Shown here: positions 1-41,029 of the stretch, one piece after another
Layout: each line of letters begins with the position of its first letter
Numbering within the stretch: position 1 is the stretch's first letter
Source: an uncultured Clostridia bacterium
GTDB taxonomy: Bacteria; Bacillota; Clostridia; Oscillospirales; Ruminococcaceae
Assembly (NCBI GenBank): GCA_947627455.1
Contig: CANQWC010000019.1
Location: forward strand, 1 to 41,029
Length of the DNA stretch: 41,029 bases
Direction: 5' to 3'
Program-made: the position numbers and the translations under genes
The notes under the pieces: generated by a model
What the model saw: the letters and a program-made list of their open reading frames with translations, nothing else
What the model was told of the DNA's origin: nothing
Databases searched by the model: none

Positions 1-1300
1 CGTCGGAAAGCCCCGCCGCAAAAATCGTGCCGAGCTCTTTATCGTCATAATACTGAACCCCCGCTTCGGTATGCGCGGTCTCGGCCTCGTTCACCGCAAG
101 GGCGTCAAGGTTTGCAATCTGCTTTACTCCGCTGTCGGTCATCGAGGCGGGCTTTATCGTCGCGGTCTTTTCATCGACCTCGCAAAGGTCGATGCCGATG
201 CTTCTGAAGCCGTCGGCCCTCGAGAGCTTATCCATGTTCTCAAGAAGCGAAACGTTCTGATAGAGCAGGTAGTAGCTTCCGTTGAACTTCTGGAGGTGAG
301 AGTGGTTGTTTGAGAACGGATAGCCGTGCTGGTTCGGGTTGGTGAGGTACTCGCCGCCCCACTTCCAGCTGTCGGGGTCGAGCGGGTCGTCGGAGGTCAT
401 ATAGACCATCGAGCAGGTCTGCGGCGCGGTGCCGAGCTCGACAGGCGAAATGCTTCTGTCTTCATAGTTTGAGCAGTAGGTCAAAACGTATTTTCCGCCG
501 ATGTAGTTGAGCTCGTTCGCCTCAAAGTGGAAATATGTCGGGACTTTGATTATCTCGCTGTCTATCGAGGTCATATTTTTGCCGAGCTTTGCCAAACGGC
601 AGTTGCCCGTTCTGAGGCCGTTTTCGTCAGAGTGCTGAGCCTCCCCTCCGCCGAAAGCTATCCAGCCGACGCCGTTGTCGTCGATGACAACGCCGGGGTC
701 GAAGCACCAGCAGACGGGGTCGTCTTTGAGGCCCTTCATGTCGTTATAGACAAGCGGGCCGCCGATCGGGTCTTTCCACGGGCCCGTCGGCGAAGTCGAT
801 GTCAGAACCCCGACGCCCGCGGCGGAATTCGCGAAGTAAAGATAGAAGTGGGTCTTGCCGTCCGATTCCTCGCGGGAAACTATCGAGGGAGCCCATGAGC
901 AGGACGCCCATTCGCAGATCTCGCCGACGGGAATTGTGCCCTCATATCTGAAATTCGCCATGTCAGCGGTCGAGTAAACCGCAAGAGTATTGATACTTCC
1001 GTAGCCGTTGCTGCCGAAGCCCGATTTTGACTCATACTCCTGCGAATCGTTGGTGCCGTAGATGTAAAGCCTGCCGTCATATTCGACTGAGGTCGGGTCG
1101 GCAAAGAATACGTCGGAGGAAATCGGGTTGTTCTCGTCCATTCCCTTATAAGCCTCGGAAAGCCTGCTTCCGACGGAATAACCGAGGTCTGCCGACGGCG
1201 TAAGCTCGCCGTCGAACTTGAATTCGGCGGGGGTCGCCCCGCAGGCGGTCAGCGTTGAGAGTATTGTCGCCATAATTATTATCCTTTTCAAAGTTTTCAT
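1..1300 (-). CDS. GH43-family glycosidase lipoprotein, 3' end cut by the window edge
   Basis: Probable secreted arabinan/xylan-degrading glycosidase; the fold is clear but the substrate is not. The reading frame is open from the ATG at 1300 to the window edge (433 codons, no stop), so the C-terminus is missing. Residues 1-20 form a lipoprotein signal ending in lipobox LTAC (Cys20), so the enzyme should sit on the outer face of the membrane. GH43 five-bladed propeller landmarks follow: FFADPT (Asp68, probable catalytic base), CFDPGVVIDDNG (Asp201, pKa modulator) and FHFEANELNYIGGKYVLTY (Glu260, probable acid), as expected for an inverting GH43. GAGGAG lies 9 nt upstream of the ATG. A TTGAAA/TATAAT promoter precedes it, so it is probably transcribed alone or as the first gene leftwards. 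Confidence 0.85.
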   Translation of the reverse strand, partial: MKTLKRIIIMATILSTLTACGATPAEFKFDGELTPSADLGYSVGSRLSEAYKGMDENNPISSDVFFADPTSVEYDGRLYIYGTNDSQEYESKSGFGSNGYGSINTLAVYSTADMANFRYEGTIPVGEICEWASCSWAPSIVSREESDGKTHFYLYFANSAAGVGVLTSTSPTGPWKDPIGGPLVYNDMKGLKDDPVCWCFDPGVVIDDNGVGWIAFGGGEAQHSDENGLRTGNCRLAKLGKNMTSIDSEIIKVPTYFHFEANELNYIGGKYVLTYCSNYEDRSISPVELGTAPQTCSMVYMTSDDPLDPDSWKWGGEYLTNPNQHGYPFSNNHSHLQKFNGSYYLLYQNVSLLENMDKLSRADGFRSIGIDLCEVDEKTATIKPASMTDSGVKQIANLDALAVNEAETAHTEAGVQYYDDKELGTIFAAGLSD

Positions 1301-1345
1301 ATTATCAGTCTCCTCGTTCAGAACCTTAGAGCTATTGACATTTTG

Positions 1346-1374
1346 ATTATAACTTAACCGCAAGTTTTTTTCAA
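1346..1374 (-). promoter_or_regulatory. Promoter of the GH43 gene
   Basis: On the minus strand TTGAAA (1369-1374) is followed after exactly 17 bp by TATAAT (1346-1351), giving a leader of about 40 nt before the ATG at 1300. The 1301-1614 gap holds this promoter and the divergent one for the phosphate transporter. I see no other feature in it. Confidence 0.7.
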
Positions 1375-1520
1375 GAGGTATTGACAAATAATGAGGATAT
1401 CTCACCGAATTTTTCAGTTTTGGCTAATATTGAGTTAAAAATATCGCACTGAAAAAATGACATATAAGCGCCAAAGGTGACAGCTAAATTTATGCAAACT
1501 GACTTTTTTCTTTGCGGGGC

Positions 1521-1549
1521 TTGAAAAAAACGCCGTATTCTGCTATTAT
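1521..1549 (+). promoter_or_regulatory. Promoter of the Na/Pi cotransporter gene
   Basis: TTGAAA (1521-1526) and TATTAT (1544-1549) are separated by 17 bp, and TGC directly before the -10 makes it an extended -10 promoter. Transcription would start near 1556, ahead of the ATG at 1615. Confidence 0.7.
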
Positions 1550-1614
1550 TTTATTGTAAATGTAAGGTTGTGATTTGTGCCGAGGTCGGCAGATTTAAGA
1601 AACAGGAGAATAAA

Positions 1615-3372
1615 ATGACATTTTCTGACTATCTTTCGCTTCTCGGAGGCGTGGCGTTCTTCCTCTTCGGAATGAACACGATGGGCGGCGGGCTTAAACA
1701 GCTCGCGGGGAACAAGATGGAAGCTGTTTTGTGGAAGCTTTCGTCTACCCCTTTCAAGGGTTTCCTGCTCGGCACCCTTGTCGCTGCGGCGATTCAGTCG
1801 TCGGGCGCAACGACCGTAATGGTCATAAGCTTTGTTTCAACAGGTATGATGACATTCTCCCAATCCGTCGGAATTGTTCTCGGCGCAAACGTCGGAACAA
1901 CGATGACGGGCTGGATTCTTTCCATTTCAAACGCGAACAGCGGCTCTTTCACCACCGTATTGATCTCCCTGCTTGCTCTGGCGGGTTGTGCGATGGTGCT
2001 TTTTTCGCACAAAAATACCTATCGGGCGATCGGAAACGTCGCCCTCGGGCTTGCAACGCTTCTTCTTGCGATGTCTTTGATAAGCGACTCGGTCAGCCCG
2101 CTTAAAGAGAGCCCGCGCTTTGCAAACCTTCTTATCCTCTTCCGAAATCCCCTCTTCGGCATTTTGGCGGGCGCCCTCATCACCGCGGTAACGCAATCGA
2201 GCTCGGCATCGGTAGGTATTTTACAGGCCCTTTCGGTCAGCGGCGCTATCCCCTATTCGGTATGCCTGCCCATCATCATCGGTATAAACATCGGCGCGGC
2301 GACGCCTGTTCTTATCGCAATGCTCGGCGCTAACCGAAACGGCAAGCGCACCGCGGTATCATATCTTGTCATCAACGTCATCGCGTTCATCGCGACGTAT
2401 ATAGTATATATCCCCGCGAACCTGATATTTGACATGTCGTTCATGAACGGGCCCGCGAACGTCCTCGGCATAGCCATAATGAACACCGTGCTGAGGCTTA
2501 TAATGGTCGCGTTCGTGCTCCCCGCGCTGAAACAGGTTGAAAAGCTCTGCTATATGATAGTCAAGCCCGACCCCGCCGAGCGCGAAGATATGTATGAAAT
2601 AGACAGCCTTGACGACAGCCTACTCAACTATGCGCCGACTGCGCTTGAGCTCTCAAAGAACGCAACGATGAGAATGTGCGACATCGCGACAAAGAACGTT
2701 TACCGCGCGCTTCGGCTTCTTACCGAGTTCGACAGGACGAAATATCAGAAGGTCATCACCAAGGAAGAGCTCTGCGACAAATATGAGGACAAGCTCGGCA
2801 ACTATATCGTCAAGATAGGCAAGAACGGCCTCAACGACAAGCAGCAGGCGATATCGCGCGAGCTTCTTTCCGCCGTCGGCGACTTTGAGCGCCTCAGCGA
2901 CCATGCGCAGAACATCGCCGAGACCGCAAACGAGATTAACGAGAAAAAAATCGCCCTTACCGACGATGTTCTCTCCGAGATAAAGCTTATGGTCGAGGCC
3001 ACGAAGGAGATAATCGGGCTCTCGCGAACCGCTTTTATCGAGCGCCGCCGCGACCTTGCCCTGAAGGTCGAGCCGCTTGAAGAGACCATCGACGAGATGA
3101 CCAAACAGCTTCGGGCGAACCACATCAACAGGGTGTCGTCGAACACCTCGACGATTCTCACGGGGTTTGTATACAGCGACCTGCTTATAAACATCGAGCG
3201 CGTCGCCGACCACTGCTCGAACATCGCGTTCAGCGTTGTTCATAGCTACGACATCAACGCCGAGGAGCACAAATATACCGCTCAGGCGGCCGATTCTCAG
3301 GACTTCCGTGACGAGCTCTCGCAGTACCTTGAAAAATACGTCGAGCCCATCACGCCGAAGCAAGAACAGTAA
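1615..3372 (+). CDS. Na+/phosphate cotransporter family protein with C-terminal PhoU-like domain
   Basis: Likely sodium-coupled phosphate importer of the NptA/YjbB-like Na/Pi-cotransporter II family in the cytoplasmic membrane. The protein has 585 residues. The N-terminal part contains the two inverted QSS repeats that mark the family (IQSSGATTVMVISFVSTG and TQSSSASVGILQALSVSG) within a multi-helix membrane domain running to about residue 330. The remaining roughly 240 residues are helical and charged and resemble PhoU (LSDHAQNIAE and RVADHCSNIAF are the paired PhoU-type helices), the usual fusion in Firmicutes. I chose the ATG at 1615 because AGGAG lies 6 nt upstream. The in-frame GTG at 1570 has no ribosome binding site. 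It is monocistronic and ends in a terminator shared with the converging copper operon. Transport specificity is inferred from family. Confidence 0.85.
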   Translation: MTFSDYLSLLGGVAFFLFGMNTMGGGLKQLAGNKMEAVLWKLSSTPFKGFLLGTLVAAAIQSSGATTVMVISFVSTGMMTFSQSVGIVLGANVGTTMTGWILSISNANSGSFTTVLISLLALAGCAMVLFSHKNTYRAIGNVALGLATLLLAMSLISDSVSPLKESPRFANLLILFRNPLFGILAGALITAVTQSSSASVGILQALSVSGAIPYSVCLPIIIGINIGAATPVLIAMLGANRNGKRTAVSYLVINVIAFIATYIVYIPANLIFDMSFMNGPANVLGIAIMNTVLRLIMVAFVLPALKQVEKLCYMIVKPDPAEREDMYEIDSLDDSLLNYAPTALELSKNATMRMCDIATKNVYRALRLLTEFDRTKYQKVITKEELCDKYEDKLGNYIVKIGKNGLNDKQQAISRELLSAVGDFERLSDHAQNIAETANEINEKKIALTDDVLSEIKLMVEATKEIIGLSRTAFIERRRDLALKVEPLEETIDEMTKQLRANHINRVSSNTSTILTGFVYSDLLINIERVADHCSNIAFSVVHSYDINAEEHKYTAQAADSQDFRDELSQYLEKYVEPITPKQEQ

Positions 3373-3381
3373 AAAAATAAA

Positions 3382-3410
3382 CCCTCGGGAGACCGAGGGC
3401 TTAATTTTTT
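3382..3410 (+). terminator. Rho-independent terminator, probably bidirectional
   Basis: CCCTCGG and CCGAGGG (7 bp) close a GAGA tetraloop and are followed by TTAATTTTTT. The opposite strand has a run of T after the same hairpin, so it can stop both the phosphate transporter gene and the converging copA transcript, whose stop codon is at 3412. Confidence 0.85.
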
Positions 3411-3411
3411 C

Positions 3412-5910
3412 TCAGGCGATTTCGGTGACGGTGTATTCCTTATCCTCGACCGCCTTTTTGAGAACGTCGTTCGGGACGTCCTTTGAAAGGGTGAGAACGG
3501 CGGTGCCCGCGGTGTGGCTTACCTCGGCGCTTTCAACGCCCGCGACGGCCTCAAGAGCCTTCTTGACGGTCGCCTCGCAGTGGCCGCACATCATTCCTTC
3601 GATCTTCATTGTTTTTGTCATGGTGATCTCCTCCTTGATTTCGATTTTTATATCGTTTTTGATTTTTGAATCCCGCTTGGGATTGTGAACGTTTATCAGG
3701 TTGAGCCTTAAAGCGTTTGAAACCACGCAGAAGCTTGAAAGGCTCATCGCGGCGGCGCCGAACATCGGGCTCAGGGTTATCCCGATGGGGATAAACACCC
3801 CCGCCGCAAGGGGTATGCCGACGGCGTTATAGAAGAACGCCCAGAAGAGGTTCTGCCTTATTATTCTCAATGTCGCGCGGCTGAGCCTTATCGCGGCGGC
3901 AGCGTCGGAAAGGCGGCTATGCATCAAAACAACGTCTGCCGCGTCGATGGCAACGTCCGTTCCCGCGCCGATGGCAAGGCCGATATCAGCTGTCGTGAGC
4001 GCGGGCGCGTCGTTGATTCCGTCGCCGACCATCACGACCTTGCCGAGCTCTTTGAGCTTTCTAACGACCGATTCTTTTCCTTGGGGAAGAACCCCCGCGA
4101 CGACCTCGTCGACACCCGCCTCAGCGCCGATAGCGCGGGCGGTTTTTTCGTTGTCGCCCGTGAGCATGACGACCTTTATGCCCATGTTCTGAAGCTCTGC
4201 GACAGCGCTCGGGCTGTCCTCCTTGATGACGTCGGCAACCGCGATCATGCCCAAAAGCCTGCCGCCGCGAGTGAAGAGCAGCGGAGTCTTCCCGCTCTCT
4301 GAGAGGCTTTCGGCGGATTTTTTCATATCATCGCCGACCTCTGCCCTGCCGCTTATGAATTTAAAGCTGCCGCCGAGGGTCTCGCTCCCCGCGACGTTCG
4401 CCCGAATCCCGCTGCCGACAAGCGCCTCAAAGCCCGTGACCTCATCGGAAGAAACGCCGCGCTCATCGCCGAGGCGGATTATTGCCTTTGCGAGCGGGTG
4501 CTCGCTGAGCTTTTCAAGCGAGTAAGCGCACCTTAGAAGCTCCTCCTCGGTTACGCCCTCGGCAGGAATTAAATCGGTGACGCGCGGCTCGCCGAGGGTT
4601 ATCGTGCCAGTTTTGTCGAGCACCGCGATGGCGGCCTTGCCCGTCTCCTCGAGAGAAACGGCGGTTTTGAAGAGAATTCCGTTCTTTGCGCCGACGCCGT
4701 TGCCGACCATTATCGCGACGGGCGTAGCAAGCCCAAGGGCGCAGGGGCAGCTTATCACAAGGACCGAAATTCCCCTCGCGAGGGCAAACCCGACCCCCCT
4801 GCCGATCAGAAGCCAGACAAAGGCGGTCACAAGCGCGATGCAGATGACCGTCGGGACAAATACGCCCGAGACTCTGTCGGCGATTTTCGCTATGGGCGCC
4901 TTTGTCGCGGCGGCGTCGGAGACCATTTTTATTATCTGAGAGAGTGCGGTGTCCTCGCCGACGCGGGTAGCCTCGCACTTCATGAAGCCCGACTGATTGA
5001 GCGTTCCCGCAGAAACCCCGCTGCCGACGCTCTTGTCGACGGGTATGCTCTCGCCCGTGAGCGCCGATTCATCGACAGCTCCGCCGCCCTCTAAAACCCT
5101 GCCGTCGACGGGCACCTGCTCGCCCGGGCGAACCGCGAAGATATCGCCGATTTTTACCTCTGAAACCGCAACGACGCTTTCAACGCCGTCCCTGATGACT
5201 GTCGCGGTCTTCGGTGCAAGGTTCATAAGGCTTCGCAGGGCGTCGGTGGTCCTGCCCTTCGAGCGCGCCTCAAGCGTCTTGCCGACGGTTATCAGCGTGA
5301 GAATCGTCGCGGCGCTCTCGAAGTAAAACTCGTCCATATATTTCATGACTGCCTCAGAATCGCCTCGGAACTGAGCATCGCACATTAAAAACAGCGCGAC
5401 GGTCGAATAGATAAACGCCGCCGACGCCCCGAGCGCCACAAGGGTATCCATGTTCGGCGAGCGCTTCCAAAGGCTTTTGAAGCCGCTTATGAAGAAGCGC
5501 CGGTTTATCACCATCACGATAACCGTCAGAAGAAGCTGGACAAGCCCCATCATCAGGTGGTTGCCCGCCATGAACGCGGGCACGGGCATGCCGAGCATCA
5601 TGTGACCCATCGTGAAGTACATCAGGATAACCCAGAAAATCAGCGAAAGGACAAGCCTTTTTATCATCTTCGGGGTCTCGGTGTCTTTGAGGGAATCCTC
5701 CGCCGACTTCGCGCCCTTAAGCGAGGCACCGTAACCCGCGTCGGTGACGGCCTTTATTATCGCGGCGGGCGAGGTGCTGCCCTCAACGCCCATTGAGTTT
5801 GTCAGAAGGCTCACCGAACAGCTTTTCACGCCCGAGACCTTCGACACCGCCTTTTCGACCCTCGCGGAGCACGCCGCGCAGGTCATTCCCGTAACATTGT
5901 ACTGAGTCAT
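3412..5910 (-). CDS. copA: Cu(I)-exporting P1B-type ATPase fused in frame to a CopZ-like chaperone domain
   Basis: Pumps Cu+ out of the cytoplasm using ATP. Domains in order: an N-terminal heavy-metal domain (GMTCAAC), membrane helices, the actuator loop LTGES, the ion-binding helix CPC (SCPCALGLATP), the phosphorylation site DKTGTIT, the nucleotide-domain HP (SEHPLAKAI), the hinge GDGINDAPAL, and the last helices with YN (FFYNAVGIPLAAG) and MxxSS (AAMSLSSF). CPC plus YN plus MxxSS is the Cu(I)-specific set. After the usual end of CopA, a polar linker of about 25 residues leads without a stop into a second heavy-metal domain (GMMCGHCEATVKK). That tail has its own ribosome binding site and ATG (see entry at 3619). 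I prefer the start at 5910, because the ATG at 5913 almost touches the ribosome binding site. csoR ends 9 nt upstream, so the two are cotranscribed and copper-controlled. Confidence 0.93.
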   Translation of the reverse strand: MTQYNVTGMTCAACSARVEKAVSKVSGVKSCSVSLLTNSMGVEGSTSPAAIIKAVTDAGYGASLKGAKSAEDSLKDTETPKMIKRLVLSLIFWVILMYFTMGHMMLGMPVPAFMAGNHLMMGLVQLLLTVIVMVINRRFFISGFKSLWKRSPNMDTLVALGASAAFIYSTVALFLMCDAQFRGDSEAVMKYMDEFYFESAATILTLITVGKTLEARSKGRTTDALRSLMNLAPKTATVIRDGVESVVAVSEVKIGDIFAVRPGEQVPVDGRVLEGGGAVDESALTGESIPVDKSVGSGVSAGTLNQSGFMKCEATRVGEDTALSQIIKMVSDAAATKAPIAKIADRVSGVFVPTVICIALVTAFVWLLIGRGVGFALARGISVLVISCPCALGLATPVAIMVGNGVGAKNGILFKTAVSLEETGKAAIAVLDKTGTITLGEPRVTDLIPAEGVTEEELLRCAYSLEKLSEHPLAKAIIRLGDERGVSSDEVTGFEALVGSGIRANVAGSETLGGSFKFISGRAEVGDDMKKSAESLSESGKTPLLFTRGGRLLGMIAVADVIKEDSPSAVAELQNMGIKVVMLTGDNEKTARAIGAEAGVDEVVAGVLPQGKESVVRKLKELGKVVMVGDGINDAPALTTADIGLAIGAGTDVAIDAADVVLMHSRLSDAAAAIRLSRATLRIIRQNLFWAFFYNAVGIPLAAGVFIPIGITLSPMFGAAAMSLSSFCVVSNALRLNLINVHNPKRDSKIKNDIKIEIKEEITMTKTMKIEGMMCGHCEATVKKALEAVAGVESAEVSHTAGTAVLTLSKDVPNDVLKKAVEDKEYTVTEIA
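3619..3634 (-). promoter_or_regulatory. copZ: Internal ribosome binding site and start codon for a separate CopZ chaperone
   Basis: Inside copA, GGAGGAG (3628-3634) lies 6 nt before an in-frame ATG (3619-3621). Translation from there to the common stop at 3412 gives a complete 69-residue heavy-metal-domain protein starting MTKTMKIEGMMCGHC, the size and composition of free CopZ copper chaperones. The site is the strongest ribosome binding site in the operon, which suggests both a fusion and a free chaperone are made. That is inference from sequence alone. Confidence 0.6.
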
Positions 5911-5919
5911 CATCTCACC

Positions 5920-6222
5920 CTATTTCATAAGCTTCTGAAGCGTTCCGACAAGCTCGTCGATGACCGCTTCGTCGCCGTTTTTGATATCCCTCACGACGCA
6001 GCCCTTTATGTGCCTCGCGATGAGGTCGCGGTTGAATGAATTTATCGCGGCAGAGGCGGCGGCCGACTGAACAAGAATATCGGGGCAGTAGGCGTCGCGC
6101 TCGACCATTCCGCGGATTCCCCTGATCTGACCCTCGATTCTGTTGAGGCGGTGAATGAGCTTTTTGCGCTCCTCCTCCGAGCGGTCGGTGGTCTTTCGGC
6201 ATTCGCAGGTCTTTTCAGCCAT
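5920..6222 (-). CDS. csoR: CsoR-type copper-sensing transcriptional repressor
   Basis: Small all-helical DUF156 repressor that leaves DNA when it binds Cu(I). The 100 residues contain the family core RLNRIEGQIRGI and the copper ligands Cys46 (AYCPDIL), His71 and Cys75 (ARHIKGC), the C-H-C set that separates CsoR from formaldehyde (FrmR) and nickel (RcnR) sensors. An additional Cys-x-Cys sits near the N-terminus (residues 6 and 8). The start has CGGAG 8 nt upstream. It is first gene of the operon with copA, 9 nt apart, under a promoter that contains two CsoR-type palindromes, so autoregulation is expected. Confidence 0.92.
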   Translation of the reverse strand: MAEKTCECRKTTDRSEEERKKLIHRLNRIEGQIRGIRGMVERDAYCPDILVQSAAASAAINSFNRDLIARHIKGCVVRDIKNGDEAVIDELVGTLQKLMK

Positions 6223-6249
6223 AATATCAACTCCGTGACTTTGTCAAAT

Positions 6250-6266
6250 ATACCCCATCGGGGTAT
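6250..6266. promoter_or_regulatory. CsoR operator O2 (perfect palindrome)
   Basis: ATACCCC-ATC-GGGGTAT is a perfect 7-3-7 palindrome resembling the Bacillus subtilis CsoR operator (TACCC...GGGTA type). It overlaps the expected transcription start of csoR-copA. Confidence 0.75.
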
Positions 6267-6270
6267 TATC

Positions 6271-6299
6271 AGTATATACCCCTCTCGGGTATTTGTCAA
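6271..6299 (-). promoter_or_regulatory. csoR-copA promoter with embedded CsoR operator O1
   Basis: TTGACA (6294-6299) and TATACT (6271-6276) are 17 bp apart on the minus strand. The spacer is almost entirely a second CsoR-like palindrome (6276-6292, ATACCCC-TCT-CGGGTAT, one mismatched pair). Its centre lies 26 bp from that of the perfect copy. Repressor on it would block RNA polymerase directly. Confidence 0.8.
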
Positions 6300-6326
6300 G
6301 GGGTTTTCAAAATATTTTTATAAGTA

Positions 6327-6355
6327 TTGACTTTCCTGCCCCTTGAACTTATAAT
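6327..6355 (+). promoter_or_regulatory. Promoter of the epimerase/phosphorylase operon
   Basis: TTGACT (6327-6332) and TATAAT (6350-6355) are 17 bp apart. Transcription would start near 6362, about 40 nt before the ATG at 6401. Confidence 0.7.
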
Positions 6356-6400
6356 GGGATATGACAGTTTTTTAAAATTATTCGCAAAAGAGGAATGATC

Positions 6401-7573
6401 ATGAAAGAATACATAAACGAAGTGAAAAGCGAGCTCTGCGGCCGCATTATCCCGTTCTGGAAAGGGCTTCGGGACGACAGGCTCGGCGGCTATATCGGTC
6501 AGGTCGACTTCGACCTCACCCGAAGGCCCGAGGCCGAGCGCGGCTGCATTCTCAACAGCAGGATACTCTGGTTCTTCTCAGAGGCCTATATGCTGCTCGG
6601 CGACGATAGCCTGCTCGACGAAGCGGACCACGCCTACGAGATGCTGATTAAAATGACCGACCCGAAAAACGGCGGCGTCTATTGGTCGCTCAACGCCGAC
6701 GGAACGGTCTTTGACGGCACCAAGCACACCTATAATCAGGCGTTCGCGATCTATGCGCTCTCAGCCTATTACCGCGCGTCGAAAAGGCGCGACGCCCTTG
6801 AGCGCGCCTATGAGCTCTTCGACACGGTCGAGACAAAATGCTTCGACGGCAGGGGGTATCTTGAAGCCTTCACCGCCGACTGGAAGCCCGAGAGCAACGA
6901 AAAACTCAGCGAAAACGGCGTTGAGGCGGGACGAACGATGAACACCCTGCTTCACGTCATGGAGGGGTATACGGGGCTCTACGAGGCCGACCGCAGCGAA
7001 AAGGTCCGCGAAAAGCTTTACTTCATCGCCGACGTCTTTGAAAATAAAATCTACAACCGTGAAAAGCATCGGCAGGAGGTTTTCTTCGACCTCGACTACA
7101 ACACGCTCATCGACCTGCATAGCTTCGGGCACGACATCGAGACCTCATGGCTGATGGACCACACGCTCGACGTTTTGGGCGATGAAAAGCTCACCCAAAG
7201 AATTCGCCCGCTTCTTCTTGAGATGGCCGAAAAAACTCTCGAAGTCGCGTTCACCGACCACGGCTTCTGCAACGAGAGCGAGAACGGCGTCATCAACACA
7301 ACGAGAATATGGTGGGTCCAGGCCGAGGCGCTGCTCGGGTTCATGAACGCCTATAAGCACACTCACGAAGAAAAATTCCGCGAGGCATATCTGAGCCAGT
7401 GGAGGTTTATCCGCGACGTTCTCACCGACAGGCGCGAGGGCTCGGAATGGTTCTGGTGCACCGACGAAAACGGCGTGCCCGCCGAAAAGCCGATAGTCGA
7501 GCCGTGGAAGTGCCCCTATCACAACGGAAGAATGTGCATGGAAATTATCAGGAGGGTTAAAAATGACCTATAA
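6401..7573 (+). CDS. Cellobiose 2-epimerase
   Basis: Cytoplasmic enzyme that epimerises the reducing-end sugar of beta-1,4-disaccharides at C2. In mannan users it turns beta-1,4-mannobiose into mannosylglucose. The 390 residues match the usual length of the family and its (alpha/alpha)6 barrel. Residues aligned with the known Ruminococcus albus active site are visible: Arg54 (LNSRILW), His244, Glu247 and Trp250 ([10 protein letters not shown]), then [13 protein letters not shown] and the terminal [10 protein letters not shown] with the catalytic His. I use the ATG at 6401, which has AGAGGA 6 nt upstream. The ATG at 6395 directly abuts that site. The 3' end overlaps the next gene by 11 nt, indicating translational coupling with the phosphorylase that uses its product. 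It is not the N-acetylglucosamine epimerase, given the His/Trp set and gene partner. Confidence 0.9.
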
Positions 7574-8726
7574 CGAGCTCAACAGGCGCTATGAGGCGCT
7601 CATCGCGAAGAAAAACAAAGTCGACGAAAGCAGATATAACGGCATCTTCGAGCGCTGGCAGAACCCCGTTCTTACCCGCGACCACGTTCCGCCGTTCTGG
7701 GTGTTTGACCCCAACCCCGAGACCAACCCGCATATGATGCAGCGCCTCGGCATCAACGCGGTTTTCAACAGCGGCGCGATAATGCTCGACGGAAAATTCT
7801 GCCTTGTCGCGAGGGTCGAGGGCGCCGACCGAAAGAGCTTCTTTGCGGTCGCGAAGTCTGACAGCCCCGTCGACGGTTTCAGATTTCTTGACGAGCCCGT
7901 GATTCTGCCCGACACCTGCCCCGACGAGACGAATGTTTATGACATGCGCCTCACAAAGCATGAGGACGGCCGGATCTACGGGGTGTTCTGCTCGGAGTCA
8001 AAGGACAGGAGCGTAAACGATCTCTCGGCGGCGACGGCTGCCGCGGGAATCGTTCGCACAAAGGATCTCGTCAGCTGGGAGAGGCTGCCGAACCTCAAGA
8101 CCCTGCGCTCGCCCCAGCAGAGAAATGTTTTGCTTCACCCCGAATTTGTCAACGGCAAGTATGCGTTCTATACCCGCCCGATGGACGATTTCATCGAGAC
8201 GGGAAGCGGCGGAGGAATAGGCTTCGGGCTCTGCGACGACATCACGAACGCGGTCATCGACGAGGAGAAGATGACCTCGGTGAGAAAATATCACACCATC
8301 ACCGAGTCGAAGAACGGCGCGGGCGCGGTGCCGATAAAGACCGACAGAGGCTGGATACATATTGCCCACGGCGTGAGGAACACCGCGGCGGGCCTGAGAT
8401 ACGTCATCTATGCCTTTGCGACCGCCCTTGACGACCCCTCGAGGGTCATCGCCGAGCCGAGCGGTTTCCTGATTGCCCCTTACGGCGGCGAAAGGGTCGG
8501 CGATGTTTCAAACGTAGTATTCACCAACGGCGCGATCGCTACCCCCGACGGCAAGGTTTATATCTACTACGCCTCGAGCGACACGCGGCTTCACGTCGCC
8601 TCGACCGACATCGAGCGCCTCACCGACTATGTTTTCAACACGCCCTCCGACCCGCTCCGCAGCGCCGACTGCGTCAGGCAGCGCGTCGGGTTCATCAGGA
8701 AGAATCTTGAATACCTCGGGAAATAA
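7563..8726 (+). CDS. 4-O-beta-D-mannosyl-D-glucose phosphorylase (GH130 subfamily 1)
   Basis: Probably splits mannosylglucose with inorganic phosphate into mannose 1-phosphate and glucose in the cytoplasm. The 387-residue length and the blocks [30 protein letters not shown] and [17 protein letters not shown] are those of GH130_1. The Asp in YDMRL is the likely proton donor. AGGAGG lies 7 nt before the ATG, and the gene starts inside the end of the epimerase gene. The pair is the established epimerase-phosphorylase route for beta-1,4-mannobiose. Other GH130 members act on mannobiose or longer mannans; the operon partner favours mannosylglucose. No mannanase or dedicated transporter is seen beside it. 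Confidence 0.9.
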
Positions 8727-8733
8727 TGAAAAA

Positions 8734-8764
8734 GGCCGTGGGGGTTCCACGGTCTTATTTTTTT
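8734..8764 (+). terminator. Terminator of the epimerase/phosphorylase operon
   Basis: GGCCGTGG pairs with CCACGGTC (one G-T pair), followed by TTATTTTTTT. Confidence 0.85.
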
Positions 8765-8800
8765 AAAAACACCGCAGAGGATAAACGCCCGCTGCGGTGT
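8765..8800 (-). terminator. Terminator of tRNA-Arg
   Basis: Reading the minus strand, ACACCGCAG (8792-8800) pairs over 9 bp with CTGCGGTGT (8769-8777) around a 14-nt loop and is followed by TTTTT. It begins in the CCA end of the tRNA gene. Confidence 0.75.
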
Positions 8801-8876
8801 GGCGTCGCCAAGAGGATTCGAACCTCCGGCCTGCCGCTTAGGAGGCGGCCGCTCTATCCTGCTGAGCTATGGCGAC
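8800..8876 (-). tRNA. tRNA-Arg, anticodon CCT (reads AGG)
   Basis: A full cloverleaf can be drawn on the minus strand: acceptor GTCGCCA/TGGCGAC, D-stem GCTC/GAGC, anticodon stem GCCGC/GCGGC around loop CTCCTAA (anticodon CCT), T-arm GGAGG-TTCGAAT-CCTCT, discriminator G, and an encoded CCA (8800-8802). A promoter and terminator frame it. Confidence 0.95.
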
Positions 8877-8885
8877 ATACTCAGT

Positions 8886-8914
8886 ATTTTATCACGAAAG
8901 GCGGCGCGTGTCAA
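8886..8914 (-). promoter_or_regulatory. Promoter of tRNA-Arg
   Basis: TTGACA (8909-8914), a 17-bp spacer ending in TGA, and TAAAAT (8886-8891) on the minus strand place the start a few bases before the tRNA 5' end at 8876. Confidence 0.75.
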
Positions 8915-9002
8915 GCTTTTTCTTCAGGGTTTTGCGCCGCGCTTAATTATTGACCTATCGTGATGTCATAAAAACTTTAAAGCAAAAAATCTCTTTTACC
9001 TA

Positions 9003-9031
9003 TTGAAAAAACGGCGCGGATATGCTATCAT
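9003..9031 (+). promoter_or_regulatory. Promoter of the GH127 gene
   Basis: TTGAAA (9003-9008), 17 bp, then TATCAT (9026-9031) with TGC before it (extended -10). Confidence 0.7.
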
Positions 9032-9065
9032 CAGATTGACACTTTATAATAAAGGAGAAATTGAC

Positions 9066-10883
9066 ATGCTGCCCGAAATCTCAAAAATTCACTCTCTTCC
9101 CCTCGGAAGCATCAAAATGACCGACCGCTACTGCCAAAACGCCCTCGAAAAGGAGATCGCCTATCTTCTTGATTTTGACAGCGAGCGCGTCTTAGCGGGG
9201 TTCAGAAAAAACGCGAAGATCGCGACCTCGGCCGAGCCCTACGGCGGGTGGGAGAGCCACCTCATCGGCGGGCACGCCATGGGTCACTATTTCAGCGCGC
9301 TCTCTCAGGCGAGCGTGAACCGCGGCCTCTCAGAGAATCAGCGCAAAGCGGCTCATGACAAGCTTTCGGCGATAGTTGCCGAGCTCAAAAAATGTCAGCT
9401 GCCGAACGGTTTCTTGTGGGCGGCGAAGATCAGCGACCCCGAAAACCTCGAGGTTCAGTTCGACCTTGTCGAGCAGGGGCGCGGCAACGAAAACATCATC
9501 GAAGTCGCGTGGGTGCCGTGGTATACGATGCACAAGATCCTTGCGGGGCTTATTTCGGCCTATGCCGTCGCGAACATCGGCGACGCGCTCGATATCGCGA
9601 AAAAGCTCGGCGACTGGGTATGCGGGCGGGCGCTTTCATGGAGCGAAAAGACCCGCGAGACCGTTCTCAACACCGAATACGGCGGAATGAACGACGTCAT
9701 GTACGAGCTTTACCGCATCACGGGCGATGAGCGCTATGCCGAGGCGGCACATGTCTTTGACGAAGAGCCGCTCTTCGACGACATTCTCACAAACAGGCAC
9801 AACCTCCTCACGGGGAGGCACGCGAACACCACCATTCCGAAGATAATCGGCGCGCTCAGAAGATATCAGGTCATGGGCGAAAAGTGCGACTGCGGGCGCT
9901 ATCTAAAAGTCGCCGAAATATTCTGGGAGAACGTCATTCTCCACCACACCTATCACACGGGCGGAAACAGCGAGTGGGAGCACTTCCGCGGCGACGACAC
10001 CCTCGACAAAGAGCGCACCAACGCCAACTGCGAGACCTGCAACGTCTACAATATGCTGAAGCTCACCCGCGAGCTCTTCAAGATCACCGCCGAGAAAAAA
10101 TACGCCGACTATCTTGAAAACGCGTTTCTGAACCACATTCTCGCCTCTCAGAACCCCGAGACTGGCATGACCACTTATTTCCAGTCGATGGCGACGGGCT
10201 ATTTCAAGGTCTTTTCGAGCAGGTGGGACGACTTCTGGTGCTGCACGGGCAGCGGAATGGAAAACTTCACGAAGCTCGGCGACTCGGCATGCTTCGCGGG
10301 CGAAAACTCGCTTTGGGTGATAAAATATCTCTCCTGCGAGGTCTCATCGGGAAAAATCAAAGCGGCTGTCCGCACCGATATTCCCGCCGATGATTTTGCC
10401 GATATCGAGGTCGGCGGAGGGTTTAACGAGCTTTATCTTCGCATGCCCGACTGGGCGGACGGCGATATCGAAATAACCCTCAACGGCAAAAAAGCAGCCT
10501 TTGAAGCGGTCGGCGGGTTCGCAAGGCTAAACGTCGCCGATGGGGACAGCGTCAGGGTGAGGATACCGAGAAAAATCGCGGTAAAAAGCCTCTGCGACAG
10601 CGAGGAAACCGTCGCGCTGACCTATGGGCCGCTGCTTTTGGCGGCAAAACTCGGGAAAGAGAACATGGCCGAGACAAGGACGGGCGTTCACGTCGCGATA
10701 CCCGAAAAGAGCGTTTCTGACGGGGTTTTAAAGCTTGGGGCGAGCGCCGCTGAGCTAAAGGCAGACCCCGATAGGTTCGTCAAAAAGGTCGGGCCGCTTG
10801 AATTCGCGCTCGGCGGGCTGACGTTCATACCCTATTACCTCATTGAGGAAAGATACGGCATTTACTGGAAAATAGAAAAGTAA
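9066..10883 (+). CDS. GH127-family beta-L-arabinofuranosidase-type glycosidase
   Basis: Likely retaining exo-enzyme removing beta-linked L-arabinofuranose or a related pentose, acting in the cytoplasm because no signal peptide is present. The 605 residues show an (alpha/alpha)6 barrel region (YGGWESHLIGGHAMGHY) and the metal/catalytic site known from Bifidobacterium HypBA1: Glu323 and Cys325 in NCETCNVYN, and Cys392-Cys393 in FWCCTGSGMENF. In that family these Cys hold zinc and one acts as the nucleophile. The chain then ends in beta-sandwich modules. GGAG lies 8 nt upstream of the chosen ATG; upstream in-frame codons lie inside the promoter. GH146 and other DUF1680 relatives share the motif, so the exact linkage is open. 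Monocistronic, with its own promoter and terminator. Confidence 0.85.
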   Translation: MLPEISKIHSLPLGSIKMTDRYCQNALEKEIAYLLDFDSERVLAGFRKNAKIATSAEPYGGWESHLIGGHAMGHYFSALSQASVNRGLSENQRKAAHDKLSAIVAELKKCQLPNGFLWAAKISDPENLEVQFDLVEQGRGNENIIEVAWVPWYTMHKILAGLISAYAVANIGDALDIAKKLGDWVCGRALSWSEKTRETVLNTEYGGMNDVMYELYRITGDERYAEAAHVFDEEPLFDDILTNRHNLLTGRHANTTIPKIIGALRRYQVMGEKCDCGRYLKVAEIFWENVILHHTYHTGGNSEWEHFRGDDTLDKERTNANCETCNVYNMLKLTRELFKITAEKKYADYLENAFLNHILASQNPETGMTTYFQSMATGYFKVFSSRWDDFWCCTGSGMENFTKLGDSACFAGENSLWVIKYLSCEVSSGKIKAAVRTDIPADDFADIEVGGGFNELYLRMPDWADGDIEITLNGKKAAFEAVGGFARLNVADGDSVRVRIPRKIAVKSLCDSEETVALTYGPLLLAAKLGKENMAETRTGVHVAIPEKSVSDGVLKLGASAAELKADPDRFVKKVGPLEFALGGLTFIPYYLIEERYGIYWKIEK

Positions 10884-10893
10884 GATTCTTACA

Positions 10894-10926
10894 GCGGCAT
10901 GGCGGAGGCTATGCCGCCGTTTTTTT
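10894..10926 (+). terminator. Terminator of the GH127 gene
   Basis: A 10-bp stem (10894-10903 with 10908-10917, one G-T pair) closes a GGAG loop and is followed by seven T. Confidence 0.88.
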
Positions 10927-10958
10927 GCAAAAAATCTCAAAAAGTTTTTGATTAGATA

Positions 10959-10987
10959 TTGAATCCCGCGGGAAAATCTGCTATTAT
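10959..10987 (+). promoter_or_regulatory. Promoter of purA(-purB)
   Basis: TTGAAT (10959-10964), 17 bp, then TATTAT (10982-10987) preceded by TGC (extended -10). The leader of about 55 nt shows no purine riboswitch that I can recognise. Confidence 0.7.
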
Positions 10988-11048
10988 ATAAGTGTATGTG
11001 TTTCAGGGCTTCGGCGCTGACATTTAAAACATGAAAGGAAAGGTAAAA

Positions 11049-12323
11049 ATGGCAAATACCGCAATTGTAGGCATAAATTGGGGCGATGAGGGCAAGGGCC
11101 GCATGGTCGACCTTCTCACCCGCGACCACGACGTCGTTGTCAGATATCAGGGCGGCGGAAACGCGGGTCACACAATCGTCAACGAATACGGCAAATTCGC
11201 GCTTCACCTTCTTCCCTCGGGCATCTTCACCAAGGGAGTTGTAAACATTCTCGGAAACGGCGTAGCTCTTGACTGCGAGAACCTCGTCAAGGAAATCGAA
11301 GAGGTAAAGTCCCGCGGGGTCGACATCTCGCCCGAAAACCTTGCTGTCAGCGACCGCGCCTCGCTTCTTCTGCCTTGGCACCGCGAGCTTGATTCTCTTG
11401 AAGAGGCAAGGCTTGCGGACAAGAAATACGGCTCGACAAAGCAGGGCATCGCGCCGTTCTATTCAGACAAATACTCGAAGAAAACCGTTCTTGCGGGCGA
11501 GCTCTTATATCCCGAGCACCTGAAAGCCCATCTTGAGGACCTTCTTGAGTGGAAAAACCTCACGCTGAAAAACGTCTACGGCGCCGAGGGGTACACCATG
11601 GAGCAGCTCATGGACTGGGTTCGCGACTTCGGCGAGAAAATAAAGCCGTTCGTGAAAGATACGGGCGAGCTTCTCAAAAAGGCTTCGGCAGAGGGAAAGA
11701 AGATACTCTTCGAGGCTCAGCTCGGCGCTCTTCGCGATCTCGACTACGGCATTGTGCCCTACACCACCTCGTCGAACACAATAGCGGCGTTTGCGCCGGT
11801 CGGCTCGGGCATTCCGAACGCGAAGATCGAGAGGATTGTCGGCGTTGTGAAGGCTTATTCCTCCTGCGTCGGCGAGGGGCCGTTCACCTGCGAGTGGTTC
11901 GGCGATGAGGCCGAAAAGCTTCGCGAGGCGGGCGACGAATACGGCGCCAAAACGGGCAGACCCCGCCGCGTCGGGCCTATCGACATCGTCGCGACAAGGT
12001 ACGGGGTCGAGACCCAAGGCGCGACGACCATCGCGCTGACAAAGCTTGACGTTCTCAGTTATATGGATAAGATTCCGATCTGCGCGCACTATGAGCTCGA
12101 CGGGAAGATCACCGACAGATTCCCCTTCCCCGCGGTTCTTCCCGACGCAAAGCCTGTCGTCGAATATATGGACGGCTGGAAGTGCGATATTTCGGCCTGC
12201 CGCAGGTGGGAAGACCTGCCCCGAGAGGCGAGGGACTATGTTGAATACATCGAGCGCGAGATAGACTGCCACATTGGCTATGTATCGGTCGGGCCCGAGA
12301 GAGACAGCATTATTATCAGGTAA
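11049..12323 (+). CDS. purA: Adenylosuccinate synthetase
   Basis: Joins IMP and aspartate using GTP, the first step from IMP to AMP. The 424-residue protein has the N-terminal GTP-binding signature WGDEGKGRMVD, the IMP loop QGGGNAGHTIV, the SSNT region with FEAQLGALRDLDYG, and the C-terminal TGRPRRVGPIDIVATRYG. Its length is normal. I use the ATG at 11049, just after AAAGGAAAGG; the ATG at 11031 lies upstream of that site. The FEAQLGALRD block differs from the more common EGAQGxLLDxD form, which suggests a clostridial sub-branch. It is followed by purB without a classical terminator. A structured palindrome fills the gap. Confidence 0.95.
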   Translation: MANTAIVGINWGDEGKGRMVDLLTRDHDVVVRYQGGGNAGHTIVNEYGKFALHLLPSGIFTKGVVNILGNGVALDCENLVKEIEEVKSRGVDISPENLAVSDRASLLLPWHRELDSLEEARLADKKYGSTKQGIAPFYSDKYSKKTVLAGELLYPEHLKAHLEDLLEWKNLTLKNVYGAEGYTMEQLMDWVRDFGEKIKPFVKDTGELLKKASAEGKKILFEAQLGALRDLDYGIVPYTTSSNTIAAFAPVGSGIPNAKIERIVGVVKAYSSCVGEGPFTCEWFGDEAEKLREAGDEYGAKTGRPRRVGPIDIVATRYGVETQGATTIALTKLDVLSYMDKIPICAHYELDGKITDRFPFPAVLPDAKPVVEYMDGWKCDISACRRWEDLPREARDYVEYIEREIDCHIGYVSVGPERDSIIIR

Positions 12324-12324
12324 G

Positions 12325-12442
12325 AGCATCGGAAAAACGGGGGCGCAGCCCCGATTGCGCGGCTTCGCCGCGCAATCCCGCGGCGAAGCCGCGGCCAAAC
12401 CCGCGAAGCGGGTTTGGGGGCTGCGCCCTAAGTGCAGATGCT
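12325..12442. repeat. Perfect cloverleaf-shaped palindromic element between purA and purB
   Basis: A 12-bp outer stem (12341-12352 with 12417-12428) encloses three back-to-back perfect hairpins with no unpaired base between them: 12353-12377 (11-bp arms, TTC loop), 12378-12394 (7-bp arms, GAA loop) and 12395-12417 (10-bp arms, GAA loop). AGCATC (12325-12330) and GATGCT (12437-12442) form a further inverted repeat outside. No T-run follows, so it is not a plain terminator. It looks like a small mobile or multicopy palindromic unit inserted between two cotranscribed genes. Confidence 0.8.
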
Positions 12443-12461
12443 GATGAAAGGAAGTAAAACT

Positions 12462-13886
12462 ATGCCGACAAATATCTATGAATCCCCGCTGAGCTCGCGC
12501 TATGCCTCGGAATATATGCTCAACCTGTTCTCAATGGATAAAAGAATTCAGACGTGGCGGCGCCTTTGGGTCGCCCTCGCGAGGGCTGAGCACAAGCTCG
12601 GCCTGCCGATCACCGAAGAGCAGGTAAAAGAGCTTGAAGCGCACATCGACGACATCGATTATGAGGTCGAGCGCGCCCGCGAGAAAGAGGTTCGCCACGA
12701 CGTAATGGCGCATATCTACACCTACGGAAAGGCTGCGCCCTCGGCGGCTGGAATTATCCACCTCGGCGCGACAAGCTGCTATGTCACCGACAACGCCGAC
12801 CTCATCATCTATCGCGACGGCCTTGTATATCTTCGCGGCGAGATCGCAAAGGTCCTCAAAAACCTCGCCGACTTCGCAGAGAAATATAAATCTCTGCCGA
12901 CGCTCGGCTATACCCACTATCAGCCCGCCCAGCTCGTGACCGTCGGAAAGCGGGCGTCGCTCTGGGCTCAGGATTTTCTCTCCGATCTTGAGGAGCTCGA
13001 TTTCGTCATCGACAGCTTCAAATTCCTCGGCTGCCGCGGCACAACGGGCACCGAAGCCAGCTTCATGGAGCTTTTTGAGGGCGACGGCGAAAAGATCGAC
13101 GAGATGAACAGAATGATCTCCGAAGAATTCGGCTTCAAGAAGTGCTTCACTGTCTCGGGGCAGACATACCCGAGAAAATTCGATTCGAGGATCCTCAACG
13201 TCCTCTCCTCAATCGCCCAAAGCTGCTACCGAATGGCGAACGACTTAAGGCTTTTGCAGCACGATCGGCAGGTCGAGGAGCCGTTTGAAAAGAATCAGAT
13301 AGGCTCGTCGGCGATGGCCTATAAGCGCAACCCGATGCGCTGCGAGAGAATTTGCTCGCTTTCGAGATATCTTATGGCCGACGCCCTCAACGCCCCGATG
13401 ACCGCTTCTACCCAGTGGCTCGAGCGAACCCTCGACGACTCGGCAAACAGAAGAATTTCTCTGCCCGAGGGCTATCTTTGTGCCGACGCGATACTCAGGC
13501 TCGCTCAGAACGTCACCGACGGAATGCACGTCAACGAGAAAATGGTCGAAAAGGCGGTCAGGGAGTATCTGCCGTTCATCGCGACCGAAAACCTCATGAT
13601 GGAGGGCGTAAAGCGCGGCGGCGACAGGCAGAAGCTTCACGAAATAATCCGCGTATGCTCGATGGAGGCATCGGCAAGAATGAAAGAGGGCGAGAGCTGC
13701 GACCTTTTGAAGAGGCTTGCCGCCCACCCCGAGTTCTCGATGACCGAGCAGGAGATGGAAGCGGTCTTAGAGCCGAAGCTTTACATCGGGCGCTGCCCCG
13801 AACAGGTCGACAGGCTTGTCAAAGAAATTCGCGAGGCCGTTTCAAAGGTCGAGATTCTGAAGACCAAAGAGGTCGAAATACTCTGA
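12462..13886 (+). CDS. purB: Adenylosuccinate lyase
   Basis: Removes fumarate from adenylosuccinate (giving AMP) and from SAICAR in de novo purine synthesis. The 474 residues carry the fumarase/aspartase-superfamily signature as GSSAMAYKRNPMRCE, the THYQPAQLVTVGKR block and the HLGATSCYVTDNAD block with active-site His and Ser/Thr. I use the ATG at 12462 with AAAGGAAG 7 nt upstream. Earlier in-frame codons precede that site. It probably shares the purA promoter, 138 nt after purA. The spacer palindrome may tune the relative amounts. Confidence 0.95.
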   Translation: MPTNIYESPLSSRYASEYMLNLFSMDKRIQTWRRLWVALARAEHKLGLPITEEQVKELEAHIDDIDYEVERAREKEVRHDVMAHIYTYGKAAPSAAGIIHLGATSCYVTDNADLIIYRDGLVYLRGEIAKVLKNLADFAEKYKSLPTLGYTHYQPAQLVTVGKRASLWAQDFLSDLEELDFVIDSFKFLGCRGTTGTEASFMELFEGDGEKIDEMNRMISEEFGFKKCFTVSGQTYPRKFDSRILNVLSSIAQSCYRMANDLRLLQHDRQVEEPFEKNQIGSSAMAYKRNPMRCERICSLSRYLMADALNAPMTASTQWLERTLDDSANRRISLPEGYLCADAILRLAQNVTDGMHVNEKMVEKAVREYLPFIATENLMMEGVKRGGDRQKLHEIIRVCSMEASARMKEGESCDLLKRLAAHPEFSMTEQEMEAVLEPKLYIGRCPEQVDRLVKEIREAVSKVEILKTKEVEIL

Positions 13887-13896
13887 TAAACCGAAA

Positions 13897-13933
13897 AAAG
13901 CCGTACCCGAAAGGATACGGCTTTATGTTTTAT
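13897..13933 (+). terminator. Terminator of purA-purB
   Basis: AAAGCCGTA (13897-13905) pairs with TACGGCTTT (13916-13924) and is followed by ATGTTTTATT, a moderate T-rich tail. Confidence 0.75.
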
Positions 13934-13991
13934 TCAGGCTCGCGCCCGTGGGAGTGTCCATTCCGCACGCATTATTTGTAATATTTAGATA

Positions 13992-14073
13992 TGTCGCCGC
14001 AGGCGACACCTTTAAATTCTGATATCTAATTTCTAACTTCTATCTTCTTGATGTGGCCGCTTCGGCCACATCA
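13992..14073. repeat. Two palindromes between converging purB and upp
   Basis: TGTCGCC-GCA-GGCGACA (13992-14008) and an 11-bp-arm hairpin with CTT loop (14049-14073) flank 40 nt of A+T-rich DNA. Style and triplet loops resemble the element at 12341. They lie downstream of upp on the minus strand but lack a clear T-run. Function unknown; possibly a degenerate copy of a dispersed palindromic repeat. Confidence 0.5.
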
Positions 14074-14084
14074 GCGCCCGTCTC

Positions 14085-14714
14085 TCACTTCGTCCCGTAA
14101 ATTCTGTCGCCTGCGTCGCCGAGGCCGGGAACGATATACGCGTTTTCATTGAGCCTTTCGTCGAGGTTTCCGCAGTAGATCTCGACGTCGGGGTGGGCCT
14201 CGGAAAGAACCTTCAGGCCCTCGGGAGCCGCGATTATCGACATAAACTTGATGTGCTTTCCGCCACGCTGCTTGATGAGGTTTATCGCGTCGACGGCAGA
14301 ACCGCCCGTCGCGAGCATCGGGTCGAGGACGATTATAAGGCGCTCGCCGATGTTTTCGGGAAGCTTGCAGTAATACTCATGCGGAATATGCGTTACCTCG
14401 TCGCGGTACATGCCGATGTGCCCGACCTTTGCCGACGGAACAAGCGCGAGAATGCCGTTCACCATTCCGAGCCCCGCGCGCAGGATCGGGACAATTGCAA
14501 GCTTTTTGCCCGAGACCATCGGCTGAACGGTCTTACAGATCGGCGTCTCTATCTCAACCATATCAAGCGGAAGATCGCGCAGGGCCTCATAGCCCATAAG
14601 GGTCGCGATCTCCTCGATAAGGGTGCGGAAATCCTTCGTTCCTGTCGACTTATCCCTCAGAAGAGAAATTTTGTGCTTGATAAGCGGGTGATCAAAAATG
14701 GTAATATTAGACAT
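14085..14714 (-). CDS. upp: Uracil phosphoribosyltransferase
   Basis: Salvages uracil with PRPP to UMP in the cytoplasm. The 209 residues are full length for the family. The PRPP-binding loop is [10 protein letters not shown], the preceding [10 protein letters not shown] and [12 protein letters not shown] segments are typical, and the C-terminal [13 protein letters not shown] closes the uracil pocket. GGAGCGAG lies just upstream of the ATG. The gene has its own promoter, divergent from the GH2 gene, and appears monocistronic. Confidence 0.97.
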
Positions 14715-14743
14715 AATCTCGCTCCTTTACAGCTGTTTTTTCT

Positions 14744-14772
14744 ATTTTATCATCTTTTCGGGCGAATTGCAA
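14744..14772 (-). promoter_or_regulatory. Promoter of upp
   Basis: TTGCAA (14767-14772), a 17-bp spacer ending TGA, and TAAAAT (14744-14749) on the minus strand. Confidence 0.65.
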
Positions 14773-14799
14773 CCCTCGGCGCAAAATTTCTGAAAAATA

Positions 14800-14828
14800 T
14801 TGAAAAGTGCGTAAAAAGATGTTAAAAT
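14800..14828 (+). promoter_or_regulatory. Promoter of the GH2 gene
   Basis: TTGAAA (14800-14805), 17 bp, then TAAAAT (14823-14828) preceded by TGT (extended -10). Confidence 0.68.
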
Positions 14829-14856
14829 CAGGTTAGAAACCCAAAGGAGGCCCGAT

Positions 14857-17800
14857 ATGAAAAGAACTCTTTTAAACCGCGGGTGGCAGTTCTGCCTTTG
14901 CCCGCCCGACGGCACGCCGACCGATTTTTCGCCCGTCGATATCCCCCACGACTGGCTTATCTATGACGCAAAAAACCTCTATAAAGACGGCGACGGGTAT
15001 TACCGCCGAACCGTTGAAATCGCCGACCCGAAGAAAAATTACACCCTGCGTTTCGAGGGGGTATATCAGGACTGCACCGTTTTTTTGAACGGCAGGGAGA
15101 TTTTCGAGTGGAAGTACGGCTACACCACCTTTGACGTCCCGCTCGGCGGGGTTGCCGAAGGCGAGAACACCGTTGAGGTGCTTGTTCGGCACCGCCACCC
15201 GAATTCGCGCTGGTATTCTGGCGCGGGGATATATCGCAGCGTGTGGCTCACCGAAAAGGGCGGCAGCGAAATTCTGCCCGACGGGGTTTACGTCGCGCCG
15301 AAAAAGACCGCCGACGGCTTTGCGACCGAGATCGACACCGAGGTCAGGGGCAGCGGCGAGGCTCTGCTTCGGCACACCGTCACATCAAAAAGCGGCGAGG
15401 TCATCACCTGCGGAGAGGAAAAAATCACCCTCAATGAAGAAGCTTCAACCGTGAGTATTTGCCTGCCCGAGTGCTCGCCGAAGTGCTGGAGCCCCGAAGA
15501 GCCGAACCTCTATACCCTTAAAACCGAGCTGATTCAGAACGGCGAAGTCGTCGACGAGGTTATACAGAACATCGGCTATAAAACCCTCGAATTCACGACA
15601 GACCGCGGCCTCTTCCTCAACGGCAGGCCCTATAAGCTGCTCGGGACGTGTATTCATCACGACTGCGGGGCGCTCGGCTCGGCGGTGAACAAGGCCGCTA
15701 TACGCCGCCAGTTTGAGATTCTCAAAGAGATGGGCGTGAACAGCCTCCGCACCTCTCACAACCCGCCCGCTATCGAGTTTTTGAACCTCTGCGACGAGAT
15801 GGGCTTTTTGGTCGATAATGAGTGCTTCGACATGTGGGAGCGCCCGAAGAACAAATACGACTACCACCGATTCTTCCCCGAATGGCACGAGCGCGACGTC
15901 GCCTCTTGGGTTCGCCGCGACCGCAGCCGCGCCTGTATGCTCATGTGGAGCATCGGCAACGAGATTTCGGACACAAACTTTTTGCCGCGAGGCGTTGAGG
16001 TCACAAAGGAGCTCAAACGCTGCGTTCGGCTTCACGACTACAAGAACCTCTACCCCGTCACCCTCGGCTCGAACACCATGTATACCGAGGGCGGGCAGGA
16101 GTGCGCAAAGCACCTTGACGTCGTGGGTTATAACTATCTTGAGCGGCTTTATGACGAGCATCACGAAAAATACCCCGATTGGGTCATCTACGGCTCCGAG
16201 ACCTCGTCGACCTATCAGTCGAGAGGGGTCTACCACTTCCCCGCCGCGACGGTCACGTCGACCTACGACGACGAGCAGTGCTCATCGCTTTTAAACTGCG
16301 CGACGAGCTACGGCGCGATAAATTCCGAGTACAACATCACGATAGACAGGGTGAAGAAATTCTCTCTCGGGCAGTACACATGGACGGCGCTCGACTACAT
16401 CGGCGAGCCGACGCCCTTTCACACCAAAAATTCCCACTTCGGCCATGTCGACACCGCGGGCTTCCCGAAGGACACCTATTACGCCTACAAGGCCGAGTGG
16501 AACCTCACGGGCGAGCCGTTTGTCCACCTCTACCCCTATTGGGACTTCAACGAGGGGCAGCTTATCGACCTTTTCATCTTCTCGAACTGCTTCGAGTCCG
16601 AGCTTTGGGTCAACGGCGAATGCCTCGGCCGCCACCGCCACGACCACTCGGGCTTCGGAAAGCTTTCGGGCAGATGGCAGGTGCCCTATCACCGCGGAGA
16701 GATCACCGCGATAGGCTATGACGAGCAAGGCCGCGAGGTCGCAAGAATGACGAGAAAAAGCTTCGGCGACCCCGCCGAGATCTCGCTGAAGCCCGACAGA
16801 AAGAGCCTTTCGGCGAACGGCGAAGACCTCATCTATGTCGAAATAGGCATGCTCGACAAAAGCGGCAGCCCCGTTGAAAACGCGCGAAACCGCGTCAGCG
16901 TTCACGTCACTGGCGCGGGGCGGCTCATCGGGCTCGACAACGGCGACTCGACCGACTATGACCAATATAAGGGCACATCGCGGCGGCTTTTCAACGGCAA
17001 GCTCTTGGCGATAATCGGCGCGAGGGATTTCGCGGGCGATATAAAAATGACGGTCGAATCGGTCGGGCTGCCCGAAAAGACGGTTCGATTCACCGCGCTG
17101 CCCTTTGACGGCGAGGCGGCCTGCTGCTCGGCCGAAAACACCGAGAGCGATTTTAACGCCGAGGTGCCTGTCAGAAGAATCGATTTAAAGGTCAGCGCCC
17201 AGACCCTCACCCCCGAGCGCAGAACCGTAACCGCCGAGGCAAAACTTTACCCTGAGAACACGACCTTCACCCCCGACGACATCATGTTCAAGGTCACGAG
17301 CGACGCGGGCGTCGTCACGAACCTTTCAAAGGTAGAATTTTCGGGCGGGAAGGCGGTCGTGACCGCTGTCGGCGACGGCGATTATCGGCTTCGGGCATAT
17401 TGCAAAAACGGCACGCCGTTCGACGCGATACTCTCCGAGATCGAGCTTAAAAACGAGGGCTTCGGCGCGGCAAGCTTCGACCCCTACGGCGATACCGTCA
17501 GCGCGTCGCTATGCTCTTCCGAGAGCGCCCCGCTTCAGGTCGTGATGAAAGGCGGCCTACAAACCCTCAAAGAGGAGTGCTCGATCGGGTTTGACAACGT
17601 TGATTTCGGCAAAATCGGCGCCGAGGAGCTCACCGTCGGCATTTTCAGCTATTCAAGCGAGCCGATACCCTTCGACCTCTGCGACGGCGAGGTAAAGCTC
17701 ATCGCAAGCTTTGTCTATCAGGCCGAGAGCCAATGGAACACCTACAAATACAACACTTTCAGGCTTCCCGAGAGGCTTCGCGGAATGAAAGACCTTAAAT

Positions 17801-18213
17801 TTATTTTCCGTGAGCCGCTGCGCTTCGAGGGCTTTAAATTCACAAAACTCCCGACGGTCGGGACCGAAATCCCCGCAAAATCCCGCGAAAGGGTCTTCGG
17901 CGACGCTTTCACCGAGACAGATTCCGCCATCGAGCGCATCGGAAACAACGTTACCGTGGTGTTTGAGGGCCTTTGCCCCGAGCAGCGGGTGAAAAAGCTT
18001 GTCATCAGCGGCCGCACCCGAAACGACACCGAGAGCATTCGCGTCGTTGCCGACACCGCCGAGGGCCAAAAGGTTTGGGTGGTTTCTTTCCCGAGCGTCG
18101 ATGAATATTCCGAGCAGGAATTTTCGGTGGATATTCCCGAGGGTTCGCTCGCGCTGACGCTTATATTCCTCCCCGGGTGCGATTTCGACCTCAAATCAAT
18201 AAAATTATTATAA
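14857..18213 (+). CDS. Large cytoplasmic GH2 glycosidase (beta-galactosidase-like) with C-terminal accessory domains
   Basis: Retaining beta-glycosidase; beta-galactosidase is the best guess, but GH2 also covers beta-glucuronidase and beta-mannosidase. Domains of the 1118 residues: sugar-binding sandwich (1 to about 160), Ig-like sandwich (to about 260), TIM barrel (to about 560) with acid/base Glu369 in MWSIGNEISD and nucleophile Glu448 in VIYGSETSS, then an Ig-like module (WDFNEGQLIDLFIFSNC), a bacterial Ig-like segment around GRLIGLDNGDST, and two C-terminal beta-sandwiches that look like carbohydrate-binding modules (one ending FREPLRFEGFKF). No signal peptide, so imported oligosaccharides are the likely substrate. 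AAAGGAGG is 6 nt before the ATG. No clear terminator follows. Confidence 0.85.
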   Translation: MKRTLLNRGWQFCLCPPDGTPTDFSPVDIPHDWLIYDAKNLYKDGDGYYRRTVEIADPKKNYTLRFEGVYQDCTVFLNGREIFEWKYGYTTFDVPLGGVAEGENTVEVLVRHRHPNSRWYSGAGIYRSVWLTEKGGSEILPDGVYVAPKKTADGFATEIDTEVRGSGEALLRHTVTSKSGEVITCGEEKITLNEEASTVSICLPECSPKCWSPEEPNLYTLKTELIQNGEVVDEVIQNIGYKTLEFTTDRGLFLNGRPYKLLGTCIHHDCGALGSAVNKAAIRRQFEILKEMGVNSLRTSHNPPAIEFLNLCDEMGFLVDNECFDMWERPKNKYDYHRFFPEWHERDVASWVRRDRSRACMLMWSIGNEISDTNFLPRGVEVTKELKRCVRLHDYKNLYPVTLGSNTMYTEGGQECAKHLDVVGYNYLERLYDEHHEKYPDWVIYGSETSSTYQSRGVYHFPAATVTSTYDDEQCSSLLNCATSYGAINSEYNITIDRVKKFSLGQYTWTALDYIGEPTPFHTKNSHFGHVDTAGFPKDTYYAYKAEWNLTGEPFVHLYPYWDFNEGQLIDLFIFSNCFESELWVNGECLGRHRHDHSGFGKLSGRWQVPYHRGEITAIGYDEQGREVARMTRKSFGDPAEISLKPDRKSLSANGEDLIYVEIGMLDKSGSPVENARNRVSVHVTGAGRLIGLDNGDSTDYDQYKGTSRRLFNGKLLAIIGARDFAGDIKMTVESVGLPEKTVRFTALPFDGEAACCSAENTESDFNAEVPVRRIDLKVSAQTLTPERRTVTAEAKLYPENTTFTPDDIMFKVTSDAGVVTNLSKVEFSGGKAVVTAVGDGDYRLRAYCKNGTPFDAILSEIELKNEGFGAASFDPYGDTVSASLCSSESAPLQVVMKGGLQTLKEECSIGFDNVDFGKIGAEELTVGIFSYSSEPIPFDLCDGEVKLIASFVYQAESQWNTYKYNTFRLPERLRGMKDLKFIFREPLRFEGFKFTKLPTVGTEIPAKSRERVFGDAFTETDSAIERIGNNVTVVFEGLCPEQRVKKLVISGRTRNDTESIRVVADTAEGQKVWVVSFPSVDEYSEQEFSVDIPEGSLALTLIFLPGCDFDLKSIKLL

Positions 18214-18273
18214 TTTATCAACAGCGTTGAAAAATTATGTATCTGCGCAATATTTGTCTTCTTAAATATGTAG

Positions 18274-18329
18274 AAAAACTCAACTGATAGTGGTATAATT
18301 CAAAAACTCAACTGATAGTGGTATAATTC
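18274..18329 (+). repeat. Perfect tandem duplication of a 28-bp promoter unit
   Basis: Positions 18274-18301 and 18302-18329 are identical. Each copy ends in TGGTATAATTC, an extended -10 box (TATAAT at 18294-18299 and 18322-18327), and contains the small palindrome ACTGATAGT. The -35 hexamers 17 bp upstream are weak (TAGAAA, TTCAAA). Just downstream lies the inverted repeat TGAGT-ATTA-ACTCA (18333-18346), a possible operator. The duplication supplies two start points for the following binding-protein gene. Confidence 0.85.
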
Positions 18330-18368
18330 AAATGAGTATTAACTCAATTCATTGAAAGGAACCTGAAT

Positions 18369-19817
18369 ATGAAAAGAATTATCGCTATCCTTCTTGCCGC
18401 GGTGTTCATCGTCGCGCTGGTCGGCTGCGGTCGGGGCAAGCGCCAGCCGATACAGCTGACCCTTTCGACCGAAGACTCGGCCGCCATTCTTGCCGCCGCA
18501 GGAATCAGACTGCCCGACGCTGAGGAGGTCTCATGCCGCGGCACCGAGATCGTCTATTTCAGTTGGATCGACCTCATGAACAACTATTCCGAGGACGAGA
18601 TCGTCAACACGGGATACTGGACCTTCCAGAACAAGTATGACTGCAAGGTCGTCTTTTACGAGACTACATACGACACCCGTTATGACGAGCTTGCAAACCT
18701 CGTTCTCGCGAGCGATTCGCCCGACTTCTTCCCCGCGGGGGTAAGCTCTGAGGCGACCTTCCCGATGCACTGCATCAACAAGACCTTTGTGCCTGTCGAC
18801 GACTATATCGACTATACCGAACCCCTCTGGGAGGATATGGCCGATTCGGCTGAGGCTTTTGCCCTCGGAAGCAGACACTTCGCGTTCATCACCGATATCA
18901 CCTTCCGCAACATCTGCCCCTACAACAGAAGAGTTATTGAGGAATGGGGATTCGACGACCCCGCCGAGCTCTATTACAACGACGACTGGACTTGGAGCAA
19001 GTTCTATGAAATGTGCGAAGAATTCAGCGACGCTGATGACAACCGCTTCGCCCTCGACGGCTATGCCTACAACGGCGCGCTGGCTCAGGAGGCATCGGGC
19101 TCGAAGATCGTTCTTAAGGACGAAAACGGCAACTACATTTCCAACCTCGACGACCCGATTCTTGAGCAGGCCAACAACCTTGTCTATGAGCTCGTCAAGA
19201 ATGACCTTGTCTATCACGAGGGCAACTCTTACTGGGCGGGCCGCGACAACCACACCGAGGGCGCAGGCGTAAAGGACGGCCTCTGCCTCTTCTACATCAC
19301 CCCGTTCGGCAACATTCGCAACACTGTTGAAAGCATCTCCGCCGTTTGGGGCGATGTCACCGCAAACGAGCTCATGTTCGTTCCTCTGCCGAGAAACGAC
19401 GAGGGCGACGGTGAATACTACCTTGCCTCTGTCCCCTCGGGCTATATGCTCGTTCAGGGTGCCAAGAACCCCGAAGGCGTTGCGCTTTACTCGGCATGTG
19501 AGAGGTTCAAGATCATCGACCCGACTGTCGACAGAATCGACCGCCGCCAGCTTCAGGACGTATATCTCTGGACTCAGGACATGCTCGACATGTACGACGA
19601 GTGCCGCGAGATAATCCTCAAGAATTCCTACATGTACTACAACGGCAACTTCATTCCGAACCTCAACACCGTTTATGAGCACTTCCGCGATGAAATTGCA
19701 AGAAGCGGTGCTCAGGTCACATGGGCCCAGCTCAAAGAGCAATACACCGATCAGTTTGAGTACTATCTCCAAGAGCAGAATGATACGATAAACAAATACA
19801 TCGCAGAGAACCCGTAA
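18369..19817 (+). CDS. Extracellular solute-binding lipoprotein, family 1 (sugar ABC type)
   Basis: Likely captures a carbohydrate outside the cell for an ABC importer. The 482-residue protein starts with a lipoprotein signal ending VALVGC (Cys20). The mature part shows the family-1 pattern: a QNKYDCKV strand, DELANLVLASDSPDFF, a central FRNICPYNRRVIEEWGFDDP hinge segment, WTWSKFYEMCEEF, and a late GYMLVQGAKNPEGVALY. GAAAGGA is 8 nt before the ATG. No permease or ATPase gene of the matching (MalFG) type lies beside it, so its transporter partner must be elsewhere in the genome. It stands alone between the duplicated promoter and a strong terminator. Confidence 0.82.
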   Translation: MKRIIAILLAAVFIVALVGCGRGKRQPIQLTLSTEDSAAILAAAGIRLPDAEEVSCRGTEIVYFSWIDLMNNYSEDEIVNTGYWTFQNKYDCKVVFYETTYDTRYDELANLVLASDSPDFFPAGVSSEATFPMHCINKTFVPVDDYIDYTEPLWEDMADSAEAFALGSRHFAFITDITFRNICPYNRRVIEEWGFDDPAELYYNDDWTWSKFYEMCEEFSDADDNRFALDGYAYNGALAQEASGSKIVLKDENGNYISNLDDPILEQANNLVYELVKNDLVYHEGNSYWAGRDNHTEGAGVKDGLCLFYITPFGNIRNTVESISAVWGDVTANELMFVPLPRNDEGDGEYYLASVPSGYMLVQGAKNPEGVALYSACERFKIIDPTVDRIDRRQLQDVYLWTQDMLDMYDECREIILKNSYMYYNGNFIPNLNTVYEHFRDEIARSGAQVTWAQLKEQYTDQFEYYLQEQNDTINKYIAENP

Positions 19818-19832
19818 AACGGCAAAAGAAAG

Positions 19833-19860
19833 CCCCTCATTCTGAGGGGATTATTTTTTT
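19833..19860 (+). terminator. Terminator between converging binding-protein gene and malQ
   Basis: CCCCTCA-TTC-TGAGGGG followed by ATTATTTTTTT. On the opposite strand the tail is CTTTCTTTT, so termination of malQ here is weaker. The tail reaches the malQ stop codon at 19859. Confidence 0.88.
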
Positions 19861-21382
19861 ATCTGAACACATATCCCGTTTCGGCGTCGGGGCGCGACCA
19901 ACTTATCGCACCCGCGCGGTTATAGGTTTCGGTGAGGTTTCTTAGCTTTTCCTTTACCCCGCCGCAAAGCTGCTTCTTTGAGGCCCTCCACCGCCAGTTT
20001 AGGCCGACCGTCGACGGAACGTTTATCCTCGCCGAGTTATCGAGACTCAAAAGGTCCTGAAGCTGAGTTATCGCGGTCTCGGCGGTCGAGCCCCACGCGA
20101 GCCTCAGCAGCGCATCGGGAATTTCGGCGCGGGATTTCACCCCGCAGTAGTCGAGGCAGAAGCTGAGCTCTCTGCCCTCAAGCTTTTCCGCCCAGCCGAG
20201 CGCGGTGTCGCTGTCGTGGGTCGAGGTATAGACTATGCACCGCGAATCGGCATAGTTTGTCGGCAGGTATTTGCTCGTCGAGCTCGGGTCAAAGGCAAAC
20301 TGGAGGACTTTCATTCCCGAGTAGCCCGTCTGCGCGATGAGCTCGCTGACATCGCCCGTTATAAAGCCGAGGTCTTCGGCGATTATGTTCTTTTTGCCGA
20401 GCCAGTAGTTTGTCGAGTTGAAGAGCTTCATTCTCGGGCCCTCGCGCCAGAAGCCGTTGACGGCGTTCTTATCGCCCCACGGCACTGAGTAATATCCCGC
20501 AAAGGCGCGGAAGTGGTCGATTCGCAGGACGTCGTAGATATCGGTCTCAAAGCCTATGCGGTCGATCCACCATTTATAGCCGTTCTGCTCCATGTCGGCC
20601 CAGTTGTAGAGGGGGTTGCCCCAAAGCTGACCATCGGCGGCGTAACCGTCGGGTGGGCAGCCCGCGACGCACTTCGGTTTTTTCTCGGCGTCGAACTCAA
20701 AAAGCTCGGGCGAGAGCCACGCCTCAACACTGTCATAGGCGCAGTAGATGGGCATGTCGCCGATTATCTGCACTCCCCTGCTGTTGGCATAGCTTTTCAG
20801 GGCAAACCACTGTTTGTAGAACTCGAACTGTAAGAACAGCTGAAAATCTATCTCGTCGGCGAGGTCTCTTCTCGCCTTGGCGACGGTCTCGGGCTCTGCC
20901 ATTCTGAGGTCTTCCTCCCACTCATACCAAGGCGAGCCGCCGTGAAGGTTTTTCTCGGCCATGAAAAGCGCATAGTCGGGCGCCCAATCGGCGTTTTTCT
21001 CAAGAAAGCGGTCATACTCATCGCCGCCGCCGAAACGCGCATATGCCTTTCTCAGCACCTTGAAAACGGTGTTGTAAAGCTGCCCGTAATCTATGTATAT
21101 CGGGTCGGCGCCGAAGTCGACGCCTTTATAATCCTCGGGCGTCAGAAGGCCGTCGGCCTCAAGAGCCTCAAAGTCGATGAAATACGGGTTTCCCGCCCGC
21201 GATGAAAACGACTGATAAGGGCTTTCGCCGAAACCCGTCGGCGAAAGCGGCAATATCTGCCAATATTTCTGCTTTGCGTCGACCAAAAAGTCGATGAAGT
21301 CCCTCGCCTCGCTGCCGAGCTTTCCGATTCCGTATTCCCCGGGGAGCGACGCCACCCCGAGCAGTATTCCGCTTGATCTCAT
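19859..21382 (-). CDS. malQ: 4-alpha-glucanotransferase (amylomaltase, GH77)
   Basis: Transfers alpha-1,4-glucan segments between maltodextrins in the cytoplasm. The 507 residues match family length. Landmarks are SPTGFGESPYQSFSSRAGNP, LRIDHFRAFAGYYSVP (nucleophile Asp), IIAEDLGFIT (acid/base Glu) and YTSTHDSDTALGW (third acidic residue). The start at 21382 is supported by AAAGGA 8-9 nt upstream and by homology to the usual N-terminus (SSGILLGVASLPGEYGIG). The frame extends upstream but only into the preceding gene. It lies 19 nt after that metallo-hydrolase gene and probably shares its transcript. Confidence 0.95.
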   Translation of the reverse strand: MRSSGILLGVASLPGEYGIGKLGSEARDFIDFLVDAKQKYWQILPLSPTGFGESPYQSFSSRAGNPYFIDFEALEADGLLTPEDYKGVDFGADPIYIDYGQLYNTVFKVLRKAYARFGGGDEYDRFLEKNADWAPDYALFMAEKNLHGGSPWYEWEEDLRMAEPETVAKARRDLADEIDFQLFLQFEFYKQWFALKSYANSRGVQIIGDMPIYCAYDSVEAWLSPELFEFDAEKKPKCVAGCPPDGYAADGQLWGNPLYNWADMEQNGYKWWIDRIGFETDIYDVLRIDHFRAFAGYYSVPWGDKNAVNGFWREGPRMKLFNSTNYWLGKKNIIAEDLGFITGDVSELIAQTGYSGMKVLQFAFDPSSTSKYLPTNYADSRCIVYTSTHDSDTALGWAEKLEGRELSFCLDYCGVKSRAEIPDALLRLAWGSTAETAITQLQDLLSLDNSARINVPSTVGLNWRWRASKKQLCGGVKEKLRNLTETYNRAGAISWSRPDAETGYVFR

Positions 21383-21401
21383 ATGAATTTTCCTTTCAGA
21401 T

Positions 21402-22010
21402 TTATTCTGCCGATATAAATGCCGAATTTTTGGTTCTTCGCGAATATATTTTTTCAAGCCCGCTGATAACTTCGCCTTTCGGGTAAAGAAATTTCGGGTC
21501 ATGGCTCAGAAGAAAATACTCAGCCGAAAGACTTTTCAGCTTTGCGATCTGCTCTTTGAGAATTCCCGAGTTGTAGACCGCGCCGCCCTTTTTCTCGGCG
21601 GGGTAGATTCCATCGCCCAAAAAAGCGCAGCGGCCTATCTGAAGCCCCAGCGAGCCCTTTGCGTGGGTCGACGGCAGCGGAAAGATCAGGATATCCTCGC
21701 CGTCGTGAAGAAAAATATCACCCGAAACGGGCGTCCCCCTGCCGATGTATTTAAGCGTGTTCGCGCCGAGGTAGATTTTTTCGGGCGATATTCCGCCCAG
21801 CCCGCCGACGTGGTCGGGGTGAAAGTGCGAAAGAACGCAGGCGGTTTTTAAGCCGCGCGTGTCGATTTCTCCGACGGTTTTCTCAACAGAACCGACGTCA
21901 AACAGCCAGAGATATTTGTCGCCGTAAAACACGCCGATGTCCGAAGAAAGGGGCTCCTCCGCCGCAGGCACGCAGTAAATTTCGCCGAAAACGCTGACAA
22001 GCTCGGTCAC
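21402..22010 (-). CDS. Metallo-beta-lactamase-fold hydrolase
   Basis: Probable zinc hydrolase of unknown substrate. The 202 residues contain the metal motif HxHxDH (LSHFHPDHVGGL), a later His in LPSTHAKGSLGL, and Asp in FLGDGIYP, then SHDPKF with a terminal His, the glyoxalase-II-like arrangement. I choose the GTG at 22010, which has GGAGGT 6 nt upstream. An in-frame ATG at 22055 lies upstream of the -10 box and cannot be in the mRNA. First gene of a pair with malQ. Confidence 0.8.
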   Translation of the reverse strand: MTELVSVFGEIYCVPAAEEPLSSDIGVFYGDKYLWLFDVGSVEKTVGEIDTRGLKTACVLSHFHPDHVGGLGGISPEKIYLGANTLKYIGRGTPVSGDIFLHDGEDILIFPLPSTHAKGSLGLQIGRCAFLGDGIYPAEKKGGAVYNSGILKEQIAKLKSLSAEYFLLSHDPKFLYPKGEVISGLEKIYSRRTKNSAFISAE

Positions 22011-22043
22011 ATTCACACCTCCGCGCTGAAATATGCCTTGAAT

Positions 22044-22072
22044 ATAATAACACATTATTTTAAAAAAATCAA
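22044..22072 (-). promoter_or_regulatory. Promoter of the metallo-hydrolase/malQ pair
   Basis: TTGATT (22067-22072), 17 bp, then TATTAT (22044-22049) preceded by TGT on the minus strand. A start near 22037 leaves a leader of about 27 nt to the GTG at 22010. Confidence 0.7.
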
Positions 22073-22093
22073 CTTTTTAAAGCGTCTCCGCGC

Positions 22094-22122
22094 AAAAAAA
22101 GAGCCGACCCTCGGGTCGACCC
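22094..22122 (-). terminator. Terminator of the opp operon
   Basis: On the minus strand GTCGACCC pairs with GGGTCGGC (one G-T pair), followed by CTC and seven T. It lies a few bases after the stop of the last gene of the operon. Confidence 0.8.
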
Positions 22123-22132
22123 TATACTTATG

Positions 22133-23341
22133 CTATCTAATCTTCGCTTCTCTGTCCGAACAGACCGCCTTATCGCCGTCGAAATAGATATACTCAACGC
22201 CGCCGATGCCGTCAAGCGCCGCCTTATCGAGGCTCTCGGCGAGGTAAATCGGCGAAAGCGCCAGCGCAATATCGGCGCAACCGAGGTCAGGCGACCACGC
22301 GGTGAGCTCGCTGAGGGCGCAGACGGGTCTGCCGCTGCTCGGCGAAAGATAAGGGCCGCGAACCGAGCCGTCGGTCAGGGTGACAAACCGCCGCTCGTCG
22401 CCCGAAACGCAGGGAAAGCTCCTGAACTGAACAAACGCGCACGGGCCGACATAGCGAAGCTCGGCGTCGGAAAAGACCCTGCCGCCGCTGTTTCTCAAAA
22501 TGCTCAGCCCAAACTCGCCGCCTCGGGCATCAAGATTTCTGACGTAGCCGTCAAAGCTCGAAATAAGGCCGTTTGTGAGCCCCTCGCCCGAAAGTTTTTC
22601 CGCGATGTAATCGGCGACAAAGGCGTTTTTAAGCCAGAAGAAGTCAAAAATCACGCTGAACTCGTTCTCCCGAAGAAAACTGAGGTACTCTTCCGAGACC
22701 CTGAGCATAAGCTTTCCGCCGCCCAAGAGAACGACGTCTACCGAGTTTTTGTCGCACGCAAAGCCCGCGATCTCGGCAAAAAGCCCGCCGATCTCAGGGT
22801 TTAAAATCGGGTCAAAGTCGTATGCCCCGTCGGGCGACTGCATATAAAACAGGTCGTCATAGACGGAGTAAGCGGGTCCCAAGTATGCGGTTCTGTCGCC
22901 GCTTTCCGAGTATTTTTCGAGAGCGGAATAAAGCGCCTCATCGACCGAAATTTCCTCGTTCGGGTGAGCGTTCATATAGCCGAGATTCACAACGCCCTCG
23001 AATTCCTCATAGGCGTTGAAAAGCCGATAAGCCTCGACCGAAGCCTGAGAATAGACCTCGGTGACGGCTCTTGCCTCATTGTGAACCGAGCCCCCGCTTC
23101 CGACGTCATACATCAGCGTGAAATCAACCGCGCAGTTGGCCTCGGCGGTGCTGACGTTTATCTCGCGCCAGCCCGCGTCGCCGTTTATAAGCTTTGTAAA
23201 TCCGTAAGCAAGCGCCGAAGCGCCCAAAATCAGGAAGAAAACGGCAGCGGCAATCCGAAGTTTCAAGTGATCGGTTTGCAGCTCAACCTTTTCAACCGCT
23301 CGGGGGCCCTTCGGCGTGCGGTTTTTAGCGTAGCGTGCCAA
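22133..23341 (-). CDS. Membrane-anchored ApbE-like protein with a degraded active site
   Basis: No confident function. One N-terminal transmembrane helix (AAAVFFLILGASALAYGFT) anchors a roughly 350-residue exterior domain whose blocks follow the ApbE flavin transferase order: FDPILNPEIGGLF (as FDPTVGPL), FDFFWLKNAFVADYIA (as iDLGGIAKGYAAD), GLTNGLISSFDG (as the inlGGN block), YLSPSSGRPV (as HxIDPxTGxP) and SPDLGCADIALALS (as PDAxxADALAT). The His of the HxIDPxTG block is absent and the Thr of ADALAT is replaced by Ala, so flavin transfer is doubtful. The start is uncertain: TTG at 23341 follows GGCGG, while another TTG at 23362 would overlap oppF by 20 nt. It is the last gene of the opp operon, directly after oppF, which suggests a role linked to that transporter. 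Confidence 0.65.
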   Translation of the reverse strand: MARYAKNRTPKGPRAVEKVELQTDHLKLRIAAAVFFLILGASALAYGFTKLINGDAGWREINVSTAEANCAVDFTLMYDVGSGGSVHNEARAVTEVYSQASVEAYRLFNAYEEFEGVVNLGYMNAHPNEEISVDEALYSALEKYSESGDRTAYLGPAYSVYDDLFYMQSPDGAYDFDPILNPEIGGLFAEIAGFACDKNSVDVVLLGGGKLMLRVSEEYLSFLRENEFSVIFDFFWLKNAFVADYIAEKLSGEGLTNGLISSFDGYVRNLDARGGEFGLSILRNSGGRVFSDAELRYVGPCAFVQFRSFPCVSGDERRFVTLTDGSVRGPYLSPSSGRPVCALSELTAWSPDLGCADIALALSPIYLAESLDKAALDGIGGVEYIYFDGDKAVCSDREAKIR

Positions 23342-23342
23342 T

Positions 23343-24641
23343 TTAAATGACCGCCAGAACAAGCATCAGCAGGAATATCGCGAGGATAACGCCGATGGTG
23401 ATAAACCCTGCGATAGCGCCCTTTCTGCATGCCTTATAGTTTCTCATGTGCCTGAATTTCTTGAAGATAAGCCCCGCGATGATGCCGAGAACGGGGAGCA
23501 GGAAGGAAAGAATGACGTAAAGCTTGCTGCCCGTGTCGTGAACGGGTGCGCTGAGGAACTGGGCCTCAGCGGCGGCCTCGGCGGCGTCAAGCTCCTCATC
23601 GGTCTTCGCGTTGAGCTTTTCGGGGTCTTTGGTGATGGTGATGGCCTTGACCGGCTCGCCCTTCTCCCTGATTTCCTTTGCCTTCTCGATCTCCGCCTTG
23701 TTGCCGTAGATCCAGTGGTCGTGGCCGATGCACACAAACTCGGGCTTGTCGACGCTGTAGTCGTGAATCGACGGGTCGTAGGTATAGAGGACCTTGTTCT
23801 TTTCAAGCTTCGGGTCGGGAATCGGTATCGCGGAGATAAGCGAGTGGGTATAGGGATGCAGCGGGAAGTTAAATAGCTCCTCCGCGTCGGCTATCTCGAC
23901 GATTCTGCCCTTATAGATAACGCCGATCCTGTCCGAAATAAATCTTACGACCGAGAGATCATGGGCGATGAAGAGATATGTGAGGTCCTTTTCTCTCTGG
24001 AACTGTTTCATGAGGTTCAGGACCTGCGCCCTGACCGAAACGTCGAGCGCCGAGATGGGCTCATCGGCAACGACCATTTCGGGCTCCATTACCATCGCCC
24101 TCGCGATTCCTATTCTCTGGCGCTGGCCGCCCGAGAATTCGTGGGGGTAACGGGTGAGGTGCTCGGGCAGAAGGCCTACCGCCTCGATCATGTTCTCGAC
24201 CTTTTTGACCCTGTCCGCCTCGTTTTCAAAGAGGTGGAAGTTATAAAGACCCTCAGAGATGATATAGTCGACAGTTGCGCGCTCGTTGAGCGATGCGGCG
24301 GGGTCTTGGAAAACCATCTGGATATTTCTTATTACCTCGCGGTCAAGAGCATGGGAAATTTTTCCCGAGATCTTTGTTCCGCGATAGTAGATTTCGCCGC
24401 CCGCAAGCGGGTTTACGCGGATAACCGCGCGGCCGATGGTTGTCTTGCCCGAGCCCGACTCGCCGACAAGCGAGAAGGTCTCGCCCTTATAGACATCAAA
24501 AGAGGCGTCCTGAACGGCGCGGACGGCGTTATCGCCTTTGCCGAAAGTAATATCAACGTTTTTAAGCGAAAGAAGAATTTCCTTGCCGTTTTCGTCGACG
24601 GGGCACTCGCCCAGAAGGGTATGTTTTCTTTCTGTACTCAA
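23343..24641 (-). CDS. oppF: Oligopeptide-type ABC importer ATPase with two-helix membrane tail
   Basis: Second ATPase of the importer. The ABC domain is complete: Walker [11 protein letters not shown]-loop [10 protein letters not shown], signature FSGGQRQR, Walker [13 protein letters not shown], switch His in IAHDLSVV, then the Opp-type C-terminal region [13 protein letters not shown]. From about residue 330 an acidic, Ala-rich linker leads to two hydrophobic helices (about 373-393 and 408-432) separated by the basic stretch [15 protein letters not shown]. This is unusual for a cytoplasmic ATPase, and OppF normally ends soon after the HPYT block. The start is TTG at 24641 with GGAGG 9 nt upstream. 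oppD ends 14 nt before it. Confidence 0.85.
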
Positions 24642-24655
24642 ATCTGTCCGCCTCC

Positions 24656-26413
24656 TTATATTTCCTCGACATTAAACGCCGACAGAAGCTTTTCATGGAT
24701 ATTGCAGATGCCCTCGGGCTTCTCAATCTTCGGTGAGCGCTCGTCCAAAAGCCATGTCTTTGCGTAATGCGTGTCGCTTATCTTGAACATCGGAGGCTCT
24801 TCCAGCGTGTCGATTCTCAGGCAATAGGGGTTTCTCGGCGCAAAGGCGTCGCCCGTGATCTGGTTATAGAGCGACGGCGGCGTGCCCGTTATCGAATAGA
24901 GCTTTGTGTTCTTCTGCGCAAGCTGAGGCAGCGAGCTCAGAAGCGCCCATGTGTAGGGGTGCCTCGGGTCATAGAATACCTCTTCAACGGTGCCGAGCTC
25001 AACGACCTGACCCGCATAGAGAACCGCAACCCTGTCGGCGATGTTTGCGACAACGCCGAGGTCGTGGGTGATGAACACGGTGGTATAGTTGAATTCCTTC
25101 TGAAGGTCCTTGATGAGCTGAAGTATCTGCGCCTGAATGGTAACGTCAAGCGCGGTGGTGGGCTCGTCGCAGATGAGTATCTTCGGCTGACATGAGAGGG
25201 CTATCGCGATAACGATCCTCTGTCTCATACCGCCCGAATACTGGAACGGATAGTCGTCGAATCTGCTCTCGGCCTTGGGTATTCCGACCTTGTGCATAAG
25301 CTCGATAGCGCGGCGGCGCGCCTCGACCTCAGAGCAGCCTTGGTGCTTCATGATGATAGAGGTTATCTGCTTGCCGATGGTTATAATCGGGTTCAGCGAG
25401 GTCATCGGGTCTTGGAAAACGGTTGCAATTCTGCGGCCGCGAATCTGCATCCAGTCCTTCGCGTATTTTACGTTCGCGAGGTTTAAAATGCAGGTTCCGT
25501 GAAGCTTTTCGGGGGTCTCATCAAGATAGCGGACGCGGAAAACAACGTCGTCAAAGACATTGTTTCTGATGTCCTCGTTCGAGAGGTCAACGCCCATCAT
25601 CATTGCTTTCTTGAGGGCTTTCAGCAGCCCGAAGATGAATTTGATTCTTGCGACGATGCCGTAGCGCCCGACCGAAAGATAGATCTCCTTAGCAAGGATC
25701 TCGTTTCTCTTAACGGTCTCGGGGGTGATCTCCGCCTTGATCTTTTCGTTGCGCTTTGCGTGAAGCTCCGCCTTTTTGCGGGCATACTCGGCGGCAAAGG
25801 CGGTATCGGCCTTGGCGGCCAGCTTCTTGGCCTTTGCGAGCTCGTCCTCGCGGCCCCGAAGCTCTTTTATCTTTCTGTCATAGTCCTTGATCTTCGCTGC
25901 GGCGTCCTTGATCTTGTCCTTTTCCTTTGAGGGGTCAAAGGTCTGCTTGAGGTTGAACAGCTCGGTGCGCTCGTGAATAAGGCTGTTGAGCTCGCTCTCT
26001 ACCTTTCCCTTTTCTTCCTCCGAGAGCTCCTCCTTGGCGCGTTTTTCGGCGTCAAGCTCGATCATCTCGCGATATTCCTCAGCGCCGAATTCAAGCTTTG
26101 AATACTCGTTGAGCTTTTTGTGCGAGAAGCCGATGAGCTTTTTCGCGACGGGGTTGAGGCTTACCTTTGTATCGGCAAGCTCATCATCGGAAAAGATTAT
26201 CTGGCCGTCGCTGATAAAGCCGTTGGAATCGAGCATACCCGCAAAGGTCTTTGTGAAGACCGATTTGCCCGAGCCCGACTCGCCGACTATCGCGATGGAT
26301 TCGTTTTCATAGATGTCGAGTGAGATCCCGCGGATAGCGGTGAGAATTCTTCCGCGGACACGGAATTTAACCGACAGGTCCTTGACGGACAGCAATACCT
26401 TTTTGTCTTCCAT
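24656..26413 (-). CDS. oppD: Oligopeptide-type ABC importer ATPase with long coiled-coil insertion
   Basis: First ATPase of the importer. Walker A GESGSGKS is at residues 44-51, but the Q-loop ([11 protein letters not shown]) comes only at about 332. In ordinary OppD that interval is about 55 residues. The insertion (roughly 82-320) is highly charged, with heptad-like helices around 120-230 ([19 protein letters not shown]) and a more hydrophobic helical part at 250-275. Signature SGGMRQR, Walker [21 protein letters not shown] and the C-terminal [14 protein letters not shown] plus PRNPYCLRI (a remnant of the Cys-rich Opp tail) are normal. GGAGG precedes the ATG, and oppC ends 12 nt upstream. 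Confidence 0.88.
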
Positions 26414-26425
26414 TACTGTCCCTCC

Positions 26426-27409
26426 TTACATATGCGTTCTCGGGTCTGAGGCATCGCCGAGGTTCTGGCCGACCACATAAAGAACGACAGTGATTATAGA
26501 GGCTATCGCGACAGGGCTCCAGAATTCCATTTCCCAGCCCGGGGTGACCATCGCGGGCTCAGCCGAATAGATAAGGCGGCCGAGCGACATCTCGCTCATG
26601 CCCATGCCGATGTAGGCGAGGAATACCTCGTAAGAGATATAGCTCGGAAGCTCGGTCGCGAGCATCGTGACTATAACCGAGGTCATGAACGGGAGGATAT
26701 TTTTAAGAGCGATTTTTACGGTCGAAGTGCCGAGGCAGCGGCTCGCAAGGTTATACTCGCGGTCGCGGATAATGATGACCTGGGTTCTGATGAAGTAGGC
26801 TATGCCGAGCCAGCCGATTATCGTCATCGCAAAAACCATCGTCCAGAAGCTCGGGGTAAAGAGCATCGCCATGACCGAGATGATGAGGATCAGCGGCACG
26901 TTGCCGACGATGTTATAGACCTCGGTCATGAAGATATCGACCTTTTTGGAGAAGCCCCAGATGGCGCCGATGAAAACGCCGACGGTCATGTTTATCGCGG
27001 CGCAGATGAACGCCAGCGAGATCGAGATTCTCGAGCCGTACCAGATCGAGTCAAAGGTCGATTCGCCCGAAGCGCCCGCGCCCAAGATCCAGTGAATGTT
27101 CTTTCCGAACATATTCATGGCTTCGGCAGGAGAGAGGTGCTTTGATTCGGGGTTCATCAGGTTGATGAACGGGTTGACCTCGGAATCATAATGGATAATT
27201 GTCGGATAGACGTAAGCAAAGATGATTATGAACAGGAACAGTGCAAGAATGATAATGTTGATCCTATGGTGGAAGAACACCCTGAACACCGAGCGCCAGT
27301 AGGAATAGCGCGGCGCGGTGATCTTCTCGGATTCGAGTTCGTTGTGGTCGACGGGCGCGAAGAGCTCCTCATCGGTCATGTTGTACTTGATATTAAGTTC
27401 TTTATCCAT
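26426..27409 (-). CDS. oppC: Oligopeptide-type ABC importer permease C
   Basis: Inner-membrane permease of the DppC/OppC family, 327 residues, close to the normal length. A cytoplasmic N-terminal segment precedes the first helix (INIIILALFLFIIIFAYVYP). The coupling motif with conserved EAA-type Gly is REYNLASRCLGTSTVKIALKNILP. The end is the typical SPVAIASIITVVLYVVGQNLGDASDPR. The ribosome binding site GAGGTG overlaps the oppB stop codon, with 6 nt between genes, so coupling is tight. Confidence 0.92.
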   Translation of the reverse strand: MDKELNIKYNMTDEELFAPVDHNELESEKITAPRYSYWRSVFRVFFHHRINIIILALFLFIIIFAYVYPTIIHYDSEVNPFINLMNPESKHLSPAEAMNMFGKNIHWILGAGASGESTFDSIWYGSRISISLAFICAAINMTVGVFIGAIWGFSKKVDIFMTEVYNIVGNVPLILIISVMAMLFTPSFWTMVFAMTIIGWLGIAYFIRTQVIIIRDREYNLASRCLGTSTVKIALKNILPFMTSVIVTMLATELPSYISYEVFLAYIGMGMSEMSLGRLIYSAEPAMVTPGWEMEFWSPVAIASIITVVLYVVGQNLGDASDPRTHM

Positions 27410-27415
27410 TATTTG

Positions 27416-29008
27416 TCACCTCGCTTTATCGGTAAAGGAAATTCTCGGGTCGACCATCGACATGAACACGTCGCCGAGGATTATCGAAACGACCGACAGA
27501 ACAGCATAGAACAGTGTCACGCCGACGATAACGCCGTTGTCGTATTTGTTGATGGCTTGGGTGAGCAGGTTACCTGCGCCCGGCACCGAATAAATTCTTT
27601 CGGTGATGATGGCGCCCGTCATCGCAAAGATGACGCTCCCGGGGATTCCGTGTACTATCGGGATAAGTGCGTTTTTCCAGATGTGCTTCGTGAAGATCTC
27701 CATCTCACTAAGGCCGCCCGACCTCGCGAATTTAACGTAGTCCGAGTTCATCTGGTCGATCATGTATCTTCTCATCCACTTCATCAGGTTCGCGATCGAC
27801 GGTAAAGCGAGCGAGACGATCGGGAGGATATACATGAGTTTATCGCCCGAGTCCATATTGAACAGCGTCGGCAGGTGGAACACCGAGCCGCCTATCGCCT
27901 TGAAGAGGAAGATATATGCGAGCGAAGGAACGGCGATTATGAACATTATGTAAACAGTGCCGATCTTGTCGAGGATACCCTCCTTGAATCTTGCCATGAG
28001 AAGGCCGATCGGAAGGCCGAGGATATATGCCATTATGACCGAGAAGATGCCTATTACAAACGAGTAGCCGATCTTTGACATGCCGTTTTTAAAGGTCAGA
28101 ACGTTTGTATAGTCATCGACGAAGCGCTGCCTGTTGATGTCTGTCGCATCGCGAGAGTTCTGAATATAAGTCGCGGTGTGAAGGTCATCGGCGCGGTCCA
28201 AAACATTTCCCGTCGGGAATGTCATCGTCGACAGAACATAAGAGCCCTGGGTCGCGGTCATAGTCGTAAAGACGTCAACTCCGCGGTTTACGGTATATGA
28301 TTCGCCGAGGTTGATCGTCAGGAAATTCTGATGTATAAACGGGAAGCGGCCGTCGAAGTAAAGAAGATATTTGTGAAGAGTGCCGTTGCCCATTATTGCG
28401 GGGGCGAAGACCTTTTCGGTCCCCGTGGGGTTATAGACGGGGTCGCGGAGCGTGAACGTAAGCTTGCGCTCACCGATGTCTATATCGTCCGAAACATGGT
28501 GAATGTTGTCGAACTGGAACATAGTTGTGAAATATTTGATTGCGCGCATGTAGAGCGGAATATCGCGGCTCGCGAACAAAACAGGCTGGCCGCCGTCGCG
28601 AATCTGACCGTTGCGCTTTAAATCGGCATCAAGACGCGTAACGGTATAGCCCTTGGAGTTATAATAGTCGGTGAATTGCTGAATATATTTTGCGGCAAGC
28701 TCCGAGTCCTTTTCGGGGGTGTTGCCGATTTTAGCAACAGAAGCTCTGTCAGCGTCGGTCAGCTCGCCCGACTTGACAAGACTGTTGATATAATCCGAAT
28801 AGGGCACATAGTCCAGATATCCGAACGCCTCGTATCGGGACTGTTCATAGGTTACGCGGTTATTACTTGCGGTATGGTTATAGTTAGGGTCACCAGCGAA
28901 GATCTTGCTTCGGTCAAGAAGCGAGTAGATCAGCACCATGACTATAAGCACAACGCAAATCACGGAGAATAGCCCGTGAAGCAATCGCTTTATGATATAT
29001 TTTCCCAT
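27416..29008 (-). CDS. oppB: Oligopeptide-type ABC importer permease B with very long exterior loop
   Basis: Permease of the OppB/DppB family, but 530 residues instead of about 310. After the first helix (about 12-31) comes a hydrophilic stretch of about 280 residues, expected outside the cell, rich in Tyr and Asp (YEAFGYLDYVPYSDYINSL). The five remaining helices are standard, with coupling loop DYVKFARSGGLSEMEIFTKHIWKNALIP reduced here to its key FARSGGLSE and KNALIP, and the end DPRISF. I choose the ATG at 29008 with GAGGT 9 nt upstream. oppA lies 121 nt before it across a stem-loop. Confidence 0.88.
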   Translation of the reverse strand: MGKYIIKRLLHGLFSVICVVLIVMVLIYSLLDRSKIFAGDPNYNHTASNNRVTYEQSRYEAFGYLDYVPYSDYINSLVKSGELTDADRASVAKIGNTPEKDSELAAKYIQQFTDYYNSKGYTVTRLDADLKRNGQIRDGGQPVLFASRDIPLYMRAIKYFTTMFQFDNIHHVSDDIDIGERKLTFTLRDPVYNPTGTEKVFAPAIMGNGTLHKYLLYFDGRFPFIHQNFLTINLGESYTVNRGVDVFTTMTATQGSYVLSTMTFPTGNVLDRADDLHTATYIQNSRDATDINRQRFVDDYTNVLTFKNGMSKIGYSFVIGIFSVIMAYILGLPIGLLMARFKEGILDKIGTVYIMFIIAVPSLAYIFLFKAIGGSVFHLPTLFNMDSGDKLMYILPIVSLALPSIANLMKWMRRYMIDQMNSDYVKFARSGGLSEMEIFTKHIWKNALIPIVHGIPGSVIFAMTGAIITERIYSVPGAGNLLTQAINKYDNGVIVGVTLFYAVLSVVSIILGDVFMSMVDPRISFTDKAR

Positions 29009-29060
29009 AAATTTCTGACCTCGCAAAGCTTTAAAGATATGATACGCGAATAAATACGCT

Positions 29061-29090
29061 CAAGGGGGTGCGGAAGCCCCCACCCCCTTG
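29061..29090 (-). other. Intercistronic stem-loop between oppA and oppB
   Basis: CAAGGGGGTG and CACCCCCTTG form a perfect 10-bp stem with a 10-nt loop. No T-run follows, so it is more likely an RNA-stabilising or attenuating hairpin that leaves more oppA than oppB message, as expected where binding protein is needed in excess. Confidence 0.65.
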
Positions 29091-29129
29091 TCGTTATTAA
29101 CTTTCTGAACCGATCAGGCTTTCTGAAAA

Positions 29130-31370
29130 TCAGAAGAGACCGATATTCTTGGCCATGTAGCCGTAAGCCTGAATGGTATCGAGATAGGTCTGAGCGTCGC
29201 CGTAGTCAGGGCCCCAACCGGAACCAGTGGAAAGGTCGAAGTTGGCCTCAGCACCGTTGGAGAATCTGTAAGTAGCGCCGTTAAGAGCAGTGCTGTCGGG
29301 GAAGGCGATGAGGTTTACAATAACCTTGCCTTCGAGGGCAGACTCAATGCTCTGCTTAACAACGTTAGCACGGTTGACAGCGATCTCAGCGTCAGTCTCG
29401 TAAGGATAGTCAACGTAGATAGGCTTGTCAGCAGAAACCTCAACGCCCTGCTCAGCAAGCTTCTGGATAGCGATCTCGAGCTGAGCCTTAGCGAAGTCGG
29501 GGTTGTACCAACCGTCGAAGCCGTCGCCCGAAGCGGTATCATCGCTCCAAACCTTGATGGCTACGCCGTCAGCATCAAGCTGAGCCTGCTCGATCTGGCC
29601 GAAGGCAGTACCTGCGGGGAAGGTGGTGGCAGTGCCGTTGATGTCAACAGTGGTCTCAGCAGAGAGGAACTGGAAGGTGCCCGGGACATAAGAGTTACGG
29701 ATGCTGTTGTACTTAAGCTCTTCGCCAACGGAGCAAGCGTTGTAAGAAGCGCGGTCAAAGGCGGTGAGGACAGCAAGACGGAATTCCTCAAGAGCCATAG
29801 CCTGCTTGGTGCGAAGCTGCTCTTCTTCGGTCTTAGGAGATACGCCCATGGTAGGATCGTCGTAGTTTGCCCAAGTTCCGCGGTTGACGTTCATCCAGCC
29901 GCAGTAGGTGGTGCCTGAGCCGTCGGAAACGTAAGCATACTTTTCAAAGACAGTCTCGGTGTCGCCGTCGAGTACATCGACCTTGGCGCTCTCGAGGTTA
30001 GGACCGGAGATACCGGCACCGGAGATAGCGCCGGACTTGGCCTCTTCGTAAGAACGGGTTACATCAGAACCGTCGTTGTAGGTGTAAACAAGGTTGTGAA
30101 CGTTGATGGAATCAGGATTCCAGTAAGTCGGGTTAGCGGTGTAGCTGGTGATGTTCTTTTCGGTGAAGTTGGTGATGAGGTAAGGACCGCAGTAAGCAAT
30201 GTTAGCAGGGGTCTTGCCGTAGTCACCGGGGGTGTACTCTTCGCCCTCGGCGCTGAAAGTACCGCCCTGAGATCTGTAGAAGTCACGGTTCAGAGGAGCG
30301 AAGCAAGCATAGCCGAGCATGGTGGTGAAGGGCGGGAAGGGAGCAACGAGAGTATACTGAAGAGTATAGTCATCGATAGCCTTTACGCCAACCTCGTCAA
30401 AGGTAGCGGTACCGTTGAGGAAGTCGTCGAAGCCGACAAGGCCGCAGCCGTCGGATACGCTGAGGAGGTAGCCGAGGGCGTCAGCGTTGTCGAGAAGGTG
30501 CTCAACAGAAGCAACCCAGTCGTCAGCGGTAACTTCGCCGATCTCGGAACCCTGCTGGTCGACCCACTTTACACCCTTGCGGATGTGGAAGGTGTAGGTA
30601 AGACCGTCGTCAGAAACCTCATAGCTCTCGGCGAGGCCGGGCTGCTGAATGCCCTTGGCGTCGTATTCGAGGAGGTTGTCATAAGTACCCGCAATGAACA
30701 TGGAGTCAGAGGTGTAGGAGGTTGCGATGGTATCCCAGATGTTGATCTCATAACCGTTGGTTAAAGTGTAGGTGTCAGAGAAGGTGTAGCCCTTGCCCGT
30801 GAGGTATTCCTTGGCAGCTGCGCGGTAGGCGTCAGCGCTCTCAGCGTTAGACCACATGGTAAGAAGCTCGGCGCGGTCAGCAGCGGAGATGAGCTCGTTG
30901 GTAACGAGACAGGTGTGATAGCGGTATTCATCAAGGCCCCAGAGAGTGGTTGCTGCGTTGGTACGGGGAACAACGCGGGTCATAGCGTAGTTACCGCCCT
31001 GCGTCTGAATAGGAAGGAAAGCGCCGCTCTCGAGGAGCTTGGCCTCAGCAAGAGCCATCTTGGCCATGCGAAGGTCGCCTGTCTCTTCCTTTGCAGAAGC
31101 GTAGGACTCGGCGTAATCGCCAAGAGCATAGTCATAAATGATTTCGTCTGCTTCTTCCTTGTCCATATCTGCCAGAGCAGTGAAGTCAAGGTAATCAGCG
31201 GTGGTTTCGGCGCTGTCATCAGGTGTATCGACAGCATCGTCACCGTCGTCAGGTGTGTCAACTACTTCGTTGCCGTCGTTGTTGTCGGGCGCGGGAGTAG
31301 GATTGTCGCCGCAAGCTACAAGGCTGAAGAGCATAACCATAGCAAGCAGCAGTGCTAAGAACTTTTTCAT
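29130..31370 (-). CDS. oppA: Family 5 (oligopeptide-type) solute-binding lipoprotein with permuted layout
   Basis: Captures peptides or another oligomer outside the cell for the OppBCDF importer. Lipoprotein signal with lipobox LVAC (Cys20), then an acidic linker containing two VDTPDDG repeats (21-57). Residues 80-165 (RMAKMALAEAKLLESGAFLP, then GGNYAMTRVVP) look like the segment that normally ends such proteins. The usual N-terminal blocks start only at about 200 (TYDNLLEYDAKG, QPGLAESYEVSDDGLTYTFH), and the chain stops at 746 right after GWGPDYGDAQTYLD, which is usually followed by another 100 or more residues. So the C-terminal part seems moved to the N-terminus. The ATG at 31370 has GGAGG 10 nt upstream. 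It has its own promoter as first gene of the operon. Confidence 0.85.
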   Translation of the reverse strand: MKKFLALLLAMVMLFSLVACGDNPTPAPDNNDGNEVVDTPDDGDDAVDTPDDSAETTADYLDFTALADMDKEEADEIIYDYALGDYAESYASAKEETGDLRMAKMALAEAKLLESGAFLPIQTQGGNYAMTRVVPRTNAATTLWGLDEYRYHTCLVTNELISAADRAELLTMWSNAESADAYRAAAKEYLTGKGYTFSDTYTLTNGYEINIWDTIATSYTSDSMFIAGTYDNLLEYDAKGIQQPGLAESYEVSDDGLTYTFHIRKGVKWVDQQGSEIGEVTADDWVASVEHLLDNADALGYLLSVSDGCGLVGFDDFLNGTATFDEVGVKAIDDYTLQYTLVAPFPPFTTMLGYACFAPLNRDFYRSQGGTFSAEGEEYTPGDYGKTPANIAYCGPYLITNFTEKNITSYTANPTYWNPDSINVHNLVYTYNDGSDVTRSYEEAKSGAISGAGISGPNLESAKVDVLDGDTETVFEKYAYVSDGSGTTYCGWMNVNRGTWANYDDPTMGVSPKTEEEQLRTKQAMALEEFRLAVLTAFDRASYNACSVGEELKYNSIRNSYVPGTFQFLSAETTVDINGTATTFPAGTAFGQIEQAQLDADGVAIKVWSDDTASGDGFDGWYNPDFAKAQLEIAIQKLAEQGVEVSADKPIYVDYPYETDAEIAVNRANVVKQSIESALEGKVIVNLIAFPDSTALNGATYRFSNGAEANFDLSTGSGWGPDYGDAQTYLDTIQAYGYMAKNIGLF

Positions 31371-31467
31371 TAAAAATTTGCCTCCTTTAAGGATTACGGA
31401 ATTTAACCGCATGTGTGCGCTTTCAATTCGGCCGCATACTTCTCGGTCATCATAAAAGCTTACATGC

Positions 31468-31497
31468 ATAATAATACAACCGATGAACTTTTGTCAA
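31468..31497 (-). promoter_or_regulatory. Promoter of the opp operon
   Basis: TTGACA (31492-31497) with TATTAT either 18 bp (31468-31473) or 15 bp (31471-31476) downstream on the minus strand. The 18-bp choice is more likely. The leader to the oppA start is about 95 nt. The rest of the divergent gap, 31498-31831, holds no gene or repeat I recognise. Confidence 0.6.
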
Positions 31498-31831
31498 TAG
31501 CTTTTTCGCGATTTCGGAGTTTTGCACTGTTTTTTCGCCTCACACCCCCCGCGTAAACAGCAAATTCAATAATAACTTTGTCGGCGATTAGGCAAAAGTA
31601 ACCAAATCGCGCGGGCGGCGATAAAATTCTCGGGCTCAAAATCGGCTTCAGGGCGATTTCGCTTCACCGAAATAAATCCCCGCCCGAACGCCTCACAAAA
31701 ACATGCGTCCGCCGTATGCGTTCAGCTTATCCGTGTTATACCTTAAATATGCATATTATACAGCGATTATCCGCATAATTCGGCATAGTTTGTCTTTAAA
31801 GCGAAAACGCGCAAAATCTTGAAAAATACTA

Positions 31832-31860
31832 TTGCAAAATAAAAAGAGTTCTGCTATAAT
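31832..31860 (+). promoter_or_regulatory. Promoter of the ABC exporter pair
   Basis: TTGCAA (31832-31837), 17 bp, then TATAAT (31855-31860) preceded by TGC (extended -10). Confidence 0.72.
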
Positions 31861-31909
31861 GTTTTGGCATGATTTTAACGGCTCAGAAAAATAACGGAAG
31901 GAGATTCTT

Positions 31910-33706
31910 GTGTCACCCCTCGGATTTTTGATGTCATACATAAAAAGGCACAAATGGAGCTATATCGCGGGAATAATCACCCTCTTCGCGGTCGACTTCG
32001 CAAACCTCTTCATTCCCCAAGTCACGGGCGAGGTCACCGACGGCCTTGCCGAGCGCACAATGGGAATGGACGGCGTCATGATCTGCGTGCTGAAAATTCT
32101 CGGGCTGGGGCTCGTCCTCGCGATCGGAAGATTCTTGTGGCGATATTTCCTCTTCGGCTCGGCGAGGTCTGTCGAAAAGGAGATCCGCGACGACATGTTC
32201 GCCCACCTCGAGGAGATGAGCGTCGAATACTACAACTCTCACAAAACGGGCGACCTAATGACCCGCTTCACCTCAGACCTCAACTCGGTGCGAATGTCCA
32301 TCGGCCCTGCGATAATAAGCATTTTCGACGCGACCGTCATGGCGGTGATGGTGATAATTCAGATGATGGTCTACGTCGACGTCAAGCTCACGCTGATGAC
32401 CCTTGTGCCGATGCTTATTATAATGGTAGGCGAGATCTACTACGGCAAAATAATGCACAAGCGCTATAAAGCGAGGCAGGAGGCCGTCTCCGACCTCACC
32501 GACTTCGTTCAGGAGAGCTTTTCGGGAATCAGGGTCATAAAAGCCTTTGTCCGCGAGAGGCACCAGCTCCGCGAATTCCTGAAATCCAATCAGAACGCGA
32601 TGGACAAGAACCTCAACATCGTGAGGCTTCAGGCGGTAATCACCCCTCTTCTTGATGTCATCATCGGCACAAGCAGCCTTATTACGCTCATCTACGGCGG
32701 ATATCTCGCCCTTATCGGAAGCATCACCCTCGGGCGGTTCGTCGCTTTTCACCAGTATGTCAACATGCTCGTCTGGCCGATGATAGCCTGCGGCGACGCA
32801 ATAAACATGTTCTCTCAGGGATTCGCCTCGGCAAGAAGAATTCAGGAGGTCTTTGCCGAAAAGCCCGAGATCGCCGACGGTGAAAAAGCAGTCCCCGTCC
32901 CCTCGCTCAAGGGAAATATCACCTTTAACCACCTGACCTTCATTCACAAGGGCATGAGCGAGCCCACCCTCAAAGATATCTGCCTCGACGTCCCCGCGGG
33001 CACAACCCTCGCGATAATCGGCAGAACGGGCAACGGAAAATCCACCCTCGTGAACCTGCTGCTCCACCTCTATAACACCAAAGAGGGCATGATACTTCTT
33101 GACGGCAGGGATATAAACTCAATACCTCTCCACGACCTTCGCGAGAACATCGCCTATGTGCCGCAGGACAACTTCCTGTTCTCCGACACCCTTGCCGCGA
33201 ACATCGCTTTCGGAGCCCACGGCGAGGACATGGAAAAAATCGTCGCCGCCTCTCAGCTCGCCTGTATCCATGACAACATCGCGGCTTTCCCCGAGGGCTA
33301 TAAAACCGTCGTCGGTGAGCGCGGCGTGACCCTTTCGGGCGGCCAGAAACAGCGAAGCTCAATCGCGAGGGCGCTGATAAAAGACGCGCCTATCCTGATT
33401 CTCGACGACGCCCTTTCGGCGGTCGACACCGACACCGAGGAGCATATCCTCAAAAACCTCAAAGAAAACCGCGCGGGAAAGACTACCATTATAATAGCTC
33501 ACCGCGTTTCAACGATTCAGAACGCCGATGTAATCATGGTTCTTGAAGACGGCTCAGCCGCAGAGATCGGCAGCCACAAAGAGCTGATGGAAAAGGGCGG
33601 CATCTACCGCGAAATGTTTGAAAAACAGCAGCTTGAAGCCGAGATCGGCGAGCAAAAGGCCGCTATTCAGCGCGACATCGAGCAGGCAAAGGGGGCGGCG
33701 CTATGA
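31910..33706 (+). CDS. Heterodimeric ABC exporter subunit with degenerate ATPase site
   Basis: Membrane half-transporter for drugs, lipids or peptides. 598 residues: six-helix domain (to about 310) then ABC domain with Walker A GRTGNGKST, Q-loop YVPQDNFLFSD, signature LSGGQKQR and H-loop IAHRVST. The residue after Walker B is Asp500 (LILDDALSAVD) instead of the catalytic Glu, the known hallmark of the BmrC-like member of heterodimeric exporters. Start is GTG at 31910 with GGAG 7 nt upstream. The stop overlaps the ATG of the next gene by 4 nt (ATGA), so the two subunits are translationally coupled. Substrate unknown. Confidence 0.88.
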   Translation: MSPLGFLMSYIKRHKWSYIAGIITLFAVDFANLFIPQVTGEVTDGLAERTMGMDGVMICVLKILGLGLVLAIGRFLWRYFLFGSARSVEKEIRDDMFAHLEEMSVEYYNSHKTGDLMTRFTSDLNSVRMSIGPAIISIFDATVMAVMVIIQMMVYVDVKLTLMTLVPMLIIMVGEIYYGKIMHKRYKARQEAVSDLTDFVQESFSGIRVIKAFVRERHQLREFLKSNQNAMDKNLNIVRLQAVITPLLDVIIGTSSLITLIYGGYLALIGSITLGRFVAFHQYVNMLVWPMIACGDAINMFSQGFASARRIQEVFAEKPEIADGEKAVPVPSLKGNITFNHLTFIHKGMSEPTLKDICLDVPAGTTLAIIGRTGNGKSTLVNLLLHLYNTKEGMILLDGRDINSIPLHDLRENIAYVPQDNFLFSDTLAANIAFGAHGEDMEKIVAASQLACIHDNIAAFPEGYKTVVGERGVTLSGGQKQRSSIARALIKDAPILILDDALSAVDTDTEEHILKNLKENRAGKTTIIIAHRVSTIQNADVIMVLEDGSAAEIGSHKELMEKGGIYREMFEKQQLEAEIGEQKAAIQRDIEQAKGAAL

Positions 33707-35697
33707 AAAGACTTTTAGGCTATCTTAAGCCCCACAAGTGGACGATGCTCGCCGCGACGGTGCTTGTTCTGTTTATTATTGTCGTCGAGCTCTACCGCCC
33801 GATAATCATCGGCGACGCCATCGACAACTACATCAACGGCTACTATCAGCCCTATGTCGAAAGCGGCGCGGGCACGTCTGTCTATGACGGCGCGAAGCTT
33901 GAACGCTGCTACGGCGAGCTCTCCGATGAAGCCCTCGCCTCGCCCGAGCCGAAATATTACCAGATTCTTCTTTATGAGGACGAGTATTACATGGCCGAGG
34001 GGCTCACCGCCGCCGAAACGGTCGCACTCCGCGACGCCGAAGCCCCGCTCGTCAAGGAATTCATCGACACCCACACCGACGGCACGCCTTTGGAAAAGCA
34101 GCAGCTCAGACAGCTCAGAAAGTCTGATTTTTCGGGCATTCTCAGCGCGGCGGCGCTCTATCTGACGGTGCTTTTGGCGGGGTTTGTCCTCAACTGGGCC
34201 GACACATGGATTTTGCAGAAAATGGGCCAGAGAATAATCTTCGACATGCGCGCCGAGGTTTACTCTCACATTCAGAGCCTCTCGCTGAATTTCTTCAACA
34301 ACACCCCCGTCGGAAAGCTTGTGACAAGGGTCTCGAACGACACCGAATCTATAAACGAGCTCTTCACGACCATTCTTGTGAGGCTGTTCAAAAACGTCGT
34401 GATGATCTTCGGCTACGCCGTCGTGATGCTCTCAAAGAGCGTCGGCATGACGCTTGTTTCGTTCGCCCTGCTGCCGATAGTCGGCGTTCTGACCTTCTAT
34501 TTCAGATACGTCTCGCGAAAGGCCTACCAAATCACGAGAAACAAGATCACCGAGCTGAACACCTTCCTCTCCGAGCACATCTCGGGCATGAGGCTCATTC
34601 AGATTTTCGCCCGTGAGAAAGAAAAATTCGGCGAGTTTGAAGAGCGCTCCTCGGGGCTTTACAAGGCGAGTTGGCGCGAAATGATGATCTTCGCGATATT
34701 CCGCCCGTCGATATTCCTCGTCTCGATAATCGCAAGAATCATCGTGATCGCGGTCGGCGCATACTTCGTTCTGACCGACAGAATATCCCTCGGCACGCTG
34801 TTTATTTTCATAAGCTATATAAGCTCGTTCTTCGAGCCCATTCAGGAGCTTGCCGAGCAGTTCGGCACTCTCCAGTCGTCGCTTGCGTCGGCAGAAAAGG
34901 TATTCTCCGTCCTCGACGTTGAGCCCGACATAGTAAACGCTCCCGAGCCGAAAGCCCCCGCGATGACGGGAAAAATCGAGTTCAGAAACGTCTGGTTCGC
35001 CTATGAAAAGGACGACTATATCCTCAAGAACGTGAGCTTCACCATCGAGCCCGGCGAAAAGGTCGCCTTTGTAGGCGCAACGGGCGCGGGCAAGACCTCG
35101 ATTCTGAACCTCATCGGCAGATATTTCGACATTCAGAAGGGCGAAATACTCATCGACGGCGTGAACATCAAGGATATCGACACCGACGTCCTCCGCGGCG
35201 CCATCGGTCAGGTTCAGCAGGACGTATTCCTCTTCACGGGCGACATCAAGTCGAATATTTCGCTCGGCAACGATGAAATCGGCATCGACGAGATAAAATC
35301 GGCCTCCGAAACTGTACGCGCCTCAACGTTCATCGAGAAAATGCCCGACGGCTACGATTCCGCCGTCACCGAGCGCGGCTCAACGCTCTCGGCTGGCCAG
35401 CGCCAGCTCATAAGCTTCGCGAGGACTCTCGCCTATAAGCCCTCGATACTTGTTCTTGACGAGGCCACCGCGAACATCGACACCGAGACCGAGGGCCTAA
35501 TCACCGAGGCGCTTGAAAAGCTCATGGAGGGCAGAACGACGATAATGGTCGCCCACCGCCTCTCAACTATCCAGCACGCCGACAAAATCATCGTCATGCA
35601 CCAAGGCCAGATCCACGAAAGCGGCACCCACCAAGAGCTTCTGCACCAAAACGGCCTGTACAAAAAGCTCTACGACCTGCAGCTGGTGGATAAATAA
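33703..35697 (+). CDS. Heterodimeric ABC exporter subunit with intact ATPase site
   Basis: BmrD-like partner of the preceding gene. 664 residues. About 100 hydrophilic residues (roughly 40-140, rich in Glu/Ala/Tyr) separate helices 1 and 2 and should form an exterior domain, as in BmrD-type proteins. The ABC domain has Walker A GATGAGKTS, Q-loop QVQQDVFLFTG, an altered signature LSAGQRQL, and Walker B with the catalytic Glu587 (LVLDEATANID). Intact Glu here and Asp in the partner fit one working and one degenerate site per dimer. Transcribed with the first subunit. Confidence 0.9.
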   Translation: MKRLLGYLKPHKWTMLAATVLVLFIIVVELYRPIIIGDAIDNYINGYYQPYVESGAGTSVYDGAKLERCYGELSDEALASPEPKYYQILLYEDEYYMAEGLTAAETVALRDAEAPLVKEFIDTHTDGTPLEKQQLRQLRKSDFSGILSAAALYLTVLLAGFVLNWADTWILQKMGQRIIFDMRAEVYSHIQSLSLNFFNNTPVGKLVTRVSNDTESINELFTTILVRLFKNVVMIFGYAVVMLSKSVGMTLVSFALLPIVGVLTFYFRYVSRKAYQITRNKITELNTFLSEHISGMRLIQIFAREKEKFGEFEERSSGLYKASWREMMIFAIFRPSIFLVSIIARIIVIAVGAYFVLTDRISLGTLFIFISYISSFFEPIQELAEQFGTLQSSLASAEKVFSVLDVEPDIVNAPEPKAPAMTGKIEFRNVWFAYEKDDYILKNVSFTIEPGEKVAFVGATGAGKTSILNLIGRYFDIQKGEILIDGVNIKDIDTDVLRGAIGQVQQDVFLFTGDIKSNISLGNDEIGIDEIKSASETVRASTFIEKMPDGYDSAVTERGSTLSAGQRQLISFARTLAYKPSILVLDEATANIDTETEGLITEALEKLMEGRTTIMVAHRLSTIQHADKIIVMHQGQIHESGTHQELLHQNGLYKKLYDLQLVDK

Positions 35698-35752
35698 ATT
35701 AAAAAGGTATTCGGCAAATGCCGCTCCCCTCTTGCAAAACTTTAAATTATAT

Positions 35753-35795
35753 AACGAAAAGCAGACGACCACGCCTGCTTTTCGTTTGTTGTTCT
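35753..35795 (+). terminator. Terminator-like hairpin after the exporter genes
   Basis: AACGAAAAGCAG (35753-35764) pairs perfectly over 12 bp with CTGCTTTTCGTT (35775-35786), followed by the T-rich TGTTGTTC. It lies between converging genes. Confidence 0.65.
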
Positions 35796-35859
35796 TCCGC
35801 TCTTTTAGAACAATAATAATATTAACACTTGTATTAACATCGGAAGTCAGGCGCGCCCG

Positions 35860-36450
35860 TCATTCGCTGTAAGCGAGCCACTTGCAGTCGGTCAATTCCA
35901 TGTTGGTGAAGACCGCTTTGAACGACGAATCGCTCGGGCTGCACGCATATATCCCGAAGCTTATTCTGCCGCCGCCCTTGTGAATGTGGCAGATGCGCAT
36001 CTGGCGAAAAACAACCCCGTCGTCGGAACACTCGACACAATAGTCGTCCTCTCTGCGGCTGAAGCGGTACCACATCGACTTGACAGAAGCATCGATCTCG
36101 GCCGTCGCCCAGTCGGAAAACCCGCCGTTAGTGACTACGCTGCCGAGGTGCTGAAAGCGCTCGTTTTCATATTCGATCGAAGCCTTGAGCCAGTTTTCGC
36201 TGTCGAGATACATCACGATGCCGCACTGGTCGAACCGCCGCTTGCTGTCAAACTCGGTCTTCACCGTGAACGAAAAAAATTTTTCATCGGTCTGCATCTG
36301 CAAAACAGGCGCGTTGTCGTTGACAAAGTGATAGTAGGTCCTCTGCCACAAGTCGGTGCGCGGGCTTGTCGTGATCTCGATCCTGCCCTCGGATACCGAA
36401 AAATCCGCGGGCATTCTTGTCCAGCTTAGTTTTGAAACGTCAAATTTCAT
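35860..36450 (-). CDS. DUF1349-family protein (YesU-like beta-sandwich)
   Basis: Function not established. The 196 residues follow the DUF1349 pattern of a concanavalin-like sandwich: DLWQRTYYHFVNDNAPVL, FDQCGIVMYLDSENWLKASIEYEN, SDWATAEI, and GIYACSPSDSSFKAVFTNMEL. Relatives often sit with glycosidases and may bind or act on sugars. No signal peptide is present, so it is cytoplasmic. GGAGG lies 7 nt before the ATG, and it has its own promoter. Confidence 0.8.
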   Translation of the reverse strand: MKFDVSKLSWTRMPADFSVSEGRIEITTSPRTDLWQRTYYHFVNDNAPVLQMQTDEKFFSFTVKTEFDSKRRFDQCGIVMYLDSENWLKASIEYENERFQHLGSVVTNGGFSDWATAEIDASVKSMWYRFSRREDDYCVECSDDGVVFRQMRICHIHKGGGRISFGIYACSPSDSSFKAVFTNMELTDCKWLAYSE

Positions 36451-36479
36451 AGCGAGCCTCCGTAATAATGTTTGGTGAT

Positions 36480-36508
36480 ATTATACACGGTTTTGAGGGG
36501 GAAGTAAA
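36480..36508 (-). promoter_or_regulatory. Promoter of the DUF1349 gene
   Basis: TATAAT (36480-36485) preceded at 17 bp by TTTACT (36503-36508) on the minus strand, about 30 nt before the ATG. The -35 is weak. Confidence 0.5.
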
Positions 36509-36546
36509 GTCAAAAATACCGCCGTCTGCCAAAATCAATGCGTTAG

Positions 36547-37311
36547 TCATGCCTCGGAAGAGGTATCATCAATTTTATCATCAGCTGATTTTTCTTCGCC
36601 TGATACCTTACTGAGCTCGTCCATATACCCTGCGGTGATAATGCCCGCGGGAAGCGCTACTATCGCGATGCCGAAGACTGAAGATACCATCGTCACTATT
36701 CTTCCGACCTCGGTGACGGGGTAGATATCGCCGTAGCCCATTGTTGTAAGCGATACCGTTGCCCAATACACCGCATCGAAAAATGTGTTGAACGAATCGG
36801 GTTCTACGTTAAAGACAATCAGCGCTGAAATCACTATGTAGCCCATCGCAAGCAAAAGCACATACCCAAGGGGTTCTTTCTGCTTTTTGAAGATGTTAAC
36901 AATTATCTGCGCGTTTTTTGAGTATCTGAATAATTTAAACGAGCGGAAAACCCGAAGCGCTCGCAGCATTCTGAATATGCGCAAAATTTTGAAGCCGCGA
37001 TTCAGAATCGCAAGAGACGGAAGAATCGAAACCAAATCTATAATAGCCATTGGCGAAAACGGATATCGCAAGAAAGACAGCGCCGAACGGTTTGAAAACT
37101 TATAGTCCGCAGTCGCCCACCTCAGAAGATAATCCAAGATAAAAATAACGGCGCATACCTTGTCCAAAGCCTCAAAAACAGCGTTCGTCTGCTTGAAAAT
37201 AAGCGGTATCAGGCTTGTGACGATGACCAGCATCATAAAAATATCATAGGCCGAACTCAGCCTGTCATGGCCGTTTGACGCCGAGATAACCTCGTAAATT
37301 CTCTTTCTCAT
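36547..37311 (-). CDS. Voltage-gated potassium channel, six-helix type
   Basis: Forms a tetrameric K+ channel in the cytoplasmic membrane. The 254 residues hold S1-S4 with an Arg/Lys-every-third-residue S4 (RGFKILRIFRMLRALRVFR), a pore helix, and the selectivity filter TTMGYGD, then S6 (GIAIVALPAGIITAGYM). The acidic tail is short, without an RCK or cyclic-nucleotide domain. Six helices plus a charged S4 separate it from simple two-helix channels. The ribosome binding site is weak (GGCGGCG). An inverted repeat AGCCGCA...TGCGGCT lies in the upstream DNA (37337-37363). The upstream gap 37312-37565 otherwise holds a tRNA-type terminator and palindromes. Confidence 0.88.
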   Translation of the reverse strand: MRKRIYEVISASNGHDRLSSAYDIFMMLVIVTSLIPLIFKQTNAVFEALDKVCAVIFILDYLLRWATADYKFSNRSALSFLRYPFSPMAIIDLVSILPSLAILNRGFKILRIFRMLRALRVFRSFKLFRYSKNAQIIVNIFKKQKEPLGYVLLLAMGYIVISALIVFNVEPDSFNTFFDAVYWATVSLTTMGYGDIYPVTEVGRIVTMVSSVFGIAIVALPAGIITAGYMDELSKVSGEEKSADDKIDDTSSEA

Positions 37312-37420
37312 GTTTTCGCCGCCTTGCTATAATTTAAGCCGCAAAACCGATGAGTCTGCGGCTGTTTTATTGTAACAGATACAGGGAGGGAAGTCAAGGG
37401 TAGAGGGGTAAAATGGGGAA

Positions 37421-37444
37421 ATAAAAAAATCCGCCTGAGCGGAT
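37421..37444 (-). terminator. Terminator downstream of the tRNA-Ser remnant
   Basis: On the minus strand ATCCGC-TCAG-GCGGAT is followed by TTTTTTATTT. It probably ended the original tRNA-Ser transcript before the gene was split. Confidence 0.65.
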
Positions 37445-37457
37445 AAAAGGGGCCTCG

Positions 37458-37562
37458 CAAACGCTTGCGTTTGTGGGGAAAAGGAGCGGCAGCCCGTCAG
37501 GCTAAGCCGTGATTTGCAATAGCTTATAAGCAAATCGCGGCAAGCCATAAGGGCTTGCCGCG
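37458..37562. repeat. Cluster of palindromes next to the tRNA-Ser remnant
   Basis: CAAACGC-TT-GCGTTTG (37458-37473), GATTTGC...GCAAATC (37511-37536) containing the perfect palindrome GCTTATAAGC (37522-37531), and an 11-bp stem with ATAAG loop (37536-37562) lie in about 100 bp. No coding potential is seen. Confidence 0.6.
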
Positions 37563-37565
37563 ACG

Positions 37566-37622
37566 TGGCGGAGAGGAAGGGATTCGAACCCTTGTGGCTT
37601 TTGACCAAACGGTTTTCAAGAC
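37566..37622 (-). pseudogene. 3' half of tRNA-Ser(TGA): attachment-site remnant
   Basis: On the minus strand the sequence reads from the anticodon loop CTTGAAA (anticodon TGA) through the 3' anticodon stem ACCGT, a class-II variable arm (TGGT...GCCA), T-arm AAGGG-TTCGAAT-CCCTT, acceptor half CCTCTCC, G and CCA. Everything 5' of the loop fails: only two base pairs of the anticodon stem form, and no D-arm or acceptor 5' strand exists. A 3' tRNA fragment of this extent is the classical duplicated core left when an element integrates into a tRNA gene. The intact gene would lie beyond the right edge. Confidence 0.85.
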
Positions 37623-37703
37623 TTTTCGGTTATTCGGAAGTTAAAGTAAGTTGACCGAAATCAGTTTAAGATAAACAACCCGCAAAACCGCTTGTATAAG
37701 CGC

Positions 37704-37756
37704 TTTGCAAGGTCTGATTATCCGAAAAGCCTTTAAAATCGGGCGTTTGCAAGGTC
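37704..37756. repeat. 11-bp direct repeats beside the attachment fragment
   Basis: TTTGCAAGGTC occurs at 37704-37714 and 37746-37756, 42 bp apart (four helical turns), inside the element and 80-135 bp from the tRNA fragment. Such repeats could be arm-type sites for an integrase or excisionase sites. Confidence 0.5.
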
Positions 37757-37795
37757 GGCTCGAAAACAGCATTTTGGGGGAGAAAAATGCACGTT

Positions 37796-37827
37796 GGAGA
37801 GAAAAAGGAGAGAAAACAGGAGAGAAA
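37796..37827 (+). repeat. Three GGAGAGAAA repeats at one-turn spacing
   Basis: GGAGAGAAA begins at 37796, 37807 and 37819, so the purine-rich units lie on one face of the helix. The last is 47 bp before the start of the next gene. It may be a protein-binding array or leader RNA. No product can be assigned. Confidence 0.45.
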
Positions 37828-37873
37828 GGTGATAACCTTACCATGCTGATTTTAACGATAGGAGTTATCACTT

Positions 37874-38476
37874 ATGAGAGAAAATAAAAGGCTTTTCAAT
37901 CAGCTCCGTTCTGAATATCCCAACGGACTGTCTAAGGAGCAATTTTACAAAATCGCGCATATCAGCAAGGCTACTGCCCGCTATCTTCTTCAAAGCGGCA
38001 AGGTGCCGTGTAAGGACACCGGCAAGAAAACGCGCTGCTATCTGATTCAAATCGAAGATGTGATTTTTTATCTGCAAGACCGCCAGGCACACCCGGACAA
38101 GTATTTGGCGGTTGACGGTTGGTATTCCGAAAACTCAAAAGTTCGGAAGGACTTTATTTCATACCGTCAAGAGCTTCACGGTCTCAGCAAGAAACAGGTC
38201 AAGAAGCTCAAAGAGCATATCGAAACGCAGATAGACGAAGTCGGCGACCTGCTGAACATCAAAATGATCAGCAAGGTCACCGGATACAGTTGCTCTTCAA
38301 TTTGCAGATGGTGCGAAAGCGGGAGACTCCGCTCCTTTAGAATTTCCGGTGCATATAATGTTCCGAAAGAATGGCTCATTGAGTTTTTGACTTCGGAATA
38401 TGCAAGCGAGATTGTGCGGAAGTCAAAGCGGCATCTTGAAATGATAAGGGAGTTTTTGGAGAAAGAAAACAGCTGA
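37874..38476 (+). CDS. Two-domain helix-turn-helix (excisionase-like) DNA-binding protein
   Basis: Probable regulator or recombination directionality factor of the element. The 200 residues contain two MerR/excisionase-type helix-turn-helix units: residues 19-70 (GLSKEQFYKIAHISKATARYL to the EDVIFYLQDR strand-helix) and about 122-175 (LLNIKMISKVTGYSCSSICRW, then VPKEWLIEFL), joined by a basic linker. GGAG lies 9 nt before the ATG. The inverted repeat GTGATAAC (37829-37836) / GTTATCAC (37864-37871) surrounds that region, as an autoregulatory operator or an RNA hairpin masking the start would. No integrase gene is visible in this end of the element. Confidence 0.65.
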   Translation: MRENKRLFNQLRSEYPNGLSKEQFYKIAHISKATARYLLQSGKVPCKDTGKKTRCYLIQIEDVIFYLQDRQAHPDKYLAVDGWYSENSKVRKDFISYRQELHGLSKKQVKKLKEHIETQIDEVGDLLNIKMISKVTGYSCSSICRWCESGRLRSFRISGAYNVPKEWLIEFLTSEYASEIVRKSKRHLEMIREFLEKENS

Positions 38477-38511
38477 AATCGGACAGGATTTTGTCAATTA
38501 TGATAATGTCT

Positions 38512-38793
38512 CTACGCTGCATAAAGTTCAATCTCCCTGTCGATTTCAAGAAGGTCAGTGCTTTGGATAGGACCGTGGATAACGTCTACACTTGTATGAA
38601 GAATATCTTCAAGAGCCTGCGAAAGCTTGGAAAGGGTGATAAGCGTGACAGGCGAACTGAATTCTACTATCAGATCGACGTCGCTTGAGGGCGTTGCTGT
38701 TCCGTTTGCGCGTGAGCCGAAAAGCACGACCCGGCTGATCCGGTATTCATCAACCACTTTCAGAACCGCGTTTTTTATCTCGTCAATGCTCAT
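38512..38793 (-). CDS. MNT-type nucleotidyltransferase (minimal, antitoxin-like)
   Basis: Small polymerase-beta-fold nucleotidyltransferase of the kind that acts as antitoxin (MntA) by adding AMP to a HEPN toxin. The 93 residues carry the GSRANG motif (26-31) and the DxD pair Asp38/Asp40 (SSDVDLIVEF), so it looks catalytically intact. GGAG precedes the ATG at normal spacing. The expected neighbouring HEPN gene is absent: downstream the helix-turn-helix gene converges, and upstream there is only a promoter and the divergent DinJ gene. Confidence 0.85.
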   Translation of the reverse strand: MSIDEIKNAVLKVVDEYRISRVVLFGSRANGTATPSSDVDLIVEFSSPVTLITLSKLSQALEDILHTSVDVIHGPIQSTDLLEIDREIELYAA

Positions 38794-38831
38794 AATATCA
38801 CTCTCCGTTCGTTATATTATTTGCTGTATTT

Positions 38832-38860
38832 ATTATACCATACTGTCAGCGGAATTTCAA
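38832..38860 (-). promoter_or_regulatory. Promoter of the MNT gene
   Basis: TTGAAA (38855-38860), 17 bp, then TATAAT (38832-38837) preceded by TGG on the minus strand. Confidence 0.72.
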
Positions 38861-38909
38861 GTGTAATTTATTCTATTCAGTCACTTATAATATTTTATGC
38901 TTATAACGC

Positions 38910-38938
38910 TTGACATTGTAAACCTAAAAGCGTATAAT
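38910..38938 (+). promoter_or_regulatory. Consensus promoter of the dinJ-yafQ pair
   Basis: TTGACA (38910-38915) and TATAAT (38933-38938) match the sigma-A consensus at all 12 positions with a 17-bp spacer. The start falls at about 38945, on the ribosome binding site. CTTATAA occurs twice just upstream (38884 and 38900) and could serve antitoxin binding. Confidence 0.85.
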
Positions 38939-38959
38939 AAATGCAAAGGAGATGTTACT

Positions 38960-39247
38960 ATGTCCACAACACCTACACAGGTTCGGATCGATTCCGACAT
39001 CAAGAAACAGGCGACGGCGCTTTTTAACAGCTTGGGGCTGGACATGTCTTCGGCGGTTAATCTGTTTTTGCACCAGTGCGTTCTGCGCGGAGGCTTGCCG
39101 TTTGCGGTGGAGATGCCGCAGCAGTATAACGAGGAAACCGTTGCCGCAATGAACGAGTTTTATGCGATGAAAGCTCACCCGGAACAGTATAAGCGATACT
39201 CCTCTTTCAGCGACGCGATAAACGAGGTCTTAGAAGATGACGCTTAA
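38960..39247 (+). CDS. dinJ: RelB/DinJ-family antitoxin
   Basis: DNA-binding antitoxin that neutralises the toxin encoded next. The 95 residues start with the ribbon-helix-helix strand TPTQVRIDSDIKKQATALF, followed by LGLDMSSAVNLFLHQCVLRGGLPF, the RelB/DinJ core. The rest is the toxin-wrapping tail. I use the ATG at 38960 with AAAGGAG 8 nt upstream. The in-frame ATG at 38897 lies upstream of the promoter. It overlaps the toxin gene by 11 nt, the usual translational coupling. Autorepression of the consensus promoter is likely. Confidence 0.9.
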   Translation: MSTTPTQVRIDSDIKKQATALFNSLGLDMSSAVNLFLHQCVLRGGLPFAVEMPQQYNEETVAAMNEFYAMKAHPEQYKRYSSFSDAINEVLEDDA

Positions 39248-39518
39248 TATCGTTCTTTCAAACCAGTTCAAGAAAGATTTAAAGACTGCTGCCAAGCGCG
39301 GATATGACATCGGTTTGCTTGAAACCGTAGTCAACACGCTTGCTGCACAGAAGCCTCTCCCGGAAAAGCACCGTGACCACGCTCTGACAGGAGATTATAT
39401 CGGTTTCCGCGAGTGCCATATCCTGCCCGACTGGCTGCTCATTTACAGAATAGACGGCGACGATTTGATTCTTTTCCTTTCAAGAACCGGCACACATTCA
39501 GATTTGTTTAAAAAGTAA
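39237..39518 (+). CDS. yafQ: YafQ-family mRNA-interferase toxin
   Basis: Ribosome-dependent endoribonuclease of the RelE superfamily. The 93 residues align with Escherichia coli YafQ at its active-site set: His48, His61, Asp65, His87 and Phe91 within RDHALTG, ECHILPDWLLIY and RTGTHSDLF, so the toxin appears functional. It is translated from within the end of dinJ and terminated by a strong hairpin. Its place inside the element suggests stabilisation of that element. Confidence 0.92.
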   Translation: MTLNIVLSNQFKKDLKTAAKRGYDIGLLETVVNTLAAQKPLPEKHRDHALTGDYIGFRECHILPDWLLIYRIDGDDLILFLSRTGTHSDLFKK

Positions 39519-39533
39519 AATTTTATAATTCAT

Positions 39534-39579
39534 AATCCCCGCTCCCCTGCGTTATGCAGAACCCGAGCGGGGATTTTTT
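39534..39579 (+). terminator. Terminator of the toxin-antitoxin operon
   Basis: AATCCCCGCTC (39534-39544) pairs over 11 bp with GAGCGGGGATT (39565-39575), with a small inner stem CTGC/GCAG, followed by TTTTTT. Confidence 0.88.
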
Positions 39580-39603
39580 GTTTCAAGATGACAGGAGGAA
39601 ATT

Positions 39604-40443
39604 ATGGCAGTATTTCGTGTTGAAAAAACAAAAAACTATGCCGTGATGTCAAAGCACCACTTTCAAGACAAGAGTATCTCCCTCAAAGCCAAGGGACTTT
39701 TGTCCGAAATGCTCTCGCTGCCCGAAAGCTGGGACTACACCCTCGCGGGACTTGCGAGCATAAACAAGGAAAGCGTGGACGCCATTCGGACGGCTGTCTG
39801 GGAGCTTGAAAAGGCAGGCTACATAGTCAGACGGCAAGGCAGAGATGAAAAGGGCAAGATGTCGGCTATCGAGTATATCATCTACGAACACCCGCAGTTG
39901 CCAACTCCGATGTCGGAAAACCCGATATTGGAAAATCCAACATCGGATAACCCGACAACGGCAAATCCGTCAGCGGCTCACCCGACAGCGGAAAATCCCA
40001 CGCAATTAAATAATAAACAATCAAATACAAAAGAATTAAGTATTGATTCAATCAATCACCCATCTAAGGGCGATGGGGCAGATGAGATGTCACGCGCAGA
40101 ATTGGAAGATGAAATCAAGGCAAATATCGACTACGACATAATCGTCGAGAACAAGCAGAACGACAAGCGGCAGATTGACGAGATTGTAACTCTCATGCTT
40201 GACGCTATTTGCTCACCCTCTCCGACAGTTCGTATCAACGGCACGGACATTCCAAAAGCGGCAGTCAGGGAACGGTTCTTGCAGCTTGACAGCGAACATA
40301 TCGAGTATGTTATCTTCGCTATGGAGCGGTCGAAACCCGAAATAAGAAACATTCGGGCATATCTGCTGACTGCGCTGTATAACGCTCCCGCGACGATGGA
40401 CAGCTACTACTCCGCGCTCGTCAGCCATGATTTGAATCTGTAA
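39604..40443 (+). CDS. Winged-helix replication/initiator-like protein of a mobile element
   Basis: Resembles helix-turn-helix proteins (DUF6017-type) common in clostridial conjugative elements; exact role unknown. Residues 1-95 form a winged helix of replication-initiator style (LKAKGLLSEMLSLPESWDYTLAGLA, then AGYIVRRQGRDEKGKMSAIEY). Residues 100-135 are a low-complexity stretch of repeated xENPT-like units (SENPILENPTSDNPTTANPS). The C-terminal part (about 165-279) is helical (DEIVTLMLDAICS, IRAYLLTALYNA), as in the DUF6017 proteins. GGAGG precedes the ATG. It follows the toxin terminator by only 24 nt, and no separate promoter is obvious. Confidence 0.7.
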   Translation: MAVFRVEKTKNYAVMSKHHFQDKSISLKAKGLLSEMLSLPESWDYTLAGLASINKESVDAIRTAVWELEKAGYIVRRQGRDEKGKMSAIEYIIYEHPQLPTPMSENPILENPTSDNPTTANPSAAHPTAENPTQLNNKQSNTKELSIDSINHPSKGDGADEMSRAELEDEIKANIDYDIIVENKQNDKRQIDEIVTLMLDAICSPSPTVRINGTDIPKAAVRERFLQLDSEHIEYVIFAMERSKPEIRNIRAYLLTALYNAPATMDSYYSALVSHDLNL

Positions 40444-40519
40444 TTGCCTGTTGTTAAGCGCAAGAATTGAAAATATATTACTGAATAACTTGAAAAATCT
40501 TACGCAAAATAACCGTTGC

Positions 40520-40547
40520 TTGACAAATTGCGATTTTGTGGTATAAT
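40520..40547 (+). promoter_or_regulatory. Promoter of the AAA ATPase gene
   Basis: TTGACA (40520-40525), a 16-bp spacer ending TGG, then TATAAT (40542-40547). The first of three AAATTGCGA repeats overlaps the -35/spacer. Confidence 0.75.
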
Positions 40548-40599
40548 GTATTCAAACAAATTGCGATTATGAGTAATCTGGGCAAAATAGAAATTGCGA
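40523..40599 (+). repeat. Three AAATTGCGA direct repeats at exact 33-bp intervals
   Basis: AAATTGCGA occurs at 40525-40533, 40558-40566 and 40591-40599; the first two share a longer 13-bp core (ACAAATTGCGATT). The 33-bp period is about three helical turns, so all sites face the same side. They span the promoter, start site and leader of the following gene. Confidence 0.75.
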
Positions 40600-40611
40600 C
40601 GGAGGTTCTGA

Positions 40612-41029
40612 ATGTTCAAAAGAAAAATATATGACAAACTCGTCGAGTGGAAAAACGAATCGAACGGGAAAACTGCGCTGATGATCGAAGGCGCACGGCG
40701 CGTCGGGAAATCCACGGTTGCCGAGGAATTTGCAAAGCGGGAATATGAAAGCTATATCCTGATAGATTTTTCATCGACGTCAAAAGCGGTCAAGGACTTG
40801 TTCGAGGATATGACCGATCTAAACTACTTTTTCCTTCAGCTTCAGCTGCTGTTCAGAACAGATCTTATCGAGCGCCGTTCGCTGATAATATTTGACGAAG
40901 TACAGCTTTTTCCTCTCGCAAGGCAGGCAATAAAGCATCTTGTAAAAAACCGCAGGTATGATTATCTCGAAACCGGTTCGCTTATCTCCATAAAGAAAAA
41001 CGTCAAGGACATTCTCATTCCGAGTGAAG
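40612..41029 (+). CDS. AAA-family ATPase (AAA_14/DUF4143 type), cut by the window edge
   Basis: Only the first 139 residues are present; no stop is reached. Walker A is GARRVGKST (27-35) and Walker B is SLIIFDEVQLFP, followed by YLETGSLISIKKNV, which is the pattern of AAA_14 ATPases that carry a C-terminal DUF4143 domain. Their function is poorly known, and they are frequent in accessory DNA. GGAGG lies 6 nt before the ATG. It follows a promoter with regularly spaced repeats, suggesting dedicated regulation. Confidence 0.82.
   Translation, partial: MFKRKIYDKLVEWKNESNGKTALMIEGARRVGKSTVAEEFAKREYESYILIDFSSTSKAVKDLFEDMTDLNYFFLQLQLLFRTDLIERRSLIIFDEVQLFPLARQAIKHLVKNRRYDYLETGSLISIKKNVKDILIPSE

Follow-up and report, generated by a model that had tools for sequence, protein, structure and literature searches.

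The window (the whole 41,029-nucleotide stretch analysed here, from an uncultured Clostridia bacterium) carries a lipoprotein gene that raises a simple question: is its product an ordinary peptide-binding protein of family SBP_bac_5, a damaged one, or a complete one whose chain runs in a rotated order? The last was proposed in a preliminary description of this DNA. The analysis presented here makes it highly probable that the protein is a natural circular permutant derived from an oligopeptide-binding lipoprotein of the Ami/Ali type (OppA-like, cluster C), and that it works with the OppBCDF importer encoded next to it. It is a real and conserved permutant and, as far as searched, new for the OppA family.

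Gene and protein organization

The lipoprotein gene and its neighbors are listed in Table 1. The open reading frame was intact, from an ATG at 31370 to a stop codon at 29130-29132. A segment of C-terminal type lay near the front, RMAKMALAEAKLLESGAFLP starting at residue 101 and GGNYAMTRVVP ending at residue 135, and the blocks usually found at the N-terminus began at about residue 199; both placements agreed with the preliminary description, as did the acidic sequence of residues 21-71, described there as a linker after the lipobox. It had also placed the end of the chain just past the GWGPDY block. The stop at 746 was correct, and the chain runs 24 residues beyond the D of that block, slightly further than worded, closing with GWGPDYGDAQTYLDTIQAYGYMAKNIGLF.

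Table 1. Coordinates of the permuted lipoprotein gene, its parts and the adjacent transporter genes
Feature	Position	Strand	Basis
Circularly permuted SBP_bac_5 lipoprotein gene, 746 aa	29130..31370	-	ORF, Pfam, phmmer
Signal peptide and lipobox LVAC (residues 17-20, Cys20), residues 1-20	31311..31370	-	translation, pattern only
Acidic tether, residues 21-71	31158..31310	-	sequence
Front module, residues 72-172 (matching ~70-180)	30855..31157	-	homology to linear Ami/Ali C-terminal end
Junction, residues 173-198, former C-terminus to former N-terminus	30777..30854	-	rotation scan, profile gaps
Core, residues 199-746, from the former mature N-terminus to shortly after GWGPDY	29133..30776	-	Pfam, phmmer
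W719 to D722, aligned to AliB W500 and D503	29205..29216	-	phmmer alignment
OppB-type permease, 530 aa	27416..29008	-	Pfam; permease domain match 331-524
OppC-type permease	26426..27409	-	domain/family profile matches
OppD-type ATPase, 585 aa	24656..26413	-	domain/family profile matches
OppF-type ATPase	23343..24641	-	domain/family profile matches

Pfam recognized only SBP_bac_5 (PF00496; 139.4 bits against a cut-off of 32.4), in a single stretch spanning residues 243-734 and positions 3-361 of the 368 of the profile. The preliminary description had predicted a match truncated at its C-terminal end and a second one at residues 60-165; neither appeared, and since the model matches almost fully, Pfam does not reveal the rotation and this check was uninformative. 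Rearrangements of this kind can thus hide from profile annotation. Matches of the front module in NCBIfam were weak and unrelated.

A signal with lipobox, as carried by the Gram-positive members of the family, was thus present by pattern in the window protein, and the lipobox pattern was found in 50 of the 53 permuted entries gathered below. Among proteins with a recognized lipobox and a tether of more than five residues, the tethers of 45 permuted proteins displayed a median length of 53 aa and a median net charge of -11, against 24.5 aa and -2 in 36 linear relatives. In the permuted protein of a Lachnospiraceae MAG (L013, 2552-5419), about 250 residues, mostly TEAPTEA-like repeats, separate lipobox and module. 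Two further frames (G175:C18:25196-25417 and G166:C55:529-711) matched only residues 1-66 and 1-59 of the window protein, that is, its signal peptide and acidic tether, and may belong to other lipoproteins or be remnants.

Homology in swapped order

Residues ~199-746 matched the pneumococcal proteins AliC, AliB, AmiA and AliD from the mature N-terminus to just beyond GWGPDY, and residues ~70-180 matched their C-terminal ~110 residues. With phmmer against PDB, residues 209-744 aligned to positions 22-505 of AliC and residues 74-173 to positions 511-613; the corresponding pairs were 213-734 on 28-498 and 54-183 on 502-627 for AmiA, and 196-745 on 4-501 and 83-176 on 515-609 for AliB. E-values for the core ranged from 5e-66 to 7e-59, while the second stretches were singly weak (0.082, 0.056 and 1.5 for AliC, AmiA and AliB, respectively). 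A profile of the front module (13 rows, residues 60-200) searched against 177,635 distinct PDB sequences retrieved only four at E<=1, namely AliC (3.1e-7), AliB (5e-6), AmiA (1.2e-5) and AliD (1.3e-3), all at their C-terminal ends (chain positions 499-628).

The same relationship emerged from the linear relatives fetched here. Identity between modules and linear tails was low. With hhalign, 47 modules were related to 33 linear tails at an E-value of 4.5e-18, against 0.23 and 0.38 for two control regions taken from these linear proteins (34 of the 41 linear proteins displayed the anchor motif, one of them with too short a tail). With the module moved behind the core, alignments to six linear relatives scored 30-75 higher, whereas shuffled modules (100 per relative) gained at most 11-28, which places the match beyond chance. 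When the chain was rotated in steps of six, starts 190 and 196 were among the best for all six relatives, and a fine scan with three of them gave plateaus at 174-200, 174-196 and 165-202. The gap between the profile matches of module and core fell at residues 173-195 in the window protein; it measured 22-27 residues in 44 of 47 distinct proteins and 31, 39 and 39 in the other three (L018, interrupted by Ns, was left out).

In sequence terms, module and core both find their homologue in a single linear protein, where they stand in the opposite order; no part is absent or duplicated. The earlier view that the content is complete but rotated was thus supported by phmmer, rotation, hhalign and the PDB profile alike. 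By homology the chain reads III(end)-I(last)-alpha19 region-I(first)-II-I-III, which departs from the canonical I-II-I-III-I order (as in AliD), and the protein is therefore filed as a permuted variant and not as an ordinary SBP_bac_5 member.

Could the front module instead be a separate extra domain, the core being a truncated binding protein that closes without its C-terminal segment? Structure prediction left some room for this: a model built from 13 sequences was mediocre and did not confidently dock the module on the core, and the module alone folded poorly (pTM 0.39), without a structure match at E<1 and without any SBP_bac_5 protein among the best 50 matches listed per list. A low pTM, however, also fits a piece that needs the core. 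The sole PDB relatives of the module at E<=1 are precisely the missing C-terminal segments, and core and module together make up a full set of parts, none of them present twice. A separate domain is accordingly considered very improbable.

Conservation and distribution

Among 94 fetched ORFs with a core match of at least 60 bits, the module was located ahead of the core in 53 entries, behind it in 19 and nowhere in 22; no entry displayed it twice. The 53 permuted entries represent 48 distinct ORFs (L002 and L048 duplicate the window gene, L039 and L049 duplicate L004, and L054 duplicates L044). All but one end with a stop codon (52 of 53 entries, 47 of 48 distinct), the exception, L067, running into a contig end. 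Only 0-8 residues follow the core match in the 53 permuted entries, against 44-325 in the 41 linear ones, where some of the long values come from partial core matches. A scan of GTDB contigs yielded 12 loci, all in swapped order.

Near-full-length matches were found in at least 18 of 31 genomes of the genus (10 of these 18 were fetched and confirmed), at least four of 148 in the family sample (one interrupted by Ns), at least 23 of 394 in the order sample, at least five of 391 in the class sample and at least two of 398 in the phylum sample, both within the class. Genomes were counted by matched range, with E-value limits varying between searches from 1e-10 to 1e-50; because of these differing limits, overlapping samples and the few candidates scored per genome, the counts are lower bounds. 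Permuted genes were spread over ten family codes (f1, f13, f14, f16, f17, f20, f21, f24, f39 and f52). Two scans of viral contigs returned no relatives for deepening the alignment.

Values of dN/dS (NG86) for module, junction (26 residues) and core were 0.163, 0.247 and 0.171 against L004, 0.148, 0.427 and 0.199 against L005, and 0.120, 0.154 and 0.164 against L008; the pair with L014 was saturated.

These data bear on the possibility of a frameshift, an assembly error or a pseudogene, the first two of which the preliminary description had raised for the region after 29130 as a way to restore a normal C-terminus. The source genome is an assembly of 40 contigs, which speaks in favor of such an error. 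No frameshift was encountered, however; relatives end at the same place, and the window contains no second copy or remnant of the module (the only other match had an E-value of 6). As 48 distinct ORFs share the order, 47 of them with a stop codon, and a second module was found in none, the arrangement is not an assembly error. With the frame intact, the order conserved and dN/dS low in module and core, these explanations were rejected, their probability being practically negligible.

Phylogeny and origin of the two parts

In a quick maximum-likelihood tree of the core columns (47 permuted and 41 linear rows, without L018 and the duplicates; midpoint root, no bootstrap), the 47 permuted rows formed one clade (SH-aLRT 99). 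Four linear rows (L020, L081, L086 and L095), of Ami/Ali-like proteins, adjoined it as sister group (SH-aLRT 95). The permutation is inherited, and the linear relatives fall outside the clade; the linear rows were fetched with the permuted protein as query, so that linear sampling near the clade is thin. One permuted gene, L011, originates from a 3,975-base contig titled as a Pseudomonadota MAG and groups inside Clostridia rows; it is possibly misbinned.

The tree also touches on a chimeric origin, in which the front piece would stem from a different binding-protein paralogue and would have replaced the original tail, an idea raised by the authors of TpMglB-2 for their own protein (in the part of PMC4990184 consulted). 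The low identity between module and linear tails is compatible with it. The core profile, however, matches the four sister proteins best among the linear ones, and the module profile has all four among its best five; both parts thus look drawn from one lineage, a weak argument given the short module. A chimera is regarded as improbable; its likelihood overlaps with that of the preferred reading, as both share the permuted topology and differ only in origin.

For the circular permutant favored here, the origin would lie in a tandem duplication or fusion of one gene, presumably followed by loss of the front of the first copy (except signal and lipobox) and of the tail of the second. No duplicated intermediates or tandem binding-protein genes were seen in six stretches, surrounding four linear and two permuted genes.

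Operon context

OppB-, OppC-, OppD- and OppF-type genes follow the permuted gene on the same strand, a neighborhood that is common for peptide importers although it does not strictly define them. oppB was next after it in all 12 loci whose flanks were read, and B, C, D and F occurred in this order at 11 of them, some cut by contig ends; the contig of L011 ends inside oppB. Three of the four linear sister genes are likewise located directly before oppBCDF (L095 in L098, L081 in L096 and L020 in L099), while no oppBCDF was found beside the fourth (L086 in L097) within the stretch read. Since the order of binding protein and oppB is the same at the permuted and at three linear loci, the permuted gene occupies the place of the linear gene in related operons. 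Together with the order shared by 48 distinct ORFs and the single clade of 47, this operon position supports the permutation that had first been suggested for the window protein.

The OppB-type permease displayed about 330 residues ahead of its permease domain match and is in this respect comparable with AmiC, for which 498 residues and a large extracellular part are given in the consulted part of PMC11192437. The OppD-type ATPase carried extra sequence between its two ABC halves, its best ABC stretch starting at 309; it aligned to positions 1-556 of 561 of the Mycoplasma OppD model NF043079 with 723 bits (cut-off 740), and the OppD frames beside three linear sisters comprise 360-383 codons, against 585 aa in the window. 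Similarity of OppC and OppD suggested a possible kinship with Mycoplasma OppA; NF043077 matched none of 299 genomes and none of 14 controls, so that this search bears on the kinship in neither direction. Another OppD/OppF-like pair was seen at L008 (2722-5558), immediately upstream of the permuted gene, and two opp operons may be in tandem there.

Structural reading

In AliD, domain I comprises residues 29-63, 191-296 and 583-617, domain II residues 64-190 and domain III (lobe 2) residues 297-582, and the C-terminal helix alpha19 (622-652) lies against lobe 1. Binding-site residues of AliB include W500 and D503, which hold the amino end of the peptide, and F521, which lines pocket P2 (excerpts of PMC11192437). 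This anatomy was carried over by counting through alignments, assuming that the limits of AliB follow those of AliD. Judged by homology and with the same domain limits (PMC11192437, in part), the front module would consist of the end of domain III, the last part of domain I and the start of helix alpha19. The opening of the chain would fall in domain III, directly behind the GWGPDY block, with the permuted protein ending near AliB residue 528 and starting near 530. Residues ~72-125 would complete domain III and residues ~126-160 domain I, while residues ~163-195 would match the alpha19 region and lead on to the original N-terminus, located in domain I; the former C-terminal end would be joined to the former mature N-terminus via about 23 residues. 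W719 and D722 would correspond to AliB W500 and D503, and M739 (or its neighbor Y738) to F521.

From the solved AliB, AmiA and AliD we infer a closed two-lobed fold, in which the Venus flytrap of these relatives would be retained along with its two lobe crossings, and the peptide bound via W719 and D722. With the chain interrupted in domain III (lobe 2) and its original ends connected in lobe 1 through the alpha19 region, the lipid tether should leave lobe 2 and not lobe 1, and through the permutation the membrane anchor has probably passed to the opposite half of the protein. A more far-reaching proposal, that it creates a lobe-2-tethered class of peptide-binding proteins whose long acidic tether leaves the cleft rim near pocket P2 and helps gating or docking, altering closure or hand-over to the permease relative to AliB and OppA, is considered doubtful.

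The occurrence of both orders in homologous oppBCDF operons makes the effect of which lobe holds the membrane anchor directly askable. The permutation further suggests where the OppA/AliB fold tolerates new ends, which could be useful for biosensor design.

Comparison with known systems

Once the order is swapped, the window protein is homologous to AliB, AmiA, AliC and AliD over nearly the whole mature chain. Like them it is a lipoprotein linked to an oppBCDF-type operon with a large OppB/AmiC, and it keeps in sequence the W and D that hold the peptide amino end in AliB (both comparisons after parts of PMC11192437, where AliC, AmiA and AliB are placed in cluster C). Unlike in these proteins, its chain is rotated, and the counterpart of alpha19 lies inside the chain, connecting the old termini; in SBP_bac_5 (the OppA/DppA family), this segment is found at the C-terminal end in the solved AliC, AmiA, AliB and AliD and in 19 of 41 linear relatives. 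In contrast to the fetched linear relatives, the tether is longer and more acidic and would sit on lobe 2.

No report of a permuted SBP_bac_5 protein was found in the listed titles and abstract beginnings of open-licence PMC papers, a scope outside which most subscription papers and all bioRxiv preprints fall. Wording on permutation in the consulted parts of PMC2588589, PMC10601554, PMC2265533, PMC10326533, PMC5069341, PMC7683729 and PMC8270828 concerned other proteins, an engineered ribose-binding protein, phage DNA or reference titles.

The only natural permutant among transporter binding proteins that the literature searches showed, and the nearest precedent found, is TpMglB-2 (Tp0684) of Treponema pallidum, from another structural cluster. 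According to the part of PMC4990184 consulted, it is a cluster B lipoprotein that binds glucose and is naturally permuted; the permutation is common to its relatives, and the authors named the class Type Ic/Cluster Bc. Both are binding lipoproteins of ABC transporters, with a natural permutation shared by relatives and a break inside one lobe. Unlike the glucose-binding TpMglB-2 (Type I/cluster B), the window protein was recognized in Pfam as SBP_bac_5 only and is homologous to AliC, AmiA and AliB; and where the permutation of TpMglB-2 adds a fourth hinge crossing (PMC4990184, same part), the window protein should keep two lobe crossings.
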